DNA from: Haloglomus salinum
GTDB taxonomy: Archaea > Halobacteriota > Halobacteria > Halobacteriales > Haloarculaceae
NCBI RefSeq assembly: GCF_024298825.1
Contig: NZ_CP101153.1
Span: forward strand, 3,348,001-3,412,000
Reading direction: 5' to 3'
DNA: 64,000 nucleotides
Shown here: positions 1 through 64,000 of the stretch, one piece after another
Layout: every line of letters begins with the position of its first letter
How positions within the stretch are numbered: the first letter of the stretch is position 1
The notes under the pieces: generated by a model
The model's input: only the letters and a program-made list of their open reading frames with translations
What the model was told of the DNA's origin: nothing
Database searches by the model: none
Translations under genes and position numbers: made by a program

Positions 1-582
1 GACCTCTCCGGGAACGCCGAACTCGCCGAGGCGTCAGAGCAGGCGCTGGAGGCCGCACTCGATGTCGTCGAGGCCGGCGTCTCCACCGGCGACATCGGTG
101 CCGAGGTCGAGGACGTCATCGAGGGGTACGGCTTCAACCCCGTCGTCAATCTGACGGGCCATGGCCTGGGCCACTGGGAACAGCACACCAGCCCCAACAT
201 CCCGAACCGGGCGGTCTCGCAGGGGGCGACGCTCGAGGCGGGCGACGTGGTCGCCATCGAGCCGTTCGCCACCGACGGGAGCGGGAAGGTCAAGGAGGGG
301 AGCGAGGAGGAGATCTACGCACTCGAGCGCGAGGCCTCCGTCCGGAACCGGCAGGCGCGACAGGCCCTGGAGCAGATCGTCGACGAGTTCAAGACGCTCC
401 CGTTCGCCACGCGCTGGCTCGAGACCTCACGCGCCGAGATGGCGCTGCGCCGCCTCGAGCAGAACGGTGTCGTCCACGGCTATCCCGTCCTGAAGGAGCA
501 GGAGGGGTATCTCGTCAGTCAGAAGGAGCACACCATCATCGTCACCGAGGACGGCTGCGAGGTCACGACCCGGTCCCGGTAG
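1..582 (+). CDS. map: Methionine aminopeptidase type II, 3' part
   Basis: Last 193 residues of a cytoplasmic metalloprotease that removes the initiator methionine from new proteins. The start lies outside the window. Visible family marks are the GHGLGHWEQHTSPNIPN stretch (metal and substrate-binding histidines), the EPFAT segment carrying a metal-ligand Glu, and the final KEHTIIVTEDGCEVTT block with the last metal-ligand Glu. The 60-70 residue insert between these (after EPFAT, up to KEQEGYLVSQKEHT) is the helical insert that marks type II (archaeal/eukaryotic) enzymes. Reads in frame 1 to a TAG at 580-582. Identification is firm; only the N-terminus is missing. Confidence 0.93.
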   Translation, partial: DLSGNAELAEASEQALEAALDVVEAGVSTGDIGAEVEDVIEGYGFNPVVNLTGHGLGHWEQHTSPNIPNRAVSQGATLEAGDVVAIEPFATDGSGKVKEGSEEEIYALEREASVRNRQARQALEQIVDEFKTLPFATRWLETSRAEMALRRLEQNGVVHGYPVLKEQEGYLVSQKEHTIIVTEDGCEVTTRSR

Positions 583-723
583 GGACCGCCGACCGAACGC
601 TGCGTCATCAGCTCTCCGGGCACGTATCCAGCCACGGAGCCGCCGCTGGGTCGGACAAGTCCGGTGCTGCGCTCAGAGCCACAGGAGGTCCGCGTCGCAG
701 TCGCGTCGCGGCGGTCGCTACGC

Positions 724-927
724 CTACGCGTTGTTCATCCGCACCGCGTCCTCGTCGCCACAGACGACACACGTGGCGACCCGGTAGGGCTCGCGGGAGA
801 ACTCCGCGTTCTCGGCCTTCGTACTTTCCGTTCGGATCTCCACCGAGACCTGATGGGCAGTCTCGCGGCTACAGGTTGCACACTGCTCCACCATGTCCCC
901 GTCGTCGGAGCGGGTGTTCACTGACAT
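724..927 (-). CDS. Small haloarchaeal zinc-ribbon protein
   Basis: A 67-residue acidic protein with two CxxC pairs (CATC near residue 16 and CVVC near residue 54), the layout of a zinc beta-ribbon; it resembles the small DUF7835-type proteins common in Halobacteria. The start is put at the ATG at 927; a GTG one codon upstream is also possible. It stands alone, convergent with map and divergent from the HIT gene across a 370-base spacer full of CCGTT boxes. Function is unknown; a nucleic-acid or protein-binding role is only inference. Confidence 0.7.
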   Translation of the reverse strand: MSVNTRSDDGDMVEQCATCSRETAHQVSVEIRTESTKAENAEFSREPYRVATCVVCGDEDAVRMNNA

Positions 928-967
928 CACCAGTTTCGAGGAGCGATAGCATCGTAAGAACCCCCGA

Positions 968-1145
968 CCGTTGGGGGCCGTTCGGACCGTTCACGGCCGC
1001 TGTGGCGGAGCAATCCCCAGACTGGGGAGTTCGGGGCTGATAACCGTTCTGGCCGTCGCCCCCGGCTCCGTTCCGACCGTTCAAACCGTTGAACGGCCAA
1101 CAGATTCTTGTACCAGTTTCGAACTGACTGTTCAGTCGAGCCGTT
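968..1145. promoter_or_regulatory. CCGTT-box cluster with inverted repeat
   Basis: The 366-base gap between the divergent zinc-ribbon and HIT genes carries eight CCGTT pentamers on the plus strand (starting at 968, 978, 987, 1044, 1068, 1077, 1086, 1141). Two of them form a perfect 8-base inverted repeat, CCGTTCAA-ACCG-TTGAACGG, at 1077-1096. A shorter dyad TCCCCA-GAC-TGGGGA lies at 1014-1028. The arrangement looks like repeated regulator sites, but no regulator is identified. Nothing protein-coding is seen here. Confidence 0.4.
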
Positions 1146-1296
1146 ATCGCACCCGGCCGCCCGGGGTGGCCGGACCCCCCGCTCCGCTGGCGCTCGGGTA
1201 GCACCCGGACCCGACCGGTCCCCGGTCGGCCGGATGGACCGTGGCCGGGGGAGCGCGCGCCGGGAGACTGATACCCCTCCTGGCCCACCGGGTGAC

Positions 1297-1848
1297 ATGG
1301 ACCAGGTCTTCGCCCCGTGGCGCATCGAGTGGGTCGAGCGCGACCCCGACGACCAGAACCCCGAGATGGACTGCCCGTTCTGTGGGCTCCCAGAGCGAGA
1401 GAACGCCCGCGAGGCCCGCATCGTCGCCCGCTCCGACCACGCGTTCGTCCTGCTGAACAACTACCCGTACAACCCGGGCCACGCGATGGTCATCCCGTTC
1501 GAGCACGGCGGCGATTACGGTACGCTCTCGGACGAGCAACTGCTCGACCACGCCCGACTGAAGGCCCGGACGCTGGACGCGCTGGAGACAGCGTTCCACC
1601 CGGACGGCGTCAACACCGGCGAGAACCTCGGCGGCGACGCCGCGGGCGGCTCCATCGAGGACCACCTCCACACCCACGTCGTCCCGCGCTGGAGCGGCGA
1701 CACCAACTTCATGCCCGTCATCTCCGACACGAAGGTCATCGTCGAGGCGCTGGAGGACACGTACGACCGGCTCCACGACGCGTTCGCCGCACAGGACGGG
1801 GCCGAGCCCCCCGGGCCGGAGCGGGCCATCCGGCTCGACCTCGGCTGA
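1297..1848 (+). CDS. HIT family nucleotide hydrolase/transferase
   Basis: 183-residue histidine-triad protein of the Fhit/AP4A-hydrolase-like branch. The triad motif reads HLHTHVVPRW (H-x-H-x-H) near residues 125-134, and an N-terminal CPFC pair near residue 28 suggests the zinc site seen in many archaeal HIT proteins. Members hydrolyse or transfer nucleoside phosphates; the exact substrate cannot be told from sequence. Translation starts at the ATG at 1297 (MDQVFAPWRIEWV), the conserved N-terminal pattern of the family; the longer frame upstream lacks homologous character. It precedes the CDF transporter by 74 bases, same strand. Confidence 0.9.
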   Translation: MDQVFAPWRIEWVERDPDDQNPEMDCPFCGLPERENAREARIVARSDHAFVLLNNYPYNPGHAMVIPFEHGGDYGTLSDEQLLDHARLKARTLDALETAFHPDGVNTGENLGGDAAGGSIEDHLHTHVVPRWSGDTNFMPVISDTKVIVEALEDTYDRLHDAFAAQDGAEPPGPERAIRLDLG

Positions 1849-1922
1849 GTGTCCCCCTGTCACCGGTGTGCTCTCGCTGGGACCCGACAGCGGTTAGTGC
1901 GCGGGGGGTCCACGCTCGGGTG

Positions 1923-3035
1923 ATGCCCGACGCCGAGCCCGGCACCCCATCCGAGCCCGGCACCCCATCCGAGCCCGGCACCCCATCCGAGCCCGGCACC
2001 CCATCCGAGCCCGGCACCCCATCCGAGCCCGGTGGCTATCCGCAGAGCGGTGGGCGGCCCGGCGAAGAGGCCGCGAGCGAGCGGCGGCGGGACGTGCTTC
2101 GCCGCGTCGGCCTGCTCGTCCTTGGCGTCAACCTCGTTCTCGCGGTCGCGAAGGGCGCCGTCTGGTACCTCACCGGCAGCCTCGCGGTCGGGGGCGAAGC
2201 CGTCAACAGCCTCGCTGATGCCCTCTACTCGGTGGTCGTGCTGGGTGGGCTCTACCTCACCACCCAGCCGCCGGACTTCGAGCACCCACACGGGCACGAG
2301 CGCATCGAGCCGTTCGTCTCGCTCGTCGTCGCGCTGGGTGTCTTCATCGCCGCGGGGGCCGTCGCACGGAACGCTATCGGGGCACTGCTCTCCGGGGAGC
2401 CGGCCGTCTCGGGCGGGGTGCCGGCGATGGTCGTCCTCGCGCTCTCGGCCGTCGTGAAGTTCGGCCTCTACCGGTACGTCCTCGATGTCGCCCGGCGCAG
2501 GCACTCACCCGCGCTCCGTGCGACCGCACTCGACAACCGGAACGACATCCTCGCAGCCAGCGCGGCGCTCCTGGGGGTCCTCGGCGCGAGTGCCGGCTAC
2601 CCGTGGCTCGATCCCGCGGCCGCACTGGTTGTCGCCGCCGCAATCGCCTACACCGGCGTCGAGATCGTCCGCGACAACGTCACCTATCTCGTCGGCCGGG
2701 CACCCCCCGAGGACCTCCGCGCCGATATCGTCCGTCGTGCGCTCTACCACCCCGACGTGGAGGGTGCCCACGATGTCATCGCCCACTACGTCGGTCCGGA
2801 GGTGGATGTCTCGCTCCACATCGAGGTGGCTGGCGACCGCACCCTCCACGAGGCCCACGACATCGAGACGGACGTGGTGAGCGCCATCCGCGACCTGCCC
2901 GAGGTCGACGACGTGTTCGTCCACGTCGACCCGAAGGAACTGGGCGAATGGAAGGACGACCCCGACGTGGACCGGCTGGCGGGCGAGGCTCCGGACGGCG
3001 CCACCGACGGTGAACCGACCCCGGCAGACGAGTGA
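1923..3035 (+). CDS. Cation diffusion facilitator metal exporter
   Basis: 370-residue integral membrane protein exchanging divalent metal (Zn, Mn, Fe or Cd) for protons. After a cytosolic tail come the CDF membrane segments: LVLGVNLVLAVAKGAVWYLTGSLA (TM1), GEAVNSLADALYS (metal-site NSLAD), FEHPHGHERIEPF, then ALDNRNDILAASAALLG (the second site, DNRND), followed by a ferredoxin-like C-terminal domain (VEGAHDVIAHYVGPEVDVSLHI). The N-terminal tail consists of five exact EPGTPS repeats. Start chosen at the ATG at 1923, just before the repeat. Metal specificity is not settled; the second site has N-x-x-D where zinc transporters usually have H-x-x-x-D. Confidence 0.9.
   Translation: MPDAEPGTPSEPGTPSEPGTPSEPGTPSEPGTPSEPGGYPQSGGRPGEEAASERRRDVLRRVGLLVLGVNLVLAVAKGAVWYLTGSLAVGGEAVNSLADALYSVVVLGGLYLTTQPPDFEHPHGHERIEPFVSLVVALGVFIAAGAVARNAIGALLSGEPAVSGGVPAMVVLALSAVVKFGLYRYVLDVARRRHSPALRATALDNRNDILAASAALLGVLGASAGYPWLDPAAALVVAAAIAYTGVEIVRDNVTYLVGRAPPEDLRADIVRRALYHPDVEGAHDVIAHYVGPEVDVSLHIEVAGDRTLHEAHDIETDVVSAIRDLPEVDDVFVHVDPKELGEWKDDPDVDRLAGEAPDGATDGEPTPADE
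1935..2033 (+). repeat. 18-bp tandem repeat, 5.5 copies, coding EPGTPS
   Basis: Five perfect 18-base units (1935-1952, 1953-1970, 1971-1988, 1989-2006, 2007-2024) plus a 9-base half copy, all in frame, encoding EPGTPS in the N-terminal tail of the CDF transporter. The copies show no base differences, so the array is recent or kept homogeneous and is likely to vary in copy number between strains. Confidence 0.95.
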
Positions 3036-3109
3036 CCGCCCGGACGAGGAGCCGGCGGACCGCCGACCGGACGGAAAGCACAACCCGACGGAGCCCCTCG
3101 AATCGGGTG

Positions 3110-3637
3110 ATGGCGTCCGAACAGGAGTCCGTCGGTGACGTCGACACGGTGCTTCGTGAGGAGCGCGAGCGGGTCGAGACTGCCCTCGTCGAGTTCGCCC
3201 CCGACCTGCTGCGCCGACTCGGTGTGGCCCCGGACGCGGTCGTCTCCGACCTGTTCACGCCGGCGTTCGTCGCCGCGGCCACGGACTTCGCCGACTTCGA
3301 GGAGTTCCTGACCGTGGCCGGGGTCGAGTCGCTCTGGGACCTCGGGCGCTGGCTGGACTGGGTGCTCGACTGGCACGTCCTCGGGAACACGCGGTTCTGG
3401 TCGTGGGAGTGGATGGTCCACGCTGCCGTGGTGGTGCAGGCGACAGCCGCCGAAATCGGCCCGGTTCGGTGTCAGTGTGGTGGCCCGGTGACGCCGGTGA
3501 CGGCCTCCGATGTGGAGGAGCCGGGGCGGGCCGACAGCCGCTGGGTCGAGTACCGCTGCACGGCGTGTGACGCGACGGGCCGAGCCAGCCGCGCACCCGA
3601 CGGTACCGAGACGTTCGACGGACTCGAACGGGTCTGA
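3110..3637 (+). CDS. Haloarchaeal protein of unknown function, C-terminal zinc ribbon
   Basis: 175-residue acidic protein not recognised as a named family. The first part (residues 1-95) is helical and rich in Asp, Glu and Trp (LWDLGRWLDWVLDWHVLGNTRFWSW); the last 60 residues hold CQCGG and CTACDATG, a CxC/CxxC arrangement suited to one zinc ion. Start is set at the ATG at 3110 (MASEQESVGD); a GTG at 3032 overlapping the CDF stop would add a basic 26-residue leader unlike haloarchaeal proteins. It follows the CDF gene by 74 bases and could be co-transcribed. Confidence 0.6.
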   Translation: MASEQESVGDVDTVLREERERVETALVEFAPDLLRRLGVAPDAVVSDLFTPAFVAAATDFADFEEFLTVAGVESLWDLGRWLDWVLDWHVLGNTRFWSWEWMVHAAVVVQATAAEIGPVRCQCGGPVTPVTASDVEEPGRADSRWVEYRCTACDATGRASRAPDGTETFDGLERV

Positions 3638-3651
3638 CCGGTACTGCGCCG

Positions 3652-3738
3652 CCCCGTTCCGCTGTCCTGTTCCGCCCTGTCCCGCTCCACCCCGTTCCGC
3701 TGTCCTGTTCCGCCCTGTCCCGCTCCACCCCGTTCCGT
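3652..3738. repeat. 38-bp tandem repeat, about 2.3 copies
   Basis: Between the zinc-ribbon gene and the membrane protease, a 38-base unit beginning CCCGTTCCGCTGTCC is repeated exactly twice with the start of a third copy (unit phases at 3656, 3694 and 3732). Each unit is itself two degenerate 19-base halves (CCGTTCCGCTGTCC / CCGCCCTGTCCCGC). One strand is almost purely C/T with G. It is non-coding and 76 bases before the protease start. Confidence 0.85.
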
Positions 3739-3813
3739 TCTGTCGTGCTGCGAGCCCGCTCCCGTTCGGGGAACCCGGGCCCTTCTTGCCGGGCCGGTGA
3801 GAGCGTTCGCGCG

Positions 3814-5625
3814 ATGGTCGATGGCCTCCCCCTCGCGGTCGCAGTCGTCGCCTTCGCGGCCGTCGCCGAACTCCTCGACCGGACAGGACGGCTTCCCGAG
3901 AGCGTCAGCGTTACGGGGCCGTTCGTCACGCTCTCGTCGACCCGCGGGCGGACGCTGCTGACCCGGCTGGCCCGCCCACGGCGCGCGTGGCGGCGCGCCG
4001 GCAACGTCGGGCTCACCGGTGTCGGTGTCGCCATGGTCCTCGCGGCGGTCGGCGTCCTCCTCGCGGGGGCTGCCGTGCTCGCAGACCCCGGGGCCTCGCC
4101 CATCGACTCGGCGAGCAGCGTCCTCGTCATCCCGGGTGTCAACCGCTTCCTGCCGGTCGCGGCCGCGCCGGAACTCCTGTTCGCCGTCCTCGTCGGGCTC
4201 CTCGTCCACGAGGGCGGACACGGTATCTACTGCCGCGTCGAGGGTATCGAGGTCGACAGCGTCGGCCTGTTCCTCCTCGGCGTGATTCCGGCCGGCGCGT
4301 ACGTCCTCCCGGGCGAGGACAGCGACGAGCGCGCGAACCTGCCGGGCTGGGCGCGGATGTTCGCCGCCGGCCCGGTCAACAACGTCGTCCTCGCTGTCGT
4401 CGCGTTCCTCGCGCTGCTGGCGGTCCTCGGGAGCGTCCAGCCCGTCCCGGGCGTCGCGGTCGGCGGCGCCTTCGCCGGCGCGCCTGCCGCGGACGCCGGA
4501 ATCGAGCGCGGCGACGTGCTGACCAGCCTCGACGGGCGGCCCGTGCGGTCGGCGGCGGACCTGGACGCCGCTCTGGCGAACGCCTCCGGAACGGTCCGCG
4601 TCGAGCGGGCCGACGGTCCGCCGACCCAGGTGCGGCCGGAGCCGACGGTCGTCCGGGCCGCCGACGGTGCGCCACTGACGACGCCGGAGACGGTGGTGGC
4701 GGTCAACGACACGAACGTCTCCAGCGAGCGCGCGTTCCGCGAGGCGCTCGGCCCCCGCGAGGTGGCCGCACTCCGTGTCCGCCCCGGGACCATCGACCCC
4801 GGCTTCGACCCTTCGTCGCCGACGTATGGCGACGACGGCACCCGGACGGCCGTCGCGGCGATGGGGCTCTCGGGGCAGGTCGTCGAGGGCGGGCCGCTGG
4901 CCGCGGCCGGCCTCCCGGCCGGGGAACGAGTCGTCCTCGTCCGGGTGGACGGCGACCGGACGCTCGACCTGGCGGCGCTGGAGGACGCGCTCGCGGACCG
5001 GGACCCGGGGGACCAGATTCGAGTCGTGGCGTACGCCCCCTCGGAGGACGCCCGGCACGCCGGCGCCCGTCGTGAACTGACGATATCGCTCGGCGGCGAT
5101 TCTGCCCCCGTCGTCGGCGTCCTCCCTGAGGCGGGCGTCTCCGGGCTGGTCGTCTCGGACTTCGGCGTCGGCGTCTACGACACCGGGACGTACCTCACGG
5201 CGCTCCGGGGCGGTGGCATCCCGGCGGCGGGCGCGGACGGCCTGCTCGGTCGAGTTTTCGCCTTCCTCCTGCTGCCGCTCGCGGGCGTGACGGGCCTCGC
5301 GGGCTACAACTTCGCCGGATTCGTCGGGTCCGCGCGCCCGCTGTACGAACTGACGGGGCCGCTCGCGGGGCTCGGCGATGTCGGCTTCGCCGTCACGAAC
5401 GGCCTGTTCTGGCTGGTCTGGTTGAACATCCAGCTCGCGGCGTTCAACTGCATCCCCGCCTACCCGCTGGACGGCGGCCGGCTCGTCCGCGTCGGCACGG
5501 AGTGGCTCGGCGTGCGCTACGACGTGGCCGACCCGGCGCGACTCGCCGAGCGCGTGATGGTCGGGACCACGCTGGTGATGCTGTCGGTGCTGGGGCTGAT
5601 TCTGGTCGTGAGCGTCGCGCTGTGA
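3814..5625 (+). CDS. Site-2 protease family (M50) membrane metalloprotease with PDZ domains
   Basis: 603-residue polytopic membrane protease that cleaves substrates within or beside the membrane. TM segments flank the zinc site HEGGH (about residue 131; HExxH form) and the second active-site motif NCIPAYPLDGG near residue 550. Between them lie two PDZ-like regions (about 215-290 and 350-440; GDVLTSLDGRPVRSAADL is a typical PDZ signature) facing outside. This layout matches haloarchaeal S2P homologues. Start at ATG 3814 gives a hydrophobic first segment (LPLAVAVVAFAAVA); upstream in-frame sequence overlaps the tandem repeat. The substrate is unknown; membrane-protein quality control or regulated proteolysis of a membrane-tethered factor is inferred from the family. 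Confidence 0.9.
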   Translation: MVDGLPLAVAVVAFAAVAELLDRTGRLPESVSVTGPFVTLSSTRGRTLLTRLARPRRAWRRAGNVGLTGVGVAMVLAAVGVLLAGAAVLADPGASPIDSASSVLVIPGVNRFLPVAAAPELLFAVLVGLLVHEGGHGIYCRVEGIEVDSVGLFLLGVIPAGAYVLPGEDSDERANLPGWARMFAAGPVNNVVLAVVAFLALLAVLGSVQPVPGVAVGGAFAGAPAADAGIERGDVLTSLDGRPVRSAADLDAALANASGTVRVERADGPPTQVRPEPTVVRAADGAPLTTPETVVAVNDTNVSSERAFREALGPREVAALRVRPGTIDPGFDPSSPTYGDDGTRTAVAAMGLSGQVVEGGPLAAAGLPAGERVVLVRVDGDRTLDLAALEDALADRDPGDQIRVVAYAPSEDARHAGARRELTISLGGDSAPVVGVLPEAGVSGLVVSDFGVGVYDTGTYLTALRGGGIPAAGADGLLGRVFAFLLLPLAGVTGLAGYNFAGFVGSARPLYELTGPLAGLGDVGFAVTNGLFWLVWLNIQLAAFNCIPAYPLDGGRLVRVGTEWLGVRYDVADPARLAERVMVGTTLVMLSVLGLILVVSVAL

Positions 5626-5644
5626 GGCAGGTGCGGCGTGAAGG

Positions 5645-6640
5645 TCAGTTATCGGTCGTAGCCCGGGAGGTTGCACTCCCGCCCGCGGTCTCGGCCCGGA
5701 CCTGCACGGTGGCCTGCTCCTCACGGTGGTAGAGGGTGTACTCGCCGGTGAGCGTCCGCTCCTCGCCGGCCGCGAAGTCGGTCGCCAGTCGAGCGCCACC
5801 CTGGCTGTAGTCCGCGATGAAGCTCTCCTTCGGGGTCTCGTGGTCCAGGAACCCGCGGAAGGTCCCCGCGCCCCCCTCGTTCCGGACGACGAGTTCGTAG
5901 TCGACGGTCGTGGTCGGGAAGTCGTCGTGGTCCGGGGTCGGCGACTGGTGCGGGGTCGGGCCGGGTGTCGTTCCGGGTTCGCCCGCGACGAACGACTCCA
6001 GCGTGAACGCGGGCGGTTGGCTCCCGAGCCGTTCCAGTGCCGACGTGGACAGCTGCCCGAGCGTCCGCTCCTCCGCGGGCCACCGCAGGGTCGCCTCGTC
6101 GGGGTCGATATCGGCCGGCACCTCGAACGCCGTCCAGGCACGTTCGGCGTCGCCGACGAGCGAGTAGTTTCGCCGGCGTGACTCCTCGTAGGTCTGCACC
6201 ACGTCGCCGGCCTGTACGTCGAGCCGGAGGGCGTCACGCGCCGGATACCCCTCGGCGTTCTGGAAGGCGCGGCTGTTCCCCTCGGGCGTGTGCTCGTCGG
6301 TCCCGATGGCGACGTACACCAGCCAGCCGTCGCTCGTGCGCAGGTCGAGGAACCCGCCCATGATGTGCCGCCCCAGCGCCGAGGATTGTACCGACGTGCC
6401 GGTCAACGTCACGTCCGCGGGGTCGACGGGCGTGGGTGATTCGTTCGGACCCTTGCCGGTCGGCGTGTGCTGGTCGGTCGGCGTATCGGTGGGTGAGCCG
6501 GGGGTCGGCTCGTCGTCGTCAGAACCGCTTCCGAGGTCGATACAGCCGGCGACGCCGGCGAGCGCCCCGGCCGTCAGGCCGAGGACGGCGCGCCGCGAAC
6601 GGTCACCGGTCGATGCGTCCGTGGAGGGCTCCTCTCGCAT
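5645..6640 (-). CDS. Tat-exported lipoprotein of unknown function
   Basis: 331-residue secreted lipoprotein. The N-terminus has a twin-arginine segment (RSRRAVLGLTAGAL) followed by the lipobox GVAGC, so the mature Cys is lipid-anchored outside the membrane, then an Asp/Pro/Thr-rich linker. The rest has a DUF4352-like, two-domain beta-rich look (VTLTGTSVQSSALGRHIMGG; VQAGDVVQTYEE...). Start at ATG 6640, 26 bases from a TATA-like CGTTTATC, rather than the ATG seven codons upstream. Convergent with the M50 protease gene, ending 20 bases from it. Ligand and role unknown. Confidence 0.75.
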   Translation of the reverse strand: MREEPSTDASTGDRSRRAVLGLTAGALAGVAGCIDLGSGSDDDEPTPGSPTDTPTDQHTPTGKGPNESPTPVDPADVTLTGTSVQSSALGRHIMGGFLDLRTSDGWLVYVAIGTDEHTPEGNSRAFQNAEGYPARDALRLDVQAGDVVQTYEESRRRNYSLVGDAERAWTAFEVPADIDPDEATLRWPAEERTLGQLSTSALERLGSQPPAFTLESFVAGEPGTTPGPTPHQSPTPDHDDFPTTTVDYELVVRNEGGAGTFRGFLDHETPKESFIADYSQGGARLATDFAAGEERTLTGEYTLYHREEQATVQVRAETAGGSATSRATTDN

Positions 6641-6662
6641 GGCGACGGCTCCGTTCGGCACT

Positions 6663-6670
6663 GATAAACG
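6663..6670 (-). promoter_or_regulatory. TATA box of the lipoprotein gene
   Basis: CGTTTATC on the minus strand, centred about 26 bases before the ATG at 6640, the spacing of a haloarchaeal leaderless promoter. Confidence 0.5.
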
Positions 6671-6709
6671 CTTCGTGGAGGCACAAAGAGGCCTTTGAGC
6701 GAGCTGTTA

Positions 6710-6724
6710 TCCGATAATATCGGA
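6710..6724. promoter_or_regulatory. Perfect dyad TCCGAT-AAT-ATCGGA
   Basis: A 6-base inverted repeat with a 3-base centre lies about 75 bases upstream of the lipoprotein start and 40 bases beyond the end of the methylthiotransferase gene. It may be an operator or the terminator of the gene ending at 6764. Confidence 0.35.
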
Positions 6725-6763
6725 GATGATGGACGAACTACTGGGTTTCGTGAAATATCTCCG

Positions 6764-8062
6764 TCAGTCGTCCGCGGGCGTCCGCGCGCCCTCGGACCGC
6801 TCGGTCGCCGACCGGACGGGTTCGGCGAAGCAGTAGACCGTCTCCGCCGCGGTCACCTCCACCTCCAAGAAATCGCCGGGTTCGACGCCGTGGTCGGAGG
6901 CGTTCTGGACGATGACCTGTCGATAGGCCGGGTCGCGGCACTTCACTGAGTCGCCGGTCCCCTGCTCGACACAGAGGACGCGCCGGCGCTGGCCGACCAT
7001 CTCCCGGTGCGCTTCGAGGACGACCCCCCGTTTCAGTTCGCTCATCGCCTTCGAGCGCTCCTTCTTGATGGTCCCGCCGAGCCCCTTCAGGTCCGCGGCG
7101 TCCGTGCCCGGGCGCTTCGAGAACCGTGTGACGTTGACCTTCTCGGGCCGTATCTCCCGGAGTAACTCCATCGACTGCTCGTGGTCGGCCTCGTCCTCGG
7201 TGGGGAAGCCGACGATGAAGTCCGTCGAGAGGGTCCAGTGGTCCAGTCGGTCGTCGAAGGTCTCCACGATGTCGCGGAACTTCTCGACGCGGTGCTGGCG
7301 GCGCATCTCCTCGAGTACCTCGTCGCTCCCGGACTGGACGGGCAGATGGATGAAGTCGTACAGCTCCTCGTTGCGCGCGAACACGTCGGCGAGTTCCTCG
7401 CGGATGCCGTGGACGCCGCCGGGGTTGGCCATCCCCACGCGGACGCGGAACTCGCCCTCGATGTCGCAGATGCGGTCGAGCAGCTCCGGGAGCTTGCGCT
7501 CGCCCTCGTCCCAGCCGTAGACGCCGGTGTCCTGGCCGGTGACGCGGAGTTCCTTCGCGCCCGCGTGGACCAGCGCCTCGGCCTTCCGGACGTTCTCCGC
7601 GACGCTCGGGCTATCGATGCGTCCGGTCGCGAACTTCGTGATGCAGTACGAGCAGTTGCTCATGCACCCCCGCGCGATGGGGAGGATGCCGACCACGCCG
7701 TCGAGGACGGGTTCGGCGTCCGGCGTCGTCGTCGGGCACTCGCCGTTCGTGACCGCTGTCGGGACCTCCTCCCAGTGGAGGACCTGCGCGTCGATATCCG
7801 CGTCCGCGAACTCCTCGCCCTGTGCCAGCGCCATGCAGCCGGTGACGATGAGGTCCGCCACCTCGGATTCGAGTTCCTCGGCCCGCCGGAGCATGTTGCG
7901 CTCCGTCTTCTCGACGACCGTACAGGTGTTGAGGATGGCCACGTCCGCCTCGTCGGGGCCGTCGACGGGGTGGTGGCCGGCGTCGCGGAGTCGCCGCTCG
8001 ATCTCGCGGCTCTCCCCCCGGTTGGACGTACACCCGTACGTCTCGATGTGGTAGCGGGCCAT
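6764..8062 (-). CDS. tRNA t6A37 C2-methylthiotransferase (radical SAM)
   Basis: 432-residue MiaB-like methylthiotransferase of the archaeal/eukaryotic (CDKAL1, e-MtaB) branch, which converts t6A at position 37 of tRNA to ms2t6A. The UPF0004 domain has its three Cys (YGCTSN, NTCTVV, VTGCMA), the radical SAM core the CxxxCxxC motif GCMSNCSYC, and the C-terminus a TRAM-type domain (residues about 355-420) that binds tRNA. Length is normal. It starts at ATG 8062. A gene-free 500-base stretch lies upstream. Confidence 0.92.
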   Translation of the reverse strand: MARYHIETYGCTSNRGESREIERRLRDAGHHPVDGPDEADVAILNTCTVVEKTERNMLRRAEELESEVADLIVTGCMALAQGEEFADADIDAQVLHWEEVPTAVTNGECPTTTPDAEPVLDGVVGILPIARGCMSNCSYCITKFATGRIDSPSVAENVRKAEALVHAGAKELRVTGQDTGVYGWDEGERKLPELLDRICDIEGEFRVRVGMANPGGVHGIREELADVFARNEELYDFIHLPVQSGSDEVLEEMRRQHRVEKFRDIVETFDDRLDHWTLSTDFIVGFPTEDEADHEQSMELLREIRPEKVNVTRFSKRPGTDAADLKGLGGTIKKERSKAMSELKRGVVLEAHREMVGQRRRVLCVEQGTGDSVKCRDPAYRQVIVQNASDHGVEPGDFLEVEVTAAETVYCFAEPVRSATERSEGARTPADD

Positions 8063-8313
8063 CGGTTCGTGTTGTGGGGGATTGCGGGTGGGTCAGCAAA
8101 AGGCCACGGGTTCGGTAGCGGGTGTGGGCTGGGTCTCGTGGCAGTGGGTTCTGGCGTGTGTCCGGTCCCGCTTACTCTCACTGTGACGATGACATCACCG
8201 ATGGGGACCGTTACGAAGCCCTCGCGCTTCGAGTCCGCCAGGGCCGCATACCCGTCAGTCGGGTCCGTGAGCCTCGTGCCTCCCCAGCCGCCTGCGATGC
8301 TCGCGTTGCTGTC

Positions 8314-8406
8314 GTCGGACTACGTCCGACTGCAAGCGGGACGGAGTCCCGCTCTGTCGCCGAAAATCGGAGATTTTCGAGATCACGAGAGAGCGGAGCT
8401 CTCTCG
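8314..8406. repeat. Four consecutive perfect triloop hairpins
   Basis: Four perfect inverted repeats, each with a 3-base loop closed by C-G: GTCGGAC-TAC-GTCCGAC (8314-8330), GCGGGAC-GGA-GTCCCGC (8336-8352), CGAAAATC-GGA-GATTTTCG (8361-8379), CGAGAGAGC-GGA-GCTCTCTCG (8386-8406). The stems differ completely in sequence but the apex C-GGA-G is constant in three of them; the first reads C-GTA-G on the other strand. All therefore fit C(GNA)G, a triloop known to be exceptionally stable in DNA. Confidence 0.9.
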
Positions 8407-8440
8407 GACGACGCGTCTCGGCCCTCGCGCGCTTAGAGAC

Positions 8441-8499
8441 GGCCGACGACAGCCCGGGGGCTCGCGGCATGAAGCCGCTCGCGGGGGCTGTCGTCGGCC
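8441..8499. repeat. Long inverted repeat, 15-bp perfect outer stem
   Basis: GGCCGACGACAGCCC (8441-8455) pairs exactly with GGGCTGTCGTCGGCC (8485-8499). An inner stem GCGGC/GCCGC (8464-8468 and 8474-8478) closes on the loop ATGAA. It sits 61 bases downstream of the SDR gene that ends at 8561 and could be its transcription terminator or a structured RNA. Confidence 0.85.
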
Positions 8500-8560
8500 G
8501 CCAGCGCGCGCCGGTTGGACTGACGTGGGTCGGGTCGCTTCGTAGCTTGTTGCGCCGTCG

Positions 8561-9364
8561 CTACGTGCTCCGGAGACTCCCACCGTCCACGGGCAGCGCG
8601 GTCCCGTTCACGTACGACGACGCCGGGCTGGAGAGCCAGGCCACCGCCTCGCCCAGCTCCTCGGGCCGACCCATCCGCTCGAGGGGGATGCCCTCGCTCC
8701 AGGACTCGCGGCCCTCGTCGTAGTCGGCGAACTCGCCACGCTCGACGGATTGCTCGATGAGGTCGCCGATGCGGTCCGTCTCGTGGGCGCCCGGGAGGAC
8801 CGCGTTCACCCGGACCTCGGGTGCGAACTCGCGGGCCTGGGTCTTCATCAGGCCGATGACCGCCCGCCGGACGCTGTTCGAGAGGACGAGGCCGTCGATG
8901 ACCTCCTGCACGGAGCGGGAGGTGATGTTGACGATGGTGCTGGCGTCGACAGCGTCCGTCGCGGCCTCTGCGAGGTGCGGGTACGCCGCCCGTGTCGTCC
9001 AGACCGCGGACATGACGAGCAGGTCGTACGCGCGATACCAGTCGCCGTCGTCGGTGTCGAGGAACGGCCCCGACGGCGGGCCACCGGCCGAGGTCACGAC
9101 GTGGTCGAGGCGGCCGAACTCGTCGACGGTACGCTCGACGAACCCCTCGACGGCCTCCTTCTCGGTGATGTCTGCCTCTACCGCGAGCACGTCGCCGTCC
9201 CCGGCCGCGCGCAACGCCTCACGGGCGTCGTCGAGGTGGTCCGCCGTCCGGCCACAGACCGCCACGTCAGCGCCCGCCGCAGCGAGGGCGAGGGCGCTCG
9301 CGCGCCCGAGGCCGGCGCTCCCTGCGGTCACCAGTGCTGCGTTCCCATCGAGTGCGAGGTCCAT
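8561..9364 (-). CDS. SDR-family protein lacking the catalytic Tyr-Lys pair
   Basis: 267-residue Rossmann-fold short-chain dehydrogenase homologue. The N-terminal nucleotide motif is TAGSAGLG (usual TGxxxGxG with Gly replaced by Ala), the NAG-like segment is TSAGG, and the C-terminus has the family's VNGTALPVDGG. Where active members have YxxxK, this one reads SNSVR (Tyr to Ser, Lys to Arg), although the preceding Ser (NITSRS) is kept. The hydride-transfer chemistry of classical SDRs is therefore doubtful; an atypical active site or a binding role is possible. Start at ATG 9364 (MDLALDGNAALVTA) is standard for the family. Usually annotated as SDR oxidoreductase. Confidence 0.8.
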   Translation of the reverse strand: MDLALDGNAALVTAGSAGLGRASALALAAAGADVAVCGRTADHLDDAREALRAAGDGDVLAVEADITEKEAVEGFVERTVDEFGRLDHVVTSAGGPPSGPFLDTDDGDWYRAYDLLVMSAVWTTRAAYPHLAEAATDAVDASTIVNITSRSVQEVIDGLVLSNSVRRAVIGLMKTQAREFAPEVRVNAVLPGAHETDRIGDLIEQSVERGEFADYDEGRESWSEGIPLERMGRPEELGEAVAWLSSPASSYVNGTALPVDGGSLRST

Positions 9365-9409
9365 GCCGGCGGGTGGTGCGGCGGCGCGGTAAAGGTTCCC
9401 TGTCGTCGG

Positions 9410-10699
9410 CTACGCACGCTCGACGCCGTGGAAGGTGACCAGCAGCCCGCCGGCCTCGCTCTCCCCGAGTTCGACGGCCCAGTCGTGGGCCTCGGCGATC
9501 TCCTTGACGATGAACAGGCCCAGGCCCGTGCCGTCACTCTGGGTGCTGTACCCCGCGTCGAGCGCCTGCTCGAGGAGGTCGGAGTCCATGCCCGGCCCGT
9601 CGTCGGCGACGTGGAGGCGGTCGTCGTCGAGCCAGACGCGAACGGTGACGGTCGCGGACACGCCCCCGTCGCTCGCGGTGACCGACTGGGTGCCCTCGCT
9701 GGTTCCGTGCTCGACGGCGTTCCGGTAGAGGTTCTCGAAGACGTGGAGGAGTCGGGTGTGGTCCGACCGGATGCGCCCGAGGTCGCCGAGCTCGAGCTCG
9801 GCGTCGCCGGTCGGGACGTGGCGCCACGCCTCCAGCGCCACGCGCTCGACATCGACACCCTCCGGGTCCTCGATGGTCTGACTGCCGCGGGCCAGCACCA
9901 GCATCTCCTCGATGATCTCGTCCATCCGGTCCAGCGCCTCCTCGATGTCCGCTGCGTGAGGGACCTCCGTCTCGTCCCGTGCGATGTCGAGGTATCCCTG
10001 CGCGATACCCAGCGGGTTCCGGAGGTCGTGGCTCACGATGCTGGCGAACGCCTCGAGGTGTTCGTTGCGCCGCTCCAGCTCTCGCCGCCGCCGCTGTCGC
10101 TCCGTGATATCCGTGTAGATGAGGTAGCCGCTGGTCACCTCCTCACCCTGGAGGGCGCCGATGCCCCGGAGACGGAACACGCGCTGCTCGTCCTCGCTGT
10201 CGCTTGCGAGCTGGCCGGTCACCTCGACGTCGAGGGTCTCACCGGCCCGGAGCTCGTTCAGGAGGTCGGTCAGCTCGTCGGTATCGTGGGGCGGGACCGG
10301 CAGCTCCGTCAGCAGCGACCCGACGGCCGTCGTCGAGTTGACGCCGAACGCGTCGGCGAAGCGACCGTTCGTCCGGCGCACCACCGAGCCCTCGTCGGTG
10401 AAGGCCACCTCGACGGCCGGGTCGACCGCGTTCTCGAACAGCGAGGGCGCATCCGTGGCCGAGCGGTCGAGCCGGCGGACCCGGAGCCGGTTGCGCAACG
10501 CCCGGGCGGCAAGCGACAGTGGCGACTCGTGTGTCGAGGCGATGTGGTCACACACCTCCAGCGCCTCGTCGACGGCGTAGTCGCTTTGCTGGCCGAGGTC
10601 CACAGCCACGACCGCCTCCTCGACCACCTCTCGTGCCCGCCGGTAGCCGACCGTCTCGCTCAGCCCGGTCACCAGTTCGCCGAAGTCGACCCTGCTCAT
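9410..10699 (-). CDS. PAS-domain sensor histidine kinase
   Basis: 429-residue cytoplasmic two-component kinase without membrane segments. Residues 1-95 are helical; a PAS domain follows (about 85-200, ending LIYTDITERQRRRRELERRN); the HisKA domain carries the phospho-acceptor His in SIVSHDLRNPLG; the ATPase domain has N box NLYRNAVEHG, G1 DDGPGM and G2 GTGLGLFIV. All catalytic boxes are intact. Its ATGA start overlaps the stop of the FIST-domain gene by 4 bases, so the two are translationally coupled and probably form one signalling unit. No response regulator is adjacent, as is common in haloarchaea. Confidence 0.93.
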   Translation of the reverse strand: MSRVDFGELVTGLSETVGYRRAREVVEEAVVAVDLGQQSDYAVDEALEVCDHIASTHESPLSLAARALRNRLRVRRLDRSATDAPSLFENAVDPAVEVAFTDEGSVVRRTNGRFADAFGVNSTTAVGSLLTELPVPPHDTDELTDLLNELRAGETLDVEVTGQLASDSEDEQRVFRLRGIGALQGEEVTSGYLIYTDITERQRRRRELERRNEHLEAFASIVSHDLRNPLGIAQGYLDIARDETEVPHAADIEEALDRMDEIIEEMLVLARGSQTIEDPEGVDVERVALEAWRHVPTGDAELELGDLGRIRSDHTRLLHVFENLYRNAVEHGTSEGTQSVTASDGGVSATVTVRVWLDDDRLHVADDGPGMDSDLLEQALDAGYSTQSDGTGLGLFIVKEIAEAHDWAVELGESEAGGLLVTFHGVERA

Positions 10700-11898
10700 C
10701 GTGGGAGGAGGTAGATGACCGTGGTCGTGTTGTGATAGCCACTCAACTGGTCGCGGTCCATCGCGATCTCGCCGTACGTCTCGAACCCGAGCAACGGGCT
10801 GTCGAGTTCGTCAGCCATCGCGTCGACCGCGGCGGAGAACCCGTCACCGAGGGCGGTCGACCGGCAGATGCAGTCGAACACGAGCGCGCCGGCCGCCTCG
10901 CCGTCGAGCGACTCGCGCGCCTCCCGGGCTGCCCGGCGCGCCGACGCTATCTGGGCCTCCCGGGACCCCGCTGTCACCCGGAGGACCACCCCCTCGGGCA
11001 TCGAACAGGCGAACCGGAGCGACCCCCCGGGGGCGGTCGTGAGCCCCGGCCAGCGGATTTTCAGCCCGTCCCCGGTCACGAGGCCGAACGCGTAGTTCGT
11101 GAGCGCCATCGAGAGGTCCTCGCTGCCGGCCTCGAACGCGTCCACGTCGATACCGTCATCGGCTGCGCGCTCGCGAATCTGCTCGCGCCACACCTCGAAC
11201 GCCGGCTCGCCGTCGAGTTCGTGGACCACCGGTCCCTCGCTCTCGGTCACCCGAAGCGGCGGCGAGATGGGGCTGTGGCCGTGTGCGACGCTGACGACGG
11301 GCGCGGTGCGTGACTCGACCAGTCCCAGCGCGACCCCGTCGGTCGTCACCGCGTCGTCGGCGATCACGTACGTCGCCTCCAGTTCGAGGTCGTCACCGGC
11401 CGACCCGCCTGCGATACGGACGTCCGGCCCCAGCTCGACCTTGCTCGCCAGCGTCACCTCCTCGCCCTTCCCGGCCAGCCCGTCGTGGAGGTTGAGCACC
11501 GAGCGGTGCGGGTGTGTCGTCGGGTCGGACGGGCTGTTCGGGAACCCCGCAATCGCCTCTCTGACGGCTGCCTCCTCGTCGTCACTCACGCCGTGGCCCA
11601 GCCCCGTGTGGAGCCGGTGGGTGTCACCCATCGAGAGCGCGACCCCCACGGACCCCGACGCCCACGTTCGGTGCGTGAACTCGCCGGCGGACGTACAGCC
11701 GAGCAGCGGTGCCTCCGTGGCTTCGCGAACGGTCGCCGCCACCACCTCCGGGTCGTACACCGGGGACGCGACCACGACGGCGAAAGACGCGTCGCCCGGT
11801 TCCACATCGATACCGTCGACAGCACGGCTCAATGCCCTCCGGGCCGCCACCTGCCCGTCGTCGCCGTTGGCCAGTCCCACCACGAACTGGTCGCTCAT
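10696..11898 (-). CDS. FIST sensor-domain protein
   Basis: 400-residue cytoplasmic protein with the FIST N and FIST C domains (LLGCTSAGEFTHR near residue 65; VLNLHDGL, RIAGGSAGDD; C-terminal GALVFDCICRSTALGDGF and SPLLGFETYGEIA). FIST proteins are thought to bind small ligands such as amino acids and signal through partner kinases. It is coupled by a 4-base overlap to the downstream histidine kinase, supporting that role. The start at ATG 11898 is preferred to the ATG 12 codons upstream because a TATA-like AGTTATTC lies 28 bases before it, giving a leaderless transcript. Confidence 0.88.
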   Translation of the reverse strand: MSDQFVVGLANGDDGQVAARRALSRAVDGIDVEPGDASFAVVVASPVYDPEVVAATVREATEAPLLGCTSAGEFTHRTWASGSVGVALSMGDTHRLHTGLGHGVSDDEEAAVREAIAGFPNSPSDPTTHPHRSVLNLHDGLAGKGEEVTLASKVELGPDVRIAGGSAGDDLELEATYVIADDAVTTDGVALGLVESRTAPVVSVAHGHSPISPPLRVTESEGPVVHELDGEPAFEVWREQIRERAADDGIDVDAFEAGSEDLSMALTNYAFGLVTGDGLKIRWPGLTTAPGGSLRFACSMPEGVVLRVTAGSREAQIASARRAAREARESLDGEAAGALVFDCICRSTALGDGFSAAVDAMADELDSPLLGFETYGEIAMDRDQLSGYHNTTTVIYLLPR

Positions 11899-11922
11899 CT
11901 GCTCCGATGTTAACGTGGCACC

Positions 11923-11930
11923 GAATAACT
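11923..11930 (-). promoter_or_regulatory. TATA box of the FIST-kinase operon
   Basis: AGTTATTC on the minus strand, centred about 28 bases before the ATG at 11898; it decides the start of the FIST gene. Confidence 0.45.
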
Positions 11931-11981
11931 CCACCGGCGGTTTACAGCCTCTGAGAGAACCTTCCGAAACCAGTTTCGGCC

Positions 11982-12449
11982 TCAGGACCGGCGGACCGTA
12001 ACCTGTCCACTACCGGTGACGGCGACGGTGATGTCCGTCCGGACCTGCCGGCCCTGCACGGCGTCGCCCGCGGCGTCGCCGACGAGCTTCATCAGCTCCG
12101 GCGCGGTGCGGGTCACCTTGACCCCGGCGTCGTCGCAGGCGGAGTAGACCCGGTTGGGAACGTCGTAGAGGTCGGTCCCGGCCTCGACGGTGACACGGAC
12201 GGGCGCGTCGAGTGTCTCGGCGAACGCGACCGTCTCTTTGGCTTTGGCGACGTTCTCGCGGGCGCTGGCCTCGACGGAGGAGACGTTCGCTCGTGAGGTC
12301 CCCAGCTCCTCCGCGATGTCGGCCTGTGCGATGCCTCGCTCGCGGTAGACCAGTACCTCCGCCTGTCGGCGCGTGAGGACACTCGTTTCCGGGTCGAACC
12401 CGACCTCGCCGAGTATCCCGTCGACGTCGGGAAGGCCGTCGTCGCTCAC
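11982..12449 (-). CDS. Tfx-family DNA-binding regulator
   Basis: 155-residue transcriptional regulator homologous to Tfx of methanogens. The N-terminal helix-turn-helix is LTRRQAEVLVYRERGIAQADIAEELGTSRANVSSVEASARENVAKAKET (residues about 21-70, split here only by description), followed by an alpha/beta domain with DLYDVPNRVYSACDDAGVKV and ending QVTVRRS. It starts at a GTG (12447-12449) one base after the stop of the TRAM gene, so the two are coupled. The target in haloarchaea is not known; in methanogens Tfx binds the promoter of the molybdenum formylmethanofuran dehydrogenase operon. Confidence 0.85.
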   Translation of the reverse strand: MSDDGLPDVDGILGEVGFDPETSVLTRRQAEVLVYRERGIAQADIAEELGTSRANVSSVEASARENVAKAKETVAFAETLDAPVRVTVEAGTDLYDVPNRVYSACDDAGVKVTRTAPELMKLVGDAAGDAVQGRQVRTDITVAVTGSGQVTVRRS

Positions 12450-12450
12450 G

Positions 12451-12963
12451 TCAGTCGTCCTTGCCCCAGAAGTTGTCACGGCTGCCCAGCCGCTCACGCT
12501 TGGCGCGCCGGTTGCTCTCCCCGTCGGCCTCTCCGTCGGCCTCCTCGTCAGCCTCCGCATCCTGGGACGCGGGGTCGGCCTCGTCGAGGTCGCGTCCCTC
12601 GTCGTCGCCCTCGTCGTCCTCGTCGTCCTCCATCGGGAGACGTTCGACCTCCTCGGCCCAGGCGAGGCTGGAACGGACGGTGTCGATGCGGACCTTCGCC
12701 CGCGCGTCCGGGAGCACGCCGTCGACCAGAACGATGAACCCGTCCTCCGTGCGGCCGACGCCGGCGCCGCTCTCGTGGATGTCCTCGACGGTGACGACGA
12801 TCTCCTCACCGGGCTTGACCGGCTGGGACTTCAGGTCGCGGATCGGCTGATTGTAGTGCTGACACCACTCGGCGCCACCCCGGTCGCCGTAGTGCTGACA
12901 GCCCATCCCCTCGATACGCTCCGAGAAACTGGGGCAATCGTCCGCGAGTGGGCAGTCCGACAT
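12451..12963 (-). CDS. TRAM-domain protein with N-terminal Cys cluster
   Basis: 170-residue protein. Residues 1-40 contain five Cys and two His (CPLADDCPSF, GCQHYGDRG, WCQHYN), likely a metal site; residues about 50-110 form a TRAM RNA-binding domain (GEEIVVTVEDIHESGAGVGRTEDGFIVLVDG); the C-terminal 60 residues are highly acidic and probably disordered, ending in a basic RRAKRERLGSRDNFWGK patch. Small TRAM proteins act as RNA chaperone-like factors in archaea. First gene of a two-gene unit with Tfx. Confidence 0.82.
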   Translation of the reverse strand: MSDCPLADDCPSFSERIEGMGCQHYGDRGGAEWCQHYNQPIRDLKSQPVKPGEEIVVTVEDIHESGAGVGRTEDGFIVLVDGVLPDARAKVRIDTVRSSLAWAEEVERLPMEDDEDDEGDDEGRDLDEADPASQDAEADEEADGEADGESNRRAKRERLGSRDNFWGKDD

Positions 12964-13063
12964 ACACGATGGGTTTGCCGGGACGGGTTATAACGGTCCC
13001 GGGTGGACCGCTCGTCCGTCACAGCGACCCACAGCGGAAGCCTCGGGGAGCCGCGGAGCGACC

Positions 13064-13681
13064 TCACAGCGAACCGCAGAACGACGCGACGAGCTGCTCC
13101 CCGGCGTCCGTCAGAATCGACTCGGGGTGGAACTGCACGCCCGCGTGCGGTCGCTCCCGGTGCCGGACTCCCATCACCACCCGCCGCTCGTCATCGGTCC
13201 ACGCGGTCTCGACCAGCGAATCGGGCAGTTCCCCACGCTCCACCGCCAGCGAGTGATACCGCCCCACGTCGAATCGGTCCGGCAGTCCCGCGAACACGCC
13301 GGAACCGTCGTGACGAACGGTCGAGGGCTTGCCGTGGACGACCTCCGGGGCGTGGCCCACCTCGGCGCCGTGTGCGGCACATAGCGCCTGATGGCCGAGA
13401 CAGACGCCGAGTGTCGGGTACGAGAGGTCACGGAACACCGGAATCGAGACGCCCGCCTCCGCCGGCGTCCCCGGTCCCGGCGAGACGACGATGCCGTCCG
13501 GGTCCAGTGCCCGGATGTCGTCGGTGTCGACCGCGTCGTTCCGACGGACCACCACGTCCGCGTGCGTCCCGACGTACTGGACGAGGTTGTACGCGAAGGA
13601 GTCGTAGTTGTCCACCACGAGCACCGTGGGACACGACCTGTCAGCCGCGGACCAGTCCCGGGCGTCGGCATCCGCGCTCAA
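13064..13681 (-). CDS. Anthranilate/aminodeoxychorismate synthase glutamine amidotransferase subunit
   Basis: 205-residue class I glutamine amidotransferase that supplies ammonia to the chorismate-binding partner encoded just upstream. The catalytic triad is visible: Cys in [10 protein letters not shown], His and Glu in [10 protein letters not shown]; the oxyanion region is VVSPGPGTP. Its start overlaps the stop of the large-subunit gene by 4 bases (ATGA). Whether it serves tryptophan (TrpG) or folate (PabA) synthesis cannot be decided here because no other trp gene or aminodeoxychorismate lyase is next to it. Confidence 0.9.
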
Positions 13682-15252
13682 TCCGCCGACACCTCCTCGA
13701 CCGCGAGGTCCGCGTCGGCCAGCGCCTCGTCCACGGCGGTCACCAGGGCCCGGCCCTTGTCCAGCGTCTCGTCGTACTCGGCGTCCGGGTCCGAATCGTG
13801 GACGATGCCCGCACCCACCCGGAGCCCGTACTCCTCGCCCGTGCGTACGAGCGTCCGGATGACGATGTTGCAGGTCGCGCGCCCGTCGAAGCCGAAGATG
13901 CCGACGCTCCCCGTGTAGGGCCCCCGCCGCGTGGCCTCGACCTCGTCGATGAGCGCCATCGTCTTCGGCTTCGGCGCGCCCGTAATGGTGCCGCCCGGGA
14001 ACGTCGCGGCGAGCGCGTCGGCCACGTCGTACCCCTCGCGGAGTCGCCCCTCGACCAGCGAGACGAGATGCATCACCTCGGCGTAGCGGTCGACGCGGCG
14101 GTACTCTCGCACGTCGACGGACCCGTACTCGGAGACCTTCCCGAGGTCGTTCCGTTCGAGGTCGACCAGCATCGCGTGCTCGGCACGCTCCTTCTCGTCG
14201 CCGGTGAGGTTACGTTCCAGTTCGCGGTCCTCGGCGTCGGTCTCCCCGCGCGGCCGCGTGCCGGCGATTGGCTCGGTGAGCAGGCGGCTGCCGTCGCCCG
14301 CCGGGGCCGGCGCCACGTCGAGCAGCAGTTCGGGCGATGCGCTCACCAGGTCGGCGCCCGGGAACTCCAGCAGCGAGGAGTACGGCGCCGGGTTCACGCG
14401 TCGGAGCGCGGCGTAGGCCTCGACGGGATGGACGGCGGCGGGCGCGACCAGTCGCTGGGAGACGTTGGCCTGGAAGGTGTCGCCGTCGCGGACGTGGCGC
14501 TTGATGCGCCGGACGCGCTGCTGGAAGGCCGCACGGCCGCACTCGCTCTCGAAGGTCGCGTGCTCGGCGCGCACGGGTGCCGGGCCCACCGAGGGGTCGC
14601 CGTGCTCGATGCGCTCGACGAGATTCACCGCGCGTTCCCGGCCGCGTTCGTACGCGGCGCTCGCGTCCGCGTGAGTGTCCAGCCGTGGGCACGCGGTCAC
14701 GCGGAGGGTCGTCCGTTCACCGCGGGGCGCCTCCCAGGCCGCCGCACGGTCGAAGACGGCCAGCTGCATCCGGGGCAGTCCCCGCTCTTCGGTCGTCGTC
14801 TCGGGCAGCGACTCCAGTTCCCGGGCCACGTCGTAGGAGAGCCAGCCGACCGCGCCGCAGGGGTACGGCACGTCGCAGTCGCCACGGGCGAGCGTCTCGG
14901 CGTCGAGTACCGACCGAAGTGTCTCGAGTGTCGGGGAGTCCGGCGGGTCGAACGGCCCCGGCGGGTCGTCGTCGCTGGTGTCGTCACGCTGCTGTCCGTC
15001 GTCACGCGGTTGGACCGTCATCGCGTCCGGGCCCACCTGCACGCGTGTCACGGGGTCGACGGCGAAGTAGCCCCAGCCGTCCTGCCCGCCGGTGGTCTCG
15101 AGGTAGACGCCGCCCGGGCCGTCGCGGGCCCGGCGGTAGGCGTCGAAGGGGTCGGCCACCGTGGCCCGGACCTCGACCGGGACGCGAGCGTGGGCGGGCG
15201 CCGAGCGGGCGACCCGCTCGAACGCCGCCCGGTCGGTGACGACGGTCGTCAT
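13678..15252 (-). CDS. Anthranilate/aminodeoxychorismate synthase component I
   Basis: 524-residue chorismate-utilising enzyme of the TrpE/PabB family. The N-terminal domain (1-190) is followed by the catalytic core with [47 protein letters not shown] and [15 protein letters not shown]. Together with the amidotransferase it aminates chorismate to anthranilate or 4-amino-4-deoxychorismate. PIAGTRPRG has Ala where classical PabB has the catalytic Lys (PIKGTRPR), which leans towards TrpE-like chemistry, but many archaeal PabB lack that Lys, so the assignment is open. Divergent from the DUF1810 gene. Confidence 0.88.
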
Positions 15253-15378
15253 TGGGTGGTCGGTAGCGACCGGTGGCTAACCGTCTTGCGGTCCCCACAG
15301 CGGGGCTGTCGGGTGTGTCGCTCTCGGGGCTCGGCAGCAGGATTATGGCCGTCGGCCGTCGAGTGGGCCCCAGAAAGC

Positions 15379-15816
15379 ATGGCGGACGACGACGACCCGC
15401 ACGACCTGCAGCGCTTCGTCGAGGCACAGGACTCGGTCAAGGAGACGGTCGAGCGTGAACTGCGGGCGGGTCACAAGCGGAATCACTGGATCTGGTTCGT
15501 CTTCCCGCAGGTCGCCGGCCTCGGCAGCAGCCCCACGACGCGGCGCTACGCCATCTCGTCGCGGGCGGAGGCCGAGGCCTACCTCGAACACCCGGTGCTG
15601 GGCCGGCGCCTTCGCGAGTGGACGGAGCTAGTCAACGATGTCGAGGGGCGCTCGGCGAACGAGATATTCGACCACCCGGACGACCTGAAGTTCTGCTCGT
15701 CGATGACGCTGTTCGAGGCGGTCGCGGACGACCCGGAGCCGTTCAGGACGGCCATCGAACGGTACTACGACGGCGAGCGGGACTCCAAAACGCTCGCGTT
15801 CCTCGAGGACGACTGA
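15379..15816 (+). CDS. DUF1810 family protein
   Basis: 145-residue soluble protein of the DUF1810 (formerly calpastatin-like) family. Typical marks are DLQRFVEAQ near the N-terminus, the KRNHWIWFVFPQVAGLG segment, ISSRAEAEAYLEHPVLG and DDLKFCSSMTLFE, with the final RDSKTLAFL. The family is found in bacteria and haloarchaea, structure helical, function unknown. Start ATG 15379. Stands alone between divergent and convergent neighbours. Confidence 0.88.
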   Translation: MADDDDPHDLQRFVEAQDSVKETVERELRAGHKRNHWIWFVFPQVAGLGSSPTTRRYAISSRAEAEAYLEHPVLGRRLREWTELVNDVEGRSANEIFDHPDDLKFCSSMTLFEAVADDPEPFRTAIERYYDGERDSKTLAFLEDD

Positions 15817-15845
15817 CCCCGGCCGCGGTCGGGCGGCCGCCCGGC

Positions 15846-16610
15846 TCACTCCGACTCCGTCCCGGCCAGCGCCCCGTCCAGCCCCGGAACCGGCTCGTAC
15901 TCGGTTTCGCAGGGCTTGCCGTCGGCGTACTCGAAGACGGCGCCCTCCGGGCCGATGCGGAGGAGCGACGAGGACTGGGTGCCGAAGCCGTCACCGTGGA
16001 TGCAGCGCCCGTACTCGTGGTCGCCGAGGACGGCCCGGGCCCGGTCGATGAACTCGCGGGCGTTCTCTCCGGGCTCGGGGCGCAGTTCCTCGCGGACACG
16101 GTCGGTATCCTCGGCCTGCTGGAGGCCGACCTCCGGGCGGTTCTCGGGGACGAAGTAGCTCCCGTCCCAGCCGACGTTGACGACGGCGTGGATACCGGGG
16201 TCGAGGGTCCGGACAGCGAGACGACCCTCCCACGAGAGGAGGATGGCGGCGTTCGCGTCGGCGACGACGAGGTGGAACGGGTTGTAGCCGCCCTTCTCGA
16301 CCGTCCGCTCGACGAAGCGGGCGGCGTCCTCGGCCGTCTCGTGGCCGAGCGCGTCCTGTACCAGCAGTCCCCGGGAGCGCTCGCCGTCGCGGAGTGGTTT
16401 CCACCGGTTCGTGATGCCGACGAACAGGCCCGCCTCGTTGTATCCGATCCAGGTGCCACCCGCCTCCTCGTCGCGCGGGGCGACGTACCGCAGTGGCCCG
16501 TGGCGCACGGCTGGGGGACTGCTGGGCCGGCCGTCAGCCTCGTCTCGGTTCGCCGCGACCGTCACCGGCGCGTCCGCGAACGTCTGCCAGGCGAGGATGA
16601 GGGTACACAC
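15846..16610 (-). CDS. NRDE (TANGO2-like) family protein
   Basis: 254-residue protein of the NRDE/TANGO2 family, named for the N-terminal motif AANRDE seen here near residue 21. Family members begin Met-Cys, giving an N-terminal Cys after Met removal; this fixes the start at the GTG at 16608-16610, which reads (M)CTLILAWQTF. Other marks: GTWIGYNEAGLFVGITNRW, SRGLLVQDAL, GIHAVVNVG and the C-terminal TQSSSLLRI. Human TANGO2 is linked to lipid or haem handling; the archaeal role is unknown. Convergent with DUF1810, 29 bases apart. Confidence 0.87.
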   Translation of the reverse strand: MCTLILAWQTFADAPVTVAANRDEADGRPSSPPAVRHGPLRYVAPRDEEAGGTWIGYNEAGLFVGITNRWKPLRDGERSRGLLVQDALGHETAEDAARFVERTVEKGGYNPFHLVVADANAAILLSWEGRLAVRTLDPGIHAVVNVGWDGSYFVPENRPEVGLQQAEDTDRVREELRPEPGENAREFIDRARAVLGDHEYGRCIHGDGFGTQSSSLLRIGPEGAVFEYADGKPCETEYEPVPGLDGALAGTESE

Positions 16611-16721
16611 GCCGTGCCGTAGGCCACCTGGTCGCATAAATCCGCGTGGCGGTCGGCGCGTCGGGGACCACTTCCACCGTGCGGCGAACGGTAATACGGG
16701 GGGCCGCACCACCGTGCCCGC

Positions 16722-18581
16722 ATGACCGATTCCGATTCGGACCTCGGCGACTTCGCCAGTTTCACGCCCGACGACGAGGGCGACGGGGCCGACGACACGG
16801 ATGCCGGCGGGGGGTCGGCAGGAGCGGAGAACGGCGCGGCCACGGAGGCCGACGCTGGAAGCGGTACGGGCGACGACGCCGAGCGGTTCGACGAGATGGC
16901 CGCGACCCCTGCCGGGTCGGACGAGGGGCTCGGCACCCTCTCGGCGTCGGAGGGGCTGGTCATCAGCGAGGACGAGCGCGACACGCGGATGAAGGCGTAC
17001 GTCACTGTGAACAACCGCTCCCGGGTCCGAATCGGGAAGTACCTCGTCGCGCCGTATCCCGACGGCGAGTTGCTGTTCTCGCGCATCACCGCGCTCGAGT
17101 ACGCCCAGGAGTTCCGCTCGGACGACGCGACCGAGATTCACGCCCGGCGGGCGATGCGACAGGACGCCGCCGACGAGCGCGACTACAAGTTCATGGCCAC
17201 GCTCGAACCCCTCTCGGTCCTGTACCGGGAGGCCGGCGAACTCCGGCGGCGGATGGCCGACCGCGTGCCACGGCCGGAGACGGTCGTCCGCGAGGCCACT
17301 GACGAGACCGAAATCAAGACCGGCCTGAAGATTCCGGAGGACGGCGTCTTCCTCGGCCACCTCGCCGTCGGTGGCGAGAAGGTCCGGACCGGGGCCTCCC
17401 CGCCGACGGTCGACTACCGGCTCTCGGACTCGTACGAGTCGGGTGACCCACTCGTCTTCCGGCACGCGCTCGTCGCTGGCGGGACCGGCTCCGGGAAGAC
17501 CCACGCCACGAAGAACGTCCTCCGGCAGTACCTCGGGCGCACGTACGAGATGGACGACGACCGCACGCCCGGCGTGGCGGTCGTGCAGTTCGACCCGCAG
17601 GACGAGTACGCCCAGATGCACGACGACAACGACGCCATCACCGACGAGGATGCGCGTCGGTACGAGCGCGAGGGGCTGCAGTTCGGCGGCTACGACGACA
17701 CGAAGGCGTTCGTCCCGCAGGTCGGGTCCGCCGGCTACTCCGGTGGCCACCACCGCGCCGAGCAGGTCCCGTTCACGGTGCCGTTCTCGATGGTCCGGGA
17801 GCGCCCGTGGCTGGTCGCCTCCGCCGGGCTCAACGACAACCAGTATCCCGCGCTCCAGCGTCTGCTCGAGCGGTTCTTCCAGCAACACGGCGATAGCGGT
17901 ACGTACGACGAGTTCACCACCTTCCTCGACGACCCGGCGCTCCGCGAGGAACTCCACGAGTCCGGCCAGGTCCACGAGGCCACCTTCGACGCCGTCCGTC
18001 GGCGGGCCTACGGCTTCGGGAGCGTCTTCGACCAGGACGCCCAGCCCATCACCGACCTCGTCAACGAGTTCGTCCGGCCCGGCGGGCTCTCGACGGTGCC
18101 GACCTACCACATCAACTCCTCGCGGGAGGCGACGACGGTGGTGCTGGCGGTGGCCTCGCTGCTCGTCGACCAGAAGCTCTCGAACGACCCGACGTACGAC
18201 CGTATCAAGGAGACGCCGCTCGTCCTCGGGATGGACGAGGCCCACAACTTCCTCACCGACGCCGACAGCGTGCAGGCCCGGAAGGTCGTCTCGAAGTTCT
18301 CCGAGGCCGCCAAGCAGGGCCGCAAGGAACGGCTCGGCCTCTTCCTCATCACGCAGGACCCCCAGGACATCGCGGACCCCATCTTCAAGCAGGTGAACAC
18401 GCGCCTCGTGCTGAACCTCGGCGACGAGGACGCCGTTTCCGCCGTCAACCTCCCCAGCGCGCTGGAGGGGAAGGTCCCCTACTTCGAGAAGGGACAGCTG
18501 GCGGTCTACTCGCCGGACAACTCCGAGCCCGTCGAGCTCATCGGGCTGTCGAACTGTCTCACCAAGCACGGCCGGGACTGA
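16722..18581 (+). CDS. HerA/VirB4-type ATPase (DUF87 family)
   Basis: 619-residue hexameric-type P-loop ATPase. Residues 1-75 are a disordered Asp/Gly/Ala tail; a beta-barrel-like domain follows (about 90-215); the motor domain has Walker A GGTGSGKTH (about 255), Walker B LVLGMDEAHNF and a sensor segment LFLITQDPQDIADPIFKQVNTRLVL. HerA with nuclease NurA resects DNA ends; no NurA is adjacent, and haloarchaea carry several HerA-like paralogues, so the specific role (DNA pumping, repair or conjugation-like) is open. Divergent from the NRDE gene. Confidence 0.87.
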   Translation: MTDSDSDLGDFASFTPDDEGDGADDTDAGGGSAGAENGAATEADAGSGTGDDAERFDEMAATPAGSDEGLGTLSASEGLVISEDERDTRMKAYVTVNNRSRVRIGKYLVAPYPDGELLFSRITALEYAQEFRSDDATEIHARRAMRQDAADERDYKFMATLEPLSVLYREAGELRRRMADRVPRPETVVREATDETEIKTGLKIPEDGVFLGHLAVGGEKVRTGASPPTVDYRLSDSYESGDPLVFRHALVAGGTGSGKTHATKNVLRQYLGRTYEMDDDRTPGVAVVQFDPQDEYAQMHDDNDAITDEDARRYEREGLQFGGYDDTKAFVPQVGSAGYSGGHHRAEQVPFTVPFSMVRERPWLVASAGLNDNQYPALQRLLERFFQQHGDSGTYDEFTTFLDDPALREELHESGQVHEATFDAVRRRAYGFGSVFDQDAQPITDLVNEFVRPGGLSTVPTYHINSSREATTVVLAVASLLVDQKLSNDPTYDRIKETPLVLGMDEAHNFLTDADSVQARKVVSKFSEAAKQGRKERLGLFLITQDPQDIADPIFKQVNTRLVLNLGDEDAVSAVNLPSALEGKVPYFEKGQLAVYSPDNSEPVELIGLSNCLTKHGRD

Positions 18582-18670
18582 AGCATGGCCAGGGCCGGCC
18601 CACCGTCCGCGTCGCCATCCGGCGACACCCACGCAGTGCGGCGATTCGGGCTCCCCGCCCGGTACGCATC

Positions 18671-18678
18671 TTTATATG
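18671..18678 (+). promoter_or_regulatory. TATA box of the SDR gene
   Basis: TTTATATG centred 27 bases before the ATG at 18702, fixing that start as leaderless. Confidence 0.6.
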
Positions 18679-18701
18679 TGGTCCGTTCACAGGGAAGTGG
18701 T

Positions 18702-19496
18702 ATGAGCGACGATGACGCCCCTCGCTTCGACTTCCCCGGGGCGTTCGACCTGTCGGGCGAGGTGGCGGTCGTCACCGGTGGGTCACGCGGTATCGGGCGA
18801 GCTATCGCCCACGGACTCGCGTCGGCGGGCGCGGCCGTGGCGCCGGTCTCTCGGACGGAATCCGATGTCGAGGAGGTCACAGCCGAACTCGGAGAGTACG
18901 GGGCCGAGACGTGCGTGGCCACCGCGGACGTGGCCGACGAGGCGGACGTACTGGACTGCTTCGATACCGTCGCGGCGGAGCTCGGGCGGCCGTCCGTCGT
19001 CGTCAACAACGCGGGAGTCAACCCCGAGGCCGCACTCGGCACCCCCGACCGCGTCGACACCGACGGGTTCGATAAGGTTAACAACGTTAATCTCAGGGGG
19101 GCCTACGCCTGCGCCCACGCGGCGGCCGACCATCTGGAAGCGACGGGGGGGTCACTGGTCAACGTGGCCAGCGTCGGTGGGCTCGTCGGACTGCCGCGTC
19201 AGCACCCCTACGTGGCCTCGAAGCACGGGCTGGTCGGCCTCACGAAGAGCCTCGCGCTGGACTGGGCGCCGGACGTCCGGGCGAACTGTCTGGCCCCCGG
19301 CTACGTCGCGACGGACCTGACCGAGGACCTGACCGGAAACGAGGAGCTCGCAGCCTCTATCCGGGAGCGAACGCCGCTCGACCGGTTCGCCGACCCGGCG
19401 GAGGTTGCCGGCCCGGCGGTCTTCCTCGCGTCGCCGGCAGCGAGCTATCTCACCGGCGCCACGATCTCCGTCGACGGCGGCTGGACGGCCCGATAG
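18702..19496 (+). CDS. Short-chain dehydrogenase/reductase (FabG-like)
   Basis: 264-residue classical SDR with intact motifs: TGGSRGIG (cofactor), NNAG, Ser in VNVASVGG, YVASK (catalytic Tyr-Lys) and the C-terminal TGATISVDGGWTAR. Likely an NAD(P)-dependent oxidoreductase acting on a 3-oxoacyl, sugar or alcohol substrate; specificity is not readable. The start at 18702 (MSDDDAPRFDFPG) is supported by the TATA box. It lies between the HerA gene and the Liv operon and has its own promoter. Confidence 0.9.
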   Translation: MSDDDAPRFDFPGAFDLSGEVAVVTGGSRGIGRAIAHGLASAGAAVAPVSRTESDVEEVTAELGEYGAETCVATADVADEADVLDCFDTVAAELGRPSVVVNNAGVNPEAALGTPDRVDTDGFDKVNNVNLRGAYACAHAAADHLEATGGSLVNVASVGGLVGLPRQHPYVASKHGLVGLTKSLALDWAPDVRANCLAPGYVATDLTEDLTGNEELAASIRERTPLDRFADPAEVAGPAVFLASPAASYLTGATISVDGGWTAR

Positions 19497-19584
19497 CGGA
19501 GGCGGGACTTCGTTCACGCCACCGGGGCCTGGTATTCTCGTTCCTGTGCCCATTATATTGTAACCGGCATACGACGGCCCCACA

Positions 19585-19592
19585 CATTTATC
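19585..19592 (+). promoter_or_regulatory. TATA box of the Liv-type ABC operon
   Basis: CATTTATC centred about 31 bases before the ATG at 19620; a very short 5' leader would result. Confidence 0.5.
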
Positions 19593-19619
19593 TGTGAGGT
19601 GGGCTAACGTGCCACCGGT

Positions 19620-20993
19620 ATGGCTAACGATGGAAACCGAGATGACGCGAACGAGGGCAAGACACCGGAACACGCCGACTCCGACCGGCGGGACTTCCTG
19701 AAGGTAACGGGGCTCGGAGCGGCAGGTGTCGCGGCGGGGCTGGCCGGCTGTACGGGCCCGTCCGATGGCGGTGATGGTGGCGACGGTGGCGGTGGTGATG
19801 GTGGCGACGGTGGAAGTGGTGGCCTCCCGGATACCATCCGTGTCGGTGCGCTCGGCCCGGCCGAGCAGTCGTTCGGGAGTTCGATCATCAAAAGCGTCGA
19901 GCTGGCCGCCGATGAGATCAACAACGACGGTGGTATCGGTGAGAGCGGCGCCACGGTCGAGGTCGTCAGCGGCGATACGAAGGACCAGCCCAGCGTCGCT
20001 CGGCAGCGATACGAGGAAATGACTGCCGGTGGGAACGCGGTCGACGCGACCATCGGTATCTTCGGCTCCGAGCAGCTGCTGGCGCTGATGCAGAACATCG
20101 CCCAGAAGGAGACCGTCCACCTGACCGCCGGCTCGGCGACGCCCGAGGCCCCGGCGCAGGTCAAATCCGACTACGACAAGTACAAGTACTGGTTCCGGGT
20201 TGGACCGGTCAACTCCTCGTTCCTGGGCGACAGCCTGCTCCAGTACGCGGAGGACAGGTTCGCCGATATGGGCTGGGAGCGGGTCGCTTTCGTCGCCGAG
20301 CAGTACAAGTGGACGGAGCCGGTCACCCGGAAGATCAAGAACAACCTCGAGGACCGGGCCGACGTGACACTCACCTCCGCTCGCCGTGTCTCGGAGGGGA
20401 CCGAGGACTTCTCGCCGGTGTACGACCAGCTGGAGAGCGAGAACGTCGACGGCTGCTTCACGGCTCTGGCACACACCGGTGTCAACGCGCTGGGCCAGTG
20501 GGCCGGCCAGCAGCGCCCGTTCGGCTTCGGTGGCATCCACGTCCCGACGCAGCTCCCGTCGTTCTACGAGGCGACCAGCGGGGCCGCCATCGCCACCTTC
20601 AGTCAGACGACCGCGACCCCGAACGCGGCGGTCACCGAGAAGACCATCCCGTACGCGGAGGCCTACAACGAGGCCAACGACGCCTTCCCGGTGTACAGCG
20701 GGTACAGCGCCTACGACGCGATGTACCTCCTGAAGGAGGCGATCGAGTCAGCCGGAACCCTCAACAGCGACGACCTGGTCACGGAACTGGAGGCCACGTC
20801 CTACACCGGCACCTCCGGACAGATCGAGTTCTACGGGGAGGACAAGAAGTACCCGCACGACGTCCGGTACGGTGCGGAGTACGCCCGTGGCGTCTACTTC
20901 CAGTGGCAGCAGGAGAACGGCGAGGGCGTCCAGAAGACCATCTGGCCGGACAACCTGGCCGATGCAGAGTACAAGAAGCCGCCCTGGGTCTGA
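19620..20993 (+). CDS. Branched-chain amino acid ABC transporter substrate-binding lipoprotein
   Basis: 457-residue periplasmic-binding-type receptor (Leu/Ile/Val-binding, peripla_BP_6 fold). N-terminal Tat motif DRRDFLKVTGLGAAG leads to the lipobox LAGC (residue about 42) and a Gly/Asp linker tethering the domain outside the membrane. The body has SVELAADEINNDGGI and QRYEEMTAGGNAVDATIG, typical of LivJ-like receptors, and the C-terminal GQIEFYGEDKKYPHDV. First gene of an operon with two permeases and an ATPase. The ligand may be a branched-chain amino acid or another small carboxylate or amide. Confidence 0.92.
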   Translation: MANDGNRDDANEGKTPEHADSDRRDFLKVTGLGAAGVAAGLAGCTGPSDGGDGGDGGGGDGGDGGSGGLPDTIRVGALGPAEQSFGSSIIKSVELAADEINNDGGIGESGATVEVVSGDTKDQPSVARQRYEEMTAGGNAVDATIGIFGSEQLLALMQNIAQKETVHLTAGSATPEAPAQVKSDYDKYKYWFRVGPVNSSFLGDSLLQYAEDRFADMGWERVAFVAEQYKWTEPVTRKIKNNLEDRADVTLTSARRVSEGTEDFSPVYDQLESENVDGCFTALAHTGVNALGQWAGQQRPFGFGGIHVPTQLPSFYEATSGAAIATFSQTTATPNAAVTEKTIPYAEAYNEANDAFPVYSGYSAYDAMYLLKEAIESAGTLNSDDLVTELEATSYTGTSGQIEFYGEDKKYPHDVRYGAEYARGVYFQWQQENGEGVQKTIWPDNLADAEYKKPPWV

Positions 20994-21026
20994 ACCGTCC
21001 CACCAGCAAGTCCCTACTATAGATAA

Positions 21027-21893
21027 ATGGCAGTAAGTCCAATCACGGTCGGCATCAACGTCCTCATGCTGGGGGCGCTGTATGCACTGATCGCTGTCGG
21101 GTTCACGCTCATCTTCGGGGTCGGAGGTATCCTGAACCTCGCCCACGGGGCGTTCCTGACCATCGGTGGATACGTCGCCTTCTACATCGTCGATGCCGGT
21201 CAGAACGTTGCCCTCGCGATACCCATCGCGGCGGTCGTTGCCGGCGTCGCCGGCGTCGCCCTCTACAAGGGTGTCCTCAAGAAGGTCTCCGACAATCCAG
21301 TGTCCGTGCTCATCCTCTCGCTGGTCGCGGGACTCCTCGTCGAACAGGTGTTCCTCATCCTCGAGGGCGGTGAACCGAAGATCCTCCCCGGCATCGTCGA
21401 GGGGAGCCTCGCGCTGGGGGGTGCCTCGGTCCAGTCGAATCGCCTCCTCGTGTTCATCGCCAGCTGGGTCGTCATCGGCGCCCTGTTCTACTTCGTCAAC
21501 CGGACGAAGACCGGGCAGGCCATCCTCGCGACCTCGATGTCCCGGAAGGGGGCCGCCATCGTCGGCATCGATGCCGACCGGGTGTTCACTCTGACCTGGA
21601 TCCTGGCCGCCGCGCTGGCGGGCATCGCCGGCGTGTTCCTGGCGACGTTCCAGTCGGTCAACCCGCTGATGGGCCGGAACCCGCTCCTGCTGTCCTTCTC
21701 GATCGTCGTCCTCGGCGGTCTGGGTTCGATCCGCGGGAGCATCGTCGGCGCCTACGTCATCAGCTTCCTCGACCAGATCACCGTCCAGTACATCGACTCA
21801 CAGCTCGCCGGTGTCTCCGGCCTCATCGTGCTGGTCGCAGTGCTCATCCTCCGGCCGGAGGGGCTGTTCGGCCGGGAACTCACGGAGGGCTAA
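21027..21893 (+). CDS. livH: Branched-chain amino acid ABC transporter permease LivH
   Basis: 288-residue inner-membrane permease with about eight membrane segments. GALYALIAVGFTLIFGVGGI at the N-terminus, LNLAHGAFLTIGGY and the coupling-helix region ATSMSRKGAAIVGIDADRVF (EAA-like loop) are characteristic of LivH, as is the final LILRPEGLFGR. Starts 33 bases after the binding-protein gene and ends one base before the LivM start. Forms the pore with LivM. Confidence 0.93.
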   Translation: MAVSPITVGINVLMLGALYALIAVGFTLIFGVGGILNLAHGAFLTIGGYVAFYIVDAGQNVALAIPIAAVVAGVAGVALYKGVLKKVSDNPVSVLILSLVAGLLVEQVFLILEGGEPKILPGIVEGSLALGGASVQSNRLLVFIASWVVIGALFYFVNRTKTGQAILATSMSRKGAAIVGIDADRVFTLTWILAAALAGIAGVFLATFQSVNPLMGRNPLLLSFSIVVLGGLGSIRGSIVGAYVISFLDQITVQYIDSQLAGVSGLIVLVAVLILRPEGLFGRELTEG

Positions 21894-21894
21894 C

Positions 21895-23142
21895 ATGGCA
21901 GGAGAAACTACCGACGCGCCGACCGCCGACGAGTACGAGGAGCAGAGCCTCCTCGAGCTGTTCGACCCACGCGGGTTCGGATGGCCCACCCGGTTCGGGC
22001 TGTTCGGTCTGCTGCTGCTGGCGATACTCCCGTTGCTCCGGGGGTACGGCGTCGCCGTCCCCGGGCTCGGTATCGTCAGAGTGAACAGCCTGCTCCTGGG
22101 CAACTTCACCGGAGCGCTGTTCTTCGCCATCTTCGCGATGTCCTGGGACGTGGTCTCGGGGTACACCGGCGAGATATCGTTCGGTCACGGTCTCTTCTTC
22201 GGGGTCGGCGGGTTCACCAGTGCTATCCTCAACGCCGACTTCGGCCTGGGACTGATGATGAGCATCCCTCTGGGGATGGTCGCGGCGGCCATCGCCGGCC
22301 TGCTCATCGGTGTTCCGTCGCTGCGACTCCAGGGGCCGTACTTCTCGCTCATCACGCTGGTCACTCCGATCATCGTGCTGGGCCTGTTCAAGTTCGCGCC
22401 CGAACTCACGGGCGGAGCGACGGGGAAGTTCACCGGGACCCTCAGCGTCGACCCCGCGATGAACTACGCCTACGCGTTCCTCCTGTTCGTCTTCACGCTG
22501 GGGCTGTTCCTGGCTATCACCCGCTCGGACGCGGGAATCGTCCTGACGGCCATCCGCGAGGACGAACTGGCGGTCGAGGCCGCGGGCCTCAACCCGGCGA
22601 AGTTCAAGCTGTTCGCCTTTATCCTCTCGGGGAGCGTGGGCGGCCTCGCCGGCGCCATGTACGTCCACACGTACCTCGGTGGCATCGCCACGCCCAGCGA
22701 CCTGCTGGCACTGGTCATCAGCATCGAGGTCATCATCGCCGCCATCCTCGGCGGCATCGGGACCATCGTCGGGGCCGCGGTCGCGGGGCTCGTCCTGTTC
22801 CTGTTCCGCATCTACATCGCCAACATCAACGCGACCGTCCCCGTGCTCGGCGTCGATATCGCGGAGATCTACTTCTTCCTCTTCCTCGCCGCCACGTTCC
22901 TCTTCCTGTTCTACATCCCGGAGGGGATGGTGCCCCGCATCCTGCGGGCCGTCCGCAGTCGGGAGGAGAGCGCCGACGACGGCACCGGTGGGTCCGGTGG
23001 CGACGGCGGCGAGGAACAGGAGGTCGCGGCCGACGGTGCGGGCCCCGGCTGGACCGAGGGCGGCTCGACGACCCTCGAGCGCATCGTCGCGAAGTTCACC
23101 CGCGAACTCCGCGAACTGACGGGCGGAGGTGACGACCGATGA
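21895..23142 (+). CDS. livM: Branched-chain amino acid ABC transporter permease LivM
   Basis: 415-residue permease partner of LivH. After an acidic 40-residue lead come membrane segments with VVSGYTGEISFGHGLFFGVGG, IAGLLIGVPSLRLQGPYFS and the coupling loop TAIREDELAVEAAGLNPAKFK. The last 60 residues are an acidic, Gly-rich cytoplasmic tail that is longer than in bacterial LivM. Start at ATG 21895, preceded by GGAGG seven bases upstream; its stop overlaps the LivG start (ATGA). Confidence 0.92.
   Translation: MAGETTDAPTADEYEEQSLLELFDPRGFGWPTRFGLFGLLLLAILPLLRGYGVAVPGLGIVRVNSLLLGNFTGALFFAIFAMSWDVVSGYTGEISFGHGLFFGVGGFTSAILNADFGLGLMMSIPLGMVAAAIAGLLIGVPSLRLQGPYFSLITLVTPIIVLGLFKFAPELTGGATGKFTGTLSVDPAMNYAYAFLLFVFTLGLFLAITRSDAGIVLTAIREDELAVEAAGLNPAKFKLFAFILSGSVGGLAGAMYVHTYLGGIATPSDLLALVISIEVIIAAILGGIGTIVGAAVAGLVLFLFRIYIANINATVPVLGVDIAEIYFFLFLAATFLFLFYIPEGMVPRILRAVRSREESADDGTGGSGGDGGEEQEVAADGAGPGWTEGGSTTLERIVAKFTRELRELTGGGDDR
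23125..23132 (+). promoter_or_regulatory. Strong ribosome binding site for LivG
   Basis: GGAGGTGA, fully complementary to the archaeal 16S 3' end, six bases before the ATG at 23139. As an internal operon gene LivG depends on this site rather than leaderless initiation. Confidence 0.75.
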
Positions 23143-23969
23143 GTGCCGAATCAGAGGGAGGCGACACTCCCACCGACCTGGAGGACGGTGCGGCCGGCGA
23201 GTCGACCGACCACGCGTCCGAGAGCTACGGCCCCGACGACGGCGTGCTGGTCGTCGACAGTCTCACCAAGCGGTTCGGTGGGCTCGTCGCCGTCGACGAC
23301 CTCTCCTTCGCGGTCGAGAAACAGGAGATACTCGGCTTCATCGGCCCGAACGGTGCCGGGAAGTCGACCACGTTCAACTGCATCACCGGCGTCTACCCGC
23401 CCAGCGAGGGGACCGTCTACTACAACGGCCAGGAGGTCACGGGCTCTGCGTTCTATCGGATGGTCCAGAACGGGATGGCCCGCACCTTCCAGGAGTTCAG
23501 GCCCCTGGAGGACCGCACGGTCGTCGGTAACGTCCAGATATCGCTGGTCCCGGACAAGCTGTTCTCGACCTCCGGGCTGCGCGGGCGGACCAAGGCGAAG
23601 GCCGTCGAGCTCTGCGAGCGGGTCGGCCTCGGCGAGCGACTCCACCAGCTCCCCGACGAACTCCCGCACGCGGACATGATCCGCCTGGAACTCGCCCGTG
23701 CGATGGCGACCGACCCGGACCTCCTGCTGGTCGACGAGCCGTTCGCCGGCCTCGCCGAGGAGGACGTAAAGGGTCTGTCGGACCTCATCCGGAGCCTCCG
23801 CGACGAGGGCACGACGTTCATCGTCGTCGACCACAACATGCGCGGTCTGCTCCAGCTCATCGACCGCGCCATCGTCATCAACTTCGGGGAGAAAATCGCC
23901 GACGGCACCCCCGAGGAGATCACGAACGACCCGGCGGTCCGGAAGGCCTACCTCGGGTCCGAGGACTGA
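23139..23969 (+). CDS. livG: Branched-chain amino acid ABC transporter ATPase LivG
   Basis: 276-residue ATPase subunit. Walker A GPNGAGKST (about residue 69), Walker B LLLVDEPFAGL, H-loop VVDHNM and the LivG-type MARTFQEFRPL are present. The signature motif that should read LSYGQQR/LSGGQ is LPHADMIRLELARA, missing its Ser and Gly residues; this may affect dimer-interface ATP contact or reflect a haloarchaeal variant. No LivF ATPase follows: the next gene is on the other strand. An acidic 38-residue N-terminal extension precedes the core. Confidence 0.9.
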   Translation: MSAESEGGDTPTDLEDGAAGESTDHASESYGPDDGVLVVDSLTKRFGGLVAVDDLSFAVEKQEILGFIGPNGAGKSTTFNCITGVYPPSEGTVYYNGQEVTGSAFYRMVQNGMARTFQEFRPLEDRTVVGNVQISLVPDKLFSTSGLRGRTKAKAVELCERVGLGERLHQLPDELPHADMIRLELARAMATDPDLLLVDEPFAGLAEEDVKGLSDLIRSLRDEGTTFIVVDHNMRGLLQLIDRAIVINFGEKIADGTPEEITNDPAVRKAYLGSED

Positions 23970-24024
23970 GCGCAGGGCGCCGCTAGATATTCTCTATATA
24001 TCTAGTTTATTCGGTAAGTTCCTT

Positions 24025-24120
24025 TCATTTCTTGCTTGTATTCGCCACTGCGAGTTTATACTCCTTGTAGTACTTAATATCGATGAAATACTCCTCGGAG
24101 GTGTAGCTCTTGTAGAACAT
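24025..24120 (-). pseudogene. Remnant of a fourth PGF-CTERM surface-protein paralogue
   Basis: The 31 codons from an ATG at 24120 to a TGA at 24025 read MFYKSYTSEEYFIDIKYYKE then YKLAVANTSKK. The block KSYTSEE-FIDIKYYKE-KLA is the same as the central segment of the three intact genes that follow upstream (KSYTSEEDFIDIKYYKEEKLAG), in the same orientation. Nothing of the signal peptide, Cys motifs, stalk or PGF-CTERM remains. It is best read as the leftover of a deleted or recombined fourth copy; a newly formed short peptide gene is less likely. The surrounding 23970-24153 is otherwise unusually AT-rich. Confidence 0.75.
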
Positions 24121-24153
24121 GACGACTCGTCCGAGAGTGGCTCTCACGCCGAC

Positions 24154-25278
24154 TCAGTCGCGCCGCCGGAGCGTGAGCGCGGCTGTCAACAGCCCGCCCA
24201 GCAGGGCCGCGAGGACGCCGAAACCGGGACCGGACCCGGCGGTCGGCGTCTGGTTGTCGCCGCTGCTGCTATCGGTGTCACCACCGACGGTGGCGGTCGG
24301 AGTCGCGGTACTGCCGCTGCCGTTGCCGGCTGCGGTCGCGGTTGCGGTCGCCGTCCCCCCGGTGCCACCGCCGCCGCCGGTGGCGGTCGGGGTCGCGGTC
24401 GCCGTTGCGGTGGTGCTCCCGCTCCCTCCACCGCTCGCGGGCGTCGGCGTCGCAGTCGGCGTCTGAGTCGGCGTTGCGGTGGCGGTATCGCCCCCCTCTC
24501 CGCCGCTCTCGGGTGTCGCCGTCGCGGTCTCTACCGGAGTCGCCGTGGCCGTCGCGGTACCGGGGTCGCCACCGCCCTCGCTCGGCGGCGGGCCGAGTTT
24601 CTCGCGGGCCTGCGCGCGAGAATCGCAGTCGCAGACGTAGACCCACTGCGAGAGGTCCCGGATCTTGTAGTCTGTGTCCGTTCCGCTATCGTCGGAGTCG
24701 ACGTGGCCGGTGATGGTGCCGTTGATGCGGTACCAGCCGGGCTCGGAGGGGTTGTCGTAGCAGTTGCTCTGTGCCGCGACGATCTGGTCGTGGACGCTCC
24801 CTCGGACCGGTTCGCCGGCCAGCTGTGATTCCCGGTAGTAGACGATGTCGATGAAGTTCTCCTCGGAGGTGTAGCTCTTGTAGGCCGTCAGTAGGGACTT
24901 GTCGGTGGTCGTCCCGGGGTCGTCGTTGCCGCGGTCGATACCGAACGCGCTGGCGTCACTCGGTTCGCAGTTCCCGAATCCGAAGTCGTCCGAGACCAGT
25001 TTGATGCGGTAGAGGGTCCCGTTCTCGGTCAGGCCCACGGCGTAGTGCTTCGCCGCGCCGTCGGTGACGCCGGGCTGGTGGTTCTCGAGGCGGAAGGTGT
25101 AGTTGACCTCGTAGATCTGGTCATCGTTGTCTTCCGCTGCTCTCAGCTCCTCGCCGTTGGAGACATCGCCGTCGGTGGCGCTTGCGAGGTCCTCGGCTGC
25201 GACGAGCCCCGCACCCACCGCGGATGCGAGGACGAGCGACGCCACCACGAGGAGCGTGGTCGTGTGTTTCGGTCGCAT
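24154..25278 (-). CDS. PGF-CTERM surface protein, tandem paralogue A
   Basis: 374-residue secreted protein of unknown function. A Sec signal segment (TTLLVVASLVLASAVGAGLVAA) is followed by a folded domain of about 200 residues with four conserved Cys (NCEPSDASAFGIDRG, SNCYDNPSEPGWYRINGT, VCDC), N-glycosylation sequons NYTF, NGTL and NGTI, then a 110-residue Thr/Ala/Gly stalk (TATATATP, TATPTQTPTATP) suited to O-glycosylation. The C-terminus, GSGPGFGVLAALLGGLLTA plus RRR, is a PGF-CTERM signal cleaved and lipid-anchored by archaeosortase A. Most diverged of the three tandem paralogues. Domain function is unknown. Confidence 0.85.
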   Translation of the reverse strand: MRPKHTTTLLVVASLVLASAVGAGLVAAEDLASATDGDVSNGEELRAAEDNDDQIYEVNYTFRLENHQPGVTDGAAKHYAVGLTENGTLYRIKLVSDDFGFGNCEPSDASAFGIDRGNDDPGTTTDKSLLTAYKSYTSEENFIDIVYYRESQLAGEPVRGSVHDQIVAAQSNCYDNPSEPGWYRINGTITGHVDSDDSGTDTDYKIRDLSQWVYVCDCDSRAQAREKLGPPPSEGGGDPGTATATATPVETATATPESGGEGGDTATATPTQTPTATPTPASGGGSGSTTATATATPTATGGGGGTGGTATATATAAGNGSGSTATPTATVGGDTDSSSGDNQTPTAGSGPGFGVLAALLGGLLTAALTLRRRD

Positions 25279-25384
25279 ATCTCAGTCGTCTATGAACGGG
25301 CTCTCCCACATCCGGGTTGGGCGACAGAACTGCGGCTTTTTAAATTCGCCCGTACCTGTTCGACAGAAATCGTGCTGGGCCGAG

Positions 25385-26512
25385 TTACCGGCGCGCCAGC
25401 AGGAGTGCGACGAGTCCGCCCAGAAGCGCCGCCCCGGCACCGAACCCGGGTCCGGAACCGATTGTGGGGGTCCCGACCGTCCCGGAGTCCGGGGCGTCTC
25501 CCTGCGCGGGTTGGCGCGCCGCGGTCGCCGTGTCGGTGTTCGCACTCCCGCCGTCGCTGCCGCCACTCGCGGCCGTCGCCGTCGGGGTGTCCGTGCGCTC
25601 GTCTCCCTCGTTATCGTCGCTGTCCGGGGTTGCCGTTGCGGTCGTGGATGCCGTCGCGGTCGCGGTCGCGGATGCCGTGGCCGTTGCGGTCGCGGATGCC
25701 GTCGCAGTCGCGGTCGCCGTAGCCGTCGAACCGTCGCTGCCCGACGGGGTCGCGGTCGCCGCCGCAGTCGCAGTCGCCGTCGGCGTGCTGGCGTCGCCGC
25801 CGTCGCTACCACCGTCCTCGTTCGGCGGCGGGCCGAGCGTCGACTCGGCCTCGGCGCGCGAGGAACAGTCACAGACGTAGAAGTACCCGGACAGGTCACG
25901 GACCTTGTAGTCGGTCGTCGTGTCGCCGTTGGTACTCCCGGTGATGGTACCGTTGATGCGGTACCAGCCCGGTTCGGACGGATTGTCGTAACAGCCGTTC
26001 TGTGCGGCCACGACCTGGTCGTCCACGTACGCCTGGATGGGGCCGCCCGCGAGTTTCTCCTCCTTGTAGTACTTGATGTCGATGAAGTCCTCCTCGGAGG
26101 TGTAGCTCTTGAAGGAGGTCAGCAGCGAGACGTCCGTGTTCGTGCCGGGGTTGTCGTTGCCGCGGTCGATACCGAACGCCGCCGTATTGTCCGGCTCGCA
26201 GTTGCTGTAGCCGATATCCTCGCTGTACAGCTTGATGCGGTGGAGCGTGATCTCCTCGGTCAACCCGACGGCGAAGTGCCGGGCGTCGCCCTCCGCACCA
26301 GGCTGTGGGTTATCGATGACGAACGTGTAGTTCGTATCGAGGACCTGGTCCTCGTCGTCCTCCGCGGACTTCAACTCTTCACCGTTCGTTACGTCACCGT
26401 CCGTCGCGCTAGGTTTGTCGGCTGCCGCGGCGAGGCCGATTCCGACGACGGCCATGACTACCACCAGTGCGACCGTCCCCAGCACCACGTTCCGCCCTGT
26501 CGCAACACTCAT
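25385..26512 (-). CDS. PGF-CTERM surface protein, tandem paralogue B
   Basis: 375 residues, same architecture as its neighbours: signal segment, acidic lead ATDGDVTNGEELKSAED, domain with NYTFVIDN, NCEPDNTAAFGIDRGND, KSYTSEEDFIDIKYYKE, CYDNPSEPGWYRINGTITG and CDCSSRAEAE, a Thr/Ala stalk with runs of TATATASA, and the C-terminal PGF signal GSGPGFGAGAALLGGLVAL. Four Cys are at the same places as in A and C. Nearly identical to C over the domain, so the B/C duplication is the most recent or is kept alike by gene conversion. Separated by about 105 bases from each neighbour, with its own TATA-like element. Confidence 0.85.
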   Translation of the reverse strand: MSVATGRNVVLGTVALVVVMAVVGIGLAAAADKPSATDGDVTNGEELKSAEDDEDQVLDTNYTFVIDNPQPGAEGDARHFAVGLTEEITLHRIKLYSEDIGYSNCEPDNTAAFGIDRGNDNPGTNTDVSLLTSFKSYTSEEDFIDIKYYKEEKLAGGPIQAYVDDQVVAAQNGCYDNPSEPGWYRINGTITGSTNGDTTTDYKVRDLSGYFYVCDCSSRAEAESTLGPPPNEDGGSDGGDASTPTATATAAATATPSGSDGSTATATATATASATATATASATATATASTTATATPDSDDNEGDERTDTPTATAASGGSDGGSANTDTATAARQPAQGDAPDSGTVGTPTIGSGPGFGAGAALLGGLVALLLARR

Positions 26513-26619
26513 CTATGCGCCGAGTCGACGGGCAGGAACTTTTTGAACGTTCTGTTCATATTTGAAGGGAGAGTTATCAGTCGCCGTCCTCGACCGCCGG
26601 GGGGGAGGCCGCTCGGGCG

Positions 26620-27759
26620 TCAGTCGCGCCGCAGTGCGAGCACCCCGGCCAGCAGTGCGCCGACGAGTGCGGCTACCACACCGAAGCCGGGGCCGTCGCC
26701 GACCGTCGGCGTCGAGGGCTGCCCGGCGCCGGCGTCGCCCTGTGCGGGCTGCTGGGTCGCCGTCGCCGCGCTCGAATCGTCACCGGCTTCGCCTCCACCG
26801 TCGGTGCCCGGTGTGGCGGTCGCGGTGCTCGTCGGTGCGTTCCCACCGCCATCACTGCCATCACCGCCACCGTCGCTCGGCGCGGCGGTCGCGGTTTCCG
26901 TCGCGGTGGCCGTCGCCGTCGCGGTCGCCTCCGGAGTCGCGGTGGCCGTCACGGTGGCGGTCGCCGTAGCCGTCGACTCGCCCGGCGCGGCGGTCGCGGT
27001 TTCCGTCGCGGTGGCCGTCGCCGTCGGAGTGCTGTCCCCGGACCCGCTGTCGCCGCTATCGGAGCCGTCCTGTCCTGGCGGCGGGCCGAGTTGCTGCTCG
27101 GCCTCGGCACGCGAGGAACAGTCACAGATGTAGATCCACTGCGAGAGGTCGCGGATCTTGTAGTCGGTCGTCGTATCGCCGTTGGTACTCCCGGTGATGG
27201 TGCCGTTGATGCGGTACCAGCCCGGCTCGGAGGGGTTGTCGTAACAGCCGTTCTGGGCCGCGACGATCTGGTCGTAGACGGAGCCACCGATGGGTGAGCC
27301 GGCGAGTTTCTCCTCCTTGTAGTACTTGATATCGATGAAGTCCTCCTCGGAGGTGTAGCTCTTGAAGGAGGTCAGCAGCGAGACGTCCGTGTTGGTGCCG
27401 GGGTCGTCGTCGTTCCGGTCGATGCCGAACGCCGCCGTGTTATCCGGTTCGCAGTTGCTGTACCCGAAGTCCTCGCTGTACAGTTTGATGCGGTGGAGTG
27501 TCGCGTTCTCGGTCAACCCGACCGCGAAGTGCCGGGCGTCGACCTCCTTGCCCGGGGTGTGGTCCGCGATGACGAACGTGTAGTTGATGTCCTTGACCTG
27601 GTCGTCGTCGTCCTCTCCGACCTTGATGACCTCGCCGTTGGTGAGGTCGCCGTCGGAGGAACTGGCGAAGTCCTCGGCCGCGACGAGTCCAGCCCCTGCA
27701 ATGGAGCCCAGCAGGAGCAACGCTACCACCAATACCGTGCCGGCGTCAGTTCCGTCCAT
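26620..27759 (-). CDS. PGF-CTERM surface protein, tandem paralogue C
   Basis: 379 residues. Signal segment (GTVLVVALLLLGSIAGAGLVAA), domain with NYTFVIADH, NCEPDNTAAFGIDRNDDD, KSYTSEEDFIDIKYYKE, CYDNPSEPGWYRINGTITG and ICDCSSRAEAEQQLGPPP, a 150-residue Thr/Ala/Glu/Gly stalk and the PGF-CTERM tail GDGPGFGVVAALVGALLAG followed by Arg residues. Presumed to be first of the tandem set in transcription order. Anchored on the cell surface beside the S-layer by archaeosortase A; ligand or function not known. Confidence 0.85.
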   Translation of the reverse strand: MDGTDAGTVLVVALLLLGSIAGAGLVAAEDFASSSDGDLTNGEVIKVGEDDDDQVKDINYTFVIADHTPGKEVDARHFAVGLTENATLHRIKLYSEDFGYSNCEPDNTAAFGIDRNDDDPGTNTDVSLLTSFKSYTSEEDFIDIKYYKEEKLAGSPIGGSVYDQIVAAQNGCYDNPSEPGWYRINGTITGSTNGDTTTDYKIRDLSQWIYICDCSSRAEAEQQLGPPPGQDGSDSGDSGSGDSTPTATATATETATAAPGESTATATATVTATATPEATATATATATETATAAPSDGGGDGSDGGGNAPTSTATATPGTDGGGEAGDDSSAATATQQPAQGDAGAGQPSTPTVGDGPGFGVVAALVGALLAGVLALRRD

Positions 27760-27790
27760 TCGCTGTATCCGTCGGTGGTCGGTCCGGGAG

Positions 27791-27834
27791 AAAACGTTTT
27801 GACCGCCGATATGCGGCGCTATTTAATAGCGGTC
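27791..27834. promoter_or_regulatory. Dyads upstream of surface-protein gene C
   Basis: Within 75 bases upstream of the start at 27759 lie a perfect palindrome AAAACGTTTT (27791-27800) and the dyad CGCTATT-T-AATAGCG (27817-27831), itself enclosed by GACCGC (27801-27806) and GCGGTC (27829-27834). The first overlaps the expected TATA position. A related TTTTTGAACGTTC occurs upstream of gene B near 26541. Confidence 0.4.
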
Positions 27835-27948
27835 GGCCAGGAAAGTAAACAACGGGCCGAAGCCGGTCGGCACCGGTGGCTGAGAACTGCGTGGAGTGGG
27901 GCGATGCGGCCCCCGATATCGGGCGACCGCTCGTCCCGGGTCGGTGAG

Positions 27949-28638
27949 CTACTCCTCCTCGTCGTCGATCTCGACGTCGTCGAGCGACTCCTCGATCTCC
28001 TCGAGGTCCTCTTCGACTTCGTCCTGAAGCTCCTCGAAACGGTCCTGGACCTCCTGCAGGCGGTCGAGACGCTGCTCGAACTGGTCCTGGAACCGGTCGA
28101 GCTGGTCCTCGAACTGGTTCTGGAACTCCTCGCCCTGGTTCTCGTACTCGTCCTGGAGCTCCTCGAGCCGGTCGAGGACCTCCTCGAAGGTGTCGACGGT
28201 GGCGCCCTCGAGCTCCTCGTTGGCGTCGATGAGGAAGTCGAGCTGCTCGTTGAGCGCGTCGAGGAACTCCTCGCTCAGCGGGCGGACGTCCTCCTCGTCG
28301 GGGTCGTAGCGCTCGGAGAGCGACTCGAACAGCTCACCCTGCTGCTCCTGGATGTCCTCGAACCCCTCGTCGACGGCGTCGCGGATATCCTGGACCGTGT
28401 CCTCGGACCCGTCGACGTTCTCCTCGATGGCGTCGAGCAGGCTGTCGATTGACTCCTGACTGAACTCGAGCGTGCGCTTCTGTGCCTCCTCCTGGGTCTC
28501 CAGCCCGCCGATGACGAGGTCGTTGAAGCTGCGCCGCGTCTCCGCGGTCTGCTCCAGCGCGCGCTGGCCGAGCTTGAGTGTGTTCCGCTGTAGTTCGAAC
28601 GCCGTACCGATGACTGTGTTCTCGTTATCGTCGCTCAT
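27949..28638 (-). CDS. Acidic coiled-coil protein, phasin-like
   Basis: 229-residue, very acidic, almost fully helical protein with long heptad-like runs of Glu, Leu, Phe and Gln (LDRFQDQFEQRLDRLQEVQD), no Cys and no membrane segment. The N-terminal part (NTLKLGQRALEQTAETRRSFNDLVIGGLETQEEAQ) resembles phasins, the granule-coating proteins of polyhydroxyalkanoate bodies, but no PHA synthase gene lies nearby. A structural or scaffold role is the safest guess. Starts at ATG 28638; a long AT-rich regulatory spacer lies upstream. Confidence 0.7.
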   Translation of the reverse strand: MSDDNENTVIGTAFELQRNTLKLGQRALEQTAETRRSFNDLVIGGLETQEEAQKRTLEFSQESIDSLLDAIEENVDGSEDTVQDIRDAVDEGFEDIQEQQGELFESLSERYDPDEEDVRPLSEEFLDALNEQLDFLIDANEELEGATVDTFEEVLDRLEELQDEYENQGEEFQNQFEDQLDRFQDQFEQRLDRLQEVQDRFEELQDEVEEDLEEIEESLDDVEIDDEEE

Positions 28639-29027
28639 GATGGGTCACTTCGGTTGCGGCACGGGCTCGCCGGGCCCCCGGCGGAGTGTGCCGTCTAGGT
28701 TCATCTCCGGCGGCGAACCACTTAATCATTGGGTGGTTTGGTCCATATCTACTCTGAAAACCATTCAGTACCATCTTTGGATGGTGGGTGCCATGTTACA
28801 CCGTCTCTCGGCGCCACGCAGTCGGGCGGTTTCACCGCGTGAGGCGGGAATCGGCCCGAGGGAGACTGACCACCTGCTTAACCGTGGTATTAAGTTAATG
28901 CAGTCGGAATCCCGGTTCAACCACCCGAGGGCGTCCCCCCGAACCCGGTGGGCGCCGGGCGGACCCTCGACCGCGCGGGCGGTATCTCACTGCGCCCAGT
29001 CGCGCCAGCCACCGACGCCAGCCAGCA
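28639..29027. promoter_or_regulatory. Divergent intergenic region with several dyads
   Basis: 389 bases between the coiled-coil gene and the DUF445 gene, AT-richer than the surroundings in 28717-28800. Dyads: AACCAC/GTGGTT (28717-28739 area), ACCATC-TTTG-GATGGT (28770-28785), and TTAAC...GTTAA inside CTTAACCGTGGTATTAAG (28877-28899 area). No coding region is seen. They may be operators or promoter elements for either gene. Confidence 0.4.
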
Positions 29028-30311
29028 ATGATTCCACCCCTGCCGATCGAACCACGGCTCCTGCTCATCCCCCTCATCTCGGGGATAATCGGCTACATCA
29101 CCAACTGGTTCGGCATCAAGATGCTGTTCTACCCGATAAACCACCTCGGATTCCGCGTGCCCGGACTGCAGGATGTGGTGGTCAAGCTCCCGAACCGGAT
29201 CCAGCAGATTCCGGGCCTCCTGCAGGGGCGGGTCGGCTGGCAGGGCATCATTCCCGCACGCGCGGACAAGATGGCCAGTATCTCCGTCGACACCGGCATC
29301 TCGAAGCTGGCCACACAGCGCGAGTTCTACGAGACGTTCGACCCCGACCGCATCGCACAGCATATCCTCACCGAATCCGGCGACGAGATCCACGAACTCG
29401 TCGACGATGTCATCCGGCAGGAACATCCCGACCTCTGGAACAACATGCCCGAGCCGATGTACGAACTGGTACATCGGCGCGTCGAATCCCGGCTCCCGCA
29501 GATCGTCGACACCGTCACCGAGGAGCTCGGAGAGAACATCGACGAGCTGCTGGACGTGAAGACGATGGTCATCCGGAACATGGAGCGGAATCCGGAGCTC
29601 ATCAACCGCCTGTTCTTCGAAGCTGGGGACAAGGAGCTCCGGTTCGTCATCAACTCCGGGTTCCTCATCGGCGGCTTCCTCGGCTTCTTCACAATCCCGC
29701 TGTTCCTCCTCATCGATGCCTGGTGGGTCCTGCCGGTCGTCGGTGCCACGGTCGGCTACGTCACGAACTGGATCGCTCTGAAGGTCATCTTCAACCCCGT
29801 CGAGAAGAAGACGCTCGGCCCCTTCGAACTGCAGGGCCTGTTCATCCAGCGCCAGCCCGAGGTCGCGCGCGCCTACGGCCGCGAGGTCGCACAGAACACC
29901 ATCACGCTGGAGAACGTCGCCAGAGACATGCTCCACGGCCGAAAGTCCGACCGGACCCGTCGGATGCTCCGGGACCTCCTCCGTCCGGAGGTGGACCGCG
30001 CCATGGGTGTCGCCGGGCCGGCGGTCCGGGTGGCGACGGGGACCAGCGAGTACGAGGCGATGCGTGAACGGATGGCGGCGGAAGCGGCCGAGATCTCCAT
30101 CGAACCCATGACAGACCCCGAGTTCAACGAGGAACGCGCCGTGGCTATCGAGGAACTCATCGCCAGCCGGCTGGCGGAGATGCCGCCGGACCAGTACGTC
30201 GAGACCCTCCGAACGGCCTTCGAGGAGGACGAGTGGATGCTCATCGGACTGGGTGCCGTCCTCGGCTTCGTCGCCGGCTGGATCCAGCTTCTGGTGGTGA
30301 CCGCCGCATGA
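29028..30311 (+). CDS. DUF445 family membrane protein
   Basis: 427-residue membrane protein with a hydrophobic segment at the N-terminus (LLIPLISGIIGYITNWFGIKML), two near the middle (GFLIGGFLGFFTIPLFLLI, VGATVGYVTNWIALKVIF) and one at the extreme C-terminus (LIGLGAVLGFVAGWIQLLVV). The N-terminal GYITNWFGIKMLFYP and the middle GYVTNWIALKVIFNP are an internal repeat typical of DUF445. A long, acidic helical soluble part lies between. Function unknown. Its stop overlaps the start of the next gene (ATGA), so both are coupled. Confidence 0.88.
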   Translation: MIPPLPIEPRLLLIPLISGIIGYITNWFGIKMLFYPINHLGFRVPGLQDVVVKLPNRIQQIPGLLQGRVGWQGIIPARADKMASISVDTGISKLATQREFYETFDPDRIAQHILTESGDEIHELVDDVIRQEHPDLWNNMPEPMYELVHRRVESRLPQIVDTVTEELGENIDELLDVKTMVIRNMERNPELINRLFFEAGDKELRFVINSGFLIGGFLGFFTIPLFLLIDAWWVLPVVGATVGYVTNWIALKVIFNPVEKKTLGPFELQGLFIQRQPEVARAYGREVAQNTITLENVARDMLHGRKSDRTRRMLRDLLRPEVDRAMGVAGPAVRVATGTSEYEAMRERMAAEAAEISIEPMTDPEFNEERAVAIEELIASRLAEMPPDQYVETLRTAFEEDEWMLIGLGAVLGFVAGWIQLLVVTAA

Positions 30312-31663
30312 CGACGCGGGACCCCGGCAACGACCCCAGCCCCGGGGGCTCATCCCCCGAACCGGGAGCTCCCGGGACCGGCCCACGCGCGTCGGATGAC
30401 CCGTCCGACCCGTCCCCGGACGGTACCGGTACCGATAAGCAGCGGAACGGGGACGCGACGGACAACGGCACCGACATGTCCTCGTCGAACGACGACCCGT
30501 CCGGAGATGACACTGCCCCGACGGCAGCCGACGGCACGGCGACTCCGGGTGACGGAGACGACACTGCGGCTGGCCGAGACCGTCACCAGGAGGACGATTC
30601 CGGGGACGGTGCAAGTCCCGGCCGCCGGGGTGACGGCCGCGGGAGTGGTGACTCCGGCCCCGACCCGCTCGACGTGACCGAGAAGGACCTCGACACGTCG
30701 GACGTGGACGAGGAGGACCTCGACCGGCTCGTCGAGCTGCTCGAGGAGGCTCGGGACGACCCGGATACCGTCCAGGACCGCGACTTCGAGGACATGCTGA
30801 CGGTCTTCGACGACGCCGGCATCGACACCACCGACCTCGATGTCGAGGACCTGGAGGAGCGGTTCGACGAGTCGCTGAAGGTGGCTCGGATGCTCGTGAC
30901 GGCGGCCGCCAACACCGGCGAGTACGCCGGACTCGCGGGGCTGCGGGCCGGCGGACGGATGGCCGAGGCTGCGTTCACCTCCGAATCGCCACGAGACCTG
31001 CTCGAGGAGACGACCGACATCGCCCGGGACGAACTGGGGCGGCTGGGGCTCCCGTTCGGCAGCCTCGGACGCAACCGGGCGAACGGCAGTTCGGACCAGC
31101 GGGGCAGCCGGCGCCCCGACACCGACGATGCGGACGGGCCGGTGACCGTCGCCGACCTCCGGGACCGTGGCCAGCGGCTCCTCGAACTCTCCGCGGATGT
31201 CGACCACGAGGAGCCGTTCCATCCCGCGTACGTCCGGGTCATCGAGCAGCTGTCAGCCGACGAGGCGCGCATCCTCCGCCTCCTCGCGACGGAGGGACCC
31301 CAGCCCGCGCTCGACGTCTACGACAAGGGACTCATCCCGGTCGGCGAGGGGTCGCTCGTCGCCGACGGACTGACCATGCTGGATACGGACGCTGGCCTGC
31401 GATACGAGGACCGTGCGGATGTCTACATCGACAACCTCGAACGGCTCGGGCTCCTCAGCATCGAGCGTAGCGCCCTCGACGACCTCGGGCAGTACCGCGT
31501 CCTCCAGGCCCAGCCGAACGTCGAGCGCGCTGAGGAGGCCGCCCGCCGCCCGGCCGTCAGACGCGGGAGCGTCCGCCTCACGCCCATGGGTATCGATTTC
31601 TGTCGGACGGTGTTCCCGTTCGAGGTCGCCGACCGGTACGACAGCACCGGGGAGCCCAGCTAG
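30308..31663 (+). CDS. Abi-alpha (DUF4393)-like protein with long disordered N-terminus
   Basis: 451 residues. The first 135 are low-complexity Asp/Gly/Pro/Thr, then an acidic helical part (KDLDTSDVDEEDLDRLVELLEE), a central region (MLVTAAANTGEYAGLAGLRAGGRMAEAAF) and a C-terminal domain of about 160 residues starting HPAYVRVIEQLSADEARILRLL and ending RLTPMGIDFCRTVF, which resembles the Abi-alpha/DUF4393 domain. That family is named after abortive-infection genes but its mechanism is unclear. Coupled by a 4-base overlap to the DUF445 membrane gene. The family call is from memory of the motif and moderately sure; a winged-helix-like protein is the alternative. Confidence 0.65.
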   Translation: MTTRDPGNDPSPGGSSPEPGAPGTGPRASDDPSDPSPDGTGTDKQRNGDATDNGTDMSSSNDDPSGDDTAPTAADGTATPGDGDDTAAGRDRHQEDDSGDGASPGRRGDGRGSGDSGPDPLDVTEKDLDTSDVDEEDLDRLVELLEEARDDPDTVQDRDFEDMLTVFDDAGIDTTDLDVEDLEERFDESLKVARMLVTAAANTGEYAGLAGLRAGGRMAEAAFTSESPRDLLEETTDIARDELGRLGLPFGSLGRNRANGSSDQRGSRRPDTDDADGPVTVADLRDRGQRLLELSADVDHEEPFHPAYVRVIEQLSADEARILRLLATEGPQPALDVYDKGLIPVGEGSLVADGLTMLDTDAGLRYEDRADVYIDNLERLGLLSIERSALDDLGQYRVLQAQPNVERAEEAARRPAVRRGSVRLTPMGIDFCRTVFPFEVADRYDSTGEPS

Positions 31664-31725
31664 GGGAGTACGGCCGCCGCCTCCACGGGAAGGTTTACGT
31701 TGTAAGGCCCGGACCACACGGTCGC

Positions 31726-32520
31726 ATGAGCGAGCCCGTGCTGTACGACGTCGACGACGGCGTCGCGACACTGACGCTGAACCGGCCCGACAACCGCAAC
31801 GCCCTGACCGGGGACATGTCCAACGCCATCATCGACGCGGTGGACCGTGCCGAGGAGGACCCGGACGTCCGGGCGCTCGTCATCACGGGGACGGAGGGAA
31901 CCTTCTGCGCCGGTGGTGATGTCAACTCAATGATGGAGATGATGTCCGGGGCGGCCGAACTCCACGAGGCCGTCGAGCGCATCCAGCACAACACCCACCG
32001 CGCCATCATGCGTGTCGCGCAGTTCCACCTCCCGACTATCGCGAAGGTCGACGGCGTGGCCTACGGTGCCGGCGCCAACCTCGCCATCGCGACGGACGTG
32101 CCGCTGGCGAGCACGGACGCGAGCATCAGCTTCGGCTTCCGCCAGGTCGGCCTCGCGGTCGACTCCGGGACCTCGTACCTGCTGCCGCGCATCGTGGGAG
32201 AGAACAAGGCCAAGGAGCTGGTGTTCACGGGCGAACTCCTCCCGGCCGAGGAGGCCGGCGAGGAGGGTATCTTCAACCACGTCTACGACGCCGACGAGTT
32301 CGAGGCCGAGGCCGACGAACTCATCCAGAGTATCGCCTCGGGTCCGACCATCGCCCTGCGTACCTCGAAGCAGGCAATCAGCCAGGGGCTCAACATGTCG
32401 CTGAAGGACGCCCTCGACAACGAGGCCGCGCTGCAGGCGCAGGTGTTCGCCACGCAGGACCACGAGGAGGGGGCTACCGCGTTCATGGAGGGACGCTCTC
32501 CGGAGTTCCAGGGGGAGTGA
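31726..32520 (+). CDS. Enoyl-CoA hydratase/isomerase, PaaG-like
   Basis: 264-residue crotonase-fold enzyme of acyl-CoA metabolism. Oxyanion-hole segments are FCAGGDVNSM and GVAYGAGANLAIATDV. The catalytic region reads RQVGLAVDSGTSYLLPRIVG: an Asp stands where hydratases have Gly/Pro, the pattern of PaaG-type isomerases, so double-bond or epoxide isomerisation is as likely as hydration. Starts at ATG 31726. Followed by an acyl-CoA dehydrogenase with its own promoter. Confidence 0.88.
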   Translation: MSEPVLYDVDDGVATLTLNRPDNRNALTGDMSNAIIDAVDRAEEDPDVRALVITGTEGTFCAGGDVNSMMEMMSGAAELHEAVERIQHNTHRAIMRVAQFHLPTIAKVDGVAYGAGANLAIATDVPLASTDASISFGFRQVGLAVDSGTSYLLPRIVGENKAKELVFTGELLPAEEAGEEGIFNHVYDADEFEAEADELIQSIASGPTIALRTSKQAISQGLNMSLKDALDNEAALQAQVFATQDHEEGATAFMEGRSPEFQGE

Positions 32521-32612
32521 GTCCGCCTCTCGGTGGAGCCCGTATTTGACTTCCCCGGCCACTGCCGGGTGCCGGTCGCCACGCTTTAACAACTTCCAGC
32601 CAGTAGGGAATA

Positions 32613-32620
32613 TCTTTTAA
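32613..32620 (+). promoter_or_regulatory. TATA box of the acyl-CoA dehydrogenase gene
   Basis: TCTTTTAA centred 27 bases before the ATG at 32644; supports that ATG over the one three codons earlier. Confidence 0.55.
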
Positions 32621-32643
32621 CACCGGAAACCCAAATGCGGAGT

Positions 32644-33783
32644 ATGTCGTTCACCACGACCGGCGAGCACGAGGCGATTCGGAAGGCCGTCCGGGACTTC
32701 GGCGAGGAGGAACTGAAACCCGTCGCGCGCGAACACGACGAGGAGCAGATCTATCCGGAGGACCTCCGCCGCAAGGCTGCGGACCTTGACTTCGTCGCAC
32801 CCCACATCCCCGAGGAGTACGGGGGTGCCGGGATGGACATGCTCGCTCGCTGTATCGTCACGGAGGAGCTGTGGCGCGCGGACCCTGGGCTGGGCAGCGC
32901 CATCGGCTCGGCTGGCTTCGGCTCCTCGATGATTCTGAAGTACGGCGACGAGTGGATGAAAGAGGAGTGGCTCACCCGCATCGCTGCCGGCGAGTCGGCG
33001 TCCTGTTCCTGCATCTCCGAGCCCGCACACGGGTCCAACGTGGCGGGTATCGAGACCCACGCCGAGAAGGATGGCGACGAGTGGGTCCTCAACGGCAACA
33101 AGATGTGGATCACCAACGGGACCGTCGCGGACGTGGGCGTCGTGATGGCCAAGACGACCCGGGACGCGGGGCACAAGGGCATCACCGCCTTCCTCGTCCC
33201 GACGGACCTGGACGGGTTCCAGCCCACCAAGATCGACAACAAGCTCGGTATCCGCGCGTCGGACCTCGCGGAGGTCGTCATCGACGACGCCCGCATCCCC
33301 GAGCAGAACGTCATCGGCGAGGTCGACAAGGGGTTCTACCAGCTGATGGACTTCTTCGCATCCGGCCGGACGGGCGTCGCCGCGCAGGCCGTCGGCGCCG
33401 CACAGGGTGCGTTCGACGCCGCCCTCGACTACGCCGGCGAGCGCGAGCAGTTCGACCAGAAGATCGGTGAGTTCCAGGCCATCCGGCACAAGCTCGCAGA
33501 CATGGCGACCGACATCGAGGCCGCCCGCTCGCTCGTCTACCGTGCCGCCGCCAACGTCGAGGAGGGGAACCCCGACCAGGCCGCGAAGTTCGCCTCGATG
33601 GCGAAGCTGTTCGCCTCCGAGCACGCCGTCGAGGTGGCCGACGAGGCCCTCCAGGTGTTCGGTGGCGCCGGCTACGTGAGCGACCACCCCGCCGAGCGGT
33701 ACTACCGCGACGCCCGCATCACGAAGATCTACGAGGGGACCTCCGAGATACAGAAGAACATCATCGCGGACCGGCTGCTGTAG
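32644..33783 (+). CDS. Acyl-CoA dehydrogenase
   Basis: 379-residue FAD enzyme that introduces the alpha-beta double bond into acyl-CoA. Marks: EEYGGAGMD, SCSCISEPAHGSNVAG (substrate/FAD segment), LNGNKMWITNGTVAD, SGRTGVAAQAVGAAQGAFDAAL and the C-terminal QVFGGAGYVSDHPAERYYRDA followed by ITKIYEGTSEIQKN, whose Glu is the catalytic base position of medium/short-chain enzymes. Full length and intact. Probably acts in fatty or branched-chain acid breakdown with the hydratase just upstream. Confidence 0.93.
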   Translation: MSFTTTGEHEAIRKAVRDFGEEELKPVAREHDEEQIYPEDLRRKAADLDFVAPHIPEEYGGAGMDMLARCIVTEELWRADPGLGSAIGSAGFGSSMILKYGDEWMKEEWLTRIAAGESASCSCISEPAHGSNVAGIETHAEKDGDEWVLNGNKMWITNGTVADVGVVMAKTTRDAGHKGITAFLVPTDLDGFQPTKIDNKLGIRASDLAEVVIDDARIPEQNVIGEVDKGFYQLMDFFASGRTGVAAQAVGAAQGAFDAALDYAGEREQFDQKIGEFQAIRHKLADMATDIEAARSLVYRAAANVEEGNPDQAAKFASMAKLFASEHAVEVADEALQVFGGAGYVSDHPAERYYRDARITKIYEGTSEIQKNIIADRLL

Positions 33784-33785
33784 CA

Positions 33786-34031
33786 CTACAGCAGTTCCGC
33801 TATCCAGTCACACCAGGCTTCGAACTCATCGGCACCGCACTGGTCGGCGATAGACTGCAACGTCCCGGTGTCGATTTCCCCGTGTATCGGGACGGTGACG
33901 TTGCGCACCTCGTCGGTTTCGGGGTGGACGTACCGAAGCTTCAGGTGACTCCCGGCTCGATCGACGGGCCGGTATCCCATCTCCGTGAGGGCTGTCGCGA
34001 CATCCTGGCCGGTGAACGTGCGCCGCGTCAC
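33786..34031 (-). CDS. hicA: HicA-type mRNA interferase toxin
   Basis: 81-residue small dsRBD-like protein: MTRRTFTGQDVATALTEMGY, then RAGSHLKLRY with the catalytic His, NVTVPIHGEIDTGTLQSIAD. HicA toxins cut mRNA and are blocked by HicB. Its ATG overlaps the stop of the HicB gene by 4 bases, and it ends two bases beyond the acyl-CoA dehydrogenase stop, so the pair sits as a small module between housekeeping genes. Haloarchaeal HicA proteins are seldom tested for toxicity. Confidence 0.85.
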   Translation of the reverse strand: MTRRTFTGQDVATALTEMGYRPVDRAGSHLKLRYVHPETDEVRNVTVPIHGEIDTGTLQSIADQCGADEFEAWCDWIAELL

Positions 34032-34309
34032 TCGTCGTCGAACCAGGGTGCGTCCGGCTCTCTCGGCTCGTCGGGAACCGAATCGGGGTCGATACCCAGT
34101 TTCCGGAGATCCTCATCCGTGACCGGGCGCCCGGTCTCCCCCTCGTGGAGTGCGACCGCCTCGTCCAGCATCGCCAGTGCCTCCTCGCGGGTGTCTCCCT
34201 GGCTGGCGACACCGGTCTCGACATCCTTCGCGACCCACGTTTCCTCCTCACGCCAGAGGTGAACCTCGTCGGCCCGCGAAGCATCCTCGGGTCGGGTGGA
34301 ACTCGCCAT
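34028..34309 (-). CDS. hicB: HicB-family antitoxin
   Basis: 93-residue acidic antitoxin partner. The HicB partial RNase-H-like core is visible as VHLWREEETWVAKDVETGVASQGDTREEALAMLDEAV, followed by an acidic helix ending PWFDDE; no separate ribbon-helix-helix is evident. Order antitoxin-toxin with 4-base overlap. Start at ATG 34309 (MASSTRPEDAS); a second ATG lies directly before it at 34312. Confidence 0.8.
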   Translation of the reverse strand: MASSTRPEDASRADEVHLWREEETWVAKDVETGVASQGDTREEALAMLDEAVALHEGETGRPVTDEDLRKLGIDPDSVPDEPREPDAPWFDDE

Positions 34310-34458
34310 CATCACCGATTGGTCCGCTATCGTCCAAAAGGATTCGGCCCGCAGGAACATCGTCATCAGGACAGCAGTGTGGTACCATGCCCAGCAGTCA
34401 CCGACCCGTTCGCCCCGCTTCGGACACGCTTAAGCGGGGCCGACCGCACCCTTCGAGT

Positions 34459-35643
34459 ATGCAACCGCGGGACCTGTCGGCGCTCACGCCCTACGAGGCC
34501 GGCCGAGGTATCGAGGAGGTCGCCCGCGAGGTCGGTATCGACCCCGACGACCTCGTCAAACTCTCGTCGAACGAGAACCCGCACGGCCCCTCGCCGGCCG
34601 CCGTCGAGACCATGCGCGAACACGCCGACGGCGTCCACCACTACCCGAAGGCCGCCCACGCCGACCTGCAGGACGCGCTCGCCGAGCGCTGGGACCTCGC
34701 GCCCGAGCAGGTCTGGCTCGCCAACGGCGGCGACGGCGCGCTCGATTACCTCGCGCGGGCGATGCTGGAGCCGGATGACTCGGTCCTCGTCCCGGACCCC
34801 GGCTTCGCCTACTACGCGATGTCCGTGCGCTACCATCACGGCCGCGTGAACACGTATCCGCTCTACAAGGAGGAGGACTTCGAACAGCGACCGGAGAACG
34901 TCCTCGACGCGTACGACGGGGAGCGGGTCGTCTACCTCATCAGCCCGCACTCGCCGACAGGTCGGGAGATTCCACGCGAAGCCATCCTCGAGGTCGCCGA
35001 CGGCGTGGCCGACGACACGGTCGTCCTGGTCGACGAGGCGTACGGCGCGTTCTCGGAGGCGCCCTCGAAGGTCGACCTCGTGCGCGAGCGCGACGACGTC
35101 GCAGTGTTGCGGACGTTCTCGAAATCCCACGGATTAGCCGGCGTACGGCTGGGCTACCTGCTCGCACCCGAGTCGTGGGGCGACGCCTACGCCCGCATCA
35201 ACACGCCGTTCGCCGTGAACGAACTCGCGCTCCGGGCGGGCCTCGCGGCGCTGGAAGACGACGACCACGTCGAGACGACCGTCGAGTCCGCGACCTGGGC
35301 CCGCGAGTTCGTCCACGACAACCTCGCCGCGAAGACCTGGCCCAGCCAGGGGAACTTCGTCCTCGCGGAGGTCGGCGATGCCGAGGCGGTGTTCGAGGCC
35401 GCGAAGGGGCGCGGCGTCATCGTCCGCGACGCGTCGAGCTTCGGCCTGCCGGGGTGCATCCGCATCACCTGCGGGACGAAGGCCGAGACGACCCGGGCGG
35501 TCGAGGTGCTGAACGAGGTGCTCGCGATGCAGGACCCGCACGGGGCGACCGGCGGCGCTCCCCCGGACGCGGCGGGCGGGGGCTTCGGGATGGACGGCCC
35601 CCGACCACCGACCGACGGACCTGATGACGTGGGGGACGAGTGA
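34459..35643 (+). CDS. hisC: Histidinol-phosphate aminotransferase
   Basis: 394-residue class I/II PLP aminotransferase of histidine synthesis, transaminating histidinol phosphate/imidazole acetol phosphate. Marks: YEAGRGIEEVAREVG, LSSNENPHGPSPAAV, DEAYGAFSE, PLP Lys in TFSKSHGLAGVRLGY, and IRITCGTKAET. The C-terminal 40 residues (GGAPPDAAGGGFGMDG...) are a low-complexity addition. Start at ATG 34459. First gene of an operon: its stop overlaps the kinase start and that kinase overlaps the transferase. Confidence 0.92.
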   Translation: MQPRDLSALTPYEAGRGIEEVAREVGIDPDDLVKLSSNENPHGPSPAAVETMREHADGVHHYPKAAHADLQDALAERWDLAPEQVWLANGGDGALDYLARAMLEPDDSVLVPDPGFAYYAMSVRYHHGRVNTYPLYKEEDFEQRPENVLDAYDGERVVYLISPHSPTGREIPREAILEVADGVADDTVVLVDEAYGAFSEAPSKVDLVRERDDVAVLRTFSKSHGLAGVRLGYLLAPESWGDAYARINTPFAVNELALRAGLAALEDDDHVETTVESATWAREFVHDNLAAKTWPSQGNFVLAEVGDAEAVFEAAKGRGVIVRDASSFGLPGCIRITCGTKAETTRAVEVLNEVLAMQDPHGATGGAPPDAAGGGFGMDGPRPPTDGPDDVGDE

Positions 35644-36233
35644 TGCGGGTCGCCGTCACCGGGACGCCGGGCACCGGGAAGACCACCGCGACCCGGCTGC
35701 TGGCCGAGCGCGACGGGTTCGACTTCGATGTGGTCCACCTGAACGACATCGTCCGCGAGGAGGGGCTCGTGGAGTCGACCGACGAGGCCCGCGACTCGCT
35801 CGTCGTCGACCTCGACGCCGTCCGCGAGTGGCTGGTGGACGAGTACGACGACGCCGACCTGGTGCTCGACTCGCACCTCGCGCACCTGCTTGACGTGGAC
35901 CGGGTGGTCGTCCTGCGCGCGCATCCAGAGCGCATCCTCGAACGGCTCCGCGAGCGCGGCGAAACCGAGGCCTCGGCCGCGGAGAATGCCGAAAGCGAGG
36001 CGCTCGATGTCGTGCTCTCCGAATCCGTCGACCGCCACGGCACGACCGCCGTCCACGAGGTCGACACCACCGACCGGGACCCCGATGCGGTCGCTGACGA
36101 GGTCGCGGCGGTCGTGGCCGGCGAGCGCGACCCGGCGGTCGGTATCGTCGACTTCACGGACTACCTCGTCGGCTCGACGCTCCCGGAGCCGGGAGCGGAG
36201 GCCCCGCCAGAGGATGGAGGTGACGGCGCGTGA
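35643..36233 (+). CDS. Adenylate kinase family protein (AK6/Fap7-like)
   Basis: 196-residue small P-loop NMP kinase. Walker A GTPGTGKTT at residues about 7-15, LVVDLDAVREWL, the DSHLAHLL segment and RVVVLRAHPERILERL are those of the archaeal/eukaryotic AK6 (Fap7) group, which phosphorylates AMP/CMP and, in archaea and eukaryotes, assists 18S/16S rRNA maturation. The C-terminal 25 residues are Pro/Glu-rich. ATG 35643 overlaps the hisC stop; a GTG at 35640 is the alternative. Confidence 0.85.
   Translation: MRVAVTGTPGTGKTTATRLLAERDGFDFDVVHLNDIVREEGLVESTDEARDSLVVDLDAVREWLVDEYDDADLVLDSHLAHLLDVDRVVVLRAHPERILERLRERGETEASAAENAESEALDVVLSESVDRHGTTAVHEVDTTDRDPDAVADEVAAVVAGERDPAVGIVDFTDYLVGSTLPEPGAEAPPEDGGDGA
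36216..36223 (+). promoter_or_regulatory. Strong RBS setting a GTG start
   Basis: GGAGGTGA six bases before GTG 36230; it identifies that GTG as the start of the CDP-alcohol transferase gene, which overlaps the preceding stop. Confidence 0.7.
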
Positions 36234-36853
36234 CGCTCGACCAGTACCGCTCGACCGCGAAGCGCGTGGCGGACCCGTTCGTCTCGCTGTTCGTTCGCCT
36301 CGGCCTGACGCCGAATCAGGTGAGCGTCCTCGCGGTCGTGCTGGCGGGTGCCGCCGGGGTCGCGTTCGCGCTCGGCGGGTCGAACCCCCTGTTCTACCTG
36401 CTCGGCGCCGTGTTCGTCTTCTTCAACGGCGCGCTGGACGTGCTGGACGGTGAACTCGCACGCGAACTCGGAACCGACTCCCCGGCGGGCGACCTGCTGG
36501 ACCACGTCCTCGACCGGTACGCCGACATCCTCCTGCTCGTGGGGCTGGCCGCCGGGAGCGGCCGGTACGCGCTCGGCCTCGCGGCCGTCACGGGCGTCCT
36601 GATGACCTCCTACCTCGGGACACAGGCCCAGGCCGTCGGGCTCGACCGCGTCTACGGCGGACTCGTCGGTCGGGCCGACCGCCTCGTCATCATCGGGCTC
36701 GGCGCGACGGTCGCGGCGTTCGTCACCGGCACCGTCGCGGCCGGCCCGCTCGGGCAACTGGGGGTCGTCGGTGGCCTGCTCGTGTTCTTCGCCGTCGTCG
36801 GCCATCTGACCGCACTCCAGCGGTTCTACTACTCCTATCGGGAGCTGGCATAA
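36230..36853 (+). CDS. CDP-alcohol phosphatidyltransferase
   Basis: 207-residue integral membrane enzyme that links a CDP-activated archaeal lipid to an alcohol head group. The family motif DG-xx-AR-x8-G-xxx-D-xxx-D is complete: DGELAR ELGTDSPAG DLLDHVLD. About six membrane segments. Head group (myo-inositol phosphate, glycerol phosphate or serine) cannot be told; in haloarchaea this gene follows hisC and the AK6-like kinase, as here. GTG start chosen from the RBS. Confidence 0.88.
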   Translation: MTLDQYRSTAKRVADPFVSLFVRLGLTPNQVSVLAVVLAGAAGVAFALGGSNPLFYLLGAVFVFFNGALDVLDGELARELGTDSPAGDLLDHVLDRYADILLLVGLAAGSGRYALGLAAVTGVLMTSYLGTQAQAVGLDRVYGGLVGRADRLVIIGLGATVAAFVTGTVAAGPLGQLGVVGGLLVFFAVVGHLTALQRFYYSYRELA

Positions 36854-36938
36854 GTCCCATCAGGGTCAACCTTCGAGAGATACACGGCATCTTTGGCGAA
36901 AAAACCGAGGGTATCTTGAAGATCCGTTCCGCTCAGCC

Positions 36939-38102
36939 TCAACGATAGAGTCTCAGCTGGCGCCCGAGTTCGGCCGCGGCGGCGTGTCTGAGCGCCGTGT
37001 GGTCGCGGTCACTGACAGCCGCCGTGATATCCACGTCGGTGTCGAGGGCGTCGAATACGGCCTCGGCGGCGTCGTAGCCTGCCATCGCACCGGTGACGAG
37101 CGCGGCCGTCGCGTCCGGGAGGTCGGTGTCGGTCAGTCGCTCGCGGAGACGTGGCACGTCCGCCGAAACCTCGTCGTCGGGGCCGTATCCGGCGGCCCCG
37201 CGGATGGCGTCACCGGCCACGACCAGGGCTGCAGCGTCGACCCAGGGGTCGGTCACCTCGGCGGCGTCGCCGAGTGCTCGTTCCGCGAGCGCCGTCCCAC
37301 GCCACACGTCACGCCCGGCGACTGCGAGGAAGGCGGCCCGGACCCGGTGTGTCGCCGCCGTCTCGCCTTCGGTGACCTCGCCGAGTTCGACTAGCACCCG
37401 GAGGCCGTGGTCCGGTAGCTCGTCGGCCCGGTCGAGCGCGGCCTCGTAGTCGGTAGCGGCGGCGTCCTCGTCGCCCAGTCGCCGGTTCGCGTTCCCGCGG
37501 TTGAAGTACGCTCGCGCGGCGTCGGTGCGGTCGATGGCGCGCGTGAAGTCCTCGCGGGCGTACTCGTCGGCGCCCGCCTCCGCGTACGTGTTCCCGCGCA
37601 CGAGGAACGGGTGTCCGGTTCCGGCGTCGGCCGCGCGTTCGAGGTCGGCGGTGGAGGCCTCGCGCCTCCCGAGGCGGGCGCGGGCGAGGCCACGGTTGAA
37701 CAGGGCTTCCCCGTTCTCGGGGTCGGCATCGAGCGCGGCGGTGTAATCAGCGACGGCGGCCTCGATGGCCGTCCGGACCTCGTCGGCGTCCGGTTCGGCC
37801 CGTGGGTCCCCCTCGTCGGAATCGGCCCGCTCCACCCGGACGTTGCCGCGGTCGGTCAGCACGCCCGCCACGAGCGCGTCGTTCCCGTCCTCGCGCGCGA
37901 GTCCGAGGGCCTCGTCGAGGTGGTCGAGGGCGCTCTCCACGTCGTCCGCGCCGAGCGCGCGGCGGGCCGCCTGCCGATGCTCGACAGTCGTCTCGGGCTC
38001 CGGGTCGGGAGCGCGGTCCGTCCCGGACCCGACCGGAGTGCCGTCGGGACCGAGCTGGTAGCTCTCGCGCTCGCCGTCGGCGTTTCCGGTCTCGTCGTCC
38101 AT
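36939..38102 (-). CDS. Tetratricopeptide-repeat protein
   Basis: 387-residue soluble protein. After an acidic lead, TPR units are readable: RRALGADDVESALDHLDEALGLAREDGN, AVADYTAALDADPENGEALFNRGLARARLG, DEYAREDFTRAIDRTDAARAYFNRGNANRRLG, DEDAAATDYEAALDRADELPDHG. The last 170 residues are helical and lack clear repeats. TPR proteins assemble complexes; partners are not known. Start ATG 38102. Divergent from the sodium-coupled transporter across a short promoter region. Confidence 0.82.
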   Translation of the reverse strand: MDDETGNADGERESYQLGPDGTPVGSGTDRAPDPEPETTVEHRQAARRALGADDVESALDHLDEALGLAREDGNDALVAGVLTDRGNVRVERADSDEGDPRAEPDADEVRTAIEAAVADYTAALDADPENGEALFNRGLARARLGRREASTADLERAADAGTGHPFLVRGNTYAEAGADEYAREDFTRAIDRTDAARAYFNRGNANRRLGDEDAAATDYEAALDRADELPDHGLRVLVELGEVTEGETAATHRVRAAFLAVAGRDVWRGTALAERALGDAAEVTDPWVDAAALVVAGDAIRGAAGYGPDDEVSADVPRLRERLTDTDLPDATAALVTGAMAGYDAAEAVFDALDTDVDITAAVSDRDHTALRHAAAAELGRQLRLYR

Positions 38103-38157
38103 CGTGCCGGCGGGTCGGGGCCGGAGAGAAAGAGCGTTCCGGCGTTCCGGCAGACCG

Positions 38158-38176
38158 CAGATATTGCCAGATATTG
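38158..38176. promoter_or_regulatory. Two CAGATATTG boxes, 10 bases apart
   Basis: CAGATATTG occurs at 38158-38166 and again at 38168-38176, exactly one helical turn apart, in the 138-base divergent region between the TPR gene (start 38102) and the transporter (start 38241). A plausible operator for either gene. Confidence 0.4.
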
Positions 38177-38240
38177 ACATACACTGTCTGAAACGGCAAA
38201 TTTCGCACGATTTTTGGGGTCCCCCTCGATACAGCGGGTC

Positions 38241-39563
38241 ATGAGTGACCGCGAGACGTGGACGACGCGGCTGGGATTCATCCTGGCGTCCGTCGGGAGT
38301 GCAGTGGGCCTGGGCAACATCTGGCGCTTCCCCTTCCAGACAGCGACGAACGGTGGCGCAGCCTTCCTGTTCGTCTACCTCGTCGCCGTGGTGGTCATCG
38401 GACTTCCGGCGATTCTCGCCGAGTTCGTCGTCGGCCGTCGGGCCGAGATGGATGCCATCGGCGCGTTCGACGAACTCGGCCATCCCGGCTGGCGAGCGGT
38501 CGGCGCGCTGGGGGTCTTCGCGGGCTTCTGGACCCTCTCGTACTACAGCGTCGTCGGCGGCTGGGTGATCCGGTACATCGGCCAGGCCGCGATGGGGAGC
38601 TACGGGTCGAACCCGAAGGTGTTCTTCGGCAACGTCTCGGCTGGGCCCGAGGCCGTCGCGCTCCACGCGCTGTTCATGCTGTTGGCGGTCGGTATCGTGG
38701 CCTTCGGCATCGAGGGGGGAATCGAGCGAGCGACCAAGGTGATGGTTCCGGCTATCATCCTCATCCTCGTCGGGCTCGTGGGCTACGGGGCCTCGCTCTC
38801 GGGAGCCGGCGAGGCGTACGACTACTTCCTCACGCCGGATTTCGGCGTCATCGTCGCGAACGCGCCCAGCGTGATCCCCGCAGCGGTCGGGCAGGCGCTG
38901 TTCTCGCTCTCGCTGGGCTTCGCGGTCATGATAACCTACGCCTCCTACATCGACGGTGACGAGAGCCTCCCCGTCGACGGCCTCTCCATCGCCGTGACGA
39001 ACACCGCCATCGGTATCCTCGCGGGACTGGTCGTCTTCCCGCTCCTGTTCACGCAGGGCGTGGGCCCGGATACCTCCGGCCCCGGCGCCGTGTTCATCGC
39101 GCTCCCCACCGCTCTGGCCGACTTCGGAGCAGCCGGACGGGTCGTCGGTGTCGCCTTCTTCGTCGTCATCCTCATCGCCGCGCTCTCCTCGGCCATCTCG
39201 CTGCTGGAGGTCGCGGTGTCGTATCTCGTCGACACGCACGGGTTCGAGCGCAAGCGGACGACTGCCGTACTCGGTGTGCTCCTCTTCCTCCTCGGCATCC
39301 CGTCTGCCTGGGACACCGCCTGGCTGAGCTGGTTCGACAGCATCGCCGTGAACCTGCTCCTGCCCGTCGCAGTGCTCCTGCTCGTCCTGTTCGTCGGATG
39401 GGTGCTCGCTCCCGATGCCGTTGACGAACTCCGAATCGGTTCGGGAGATTCGTTCGACGACCTCGCCCCGCTGTGGCTCTGGTCGCTCCGGACCGTCGTT
39501 CTCCTCGCGGTACTGGTGACGGTCGCACTCAGCGTCACCGACCTCACCGGCGCACCGGTCTGA
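38241..39563 (+). CDS. Sodium-dependent transporter (NSS/SNF family)
   Basis: 440-residue LeuT-fold symporter importing an amino acid or related compound with Na+. TM1 signature GSAVGLGNIWRFPFQTATNGGAAF is the Na+/substrate site; further segments GFWTLSYYSVVGGWVI, YASYIDG and FFVVILIAALSSAISLLEV fit the family. About eleven membrane segments, slightly shorter than 12-TM eukaryotic members, as usual for prokaryotes. ATG 38241 chosen because the frame begins at the conserved ETWTTRLGFILA. Substrate unknown. Confidence 0.92.
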   Translation: MSDRETWTTRLGFILASVGSAVGLGNIWRFPFQTATNGGAAFLFVYLVAVVVIGLPAILAEFVVGRRAEMDAIGAFDELGHPGWRAVGALGVFAGFWTLSYYSVVGGWVIRYIGQAAMGSYGSNPKVFFGNVSAGPEAVALHALFMLLAVGIVAFGIEGGIERATKVMVPAIILILVGLVGYGASLSGAGEAYDYFLTPDFGVIVANAPSVIPAAVGQALFSLSLGFAVMITYASYIDGDESLPVDGLSIAVTNTAIGILAGLVVFPLLFTQGVGPDTSGPGAVFIALPTALADFGAAGRVVGVAFFVVILIAALSSAISLLEVAVSYLVDTHGFERKRTTAVLGVLLFLLGIPSAWDTAWLSWFDSIAVNLLLPVAVLLLVLFVGWVLAPDAVDELRIGSGDSFDDLAPLWLWSLRTVVLLAVLVTVALSVTDLTGAPV

Positions 39564-39830
39564 GCTCTCCACTGGCGGACTGGCGCACCCGGCCGTCGCC
39601 CACCGGCAGCCGCCGGACGCTCGGCGCGTCGAGCCGCGGTCCTGTCGCCGTCTGTGATATCCGTAGCCGTTCTGGTGCGGCCGTGGGCCGTACCTCGGCT
39701 GGACCGACACGAGTCCACTGGCTGACGGGTCTCCCCCAGTGCATCCCGGAACGCATTTGCGGGGGCCGGTCGTTCGCCCGCCCATGGTTCGCGTTGGCAC
39801 GCATACGGCGCCAGTGACAGGGTGGTCGTC

Positions 39831-41381
39831 GTGGTAGACGAGGAGGACATCGAGGAGTTGCGCGAGCGCAAGCGCGAGGCCGAACTCGGCGGCGGTGAGG
39901 ACCGCATCGAGAAGCAACACGAGAAGGGGAAGATGACCGCGCGCGAGCGGGTCGAGTACTTCCTCGACGACGACAGCTTCCGCGAGGTCGACACGCTCCG
40001 CGAGCACCGTTCGACCAACTTCGATATGGCCGAGAAGAAGTTCCCCGGCGATGGCGTCGTCGTCGGCTACGGGACCGTCGAGGGGCGACAGGTCGCCGTC
40101 TTCGCCCACGACTTCACCGTCCTCGGTGGCTCGCTCGGCGAGGTGTTCGCCCAGAAGGTCTGCAAGGTGATGGACCAGGCGATGGACACGGGTATCCCCA
40201 TCATCGGCCTGAACGATTCGGCCGGCGCGCGCATCCAGGAGGGAATCGACTCGCTGGCCGGCTACGCCGACATCTTCCACCGCAACCAGCAGGCCTCGGG
40301 CGTCGTCCCGCAGATTTCGGCCATCATGGGTCCCTGCGCAGGCGGCGCGGTCTACTCCCCCGCCATCACGGACTTCATCCTGATGGTCGAGGAGAGCAGC
40401 CACATGTTCATCACCGGGCCGGACGTCATCGAGACGGTCACCGGTGAGGAGGTCACCTTCGACGAACTCGGTGGCACGGGCGTCCACTCCTCCGAGTCGG
40501 GCGTCGCGCACTTCACCCGGGCGGACGAGGAGGCCGCGCTCGACGACCTCCGCTACCTCCTCTCGTACCTCCCGCAGAACAACATGGAGGACCCGCCCCG
40601 CGTCGAGCCGTGGGATGACCCCGACCGCGCTGACGAGGGCCTCAACGACGTGGTCCCGTCCTCGCCACAGAAGCCGTACGACATGCACGATGTCATCGGG
40701 CGTGTCGTCGACGAGGATTCGTTCTTCGAGGTGGCCGACCGCTTCGCCCGGAACCTGCTCACCGGGTTCGCGCGCCTCGACGGGCGCTCCATCGGTGTCG
40801 TCGCCAACCAGCCCCGCGTCAACGCGGGGACGCTGGACATCGACGCCTCGGTGAAGGGCGCGCGCTTCGTCCGCTTCTGCGACGCGTTCAACATCCCCAT
40901 CCTCACGTTCGTCGACGTGCCCGGCTTCATGCCCGGCAAGGACCAGGAGCACGGCGGAATCATCAAGCACGGGGCCAAACTGCTGTACGCGTTCAGCGAG
41001 GCGACCGTTCCCCTGATGACCGTCATCACGCGGAAGGCGTACGGGGGCGCGTACGACGTGATGTCCTCGAAGCACATCGGCGCCGATGTCAACTACGCGT
41101 GGCCGACCGCCGAGATCGCGGTGATGGGGCCGCAGGGCGCCGTCAACGTCCTCTACCGGAAGGAGCTCTCCGAGGCCGACGACCCCGAGGCGCGCCGGCA
41201 GGAGCTCATCGACGACTACCGCGAGACGTTCGCGAACCCGTACAAGGCGGCCGAGCGCGGCTTCGTCGACGACGTCATCGAACCCCCCGAGACGCGCCCG
41301 CGGCTGGTGCAGGACCTCGAGATGCTATCCCGCAAGCGTGCGGACACGCCCGACCGCAAGCACGGGAACATCCCGCTCTGA
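39831..41381 (+). CDS. pccB: Propionyl-/acyl-CoA carboxylase carboxyltransferase subunit
   Basis: 516-residue beta subunit that moves the carboxyl group from carboxybiotin to propionyl- or acetyl-CoA. Marks: EKQHEKGKMTARERVEYFLD, DSAGARIQEGIDSLAGYADIF (first oxyanion region), IMGPCAGGAVYSPA, FVDVPGFMPGKDQEHGGIIKHG and KAYGGAYDVM. Length and domains are those of PccB/MmdA. No ATG fits; GTG 39831 (MVDEEDIEELRERK) is preferred, GTG 39822 is possible. The biotin-bearing subunit follows after 218 bases. Likely part of the methylmalonyl-CoA route from propionyl-CoA. Confidence 0.9.
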   Translation: MVDEEDIEELRERKREAELGGGEDRIEKQHEKGKMTARERVEYFLDDDSFREVDTLREHRSTNFDMAEKKFPGDGVVVGYGTVEGRQVAVFAHDFTVLGGSLGEVFAQKVCKVMDQAMDTGIPIIGLNDSAGARIQEGIDSLAGYADIFHRNQQASGVVPQISAIMGPCAGGAVYSPAITDFILMVEESSHMFITGPDVIETVTGEEVTFDELGGTGVHSSESGVAHFTRADEEAALDDLRYLLSYLPQNNMEDPPRVEPWDDPDRADEGLNDVVPSSPQKPYDMHDVIGRVVDEDSFFEVADRFARNLLTGFARLDGRSIGVVANQPRVNAGTLDIDASVKGARFVRFCDAFNIPILTFVDVPGFMPGKDQEHGGIIKHGAKLLYAFSEATVPLMTVITRKAYGGAYDVMSSKHIGADVNYAWPTAEIAVMGPQGAVNVLYRKELSEADDPEARRQELIDDYRETFANPYKAAERGFVDDVIEPPETRPRLVQDLEMLSRKRADTPDRKHGNIPL

Positions 41382-41533
41382 AATCGCTTCGACCTCCCTC
41401 TCACCTCACCGCTCTGAAGCCGTTCCGAACCATCTCTCAACGGCCATACCACCCGCTAGACGGGCGTCGGCGCCGCTCCAGCGGACGTGGTCACCGTGAC
41501 ATCGTCAACAACCAGACGACAGTTGGTAAACAT

Positions 41534-41545
41534 ACAACGCGTTGT
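41534..41545. promoter_or_regulatory. 12-base palindrome ACAACGCGTTGT
   Basis: A perfect palindrome 55 bases before the biotin carboxylase start, inside the 218-base spacer after pccB. Its position near the expected promoter suggests an operator. The rest of the spacer contains no reading frame resembling a small third carboxylase subunit. Confidence 0.4.
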
Positions 41546-41599
41546 TCCTGGCCGGAACCGGTACACTAAGGGGGAAGGCACTGGCACCGTCGCCTGATA

Positions 41600-43453
<1,854 letters not shown>

Positions 43454-43585
43454 CGGACGGCCCTGGCTTCTGCATTATTCCCGGTTCTGTTGAGCTGTGG
43501 CACGTCTCTAGTGGATATGCTCGGAGTATGGGCTCTGAATCGGAGATAGCAGGATTAGCACAACGGTGGCCGTACGGCTCGGGAC

Positions 43586-43756
43586 TCAGTTACCGCGTTC
43601 CCCGGACCCCGTGTCGACCGCGTCGGTCGCCTTCCGGAGTCCCTTCTCGGCCTGTTCCTTGCTCACACTGGTCCGCTTGCTGACCGTTGCCGCGAGTTCC
43701 TCCTCGTGGCCCTCGACGAGTCCGAGCAGCCGCTTGAGTTTCGTCGTGATGCCCAT
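43586..43756 (-). CDS. 56-residue haloarchaeal protein of unknown function
   Basis: Short reading frame from ATG 43756 to TGA 43586: MGITTKLKRLLGLVEGHEEE, ELAATVSKRTSVSKEQAEKG, LRKATDAVDTGSGERGN. Composition (amphipathic helix, Lys/Glu/Ala) and codon use look coding. Convergent with the carboxylase gene. No family recognised; the helix-rich, charged nature suggests a small binding or structural peptide. Confidence 0.55.
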   Translation of the reverse strand: MGITTKLKRLLGLVEGHEEELAATVSKRTSVSKEQAEKGLRKATDAVDTGSGERGN

Positions 43757-43855
43757 GACGTGCCCGATGTGGGTTCCGGAGGCACGAAAGCGTGATGGCT
43801 GTCCCGTGGCCTGCCGGTCGACTCACGCGACGGATGGGCGCCCCTACTACCGCAG

Positions 43856-44035
43856 TCACTCCCATTCCGTCGACGGGACGGCCTCGCCGTACTCGATGGT
43901 GATCCACTCGGTGGTGAGGTTCGGCCGTTCCGGGCTGAAGATGGTGAGTTCCTCGGGGTCGTCCGGGTCGTCGGTCCCGTACTCCAGGTCGTGGGCGCCC
44001 CAGGACGCTTCAGACAGGGATTCCCCCGTGCTCAC
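43856..44035 (-). CDS. Small acidic protein, DUF7511-like
   Basis: 59-residue protein: a GTG start at 44033-44035, overlapping the previous stop (GTGA), then (M)STGESLSEASWGAHDLEYG and the core ELTIFSPERPNLTTEWITIE. The E-L-T-I-x-x-P-E-R-x-N-x-x-T-E-W-I-x-I pattern is that of a short haloarchaeal family I recall as DUF7511. Function unknown. Second gene of a two-gene unit with a zinc-finger peptide. Confidence 0.6.
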   Translation of the reverse strand: MSTGESLSEASWGAHDLEYGTDDPDDPEELTIFSPERPNLTTEWITIEYGEAVPSTEWE

Positions 44036-44178
44036 GGGCGACCACCCTCCGGGTCGGTGCACTCCGGACAGTACGGGCCGCCCTCCCCTCGACCGCCAGC
44101 GATCGGCCCGCTGCAGGCGAGACAGTGACCCCAGTTCTGACTCCCTCCCGTCTCCTTCCGTCCATCGTTCCGATTCAT
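44032..44178 (-). CDS. 48-residue zinc-finger peptide
   Basis: ATG 44178 to TGA 44032: MNRNDGRKETGGSQNWGHCL, ACSGPIAGGRGEGGPYCPEC, TDPEGGRP. Two CxxC pairs (CLAC and CPEC) separated by 17 residues make a rubredoxin-knuckle-like zinc ribbon. Its stop overlaps the GTG start of the DUF7511-like gene by four bases, so the two are co-translated. Such small zinc proteins are abundant in haloarchaea and mostly uncharacterised. Confidence 0.6.
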   Translation of the reverse strand: MNRNDGRKETGGSQNWGHCLACSGPIAGGRGEGGPYCPECTDPEGGRP

Positions 44179-44375
44179 ATCTCCGGGTACCGGACAGAGT
44201 GACTAATATCTATTGGTATTCGTAAGGATTGTAGTCGAAAATGGCGACAAACGAATGGGTATTGGTCGTAGAACAGTCCAAACGTTTCTCGCGTTCCGGT
44301 CGGTGGGGGGTGTCCGAGCGTGAGAGTCGAGTCCGGCTGAGGAAGGCCGCCCGTTCTCGCGAGCGGCGCGACGGC

Positions 44376-46031
44376 CTACAGGTCCTCGTCGAGGTGGCTC
44401 GCACACTTCAGCGCGAGCGCCGCGATGGTCAGGGTCGGGTTCATCGCACCGCTGGTCGCGAACACGGAGGAACCCACGAGCGACAGGTTCGAGATGTCGT
44501 GTGTTCGCAGTCGGCCGTCCACGACCCCCTTCGACGGGTCGACGTGCATCCGCGTGGCGCCCATCTGGTGGTACGCCGGGCCGGTGGTGTCGTGGCCGAT
44601 GGTCACTTCGACCGTCGCGCCCAGTTCACGCAGGATGCGTGTCTGGATGTCCAGGGCACGCTCGATGGTGCGCTCGGTGCGGTCGTCGAGCGCCCACTGG
44701 ACATCGGGCACGGGGTTCCCGTGGTCGTCCGTGCGCGAGGGGTCCAGCGTGACGCGGTTCTCCTTCCGGGGGAGCTGTCCGACGAGCCCGCCCATCGCGA
44801 TGTGGGTGCCGTAGTCGGCGCGCAGCCGTTCGAGCAGGTCGTCGCCGAACTCCCCGGCGTCCATCGCCACCTCCACGGGGGAGGGGCCGGCGTAGTTGAG
44901 GAACTCCAGTTTGATGGGCCCGAGGTCGGCGTCGCTCCCGGGGATGGCGCCGCCGGTCCCCTCGGTGGCGCGCCCCGGCTCGTCGTAGAACGCGTGGCTC
45001 TCGCTCGTGAGGAAGCCGATGTGGTTCTGCCGGGTTCGCCGGTCGAGTCGTCCCCCGGTGCCGACGAACAGGTGGTCCATGAATCCCCGCCCGACCCAGC
45101 CCGACGAGTTCGCCAGACCGTCCGGGTGGCCGCGGTCGGTATCCTCGGACAGCAGGAGGAGCCGGGGGGTCTCGACGCCACCGGCCGCGACGACGAACTG
45201 GCGTGCCTCCTGGCGGTGTTCGCGCCCGTCCGGCGTGGCGTAGACGGCGGCCTCGACCGTCGAGCCGTCACGCGACGGGACGAGTCGCTGGACCGGCGCG
45301 CGGTCGATGATGCGCGCGCCCGCCTCCTCGGCGGCCTCGGCGGTGTAGTCGGCGCTGTACTTCGCGCCCGACGGACAGACGGGCTTGCAGGTGCCGTAGC
45401 CGACGCAGGCCGAGCGGTCGTCGTTGGGCTCGGAGTTCCGGGCGTTCGGGACCGTGTGGGTGGCGACACCGAGTCGCTCGCAGGCCTCCGCGAACAGCGC
45501 ATCGGAGTAGGAGGGCTCGAACGCCGGCAGCGGGAACGGCTCCTCGCGCGGCGGCGCGAACGGGTTGTCGCTCGCGCCCGCCACGCCCATCGCGGACTCC
45601 GCCGCCGCGTAGTACGGCCGCAGGTCATCGTACGCGATGGGCCAGTCGACGCCGACGCCGTCGACGCTCCGCCGGCGGAAGTCGTCCTCGTGAAGCCGCA
45701 TCACCATCCCCTGCCAGTGGAGCGTCGACCCGCCGACACCCTTCACCCGAGCCTGATTGAGTGGGTAGTAGCGGGGGCCCGTAGAACTGAACGCGTCGCG
45801 CTCGCCGCCCATCTCCCACACGTCCTCGGGCCCCCACGCGGGGCGGATGGCGCGTTCCATCCGCTCGAGTCGCTCGCCGCGGTCGAAACGCGGGCCGGCC
45901 TCCAGCACGACGACGGCGTAGCCGGCGCTAGCGAGGTCCCGGGCGACGAGCGCGCCGGCCGGGCCGCTCCCGACGACGCAGACATCGACCCGCTCGCTGG
46001 GTGTCCGGTCGCGGCCGTCGTTCCGGGTCAC
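44376..46031 (-). CDS. GMC-family flavin oxidoreductase
   Basis: 551-residue FAD enzyme of the glucose-methanol-choline group. FAD-binding N-terminus VCVVGSGPAGALVARDLASA; GGSTLHWQGMVMRL; a Cys-rich segment CVGYGTCKPVCPSGAKY near residue 205 that is typical of the gluconate/sorbosone-dehydrogenase-like subgroup; VVAAGGVETPRLLLLS; and C-terminal SLVGSSVFATSGAMNPTLTIAALALK. Probable substrate is a sugar, sugar acid or alcohol. Complete. Upstream at 44179-44375 I see only the promoter region of the zinc peptide. Confidence 0.88.
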   Translation of the reverse strand: MTRNDGRDRTPSERVDVCVVGSGPAGALVARDLASAGYAVVVLEAGPRFDRGERLERMERAIRPAWGPEDVWEMGGERDAFSSTGPRYYPLNQARVKGVGGSTLHWQGMVMRLHEDDFRRRSVDGVGVDWPIAYDDLRPYYAAAESAMGVAGASDNPFAPPREEPFPLPAFEPSYSDALFAEACERLGVATHTVPNARNSEPNDDRSACVGYGTCKPVCPSGAKYSADYTAEAAEEAGARIIDRAPVQRLVPSRDGSTVEAAVYATPDGREHRQEARQFVVAAGGVETPRLLLLSEDTDRGHPDGLANSSGWVGRGFMDHLFVGTGGRLDRRTRQNHIGFLTSESHAFYDEPGRATEGTGGAIPGSDADLGPIKLEFLNYAGPSPVEVAMDAGEFGDDLLERLRADYGTHIAMGGLVGQLPRKENRVTLDPSRTDDHGNPVPDVQWALDDRTERTIERALDIQTRILRELGATVEVTIGHDTTGPAYHQMGATRMHVDPSKGVVDGRLRTHDISNLSLVGSSVFATSGAMNPTLTIAALALKCASHLDEDL

Positions 46032-46099
46032 GCGACCCGATTAGGCGAACCTAAATTTATGTCTTGGCTTCCGGACTCGACCCCCGGAGTGCCAGACAA

Positions 46100-46774
46100 T
46101 CAGGTGGACGGCGAGTCCCTTCCGCCCCGTTCCCGTCGCCGGTAGACGACGAACGAGTACGCTGCCGGCACCAGCGCAGCGATGGCGGCCGCGACCCCGA
46201 CGACGAACTCCGTCGGGACCGGGAGGAAGGCACCGACGACCATGAGCGCGCCGGCGAGGACGTACAGTGGTGCGGCGACGCGATGGGTCCGGCGCCACAC
46301 CTCGTCGTCGGAGAGGGTCCACGGCGTCCGGATACCGACGAACCAGTTCGGCTCCGCATGGCGGAACAGAACGCCGAGACCGGCGAACAGCAGACCAACG
46401 CCACCCAGGACGAGCGCGTTCTGCGGGTAGTCGATACCGAGGTTGTACGCCAGCAGGAGTCCCTGGACGAAGGCGAGGAACACGAGTGTCAGCAGCACGA
46501 TAGCGTCGTACGTCGCCCGGAACTTCCGGAAGTTCTCGCCCCGCGGGTCGATGACCGGCAGGACGCGGAACATGGCGTACATGACGACGCTGATGGCCGG
46601 AACGAGGGTAGCGCCGAGTGCCCGGCCGTAGAACGAGTCCGGCGTCCCGGTCGCGTCGAAGTGGACCGCGAACTGCTCGGGAAGCGACGGGTAGACCATC
46701 GCCGTGCCGCCCGCTGTCACGGCCAGGACCAGCAGTGCGGCGGCATCGCTCCACCGGAGGGGAGGGCTATCCAT
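46100..46774 (-). CDS. SdpI/DUF1648-type membrane protein
   Basis: 224-residue membrane protein with about six TM segments. The N-terminal DUF1648 mark is YPSLPEQFAVHFDATGTPDSF; the SdpI-like part has EPNWFVGIRTPWTLSDDEVWRRTHR, then APLYVLAGALMVVGAFLP. In Bacillus SdpI confers immunity to a killing peptide; haloarchaeal homologues are common, often near ArsR regulators, and untested. Starts at ATG 46774 with a clear TATA box. Confidence 0.85.
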   Translation of the reverse strand: MDSPPLRWSDAAALLVLAVTAGGTAMVYPSLPEQFAVHFDATGTPDSFYGRALGATLVPAISVVMYAMFRVLPVIDPRGENFRKFRATYDAIVLLTLVFLAFVQGLLLAYNLGIDYPQNALVLGGVGLLFAGLGVLFRHAEPNWFVGIRTPWTLSDDEVWRRTHRVAAPLYVLAGALMVVGAFLPVPTEFVVGVAAAIAALVPAAYSFVVYRRRERGGRDSPST

Positions 46775-46796
46775 ATGTCAAATTCGAAACTTACCG

Positions 46797-46804
46797 AATA
46801 TAAT
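46797..46804 (-). promoter_or_regulatory. TATA box of the SdpI-like gene
   Basis: ATTATATT on the minus strand, centred 26 bases before ATG 46774. Confidence 0.55.
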
Positions 46805-46833
46805 CCTTGTGCCGCTTACCGGTCCGTCGCCGC

Positions 46834-47604
46834 TCAGGGGATGTGGACCTCGTTGCGGAGCGTTCCGATCCCCTCGACCTCGACCTCGACGGTGTCGCCG
46901 TCGGCCAGTGGGCCCACGCCGGCCGGTGTCCCCGTCGAGATGACATCGCCGGGTTCGAGCGTCAGGTAGGTCGTGATCTCCGCCACGAGCTCCGGGACGG
47001 AGAAGATGAACTCCTCGCGGCTGGAGGCCTGCCGCGTCTCCCCGTTCACGCGACATTCGACGCTCGCGTCGACGGGCACCTCGTCGGGTGTGGCGACGAC
47101 CGGGCCGAGCGGGCAGGCGTCGTCGAAGGCCTTCCCTCGGACCCAGTTCTGCTCGACCGCCTGGTCGTCGCGGTTCGAGAGGTCGTTGACGCAGGTGAAG
47201 CCGGCGACGTGGGCCATCGCCTCGTCGACGTCCACGCCGCTCGCGCGCTCGCCGATGACGACGCCGAGTTCTGCCTCGTGGTCGATGCGCTCCTTGTCGG
47301 CGGGCAGGTCCACCGTCTCGCCGTGGCCCGTCACGGTGTTCTGCGTCTTGAGGAACAGCAGCGGGCGGTCGGGCACGTCCTTGCCCTGCTCGTCGGCGTG
47401 GTCGGCGTAGTTCAGGCCCACGCAGACGACCTTCGACGGGTCGCAGGGTGGGAGGATGTCGACGTCGGTGGCGGCGAGCGGTTCCGGTTCGAGGTCGAGA
47501 CGGGACACGGAGTCGGGATACGGGTCGATTTCGGCACCCGTGTCGCCGGTCCACTCGCCGGTCCTGATGTCGCCAGTCGCATCGCGAAAACGGACGTATC
47601 GCAT
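46834..47604 (-). CDS. Fumarylacetoacetate hydrolase family protein
   Basis: 256-residue FAH-fold enzyme. CVGLNYADHADEQGKDVPDRPLLFLKTQNTVTG, metal-binding DHEAELGVVIG, FTCVNDLSNRD and DVISTGTPAGVGPL are all present. Family members cleave or hydrate beta-diketo acids in aromatic or sugar breakdown, or act as acylpyruvate hydrolases or oxaloacetate decarboxylases/tautomerases. Complete, start ATG 47604. Specific substrate not readable. Confidence 0.9.
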   Translation of the reverse strand: MRYVRFRDATGDIRTGEWTGDTGAEIDPYPDSVSRLDLEPEPLAATDVDILPPCDPSKVVCVGLNYADHADEQGKDVPDRPLLFLKTQNTVTGHGETVDLPADKERIDHEAELGVVIGERASGVDVDEAMAHVAGFTCVNDLSNRDDQAVEQNWVRGKAFDDACPLGPVVATPDEVPVDASVECRVNGETRQASSREEFIFSVPELVAEITTYLTLEPGDVISTGTPAGVGPLADGDTVEVEVEGIGTLRNEVHIP

Positions 47605-47692
47605 GGTCGACGGCTCGTCCGGCCGTGGATTAGGCGTTGTGTTGTCGGAAGTGCGAGGCCCTGGCCCAGTGGGGACAGTCGGTGCCGCGAGT

Positions 47693-49660
47693 TCAGCTCC
47701 TGACCTCTTCGGGTGGCTTGTCGTAGATATCCGCGATGGCCTCGCGGTTCTCGTCGACGATGTTGCGGCGTTTCTTCTTCATCGACGGGGTGAGCAGGTC
47801 GTTGTCGGCAGTCCACTCGCGGGGGACGAGCCGGAACTCCTTGATGGTCTCGTGGTGGCCGAGGCGTTCGTTGACCTCGTCGATCTCCTCCTGGATCCAC
47901 TCGCGAACGCGGTCGTCCTGGCACGCCTCGGCCTCGTCCTCGGAGATGTCGTACCCCTGGTCCTCGGCCCAGTCCTGCAACTGCTCGAAGTTCGGCACGA
48001 CGACCGCGCCGATGAACTTCTCGTCCTGCCCGACGACCATTATCTGGTCGACGCGCGCGGAGGTGGCGAACTCGTCCTCGATGGGCTCGGGGGCGATGTT
48101 CTTCCCGGTGTCGAGGACGATGAGCTGCTTCACACGGTCGACGAAGGTGAAGTAGCCATCGTCGTCGACGGCGACCACGTCGCCGGTCCGGAAGTACCCG
48201 TCCTCGGTGAACGCCTCCTCGGTCTTGTCGGGCTTGTTCCAGTAGCCCTCCGTGATGTTGGGGCCCTTGACGAGCAGTTCGCCGACCTCGCCCTCCTCGG
48301 ACTCCTTCTGTTCCGGACCGACCACCGAGCCGTCGAGACGGTAGTCGACCGACGAGAGCGCCGGGCCCATCGTCCCGACGCGGATGTCCTCCGGCGGGTT
48401 CAGCGAGATGACGGGTGCGGACTCGGTCATCCCGTACCCCTCCAGGATGGTGAGCCCCATCGCACGGTACATTTTCGCCAGTCCTTTCGAGAGCGACCCA
48501 CCGCCGCTGATGAACAGCTCGATGTTGCCGCCCAGCTTCTCGCGGACCTTCGAGAAGACGAGTCGGTCGGCGAGCTTCATCTTCAGCCGGAGGCCGACGC
48601 CCGGCGACTCGGCATCGTCGTAGTCCTGTGCGGTGTCGACCGCCCACTCGAAGATGCGCTTGCCGATGTCGGACTCGGAGGCCTGGTTGCGCATCTGGTC
48701 GAAGATGCGCTCGTAGACGCGGGGGACCGACGCTGCGCCGTGGGGCTGGACCTGTGCCATGTCGTCGCCGACCGTGTCCGGCGACTCGGCGTAGGCGATG
48801 GTGAGGCCGCCGCCCAGCTGGACGAAGTGGTTGAACCGCTCGAAGACGTGTGCGAGCGGGAGGAAGGAGAGAACGGTCATCCCGTGTTCCATCGTCGGGA
48901 TATCGTCGGGCTTGTCCGGGCGCGGGCCAACGCGGCGCCAGACGGTGTTGATGGATGAACGGAAGTTCTCGTGACTCAACTCGACGCCCTTGGGGTCGCC
49001 CGTCGTCCCGGAGGTGTAGACGAGCGAGGCCAGGGACTCGAACTCGCGGTCGTCGACCCACCCGTCGACCTGTCCCTCGGAGCGCTCGGTGGTCCCCATC
49101 GCGTGGACCTCCGCGAGCGTGTACACGTCGTCACGGTCGGCGTACTCGCCGGCCTCGTCCATCGTGACGATGAACTCCAGGTCGAGGTCGTCCTCAACCT
49201 CGACGACGGTGTCGACGAGGTCGGTCGTGCCCACCACGACTCCGGATGCGCCGGGGTCGTCCAGCAGGTACTGGACCTGCGGGGCCGACGACTCCGTGTA
49301 GACGGTCGTGATGACGCCGCCCGCCGACTGGACGGCGAGGTCCGTCTGGATCCACTCCGGGCGTGTGTCGGCGTACAGGCCGATACGGTCGTCCGGGCCG
49401 ACACCGAGTTCGCGGAATCCCACGGCGAGGTTCCGGACGATGCGGCCGACCTCCTCGTAGCTGAGCGAGCCGTACTCCCCGTCCGCCGGTTCGGGCATCA
49501 CGCCCGGCGTCATCGAGCGGTCGCCCAGTCCACCCTTGTACATCTGACAGGTCGTGTCACGGTGCCGGTCGACGGAGTCGAAGAACAGCGCCGGAATCGT
49601 GTTCTCCCCGATGACCTCGTCGTCGTACTCCAGTTCGGCCTGTCGCCAGTCCCCGGTCAT
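47693..49660 (-). CDS. Long-chain acyl-CoA synthetase (AMP-forming)
   Basis: 655-residue ATP-dependent acyl-CoA ligase of the FAA/FadD15 type. P-loop YTSGTTGDPKGVELSHEN, FLPLAHVFERFN (linker region), LEGYGMTESAPVISLN, YFRTGDVVAVDDDGYF and VDRVKQLIVLDTGKNIAPEPIED are the adenylation motifs. The length exceeds the 545-residue ligase encoded at 53954 and fits long-chain substrates. A TATA-like GGTTAAG lies about 27 bases before ATG 49660. Confidence 0.92.
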   Translation of the reverse strand: MTGDWRQAELEYDDEVIGENTIPALFFDSVDRHRDTTCQMYKGGLGDRSMTPGVMPEPADGEYGSLSYEEVGRIVRNLAVGFRELGVGPDDRIGLYADTRPEWIQTDLAVQSAGGVITTVYTESSAPQVQYLLDDPGASGVVVGTTDLVDTVVEVEDDLDLEFIVTMDEAGEYADRDDVYTLAEVHAMGTTERSEGQVDGWVDDREFESLASLVYTSGTTGDPKGVELSHENFRSSINTVWRRVGPRPDKPDDIPTMEHGMTVLSFLPLAHVFERFNHFVQLGGGLTIAYAESPDTVGDDMAQVQPHGAASVPRVYERIFDQMRNQASESDIGKRIFEWAVDTAQDYDDAESPGVGLRLKMKLADRLVFSKVREKLGGNIELFISGGGSLSKGLAKMYRAMGLTILEGYGMTESAPVISLNPPEDIRVGTMGPALSSVDYRLDGSVVGPEQKESEEGEVGELLVKGPNITEGYWNKPDKTEEAFTEDGYFRTGDVVAVDDDGYFTFVDRVKQLIVLDTGKNIAPEPIEDEFATSARVDQIMVVGQDEKFIGAVVVPNFEQLQDWAEDQGYDISEDEAEACQDDRVREWIQEEIDEVNERLGHHETIKEFRLVPREWTADNDLLTPSMKKKRRNIVDENREAIADIYDKPPEEVRS

Positions 49661-49815
49661 GGCTCCGGCTGCGAACGATTCTCACTTAACCCTGACCAAT
49701 CGTCGCAACTGAACACGCGTTCATCGTGTGTCCGCCCCCGACCCGCCGGTCGAGTGGCCGCGCCGCCCCCGGAGCGCTCCCACAGCTTCAGGTGCGTGGC
49801 ACGCCCGCCTCCGGT

Positions 49816-50814
49816 ATGGAACGACGCATTCGACGGCTCACCGTCGGCGGCCTCCGGCTCTTCGAGGACGACACCATCGCCTTCGGCGACGGCGGGCCGG
49901 GGCCGGACCTGCATCTCGTGGTCGGGGACAGCGGCACCGGGAAGACCACGCTCTGTCACGCGCTCCGGCTGGCCCTCTACGGCACCACGCCCTGGGTCTC
50001 GGCGGCGAACGTTTCGCTTCCGCGCCACATGGCTACTGACGGGCCGGTGTCGGCTACCGTCGCCGCGACGGTCGAGACCGACGACGCCCGCCACCAGGTC
50101 GAACGGACACTCACCGAGGAGACCGCCGACGGCCAGGGTGACGCGACGGTCGGACCGCCTCGTGTCGACCGGTGGACCGGGGAGGACTGGACGGCCGTCG
50201 ACGACCCGTCGGCATCGGCACGGCGACTCGCCCCGCCGGAGACCGAGGCCATCCTCGTCAACGACCCCGGGCTACAGCGGGGCGCCCAGCCGGCCGGCTG
50301 GGCGCCGGTCGCGCAGGAGCTCCTCACCGCAGCGGCGGCCGGCCGGAGCGCGTCCGAGACGGACACCGTCACGCCGCCGGGGCTCTGGGACGAGTTCCAG
50401 CAACGGGTATCGGCCTACGTCGATATCGTCGGCCCGGCGCCGCGCCACGCGGTCGAACTCGACGCGGAGCCGTTCGGTCTCCGGGTCTCCGCGACCGGGG
50501 ACTCGGACGCCGCAGTGGGGGGACTGCCGACGGGTGCGTCGATCCAACTGGGGCTCGCGATGACGCTCGCTGCGGGTGACTGCGCGAGGCTCCCCCAGTG
50601 GTTCGACGTGCCCTTCGGGCGGCTGGACGGTGACGCGGCGGCCCGTGCCATCGAGGGGTTCGAGGTGGCCGCACGACGGCGGCAGGTCGTGCTCCTCCCG
50701 CATCAGGGCACGTTCGTCGAACAGCAGGGGCTGGCGCGGAACGCTGCGACCGCGCACCGACTCGAACTGGTCGCGGACCACCGGGCACGGATTTCGGGGC
50801 TGGAGCCGAACTGA
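49816..50814 (+). CDS. Miniature RecF/Rad50/SMC-like ATPase
   Basis: 332-residue ABC-type ATPase head. N-terminal [20 protein letters not shown] and Walker [22 protein letters not shown] are those of RecF/SbcC/DndD proteins. The C-terminal half has [20 protein letters not shown] in place of the signature motif and [21 protein letters not shown], a Walker B/D-loop in which the catalytic acidic pair is changed (FDVPFG). Between them is a linker of only about 100 residues, so the long coiled coil of Rad50/SMC is absent. DNA repair or defence-like role is inference. Confidence 0.7.
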
Positions 50815-50878
50815 ACCGGAGTCTCGTCGCGACGTGGCTTCCGAACGACCCTTGTCCGGTGACGCATTACCGACCGAT

Positions 50879-51406
50879 ATGAGCAAAGTGAGTATCGGCC
50901 TGCGCGGCTGGCGGTTCGACGAGGAGGAGGTCTTCACCGAGGATGGCGACCTCCGCTCTATCGACGAGGTGTCGCCGGACACGCGGGACCGCCTCGTGCG
51001 GCTGTCGGTCGTCGCGGGCCAGCCCTGCAACGCCTGCTGGCTCATCCACGGTGACGAGAACATCCAGGAGTGCAACGTCGCGCGCGTCGTCTACGGCGAA
51101 CCGCTCCACGAGGTACTGCTGTGCAACGAGCACGAACCCGATTTCCTCTACTGGTACCAGGAGGAGGGCGGCTCGCAGTACCGGGGCGAGGCCGAGGCGT
51201 TCGAGGCGGCCTTCCAGGAGTGGTTCGCCGCAGGGAACCGTGCCCCCGAGGGCTTCCGCGGGGTCGAGCACGTCGAGACGGACCCCGACAGCGTCCCTCA
51301 GCCCGAACCGGATGTCGAACAGGACACGCTGGAGGAGGCTATCGCCGAACTCGACGACGAGGAACGCGAGGCGCTGGAGACCGACTTCAGCGACCTGGAT
51401 ATCTGA
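50879..51406 (+). CDS. Haloarchaeal acidic protein with Cys cluster
   Basis: 175 residues, unknown family. Four Cys could bind metal: [38 protein letters not shown]. The C-terminal 50 residues are strongly acidic ([24 protein letters not shown]). Starts at ATG 50879 ([19 protein letters not shown]). It follows the small ATPase by 64 bases on the same strand and precedes the redoxin-like gene by 60 bases. Confidence 0.65.
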
Positions 51407-51466
51407 GCGACAGTTCCACCCGTCCGCGAGCCATATCCTTTTGCCATCCCCGCGCCACGCCCGGGT

Positions 51467-51943
51467 ATGCATCCGACCGAGGGCGACGACGCGCCCCGAT
51501 TCGAGACACTGCTCTGCGACGGCGAGACGTTCCGCGGAACGACGCTCGAAGCGGCGGCGGGCGACCGTGGGACCGTTCTCGTCTTCTTCGGCTTCGTCTT
51601 CTCGGCCATCTCGGACAACTGGTGGCGCCGCTACGAGGCCGGCGACTGGCACGAGTTCGACGACGTGCCCGTCTACGGCGTCTGCCGCGACGGCCCGTAC
51701 GGCATCAACGCCTTCCTCCGTGGTATCGACTCCCCGTTCTCCGTCTTCGCCGACGTGGACGGCGAGGTGGCCGACGCCTACGACCTGCTCGTCGAGCGCG
51801 AGGGGATGGCCGGGACGAAGACGCCCCGGCGCGCGGTGTTCGTCCTCGACGACGAGGGGACCGTCCAGCACGCGTGGAGCACGGACGAGTGGATTCATCC
51901 GGTCCCGGTCGAGGAGCTGGAGGAGAGTATCGAGGCGCTGTAG
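51467..51943 (+). CDS. Redoxin-like protein without peroxidatic Cys
   Basis: 158-residue thioredoxin-fold protein of the AhpC/TSA group. The fold marks are GDDAPRFETLLCDGETF, GTVLVFFGFVFS, VYGVCRDGPYGINAFL, FSVFADVDGEVADAYDLL and RRAVFVLDDEGTVQHAW. Where peroxiredoxins have the catalytic Cys (PVCT), this protein reads FSAISDNWW, so peroxidase activity of the usual type is excluded; the Cys in GVCRDG is at a different strand. Role may be redox binding or a chaperone-like scaffold. Complete. Confidence 0.8.
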   Translation: MHPTEGDDAPRFETLLCDGETFRGTTLEAAAGDRGTVLVFFGFVFSAISDNWWRRYEAGDWHEFDDVPVYGVCRDGPYGINAFLRGIDSPFSVFADVDGEVADAYDLLVEREGMAGTKTPRRAVFVLDDEGTVQHAWSTDEWIHPVPVEELEESIEAL

Positions 51944-51959
51944 GTAGAGGCACCTGCAT

Positions 51960-52071
51960 ACGCGCGCCGCAGGCGCGCGTTTCACCGACCGGAGCGAGCG
52001 AAGCGAGCGGAGGTCGGCAGAGGTTTTCCGCAAGTTCTTGCGAGGAGTGGTTCGTCGGCTTTGCCGACGAA
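51960..52071. repeat. Intergenic hairpin cluster
   Basis: Between convergent genes ending at 51943 and 52094: ACGCGCGCC-GCA-GGCGCGCGT (51960-51980, 9-bp stem), an arm pair CCGACC (51985-51990)/GGTCGG (52012-52017), CGCAAG-TT-CTTGCG (52029-52042) and TTCGTCGGC-TTT-GCCGACGAA (52051-52071, 9-bp stem). Convergent position fits terminators, but three or four in a row is more than needed. Confidence 0.8.
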
Positions 52072-52093
52072 CCCGACGAGTAAAACGTGCGTG

Positions 52094-53317
52094 TTAATTG
52101 ACGCCCATCTGCTTCGCGATGGTGTTGAGCTGGATCTCGTCGGTGCCCTCGACGATGCGGAGCAGTTTGGCCGTCTCCAGTTCCGTCATGAAGTCGTTGT
52201 CCTCGGCGAGGCCGTTGCCGCCGTGGACCTGCACCACGTCGTCGGCCACGTCGAACATGACGTTCGTGGAGAGGTACTTGACGATGGAGGAGTCCTCGAT
52301 GGCCTGCTCGCCGTTGTCCATCTTCCAGGCGAGCTGGAGGCCGGCGGCGTCGGCGGCGTACATCCGGGCCTTCCCCTCGGCCAGTTTGTGGGAGATGCCC
52401 TGGAACTTGCCGATGGGGCGGCCGAACGCCTCGCGGTCGTTGGCGTACTGGGTGCCCTGCTCGAGGAGGTACTGGGTGTGGCCGACCGCGCGGCCACCGA
52501 TCTCCAGCCGGCCCAGCGAGAGGAAGTCCATCGCGTCGTAGAACGCCGTGTCCACGTCGCCGAGGACGCGGTCCTCCGGGACGCGCACGTCGTCGAGGGC
52601 GATCTCGCCCTGCCGGCCGATGGCCGAATGGGCGTTGTTGAGCGAGGCGATCTCGAACTCGTCGGCCTCGACGATGAAGCAGGTGATACCCCCGTACCGG
52701 CCCATCTCCTCCTGGGGGCTCGTGCGGGCGAACACCTGCACGAAGTCGGCGTACGGGGCGTTCGTGATCCACTGCTTGCGCCCGTTGATGACCCACTCGT
52801 CGCCGTCCTTCTCGGCGCTGGTCTTCATCGCCGGGGAGTCCGAGCCGGCACCGGGCTCGGTCTGGGCGAACGCCGTGGACTTCTCACCCCGGACCGCGGG
52901 CTTGAGGTACTTCTCGACCTGGTCGCCCTCGGCCTGCATCAGGAGCGGCTTCGGGCCCTCCGGCCCGGCGAGCATCGCCGAGTGGAGGCCTGGCCCGCGC
53001 GAGGCGACGTGCTTCATCGCACGGTACCAGGTCACGTTGGAGACGCCCTCGCCGCCGACCTCCTCGGGGAGGTTCATCGCGTAGAAGCCGGCGTCGGCCG
53101 AGCGCTTGCGGACCTCCTGCAGTGTCTCGACGACCTCGGGCACCATCCGGCCGTCGTCCTCGTGGCGTTTGCGTGGGTTCGACCAGGTGTCGCCCAGCTC
53201 GTCCTCCAGCGGCTCGACCTCCTGCTCGATGAAGTCGTCGATGGACTGGAGGATGAGCCGTGTCTCCTCGTCGGTGTCGAAGCTGACGCCCGCGGGGGCG
53301 GCGTCCTGTGTTGCCAT
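52094..53317 (-). CDS. Acyl-CoA dehydrogenase
   Basis: 407-residue FAD enzyme, a different subgroup from the one at 32644. QTEPGAGSDSPAMKT and VINGRKQWITNAPYADFVQVFA mark the FAD/substrate domain; VVQVHGGNGLAEDNDFMTELETAK and LRIVEGTDEIQLNTI the C-terminal domain, with Glu in VEGTDE at the base position. The long N-terminal helical domain (WSNPRKRHEDDGRMVPEVVE) suits longer or branched acyl chains. Start ATG 53317. Convergent with the redoxin-like gene. Confidence 0.92.
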   Translation of the reverse strand: MATQDAAPAGVSFDTDEETRLILQSIDDFIEQEVEPLEDELGDTWSNPRKRHEDDGRMVPEVVETLQEVRKRSADAGFYAMNLPEEVGGEGVSNVTWYRAMKHVASRGPGLHSAMLAGPEGPKPLLMQAEGDQVEKYLKPAVRGEKSTAFAQTEPGAGSDSPAMKTSAEKDGDEWVINGRKQWITNAPYADFVQVFARTSPQEEMGRYGGITCFIVEADEFEIASLNNAHSAIGRQGEIALDDVRVPEDRVLGDVDTAFYDAMDFLSLGRLEIGGRAVGHTQYLLEQGTQYANDREAFGRPIGKFQGISHKLAEGKARMYAADAAGLQLAWKMDNGEQAIEDSSIVKYLSTNVMFDVADDVVQVHGGNGLAEDNDFMTELETAKLLRIVEGTDEIQLNTIAKQMGVN

Positions 53318-53417
53318 ACCTCGCCCTACGGCGGCGGCCTCTTAATCCCTGCGCGCGGGGTACACGGGACGTTTAAACGGACGGCGCGTGGTTCGTTGTC
53401 GGCGGGGCGCGCGGGGC

Positions 53418-53834
53418 TCACTCCTCGATGGCGAGGGTCACGTCGAGGTCGGACAGCGCGAGATTCAGGTTCCGCCGATGCGCGCGGAACGCCACGTCGA
53501 ACAGGTCACCGACGACGGGGACGGAGCCGATGGCCGCGTCGACGAGGATGTTGAGCAGCATCCTGGCGATGGTCCAGTAGGAGACGCCCTGCCGGGCCGA
53601 TTCGACCACGATGTAGAGCCCGACGACGGCCATCGCCGTGTCGCCGGCGACCGGGAGCACCCCGAGAATCGGGTCCAGACCGATACGGACCCCGACCACG
53701 GGGAGTCTGATGCCGTCGTCGAGCAGCTGCGCGACCGCGTGCATCCGCCGGATGGCAGCCTCGTCGATATCGGTCGCCGCATCCACCTCCGCAATCGCAT
53801 CCTGCGACACGTCGGCAGGGAGTTCGTCGTTCAC
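53418..53834 (-). CDS. DUF4112 family membrane protein
   Basis: 138-residue small membrane protein. Family pattern: LLDDGIRLPVVGVRIGLDPILGVLPVAGDTAMAVVGLYIV, YWTIARMLLNILVDAAIGSVPVVGDLFDVAFRAHRRN. Two or three hydrophobic segments with two PVVGD/PVAGD turns. Function unknown; widespread in bacteria and haloarchaea. Start ATG 53834. Confidence 0.88.
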   Translation of the reverse strand: MNDELPADVSQDAIAEVDAATDIDEAAIRRMHAVAQLLDDGIRLPVVGVRIGLDPILGVLPVAGDTAMAVVGLYIVVESARQGVSYWTIARMLLNILVDAAIGSVPVVGDLFDVAFRAHRRNLNLALSDLDVTLAIEE

Positions 53835-53883
53835 GGTCTGCTCTGGGCCGGGCGGCCGTGAAAGGATTATGGGGCGGATAGCG

Positions 53884-53911
53884 GACTGTCACTCTCTGTT
53901 ATGCGACAGTC
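53884..53911. terminator. Inverted repeat GACTGTC...GACAGTC
   Basis: Perfect 7-base arms at 53884-53890 and 53905-53911 with a 14-base loop, 43 bases beyond the stop of the acyl-CoA ligase and 50 bases upstream of the DUF4112 start. Could end the ligase transcript or act as an operator for DUF4112. Confidence 0.35.
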
Positions 53912-53953
53912 AAGCCGTTCAGCCCCTGGTGCGAGTGGACGGAGAGCAGCCGG

Positions 53954-55588
53954 TCAGTCGGCGTGCTCCTCGCTGAGCGTCAGCTCGTCGAACCGGTCGC
54001 GCAGCACCTTCTTGTCGAACTTACCGGTCGAGGTGCGCGGGATGGCGTCGACGATCTCGTAGTGGTCCGGGAGCCACCACGCGGGGAACCGCTCGCCGAG
54101 GAACTCGTCGAGTTCGTCCTCGGTCACCTCGTGCCCTTCCCGGAGGACGATGCAGGCCATCGGCCGCTCCTGCCACTTCTCGTGGTCGACCGCGATGACG
54201 GTCGCCTCCGAGACGGCCTCGTGGGCCATCAGCTCGTTCTCCAGTTCCACGCTCGATATCCACTCCCCGCCGGACTTGATGACGTCCTTCGTCCGGTCGA
54301 CGATATCGAGGTAGCCCTGCTCGTCCATCGTCGCGATGTCGCCGGTCTTCAGCCACCGCCCCTCGTCGTCCTCGGCGAACGACTCCGCGTTCGCCTCGGG
54401 CCGGTTGTGGTACTCATCGACGACCCAGGGACCGCGGACCTGGAGTTCGCCGAACGCCTCGCCGTCGTGTGCCACCTGCTCCCCGTCGTCGTCGACGATT
54501 CGCGTGTCGATGGCCGGGACCGGCATGCCGGCCTTGGCGCGGTACTCGTATCGGGTCTCGGGGTCGGCGTCGGCCACCTCCTTGCGGAGGATCGACAGCG
54601 AACCGAGCGGGCTCATCTCTGTCATCCCCCAGCCCTGGATGATGGGCGCGTCGAAGTCCTCGTCGTAGCGCCTGATGAGCGACTCCGGCGGGGCCGAGCC
54701 ACCGACGGTCAGGCGGTCGATACTGGAGATGTCCGCCTCGGGGTTCTCGTCGAGGTACTCGGCCATCTCCAGCCAGATGGTCGGGACGGCGGCCGACAGC
54801 GTCACGTCCTCCTCGTCGATGAGTTCGGCGATGGGGCCGGGGTCGGTGTGGACGTTGGGGAGGACCTGCTTCGCGCCGACCAGCGTCGAGGCGTAGGGGA
54901 TACCCCAGCCGTTGGCGTGGAACATCGGAACGACCGGCAACACCGTGTCGTCCTGCCCGACGGCGTTCGCGTCGACGTGCCCGCACATCAGCGTGTGGAG
55001 GTAGACGCCCCGGTGTGAGTAGGCGACACCCTTCGGCTTACCCGTCGTCCCGGAGGTGTAGCACATCCCGCACTCGTCGTCCTCGTCGATGTCGGGCCAC
55101 TCGTAGTTGGTCGACTGCTCGGCGAGCAGGTCCTCGTAGGAGACCACGGGCTCCAGCGACGTGTCAGGGACGGCCTCGCCGAGGACCACGTACTGCTCGA
55201 CGGTGTCGAGTTCCGCCGCGTTGGCCTCGACCTTCTCGATGAACGCCGGGTCCACGAACAGCACCCTGTCCTCGGCATCGTTGACGATGTACTGGAAGTG
55301 CTCGTCGGGCAGCCGCATGTTGCACATGTGGATGGAGCGCCCGGAGGCCGGCGGGCCGAAGTAGAGCTCCAGATGCCGGTGGTTGTTGAGCGCGACCGTG
55401 GCGACCCGCTCTCCGTCCTCTACGCCGAGGTCGTCCAGCGCGTTCGCCAGCTGGGCGACGCGGTCGCCCATCTCGGCGTAGGTGTAGCGATGCTTCGAGC
55501 CGTCGGGTCTGACGCTCACGATCTCCCGGTCCGGGTAGAGCGATGTCGCGCGGTCGAGTATCTTCTCGAGCGTCAACTGGTAGTCCAT
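53954..55588 (-). CDS. Medium/long-chain acyl-CoA ligase (AMP-forming)
   Basis: 544-residue adenylate-forming ligase. P-loop YTSGTTGKPKGVAYSHRG, IQGWGMTEMSPLGS, RWLKTGDIATMDEQGYLDIVDR, VIKSGGEWISSVELEN and the C-terminal catalytic Lys in PRTSTGKFDKK are intact. Resembles the AlkK/medium-chain group. ATG 55588 is preferred over the adjacent ATG 55591. No gene shares its operon. Confidence 0.92.
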   Translation of the reverse strand: MDYQLTLEKILDRATSLYPDREIVSVRPDGSKHRYTYAEMGDRVAQLANALDDLGVEDGERVATVALNNHRHLELYFGPPASGRSIHMCNMRLPDEHFQYIVNDAEDRVLFVDPAFIEKVEANAAELDTVEQYVVLGEAVPDTSLEPVVSYEDLLAEQSTNYEWPDIDEDDECGMCYTSGTTGKPKGVAYSHRGVYLHTLMCGHVDANAVGQDDTVLPVVPMFHANGWGIPYASTLVGAKQVLPNVHTDPGPIAELIDEEDVTLSAAVPTIWLEMAEYLDENPEADISSIDRLTVGGSAPPESLIRRYDEDFDAPIIQGWGMTEMSPLGSLSILRKEVADADPETRYEYRAKAGMPVPAIDTRIVDDDGEQVAHDGEAFGELQVRGPWVVDEYHNRPEANAESFAEDDEGRWLKTGDIATMDEQGYLDIVDRTKDVIKSGGEWISSVELENELMAHEAVSEATVIAVDHEKWQERPMACIVLREGHEVTEDELDEFLGERFPAWWLPDHYEIVDAIPRTSTGKFDKKVLRDRFDELTLSEEHAD

Positions 55589-55840
55589 CATGGCGTGTGC
55601 CGGTTGTTGGCAGGTAGCGTAATCGTTCTTTCGCCGACGGCGGGTCGGTTCGGCCGGCGCCGAGTGGCCGGCACGACGTGGGGCCGGTCGGCAATCGGTG
55701 GGGGAGCCTGTCCCGGCAGCGTCGCCGCGACCGTGTGGAACGACTCCTCCGGGACGGACGGTCCCGCGAGGAGTGGTGCCGGCATCCGGCGGGACGCCGG
55801 AGCCACGGAACGGGTAGGGAACCGTCCATTCGCCGCAGGG

Positions 55841-55848
55841 GATTTAAG
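55841..55848 (+). promoter_or_regulatory. TATA box of the lipoprotein gene
   Basis: GATTTAAG centred 27 bases before ATG 55872, supporting that start. The rest of 55592-55840 shows no gene. Confidence 0.55.
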
Positions 55849-55871
55849 CCGGGCCAGTGGCAGGCAGGTCC

Positions 55872-56558
55872 ATGGACCTCGACAGACGGACCGTGCTCCG
55901 GCGCGCCGGCGCGGTCGGCCTCGCTGCCCTCGCTGGCTGTACAGGCGGCGACGGTGGCGACGGCAGCGACGGCAGCGACGGCAGCGACGGGGCGAGCGGT
56001 CCGGGTGGTGAATCCCCGTCGGACTCCCCCACCGGCGTATCGAGCCCGTCACCGACGCCGGCCTGTGGCGACTCCAACTACATCGACGAGGGTGAGTTCT
56101 CGTTCGAGTACGGCGTCGTCACCCACAACGACCCGAACAACTACGAGGGCACCGTGCGCATCTACCACATCCGGACGCCGGTCTGCAACTTCCCGGAGGC
56201 GGACCCGACGCCGGCGTTCCCGGGAGCGGGGACGCCGACGCCGACGGTGTCCTCGGCGAACTGCGAGGGCGCCTCCGAGACGCTACTCAAGGAGCAGACC
56301 TACCGGGTCACGAGCGATCTCACCTACGACATCGTGGATGCGCCGGTCACGCCGGATGTCGACACCTACCGGCTGGAGTGGGAGGCCGCCGGCGGGAAGG
56401 ACATCAAGTTCGGGGTCGAGGAGGGGGCCCGAGCGTTCGTGGATACCGACCTCAAGTACGAGTTCTTCGTCTGCAACCCCGGCGCTCGCCGGTTCGGGTT
56501 CGCCGTCGCGGACGGGAAGCCGCGTATCGTGCGGTCGCCGACGGCGGATTCGGAGTGA
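55872..56558 (+). CDS. Tat-exported lipoprotein, unknown function
   Basis: 228-residue secreted lipoprotein. MDLDRRTVLRRAGAVGLAAL leads to the lipobox LAGC, then repeated GSD units (GDGSDGSDGSDG) and a Ser/Pro/Thr linker. The folded part starts near residue 65 with a Cys (ACGDSNYIDEGEF) and has three more Cys (PVCNFP, SANCEG, FFVCNPG), so two disulfides are possible. No family recognised. Similar in style, but not in sequence, to the four-Cys PGF-CTERM proteins at 24-28 kb. Located downstream of, and divergent from, the acyl-CoA ligase. Confidence 0.7.
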   Translation: MDLDRRTVLRRAGAVGLAALAGCTGGDGGDGSDGSDGSDGASGPGGESPSDSPTGVSSPSPTPACGDSNYIDEGEFSFEYGVVTHNDPNNYEGTVRIYHIRTPVCNFPEADPTPAFPGAGTPTPTVSSANCEGASETLLKEQTYRVTSDLTYDIVDAPVTPDVDTYRLEWEAAGGKDIKFGVEEGARAFVDTDLKYEFFVCNPGARRFGFAVADGKPRIVRSPTADSE

Positions 56559-56733
56559 GGCGTATATTTGCGTATAAACTGTCTTGTAATGTGTGGGGTG
56601 CGTAAACATCTCAATAATTTTGAACCCTTGTCAGTAATGAAGGGGATAGTTCATTTTTCCACTGGTGCTATCATATCGAAACGCCCTGGTAGCTCTCACC
56701 GCGACGGCTACGACCGTGATGATCGAGTCCTGT

Positions 56734-56852
56734 TGAAAGCCCCCGGCCGCTCGACCCGCCGGGCCTCGCTGCGCTCCTCACTCCGGTCGCTCCGCTCCCT
56801 CCGTTGCGGTGCTTGCTTCGTCCGGGCGGGGTCGACCGGCCGGCCCCTTTCA
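56734..56852 (-). repeat. Stem-loop element, copy 1
   Basis: A 119-base unit bounded by TGAAAG (56734-56739) and CTTTCA (56847-56852), with inner arms CGGCCGCTCGACCC (56744-56757) and GGGTCGACCGGCCG (56829-56842) that pair at 13 of 14 positions. The enclosed part, read on the minus strand, contains CCGGACGAAGCAAGCACCGC and GAGGAGCGCAGCGAGGCCCG, both shared with copy 2. Looks like a MITE-like or structured-RNA element. Confidence 0.7.
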
Positions 56853-56943
56853 GTCCCACCCTGTTGCCTGTTTCACTAAGCGTTCGTACGTGATGGTTCC
56901 AGACGAGCAGGGAGAGACCCCACACCTCTCCGCGCGAGCGCCG

Positions 56944-57010
56944 GCGTGTTCCAGCACGCTCGCTGACGCTCACGGCTTCGCCGTTCGCTCGGGGGAGCTT
57001 CGCTCCCCCG
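56944..57010. repeat. Short hairpins between the two elements
   Basis: GCGTG-TTCCAG-CACGC (56944-56959), ACGGC-TTC-GCCGT (56972-56984) and CGGGGGAGC-TTC-GCTCCCCCG (56990-57010). The last two have the triloop C-TTC-G, that is C-GAA-G on the minus strand, the same C(GNA)G class as at 8314-8406. Confidence 0.8.
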
Positions 57011-57192
57011 CTGCTCGCGGCTTCCACGGGAGGGCGCTCGCGCGCTTCCTGTTCGTGGAACCGGCCACCGAGCAACTGTTCTCCGGCCGGGAGCGCGTGG
57101 TGAGTGCGGACGCGCGAATCCGCGCGACCTGGGGAAGGGCAGGGGAGCCGCGACCCTCGACGGGCCATGTTCCTGGCGGAATCGAAGGGCGA

Positions 57193-57283
57193 GCGCTCCC
57201 GACCCGGCCCGGACGACGTAAGCACCGCAGGGTGAGCGAAGCGAACCCGAGGAGCGCAGCGAGTCCCGGCCGGTCGAGAGCGC
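57193..57283 (+). repeat. Stem-loop element, copy 2
   Basis: Arms GCGCTCCCGACCCGGCC (57193-57209) and GGCCGGTCGAGAGCGC (57268-57283) pair with one mismatch and one bulge. The enclosed part reads CCGGACGACGTAAGCACCGC and GAGGAGCGCAGCGAGTCCCG, matching copy 1 (opposite orientation) at nearly every position, while the middle differs in length by several bases. The flanking GAGGGCTTCG recalls the GGGGCTTTCA end of copy 1. Confidence 0.7.
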
Positions 57284-57447
57284 GAGGGCTTCGTAGGTGG
57301 TTCACCCGTTGCTGTTGGAGTTGTGAGGGAGTGCGAGGGCTTCGTAATGGGTTCGATTCATCTCGTCGCCATCCCCACCGAACCACGCGACATCCTGCCT
57401 GCCATCCGAGCGGGAGTCTTCAAGTGTGCCCCCCGACAGCGGTGGGT

Positions 57448-58611
57448 ATGCGACTCGACGACGTGCGGGTGCTCGACCTGACCCGCCTCCTGCCGGGACC
57501 GTACGCCACCCAACTGCTCGCCGACATGGGCGCCGACGTGGTCAAGATCGAAGACACCGGCGCCGGCGACTACGCCCGCCACACCCCGCCGGTCACCGAC
57601 CGCGGGACAGGCGCGCTGTTCGACTCGGTCAACCGGGGCAAGCGCTCGGTCGCCATCGACCTCAAGAGCGACGAGGGGCGCGAGGCGTTCCTCGACCTCG
57701 CCGCCGACGCGGATGTCGTCTTCGAGCAGTTCCGCCCGGGCGTCGTGGACCGACTCGGCGTCGATTACGAGAGCGTCCGCGAGGTGAACGACGAGGTCGT
57801 CTACTGCTCGCTCTCGGGCTACGGCAACAGCGGACCGTACCGCGAGCGCGCCGGCCACGACCTCAACTACATCGGTGTCGCCGGCCTGCTCGACATGACC
57901 CGGAACGGCGAGGACGACGCGCCCCGGGTGCCGGGCTACCAGATCGGCGACCTCGGCGGCGGCCTGTTCGCCGCGTTCAGCATCGTCTCGGCGCTCCTCT
58001 CCCGCGAACTCGGGAACACCGGGGGTGAGTACATCGACGTCTCGATGACTGACGTGGTGGCCTCGTTCTCCCAGTCCATCGCGTACGAGGCGCTCGCGGG
58101 CGACGACCCGCGTCCCGGCGAGACGGCGCTGACCGGCCTCTACCCGTGGTACGACGTGTACGAGTGTGCCGACGGCCAGTATCTCACGCTGGGGGCGCTC
58201 GAACCCGAGTTCTGGCAGGCGTTCTGCGAGGAGGTCGGCAAGGAGGAGTGGGTCGGCGAGCACATGACCGGCGACCCGGACCGGCGGGCCGCGCTGCGGG
58301 AGGCGCTGGAGGAGCTGTTCGTCGAGAAGTCCCGAGACGCGTGGCTCGAAGAGCTCAGCGACCAGACGATGACCGGGCCGGTCCTCTCGCCGGCGGAGGC
58401 GTTCGAGCACGAGCAACTCGCCGAGCGGGTCGTGAAGCGACCCGACGACGCGCCGCCGCGGGTCGGCTTCCCCGCGGCCGGGACCGACGCCCCGGAGGAC
58501 ACCGACGAGTCCGTCCCCGGCCACGGCGAGCACACGGCGGCCGTCCTCAGCGAGGCCGGACTGGACGATGACGAGGTCGAGGCGCTCCGTGACGCGGGTG
58601 CCATCAACTGA
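57448..58611 (+). CDS. CaiB/BaiF-family CoA-transferase
   Basis: 387-residue class III CoA-transferase that moves CoA between carboxylic acids. MRLDDVRVLDLTRLLPGPYATQLLADMGADVVKIE, the CoA contact KRSVAIDLKSDEG, YCSLSGYGNSGPY and the catalytic Asp in QIGDLGGGLFAAFS are all present. ATG 57448 begins the conserved N-terminus; the long frame upstream runs through the repeat region and is not coding. Its stop overlaps the LLM oxidoreductase start (TGATG), so the two are coupled. Substrate may be a branched, aromatic or bile-acid-like acyl group. Confidence 0.92.
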   Translation: MRLDDVRVLDLTRLLPGPYATQLLADMGADVVKIEDTGAGDYARHTPPVTDRGTGALFDSVNRGKRSVAIDLKSDEGREAFLDLAADADVVFEQFRPGVVDRLGVDYESVREVNDEVVYCSLSGYGNSGPYRERAGHDLNYIGVAGLLDMTRNGEDDAPRVPGYQIGDLGGGLFAAFSIVSALLSRELGNTGGEYIDVSMTDVVASFSQSIAYEALAGDDPRPGETALTGLYPWYDVYECADGQYLTLGALEPEFWQAFCEEVGKEEWVGEHMTGDPDRRAALREALEELFVEKSRDAWLEELSDQTMTGPVLSPAEAFEHEQLAERVVKRPDDAPPRVGFPAAGTDAPEDTDESVPGHGEHTAAVLSEAGLDDDEVEALRDAGAIN

Positions 58612-59609
58612 TGCCGGGCGCCGACGCGGCCGACAACGTCGGCTTCCTGCTCCCGCAACTGGGCCGGGACCCGGCGGACGTGGCGGCCCGGGCCGAGGAC
58701 CTGGGCTACGATTCGGTGTGGCTCGGGGAACTCTGGTTCACCGCGTCGCCCGTGAAGCTGGCGCAGATCGTCGAGCGCACGGAGACGGTCGACGTGGGCT
58801 CGGCCATCCTGAACACGTACTCCCGGTCGCCCGCGGTGCTGGCGATGACCGCCGCGACGCTCCATCGGGACTCGGGTGGCCGCTTCAATCTCGGCCTCGG
58901 CACGAGTACGCCGAAGGCCGTCGAGGACCTCCACGGGATGGAGTTCGACGACCCGAACCCGGCCCGGCGGCTCCACGAGTGCGTGGAACTCTGCCGCGAG
59001 TTCTTCACCGGCGCGGGACGGGTCGACTACGACGGGCAGGTCTTCCACGCTGCTGACTTCCCCGCGCTCGGGTCGGACGTGCCCATCTACGCCGCCGCGC
59101 TCGGGACGGCCAACCGCCGGGTCGTCGCGCGGCTCTGCGACGGCTGGATTCCGCACAACGTCCCGTTCCCGGACCTCGCGGAGTCGTTCGACTACATCCG
59201 CGAGCATACGCCCGACGAGCGCGACGCCGAGGACATCTCCGTCGCGCCGTACGTCCCGGCGGCCGTCGACGAGGACCCCACAGAGGCCCGGGACGCGATT
59301 CGCGGCCACGTCGCGTACTACGTCGGCAACGGCGACGGGTACCGGCGCGCGGTCGCCTCGCGGTTCCCGGACGGCGCGGAGGCGGTGTCCGAGGCGTGGC
59401 GGTCGGGCGAGCGTGCCGCGGCCCGCGAGGCCGTCACCGACGAGATGGTCGACGCCCTCGGAATCGCCGGCACGCCCGAAGAGGCCCGCGAGCAGTTCGA
59501 CGAGCTCTGTGCGATGGACGTGCTCGACCAGCCGCTGGTGACGATTCCACAGGACGCCTCCGGCGTGCTGGACGCGACCATCGAGGCGCTCGCACCGGCG
59601 AACCGCTGA
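58611..59609 (+). CDS. LLM-class, probably F420-dependent oxidoreductase
   Basis: 332-residue luciferase-like TIM-barrel flavin/F420 enzyme. NVGFLLPQLGRDPADVAARAEDLGYDSVWLGE at the N-terminus, TYSRSPAVLAMTAATLHRDS, FNLGLGTSTPKAVED and IPIYAAALG-type segment VPIYAAALGTANRRVVA fit a haloarchaeal F420 subgroup. Haloarchaea make F420, so that cofactor is preferred over FMN. Overlaps the CoA-transferase stop, suggesting that it acts on the acyl-CoA made by it. Confidence 0.87.
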   Translation: MPGADAADNVGFLLPQLGRDPADVAARAEDLGYDSVWLGELWFTASPVKLAQIVERTETVDVGSAILNTYSRSPAVLAMTAATLHRDSGGRFNLGLGTSTPKAVEDLHGMEFDDPNPARRLHECVELCREFFTGAGRVDYDGQVFHAADFPALGSDVPIYAAALGTANRRVVARLCDGWIPHNVPFPDLAESFDYIREHTPDERDAEDISVAPYVPAAVDEDPTEARDAIRGHVAYYVGNGDGYRRAVASRFPDGAEAVSEAWRSGERAAAREAVTDEMVDALGIAGTPEEAREQFDELCAMDVLDQPLVTIPQDASGVLDATIEALAPANR

Positions 59610-59626
59610 GGCGTCCCCCTTCTCGC

Positions 59627-60553
59627 TCAGTCGCCAGGCCGGACCACCGCGTCCTCGTAGCCCAGCAGGTCCGCCAGCTGGCGTCGCTTCAGCAGCGCGA
59701 AGCCCAGGAAGACGATGGCGAAGCCGCCGATGGTCGCCAGCGTGATGGACTCGTCCAGCAGGACGACACCCGCGACGGTCGCCACGACCGGAACGAGGTA
59801 GGCGACGAGGCTGGTCTCCAGGGCACCGTAGCGTTCGAGGATGGTGAAGTAGATGACGAACGCCAGGGCCGTCGAGAAGACGCCGAGGTAGACGATGGCG
59901 CCGACGGCGGTCGGTGTGAACGTCGCGCCCGCCAGTCCCTCGCCGGCGGCGAGGCTCCCCAGATGAAGCAGGATTCCGCCCAGTGCCATCGACCAGCCCG
60001 TGAGCGCGCTGCTTGCCATCGTCGGCTTCGCCCGGTCGACCAGCACGCCCCCGAGCGCGACGAACAGCACCTGCCCGAGGATGATGACCTTCCCGACGAG
60101 GTCTGTGGCCAGCAGGTTCGACGGGTCCGGCCGGACGATGAGGCCGACGCCGAGAAAGCCCAGCAGGATACCGGCTGCACCGGCGGGCGTCAGCTGCTGG
60201 TCGAGCAACAGGAGCGCCCACAGCGTCGTGAGGATGGGCACGAGCCCCTGGAGGATGGCCGCGACGCCGCTTGGGACGGTCTGCTGGCCGACGAACAGGA
60301 GCGCGTTCGCCGCGACGAGGAAGGTCCCGCCCGCGAGGACGGCACTCACGTCGCGGCGCTCGGTCGGCCGGCGGTCGCCCGGAGCCGCCGTCAGGGCGAC
60401 GTACGCCAGCAACAGAACGCCCGCCACGTCGTAGCGGAACGCGGCGAACAGGATGGGCGGGAGGTCACGCAGGCCGACCGTGATAGCGGGGAACGACAGG
60501 CCCCACATCGTCGCGAGAGCGCCGAACAGGAGGACTGCAGAGCGGCGGGACAC
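59627..60553 (-). CDS. EamA/DMT-family transporter
   Basis: 308-residue drug/metabolite transporter with ten TM segments in two EamA repeats: LLFGALATMWGLSFPAITVGL ... ALLFVGQQTVPSGVAAILQGLVPILTTLWA and LTGWSMALGGILLHLG ... YLVPVVATVAGVVLLDESITLATIGGFAIVFLG. Exports or imports small metabolites; substrate unknown. Convergent with the LLM gene. Confidence 0.9.
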   Translation of the reverse strand: MSRRSAVLLFGALATMWGLSFPAITVGLRDLPPILFAAFRYDVAGVLLLAYVALTAAPGDRRPTERRDVSAVLAGGTFLVAANALLFVGQQTVPSGVAAILQGLVPILTTLWALLLLDQQLTPAGAAGILLGFLGVGLIVRPDPSNLLATDLVGKVIILGQVLFVALGGVLVDRAKPTMASSALTGWSMALGGILLHLGSLAAGEGLAGATFTPTAVGAIVYLGVFSTALAFVIYFTILERYGALETSLVAYLVPVVATVAGVVLLDESITLATIGGFAIVFLGFALLKRRQLADLLGYEDAVVRPGD

Positions 60554-60654
60554 GTCGGCTCGACGAGGCCGAATCCCATGAGTCCGTCGAAGCCCGGGTC
60601 GAACGACCCCCGGGCTGGTAGTCCGCTGTCGTCCGGGGCCGTCTCACGTCCCGG

Positions 60655-61695
60655 CTACAGCCCGTCGACGATGCGCTCGCCCGTCTCCAGCCCGTTCCGG
60701 AGCGCGGCGTGGAGGCGCGCCTCGCCAGCGACCCAGTCTCCCGTGAAGTGGAGGCCGTACTCTTCGGCCTCGTCCAGCAGGTCCGTGTCCGCTCCTTCGT
60801 CCGGGAGCGCGTAGCGCCACCCCTGATGGTCGGTCCAGTCCGGGTCCGTGAGATGGGGCTCGCCGAGCAGGTCGGCCGTCGCGTCCGCGACCGACGTACA
60901 GACCGATTCCGTGTCGTCGTCGTACTGTTCGTGAGACCATTCCGGCGACAGCTGGACCACCAGCAGCGATTCCCCGTCCGGGACGTGGCCGTCCTTGCAC
61001 TCCTCGCGCGCGAGCCAGCCGATGTCGTGGTCCTTGTCGACGTTCACGAGCGCGTACCACTCGCGGTCGAGCGTCGTGTCGTAGCCGAGGACGGCCGTGA
61101 CGATGGTCCGGTAGGAGACAGAGGCGGCCTCGCTCGCCAGGTCCGTCCGGAGGTCCCGGTCCCACTCGGCGTCACGCAGGAGTTCGGCGGTCTGTGGCGC
61201 CGGCGGGTTCAGTACCAGCCGGTCGAACGGGCCGTACGACTCGCCCTCGTCGTCGAGGAGTGTCCACGTGCGGTCGGTGTTCCGCCGGACGGTCTCTACG
61301 CGGGTCCGCCGGTGGACCGTCGCGTCCGTGGTCCCGAGCAGGCGTTTCGCGATCTGCGTGAGGCCGCGCTCGTAGCTCCACTTGTGCTCGTCGGCGTCCT
61401 GTCCCTCCGAGATTGTTCCCTCGGCGTCGAACGTCCACACCGGTTCCGTCACGTCCACCAGTCCCTCGCTGTCGAGGCCCTCGGTCAGGAGTCGGTTGAC
61501 CCGTTCGTCGTTGGATTTCACGTAGTTGGCTCCGTAATCGTAGACGTACTCGTAGTCGCCGCGCCGGCGGGTCGCCGCGCGGCCGCAGACGCCACCCGAC
61601 TTCTCGACGACGGTCAGGTCGGCGTCCGCGTTCCGGAGCGCGTAGGCCGCGGCGGCGGCCCCGGCCCCTGCCCCCACGAACCCGATTCGTGTCAT
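60655..61695 (-). CDS. FAD-dependent amine oxidase/renalase-like protein
   Basis: 346-residue FAD protein. Dinucleotide motif VGAGAGAAAAAYAL at the N-terminus, then GGVCGRAATRRRGDYEYVYDYGANY, a substrate domain, and C-terminal LHFTGDWVAGEARLHAALRNGLETGERIV, typical of renalase-like NAD(P)/FAD oxidoreductases. The middle Gly motif has Ala in place of the third Gly (GAGAGA). Physiological substrate unknown. Start ATG 61695, divergent from dnaJ. Confidence 0.88.
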   Translation of the reverse strand: MTRIGFVGAGAGAAAAAYALRNADADLTVVEKSGGVCGRAATRRRGDYEYVYDYGANYVKSNDERVNRLLTEGLDSEGLVDVTEPVWTFDAEGTISEGQDADEHKWSYERGLTQIAKRLLGTTDATVHRRTRVETVRRNTDRTWTLLDDEGESYGPFDRLVLNPPAPQTAELLRDAEWDRDLRTDLASEAASVSYRTIVTAVLGYDTTLDREWYALVNVDKDHDIGWLAREECKDGHVPDGESLLVVQLSPEWSHEQYDDDTESVCTSVADATADLLGEPHLTDPDWTDHQGWRYALPDEGADTDLLDEAEEYGLHFTGDWVAGEARLHAALRNGLETGERIVDGL

Positions 61696-61880
61696 GCGAT
61701 CCGCTAGGGGCGGACGGCGGGAAAACGTTCCTCCCGCGGCGAAGGAGGTGAGGATGACGGTGACGGACCCGAGAAATCCGGAAACCGGAGGCGTCGCCGA
61801 CCGGGGGACAAGGGGGGCGCCCTGCTCGTCGCGTACCCGTTCCGTTCAAGTGTGGAAGTCGCATATCCCCTGGCAACGAG

Positions 61881-63044
61881 ATGAGCGAGGACTTCTACGA
61901 GGTACTGGGGGTCTCACGCGACGCGAGCGAGGACGAGATCAAGCAGGCCTACCGGAAGAAGGCGGCCGAGTATCACCCGGACGTGAGCGACGACCCGAAC
62001 GCCGAGGAGAAGTTCAAGCAGGTCAAGAAGGCAAAGGAGGTGCTCACGGACGAGGAACAGCGACGCGCGTACGACCAGATGGGCCACGAGCGCTTCGAGC
62101 AGGCCGAGAAGCGCGGCGGCTTCGACGGCGGCGCGGGCGGTGCCGGCGGCGGCCCCTTCGGCGGTGGCGCCGGTGGCGACCCGTTCGGCGGCGCCGGCGG
62201 GATGGGCGACATCTTCGAGCAGTTCTTCGGCGGCGGTGGTGGCGGCGGCGGCCGCGGCGGTGCCCGGCAGGGGGCCGACCTCCGCACGTCGCTGACCATC
62301 ACACTCGAAGAGGCCTACCACGGTGTCACGAAGCAGCTGAACATCACGCGGCCCGAACGGTGCCCGGACTGTGACGGCTCCGGCCATCCGCCGGGCGCTG
62401 ACTCGGAGACCTGTCCCCAGTGTAACGGCCGCGGGCAGGAGACGACGGTCCGGCAGACGCCGCTCGGGCGCGTCCAGCAGACCCGGACCTGCAGCCGTTG
62501 TGAGGGCGAGGGGACGCTGTACGACGAGACCTGCTCGACCTGTGGTGGCGAGGGCGTCACGCGCGAGGACGCGAGTCTGGAGGTGGAGATTCCAGGCGGT
62601 ATCGACAGCGGGCAGACCCTCCGCATGGAGCGCGAGGGCGCGCCCGGCGAGGGCGGCGGGCCGAACGGCGACCTGCTCGTCGAGATCCAGGTCGAGGAGC
62701 ACCCGGACTTCGACCGCGACGGTGCCGACCTCCACTACACGCTCCCGGTCTCCTTCCCGCAGGCCGTCTTCGGCGACACCGTCGAGATACCGACGCTCGA
62801 CGGCAAGGTCGAGATGGACCTCGACGCGGGCGTCCAGTCCGGCGAGACCCGGCGGCTCCGCGGCAAGGGGATGCCCCGACTCCAGCGCCGCGGCCAGGGC
62901 GACCTCCTGGTCCACGTGCAGGTCGTCACGCCCCAGAAGCTGAACGAGGAGCAACAGGAAGCACTGGAGGCGTTCGCCGAGGCCTCCGACGAGGACCTCT
63001 CGGTGGACCAGAGCTTCTTCGAGAAGATCAAGAGCAGCTTCTGA
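61881..63044 (+). CDS. dnaJ: Chaperone protein DnaJ
   Basis: 387-residue type I Hsp40. J domain (1-70) with HPD in EYHPDVSDDP, Gly/Phe-rich region 80-135, four CxxCxGxG zinc-finger repeats (CPDCDGSG, CPQCNGRG, CSRCEGEG, CSTCGGEG), then the substrate-binding C-terminal domains (LEVEIPGGIDSGQTLRMEREG; GDTVEIPTLDGKVEMDL). Partner of DnaK in folding; dnaK and grpE are not in this window, although they are often adjacent in haloarchaea. All functional motifs intact. Confidence 0.97.
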   Translation: MSEDFYEVLGVSRDASEDEIKQAYRKKAAEYHPDVSDDPNAEEKFKQVKKAKEVLTDEEQRRAYDQMGHERFEQAEKRGGFDGGAGGAGGGPFGGGAGGDPFGGAGGMGDIFEQFFGGGGGGGGRGGARQGADLRTSLTITLEEAYHGVTKQLNITRPERCPDCDGSGHPPGADSETCPQCNGRGQETTVRQTPLGRVQQTRTCSRCEGEGTLYDETCSTCGGEGVTREDASLEVEIPGGIDSGQTLRMEREGAPGEGGGPNGDLLVEIQVEEHPDFDRDGADLHYTLPVSFPQAVFGDTVEIPTLDGKVEMDLDAGVQSGETRRLRGKGMPRLQRRGQGDLLVHVQVVTPQKLNEEQQEALEAFAEASDEDLSVDQSFFEKIKSSF

Positions 63045-63132
63045 GACGCCCGGGCCCCCAGCGCTTCACTTCCACCCCGCACTGCCCGCGAATTTAAACG
63101 TGATGCGGCCCACATATCCGGTGAGTGGGCCC

Positions 63133-63618
63133 ATGAGCGAGCAGTCGGACGCCGACCCGGACCTGTCGTTCTCGACCGCGGCCGACCTCCGGGAGGCGTC
63201 TGGCGATGGCCCCGGAAGCGAGTCCGACGACGCGTTCGCTGACCTGCACCACCCCGAGCGGACCTTCCCTCGCGCCGGTGGGATGCGCTACGAGGGTGCG
63301 ACGGTCATCGAACTCACACCCCGGGACGGACCGGTCGACGAGGCCGAACTGGTCGCGCTGACCGACACGGTGCTGTCGGCCGACCGCTACCGGGTCGGTG
63401 ACTGGTTCGACCTGCCGCTCCCGGTCTTCCTCGTCCACGACGACGAGACCGGAGACACGTTCCGCCTGGCCGTTCGCGAGGCGGCCATCGAACTCCACGT
63501 CCGGTCGGAGACGGGCGCCGAGGGCCTGCGCGCGTTCCACGACCGCCTCGTCGAGGTCGCCGAACACGACGCTGCTGGCGCCTCCCTCGACTGGCGGGTG
63601 ACCCGCCGGACGGATTGA
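63133..63618 (+). CDS. Haloarchaeal protein of unknown function
   Basis: 161 residues, not recognised. The first 50 residues are acidic and disordered; the rest is a compact alpha/beta domain (FPRAGGMRYEGATVIELTPRDG, LSADRYRVGDWFDLPLPVFLVHDDETGDTF, LAVREAAIELHVRSETG). Start at ATG 63133; a TATA-like AATTTAAA at 63093-63100 could instead serve GTG 63121. Follows dnaJ by 88 bases. Confidence 0.6.
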   Translation: MSEQSDADPDLSFSTAADLREASGDGPGSESDDAFADLHHPERTFPRAGGMRYEGATVIELTPRDGPVDEAELVALTDTVLSADRYRVGDWFDLPLPVFLVHDDETGDTFRLAVREAAIELHVRSETGAEGLRAFHDRLVEVAEHDAAGASLDWRVTRRTD

Positions 63619-63703
63619 ACGCCCGAATCGGCGAGTCTCGCCCACGTTTGGACGGTTTCTCGAGTTCCTTCATAAGGACGTATCGGCTCTGTACGGACAC
63701 GCG

Positions 63704-64000
63704 ATGACCGAACTGAACAGGCGGAGTTTCGTACGGGCCGCGGGGGTTGCCGGTGCCGGGGCCGCGTTCGCCGGGCCGGCGGGCGCACGCACCGTCGCGG
63801 ACGCGCTGGACACGGACGGGGGGCGACAGGAGGTCGTCGTCGTCTTCCGTGACACCGACGACCAGTCGGTCCTCGACGAGTTCGACCTGCCGGTCGGGCG
63901 CTTCGACTACGGGGTGCTCCCGATGTCGTGGACGGAGCTCGACGGGGACGGGATTGCCGACCTCGCCGGGCGCGAGGAGGTCCGCTACGTCAGCGATACG
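63704..64000 (+). CDS. Tat-exported subtilisin-like protease, 5' part
   Basis: First 99 residues of a secreted protein; the rest is outside the window. MTELNRRSFVRAAGVAGAGA is a Tat signal (RRSF) ending near AGA-R, followed by a pro-domain of the I9 inhibitor type (EVVVVFRDTDDQSVLDEFDL, DYGVLPMSWTELDG, LAGREEVRYVSDT). In haloarchaea this start precedes the catalytic domain of S8 halolysin-type proteases; the catalytic Asp/His/Ser are not yet visible, so the family is inferred. Confidence 0.75.
   Translation, partial: MTELNRRSFVRAAGVAGAGAAFAGPAGARTVADALDTDGGRQEVVVVFRDTDDQSVLDEFDLPVGRFDYGVLPMSWTELDGDGIADLAGREEVRYVSDT

Follow-up and report, generated by a model that had tools for sequence, protein, structure and literature searches.

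Four short, perfect hairpins stand side by side within less than 100 bp of the Haloglomus salinum genome, in the spacer between two genes read from the same strand, and the question they raise is whether they form one structure with a common function or belong to something that has been carried into this site. Our analysis covered the whole 64,000-nucleotide stretch of DNA in which they lie, referred to here as the window (Table 1). The original prediction, made from the letters of this stretch, was of a single array of C(GNA)G triloop hairpins at 8314-8406 with unrelated stems of 7, 7, 8 and 9 bp. A hairpin search confirmed all four as perfect, and the stem lengths are as given for hairpins 1, 3 and 4, but hairpin 2 has an extra A-T pair and thus a stem of 8 bp. 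The window contains 17 perfect triloop hairpins with a stem of at least 7 bp compared with a mean of 11.8 (sd 3.4) over 200 dinucleotide shuffles, and nine with a stem of at least 8 bp compared with 3.5. The greatest number found within 100 bp is four, and this was equalled in none of the 200 shuffles, where the maximum was one (161 times), two (38 times) or three (once). Folded as single-stranded DNA, the hairpin segment has z scores of -4.8 on the + strand and -5.2 on the - strand, with 0 of 200 shuffles as good on either.

Table 1. Positions of the hairpins, repeats and flanking genes in the window
Feature	Positions	Strand	Description
Hairpin 1	8314-8330	.	GTCGGAC-TAC; stem 7 bp, loop TAC, or GTA on the opposite strand
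Hairpin 2	8335-8353	.	AGCGGGAC-GGA; stem 8 bp, loop GGA
Hairpin 3	8361-8379	.	CGAAAATC-GGA; stem 8 bp, loop GGA
Hairpin 4	8386-8406	.	CGAGAGAGC-GGA; stem 9 bp, loop GGA
Double-hairpin repeat B	8311-8356	+	GTCGTCGG-hp1-CCGACTGC-NN-hp2-YCTG
Double-hairpin element C	8354-8413	+	Abuts B or overlaps it by a few bases
Mosaic host repeat	8221-8525	+	Copies genome-wide, most aligned ones without 8305-8411
Long imperfect hairpin of host repeat	8440-8500	.	Perfect 16-bp outer stem; in some copies and not others
MiaB-like tRNA methylthiotransferase gene (UPF0004, Radical SAM, TRAM)	6764-8062	-	Hairpins upstream of the gene
Short-chain dehydrogenase gene	8561-9364	-	Hairpins downstream of the stop codon

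The limits 8314-8406 are correct for the hairpins themselves but truncate a unit that extends over about 8311-8413 and itself lies within a repeat of about 8221-8525. The hairpins are not one array. Hairpins 1 and 2 make up one double-hairpin repeat (repeat B) and hairpins 3 and 4 another (element C), both inside a mosaic repeat, for which a BLAST search with 8240-8560 gave 63 matches in the window's own genome. The conserved flank of this host repeat begins at 8221, and its 8-bp terminal inverted repeat is formed by CGTCAGTC at 8253 and GACTGACG ending at 8525. It is built from modules, with flank and core at 8221-8304, a variable insert holding all four hairpins at 8305-8411 and a further module at 8412-8525, and most of its aligned copies contain other or shorter inserts. 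At the orthologous site of H. halophilum, the nearest relative as judged by the MiaB protein (96%), the host repeat is present and a different short insert replaces the four hairpins; in H. irregulare the repeat is absent from the orthologous site, where divergence of the spacer prevents the exact ends of the window copy from being placed. At another locus (L015, 9598-9900), a 301-bp part of a host repeat is absent from H. halophilum and its ends share the short repeat GAGGAGCGCA, as if it had been lost by a repeat-mediated deletion.

Repeat B also occurs alone elsewhere, at 96% identity. Its pattern has 12 matches in the own genome, every one of them a double hairpin and two of them within a histidine kinase gene; counts for B refer to this genome, as the class-wide pattern matches many chance coding sites and its reversed control matches too. 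Histidine kinase genes were seen to hold tandem B-like triloop hairpin pairs in frame, where they are read as VEHGST..SRTQS repeats, the sites being in the window at 9410-10699 (about 9702), in L043 at about 9930-10062 and in L049. The histidine kinase of the window is missing 26 residues of this VEHGST..SRTQS kind that are present in H. halophilum. Further double-hairpin families exist in the same genome, with arms ATCAGAACGC paired with CGTGGAATCGC and GATTGTCGGC paired with GCTGGCGGC (L016, L020, L037, L256 and L230).

Element C belongs to a family of haloarchaeal elements about 54-66 bp long, made of two inverted half-units, each of the form GTSGTYCG-hairpin-CGTS'A, that are joined at AT. 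Its length is 54 bp inside tnpA and, counted with the outer G and C, 56-68 bp at the places listed, and it stands alone in many genera. The window copy is slightly off this frame, with GTCGCCG and AGATCA instead of GTCGTYCG and TGATCA, and is not among the three strict matches of its own genome. Positions 8353-8414, used as a query, matched 184 of the 292 class genomes, a figure for presence and not for copy number, few candidates per genome being scored. A pattern of the frame only (GTSGTYCG, GTSATSAC and CGRACSAC, with free interiors) is present in 196 of the 292 class genomes and in 66 of 78 genera, and the same pattern reversed, as a control, gave 0 matches in all 292. A search of 246 phylum genomes gave 34 matches to the frame, all within the same order, and the 203 phylum genomes outside that order (G315-G517) have none.

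Since this pattern fixes the frame and leaves the stems free, apart from the first two arm bases (CG), which are part of the anchors or adjoin them, it does not by itself require perfect stems. Typing was carried out on the 70 distinct elements among the matches listed, which come from 29 of the 196 genomes after identical strings were dropped. Of the 140 hairpins in these elements 125 are free of mismatches, and 1242 of 1262 pairs are intact, with 34 different arm sequences. All 130 of their triloops are closed by C-G, and 94 are C(GNA)G (57) or its complement (37), leaving 36 of other kinds.

That the stems change in a paired manner is clear from 48 copies of C collected by BLAST, in which 98.4% of cells pair and both sides have changed in 53 cells compared with 14.0 in shuffles (0/500) and at most nine in slid controls. 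In the flanking S and S' pairs of the same copies both members vary (25:21 and 41:4), with one copy unpaired. In 49 fetched elements, read by a script that set no constraint on S, every one of the 98 half-units has complementary S and S'; these loci were not a random draw, and many of them came from a pattern permitting only C or G at S. One listed element, in G006, violates the rule in one half. The ends of C, GTSGTYC and GRACSAC, are fully complementary only if both S fit.

C(GNA)G triloops are unusually stable in DNA; the DNA energy parameters used here give an identical score to all 64 triloops. An excess of this loop in intergenic hairpins, which the original prediction had put forward as its test, was found in 876 kb of the genome (44 stretches chosen irrespective of repeats). 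Perfect triloop hairpins with a stem of at least 8 bp number 97 in these stretches against 45.5 expected. With C(GNA)G counted on either strand and 79.7% of the sequence masked as coding by a rough ORF rule, the loop is present in 15 of 32 noncoding hairpins versus 1 of 65 coding ones (Fisher p 5e-8; 3.1% in shuffles), and in 12 of 29 noncoding hairpins after repeated stems are removed. The intergenic hairpins of the Haloglomus genome are genuinely rich in C(GNA)G loops. The accompanying view, that selection or a mechanism acts on structure and loop in hairpins with unrelated stems, is supported in part: the loop class is real, but the view as stated finds no support in the homologues of each hairpin, which keep the stem, or change it pairwise, while the loop varies. 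GGA, GAA, TTC, AGA, AAA and CAA occur at the position of hairpin 3, and GAA, TTC, GGA, TCC, TTT and others at that of hairpin 4, in a comparison that includes a few B/C cross-pairs or elements read twice and serves only for the range of loops. In homologous hairpins at L009, L181 and other loci the loop flips between GNA and TNC with the stem unchanged, as if the tip of the hairpin had been inverted. A GGA loop could also bring to mind titration of a CsrA-type protein, which had not been expected in archaea; rightly so, for no CsrA gene was found in the genome by a search that detected CsrA of E. coli, B. subtilis and T. maritima as controls, and this candidate was rejected.

C lies inside tnpA in Haloferax and Natrinema plasmids and at two genome loci, and a comparison of tnpA genes set five filled copies beside five related copies without exactly the same 54 columns. 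No target duplication accompanies this insertion, as judged from filled versus empty copies at one site type. Two of the five empty sites share the sequence TCG|CT with the filled copies, and the other three deviate from it by a base or two. In the IS200/IS605 tnpA genes that contain C (L193, L195 and L219), the reading frame is open through the element in one plasmid and is broken by a stop in the element in two.

Some insertion sites lie within other palindromes. At the fetched loci, which are not a random draw, palindrome arms of at least 6 at the junction were found at 8 of 48 insertion sites (L037, L266, L273, L275, L276, L279, L291 and L293), compared with 2.9% at random sites and 3.7% at random G^C sites; by the same arm test the other 40 are outside palindromes. 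Five of the eight (L266, L275, L276, L279 and L293) have one type of host palindrome in common, and in L273 the insertion is at the apex of a B-type hairpin. Of 47 element loci, again fetched and not randomly drawn, 10 have genes of the IS605 type in the 3 kb retrieved, versus 0 of 134 control pieces, a count that covers loci with the frame read on the + strand. The 15 TnpA/TnpB loci of the own genome contain no such hairpins, and an origin of the hairpins as end palindromes of the genome's own IS605 transposons was rejected on that ground. A phage origin was likewise rejected, there being no match in 50,697 phage records.

It is likely, in our judgement, that B and C are two small non-coding repeats that are mobile and sit inside a larger dispersed one, and that C preserves the frame, the C-G closure and for the most part the triloop, with exchangeable stems and joint changes of S and S'. 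For C the comparisons show dispersal, a constant frame with free stems, covariation and, at one site type, insertion that leaves no target duplication, together with an excess of sites in other palindromes and near IS200/IS605 genes. The element may be processed as folded single-stranded DNA or as a cruciform, in which case its mover would read shape and frame rather than stem sequence; such reading could keep the stems perfect and favour C(GNA)G loops. In the window the element is probably selfish or neutral, without a role for the neighbouring genes. The mobility is putative, being deduced from sequence comparison, and dispersal could alternatively have come from recombination between copies. 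A bolder proposal, which we offer tentatively, is that C may be a shape-defined mobile element of about 54-66 bp, haloarchaea-wide and with no need of a resident Y1 transposase. Its recognition would depend on the frame and on a pair of C-G-closed triloop hairpins whose stems could have any sequence, and it would tend to insert at the apex of other hairpins, hairpins into hairpins. Among 116 genomes compared for Y1 transposase and element, C is present in 62 of 81 with a Y1 match and in 24 of 35 without, and the mean number of elements per genome is 2.1 and 2.5, respectively. The two counts are weakly correlated (Spearman 0.20, p 0.03), and the genome with 17 elements has no Y1 match.

These counts bear directly on the suggestion that C consists of REPIN-like doublets mobilised in trans by an IS200/IS605-family Y1 (HUH) transposase, for which GTSG at the 5' foot of each hairpin would act as guide and TS'AT as cleavage site. 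Such a mechanism would agree with the inverted pair of hairpin units and the conserved tetranucleotide near the foot, with the lack of target duplication in tnpA and with the association with IS605-type genes, and the covariation of S and S' resembles the guide and cleavage-site contacts described in the available text of PMC6006769. We nevertheless regard it as unlikely, because more than half of the genomes without a Y1 match still carry the element, the correlation of counts is weak, the TnpA/TnpB loci of the own genome are without such hairpins, and targeting can account for the IS605 association. Moreover, only IS-type subclass 1.1 is reported for archaea in the same part of that source.

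Two further explanations were weighed. In one there would be no mobile unit: template switching in replication might make and keep perfect palindromes, with recombination and short-repeat deletion spreading the repeats, and loop flips and stem changes that remain paired would agree with it, as would the 301-bp presence or absence between two species with a short repeat shared by its ends. This accounts neither for an unchanging frame with different stems inside it across 66 of 78 genera nor for the clean 54-bp insertion in tnpA, and we think it quite improbable. That the hairpins act as RNA, whether as terminators, as processing or stability signals of neighbouring transcripts or as a structured RNA, appears very improbable, even though the RNA fold of the segment is strong on both strands (z -4.2 and -5.7), the location is between two same-strand genes, and stem covariation is as compatible with RNA as with DNA. 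Against it are the occurrence of both orientations in the same host site, the position inside tnpA and the nesting in other repeats, as well as GNA-type triloops and GNA/TNC flips at the same place. An Rfam family is also absent, a search of the window giving 0 matches at the gathering score.

If B and C are mobile repeats, as we consider likely, they can be compared with several published kinds. REPINs, which are REP doublets, share with C the inverted pair of hairpin units, paired changes, a proposed clover fold and a scattered intergenic distribution (PMC3116915, as far as its accessible text goes), and the two inverted hairpin units of C likewise form a clover. The GTSG at the hairpin foot of C resembles the REP guide as described in the available portions of PMC6006769 and PMC3116915. 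However, REPIN ends are described in the latter as strongly conserved within a family and RAYT-associated, whereas the stems of C vary and a resident Y1/RAYT transposase is not required for its presence. The GTAG/CGTC REPs are also small tagged palindromes, but in the text of PMC3733652 that was available they are bacterial single stems of 20-40 bp. PATEs, according to the sections of PMC3119063 consulted, are non-coding, palindromic, haloarchaeal and free of target duplication, as C is. They differ in being without inverted ends, which C has, and in sharing near-terminal palindromes with IS605 transposons, whereas these hairpins are absent from the TnpA/TnpB loci of the own genome.

The short mobile repeats of haloarchaea are called enigmatic in the same sections of PMC3119063, their mover being unknown. 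One of them, SMR-A of Haloquadratum walsbyi, is described there as a repeat of about 110 bp in one species with no known transposase. Like C it is short and non-coding, with inverted ends and no target duplication. The terminal inverted repeats of SMR-A are given as unrelated to known transposons, and SMR-A is found inside IS605-type elements and inserted in near-terminal palindromes of PATEs and IS605 elements; of the C loci 10 of 47 are near IS605-type genes and 8 of 48 in palindromes, the majority being elsewhere. SMR-A differs in its length, about 110 bp as against about 54-66 bp, and C differs in having two internal triloop hairpins, exchangeable stems and a covarying flank pair, a comparison made with the description of SMR-A (HqIRS42, HqIRS43 and HqIRS55) in the accessible text. 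In a literature search with four of the hairpin strings, all of the matches listed were through the 9-base TCGAACGAC alone, and a prior description beyond the open-licence literature searched is possible. If it does move, C is very small for a mobile element. Its constant frame, free stems, covarying flank pair and clean empty site make the question of the mover testable, as they show which bases must matter and supply substrates. By this analogy the nearest published kind would be the SMR repeats of Haloquadratum, likewise without a known mover in the text available, and C is best filed under the short mobile repeats, as a variant of them.

Follow-up and report, generated by a model that had tools for sequence, protein, structure and literature searches.

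The intergenic DNA between positions 56729 and 57299 of the window, by which we mean the whole analysed stretch of 64,000 nucleotides (3348001-3412000 of the 4.19-Mb source genome, which forms one contig), contains two stem-loops that are the two halves of one head-to-head composite of about 570 bp. With a probability of roughly 0.6, this composite represents one copy of a haloarchaea-wide, REPIN-like family of non-autonomous interspersed mobile elements. The initial annotation had recorded two units in opposite orientation at this place, in agreement with their positions according to a repeat finder and the covariance model R1, but it treated them as two separate elements, a view that is replaced here by that of a single composite.

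The composite (56729..57299, 571 bp) was defined by the oriented pairing and the conserved spacing of the stem-loops and comprises, in addition to these, their inner flanks. It is located in an 889-bp gap that separates two genes of the + strand, both outside the element: a predicted lipoprotein-like gene (55857..56558, +, 233 aa) on the left and a CoA-transferase gene (57448..58611, +, 387 aa) on the right, the product of which we take to be a member of the CaiB/BaiF-like CoA-transferase family. Stem-loop copy 1 (56729..56861) reads GGGTGGGACTGAAAGGGGCC...GGGGGCTTTCAACAGG on the - strand and copy 2 (57173..57299) reads CTGGCGGAATCGAAGGGCGAGCG...GAGGGCTTCGTAGGTG on the + strand. Both copies were detected by the repeat finder, by BLASTN and by R1, which was built on an alignment of 35 stem-loops and applied to genomes with a threshold of E <= 1e-3; the corresponding genome coordinates are 3404729-3404861 (-) and 3405173-3405299 (+). 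The repeat finder described them as inverted repeats, with 43 nt at 86% and 30 nt at 90% complementarity. The conserved inner flank of copy 1 (56862..56940, - strand) reads GCGCGGAGAGGTGTGGGG...GGAACCATCACG...AACAGGG in a 45-copy alignment and is traversed by BLASTN matches in genomes of the same genus, and that of copy 2 (57085..57172, + strand), likewise deduced from an alignment of copies, reads CCGGGAGCGCGTGG...CGCGCGACCTGGGGAAGGGCAGGG. The 3' tail of copy 2 (57278..57354, + strand) is tandem-duplicated, with 26-nt repeats at 57278-57303 and 57329-57354 according to the repeat finder, and a similar tail duplication of about 50 bp is present at other copies in the alignment. Near-identical duplicates elsewhere in the genome show homology that runs about 50-85 bp beyond the stem-loops, and we infer that the mobile unit probably reaches some 50-100 bp beyond 56729..57299 on each side.

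A BLASTN search with copy 1 yielded 67 matches in the source genome, and R1 detected 107 stem-loops in this genome, 119 in G001 and 118 in G002, two genomes of the same genus. Among the 33 close pairs (<600 bp) of the source genome, 30 show the divergent order (- then +), two the order (+ then -) and one lies on the same strand, which is a clear excess of divergent pairs (p = 2e-15 against 1/4); in G001 and G002, 34 of the 35 close pairs among those listed are likewise of the type (-,+). The pair spacings in the source genome fall mainly into classes of about 70, 267 and 310 bp, the last of which includes the window pair with 311 bp. Conserved sequence extends past each hairpin both inwards and outwards in the alignment. 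Distant genera contain compact pairs, with 16-26 bp between the hairpins in nine of the 11 pairs examined. The pair is not universal, since the inspected units of genus g23 are single; they carry a structured upstream domain that appears by eye to be related to the inner flanks of the window composite. The units are unevenly distributed along the source contig (6, 15, 13, 10, 17, 7, 4 and 2 in eight equal bins), the last quarter being nearly empty.

The survey with R1 was extended to 292 sampled Halobacteria genomes, of which 249, representing 67 of 78 genera, yielded matches; the stem-loop numbers per genome in this survey, which go up to at least 11, are lower bounds. All 17 positive genomes of a phylum-wide sample belong to the order of the window, and no positive was found outside this order among the genomes listed. 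Moreover, 23 named plasmid records carry copies, including those from Natrinema, Halobaculum, Haloterrigena turkmenica (pHTUR03) and Haloarcula, and the best place lacks an annotated feature in 19 of them; no phage record among haloviruses and phages matched. The scattered haloarchaeal copies mentioned in the initial annotation are borne out, as are the further copies and covarying arms sought by the covariance-model search that it proposed. Since 107 copies exist in the genome and none of the genomes listed from the phylum's other orders yielded a match, the family likeness is not due to chance or to GC composition, which had been named as the outcome that would speak against the elements. 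Rfam 15 gave no match at the gathering score in the window, and a permissive threshold yielded chance-level matches in the region only (E 2.5 and 3.2). The 12-mer GGGACTGAAAGG was not found in any relevant paper, neither RepRanger nor the GTAG/CGTC study contained haloarchaeal text, and no description of a haloarchaeal paired-hairpin family was found in the literature, the term 'undescribed' being provisional, as subscription papers lay outside the search.

The imperfect hairpins of about 115-130 nt share a strongly supported fold. An RNAalifold consensus from a MAFFT alignment (A1) of 35 stem-loops comprises 33 pairs, 21 of which show double changes. A set of 60 distinct stem-loops was drawn almost entirely from other genomes; 93.8% of its cells pair and 28 of the 33 pairs changed on both sides, so that the earlier impression of arms that differ and still pair proved correct. 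The covarying arms surround a core that is not helical and hardly varies. The covariation score of this set is 0.543, compared with 0.148 for shuffles (0 of 500 reach 0.543) and 0.06-0.08 with the partners slid; although the set was aligned to R1 and leans towards the model, the effect far exceeds the slid controls, and alignment A1 agrees. The interior pieces noticed as common to both window copies correspond to the core GACGAMGYAAGCACCGCA / GAGGAGCGCAGCGAG, which is almost invariant across the 35 copies save for compensated changes (C-G to G-C, columns 52-90), and the bounding TGAAAG/CTTTCA of copy 1 is a version of the class-wide form GAAAGGGGC...GGGGCTTTC. Mismatched and internal-loop positions are conserved across copies as well. 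In the apical loop, which follows the pattern GA-N-C-GNA-G-N'-GA, N and N' covary freely (A-U in 13, G-C in 11 and C-G in nine of 35); GNA loops in general are known to form very stable DNA mini-hairpins. The predicted RNA folds of both window copies match the consensus on the sense strand, and the predicted fold of the whole composite is better than those of 20 shuffles (z = -7.5).

The non-Watson-Crick cells at paired columns are distributed asymmetrically, with 61 G.T against 10 A.C in the other-genome set (p = 5e-10) and 38 against nine in the own-genome set (p = 2e-5), although such cells are not independent events. The ratios are still 46:10 and 27:9, respectively, without the richest column, and 16 columns favour G.T and three A.C (p = 0.004). 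As a double-stranded cruciform would be symmetric, this asymmetry points to the GGGACTGAAAGG strand folding alone, in the form of either RNA or single-stranded DNA. Part of the G.T excess could be mimicked by C-to-T mutations biased towards one strand.

Mobility of the unit was deduced from filled and empty sites, which were compared in G001 and G002 with the flanking genes as probes. The composite at 500112-500443 is missing in both genomes, the gap measuring 596 bp in the source genome versus 121 and 127 bp; that at 707958 is missing in G001, that at 1046236 is present in G002 and missing in G001, and those at 1161059 and 1243800 are common to all three genomes. In genus g23, one locus (L105) is occupied in at least G244, G309, G313 and G310 and carries no element in G311, G225, G155, G136, G025 and G277; at another (L124), the element has one orientation in G223 and G191, the opposite one in G244, G277 and G225, and is lacking in others. 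Additionally, the composites 707905-708371 and 1385288-1385753 are separated by 677 kb and share 94.5% identity across 469 bp. No genes were found within the composites examined. The filled and empty sites within one genus together with these recent duplicates indicate that the unit is mobile and non-coding, although empty sites could in part be deletions. The closest named relative at the neighbouring gene, the MAG Halobacteriales QS_4_70_19 (protein identity 91%), lacks the window composite in the corresponding gap (L126:3297-3931), which holds a different small membrane-protein-like ORF instead, and it was rejected as a clean empty site for this reason. Filled/empty alignments revealed no target-site duplication, the intergenic flanks being diverged and the ends approximate. 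At loci L218-L237 of genus g23 (for instance in G244 and G277), the hairpin is followed, 35-70 nt beyond its 3' end, by a recurrent TTATAAAC-like motif, which in some cases lies in tandem-duplicated tails and may mark the true end of the element. The 39 units with gene context all lie between genes, and their surroundings comprise 13 divergent, 18 co-directional and seven convergent gene arrangements, so that no fixed relation to the neighbouring genes is apparent.

The fold itself would also suit a structured RNA family whose hairpin acts after transcription, either in read-through transcripts, where it would affect 3'-end formation or mRNA stability as in REP/BIME elements, or as a small RNA, with mobility being secondary; the head-to-head pair would then offer one sense hairpin to transcription from either side and act bidirectionally. 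The strong covariation, the invariant internal loop and the G.U-type wobble excess on one strand are in favour of this explanation, as is the position of three of four inspected units of genus g23, judged by eye, between convergent genes and in sense orientation to one of them. On the other hand, the inconsistent orientation to the neighbouring genes in the source genome, the lack of a match in Rfam, of a conserved promoter recognised by eye upstream and of a poly-T terminator, and the swapping of whole interiors between orthologous copies of same-genus species, which is unusual for a conserved RNA gene, make it the less probable account, although it is the main rival, and we would give it slightly less than one chance in four.

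This swapping is evident at orthologous sites, where the outer stems mostly persist, whereas the interior, apical hairpin included, has often been exchanged en bloc in both arms together. For instance, the right stem-loop of composite 1046236 has an outer 5' identity of 1.00 and an interior identity of 0.75. Interiors swapped as compensated blocks were observed in the orthologues of G000, G001 and G002 (L084/L213/L214, L069/L211 and L093/L217), and such swaps suggest frequent exchange between copies. The block replacement is consistent with gene conversion among the copies or with the replacement of hairpins. Copies often contain nested hairpins and tandem arrays, and ends are shared between copies in a mosaic manner. 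Locus L039 (G000:C1:2021246-2022045) contains a tandem array with many copies of the 16-mer GAGGAGCGMAGCGAGT and a higher period of 32 bp, apparently grown within one stem-loop copy, and L030 and L009 (G000:C1:2450969-2451094 and 2596104-2596229) carry double-hairpin inserts (...AGATTGTCGGCGGAGCCGACAATCCG) that closely resemble each other and occupy the same site in two stem-loop copies; they represent either one insertion that was later duplicated or a targeted insertion like that of SMRs into palindromes. The joint change of both arms in blocks, the frequent tail duplications and nested insertions, and the mosaic ends would also be expected of selfish or neutral DNA palindromes, in which cruciform-prone inverted repeats are copied by recombination and re-perfected by template switching and gene conversion, so that the covariation would reflect the mechanics of mutation instead of selection acting on a folded strand. 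Such correction should however not leave mismatched and internal-loop positions conserved and uncorrected, and a strand-specific excess of G.T over A.C is unexpected from a double-stranded cruciform or from symmetric correction; we consider this explanation improbable.

With respect to the mobilising machinery, the source genome encodes three Y1 transposases (Y1_Tnp) and 12-13 TnpB proteins. R1 detected no significant stem-loop around the three Y1 genes, a comparison of the TnpB gene positions with the stem-loop list revealed none closer than about 3 kb, and several genomes with at least 11 R1 matches, e.g. G114, G180, G185, G189 and G005, have no Y1_Tnp match. An origin as an IS200/IS605 remnant, whether as a PATE or as the right-end RNA of a TnpB element, is therefore very improbable and was rejected despite the many PATEs derived from such elements in haloarchaea (PMC3119063) and the Y1 and TnpB genes of the source genome, since neither gene type is adjacent to the stem-loops, Y1 presence does not track stem-loop presence, and PATEs lack terminal inverted repeats, whereas the unit is an inverted doublet. 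An autonomous version, in which two stem-loops would enclose a gene, was also rejected: only one gene is enclosed by a close convergent pair (2365553+/2367095-), the hairpins having the wrong orientation and the ORF looking ordinary, and no autonomous transposon with the ends of the family was found in the loci examined. On three haloarchaeal plasmids, a gene for an OB-fold, SSB-like 'DNA-binding protein' is located about 450-560 bp upstream of a stem-loop (L250:1053-1934, L251:1132-2028 and L252:1050-1946). As a partner of the element this protein was discarded, the plasmid neighbourhood being the same in two of the three cases and the association judged coincidental.

Among the known systems, the bacterial REPINs and BIMEs show the closest correspondence: they are intergenic, occur in many copies, replicate as an inverted hairpin doublet, show compensatory changes and contain no transposase (PMC3116915). 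The doublet is shared by the haloarchaeal family, with its predominance of divergent close pairs and the compact pairs of distant genera, and 93% of the REP doublets of P. fluorescens are inverted (PMC3116915). The haloarchaeal hairpins nevertheless differ from REPs in their size, REPs measuring 21-65 nt (PMC6006769), in the conserved internal loop and in the hairpin foot, which reads GGGACTGAAAGGGG instead of the 5' GTAG/GTGG; GTAG/CTAC is restricted to the vicinity of the outer ends in some type II units. The association with a RAYT gene is lacking too, as none of the three Y1_Tnp genes is flanked by significant stem-loops. The PATEs of Haloquadratum are similarly haloarchaeal and non-coding, with palindromic ends, heterogeneous copies and no reported target duplication (PMC3119063), but they share their ends with IS605-type transposons, to which the inverted doublet is unlinked. 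The SMRs of Haloquadratum (80-110 bp) are likewise short; their inverted terminal repeats show no relation to known transposons, they lack target duplications and their means of mobilisation is not known (PMC3119063). They are, however, described as single elements of about 110 bp with >95% identity in one genus, whereas the present family is organised in doublets, class-wide and highly diverged; the comparison with these SMRs (HqIRS40-43/55) concerns organisation, breadth and divergence. The alternatives offered in the initial annotation were a structured RNA and a MITE-like mobile element. The non-autonomous character, the short length, the inverted symmetry and the intergenic insertions recall MITEs, and the mobile, non-coding unit holds in view of empty sites and recent duplicates, but the label MITE is not established, as neither a target-site duplication nor a partner or parent transposase with the same ends was found in the loci examined, where the flanks are diverged.

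According to the preferred interpretation as a REPIN-like mobile family, two imperfect hairpins of about 125 nt, arranged head to head, would form the unit that spreads into intergenic spaces. A trans-acting enzyme might recognise the hairpin as a folded single GGGACTGAAAGG strand and cut or join the outer ends, and the copies would later exchange their interiors, with gene conversion or the replacement of hairpins as the apparent route, so that the fold is kept and the letters diverge. A further reading, to be regarded as tentative, is that a strand-specific folded hairpin containing a conserved non-helical core defines the family, and that a new archaeal machinery, distinct from both RAYT and IS605, moves it, possibly with an RNA intermediate; the family would then be an independent archaeal equivalent of the REPINs.

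Present in 249 of the 292 sampled genomes and with more than 100 hairpins in each of the three genomes fully counted, the paired-hairpin family would have one of the widest distributions of any interspersed repeat in Halobacteria, and most of its copies in sequenced plasmids carry no annotation. Reports of RAYT-type TnpA subclasses are confined to bacteria, archaea containing only subclass 1.1 (IS200-type) (PMC6006769), which raises the testable question of what moves archaeal paired hairpins and whether it sees one folded strand. The hundreds of natural copies provide material to separate selection on the folded strand from mutation by hairpin correction.
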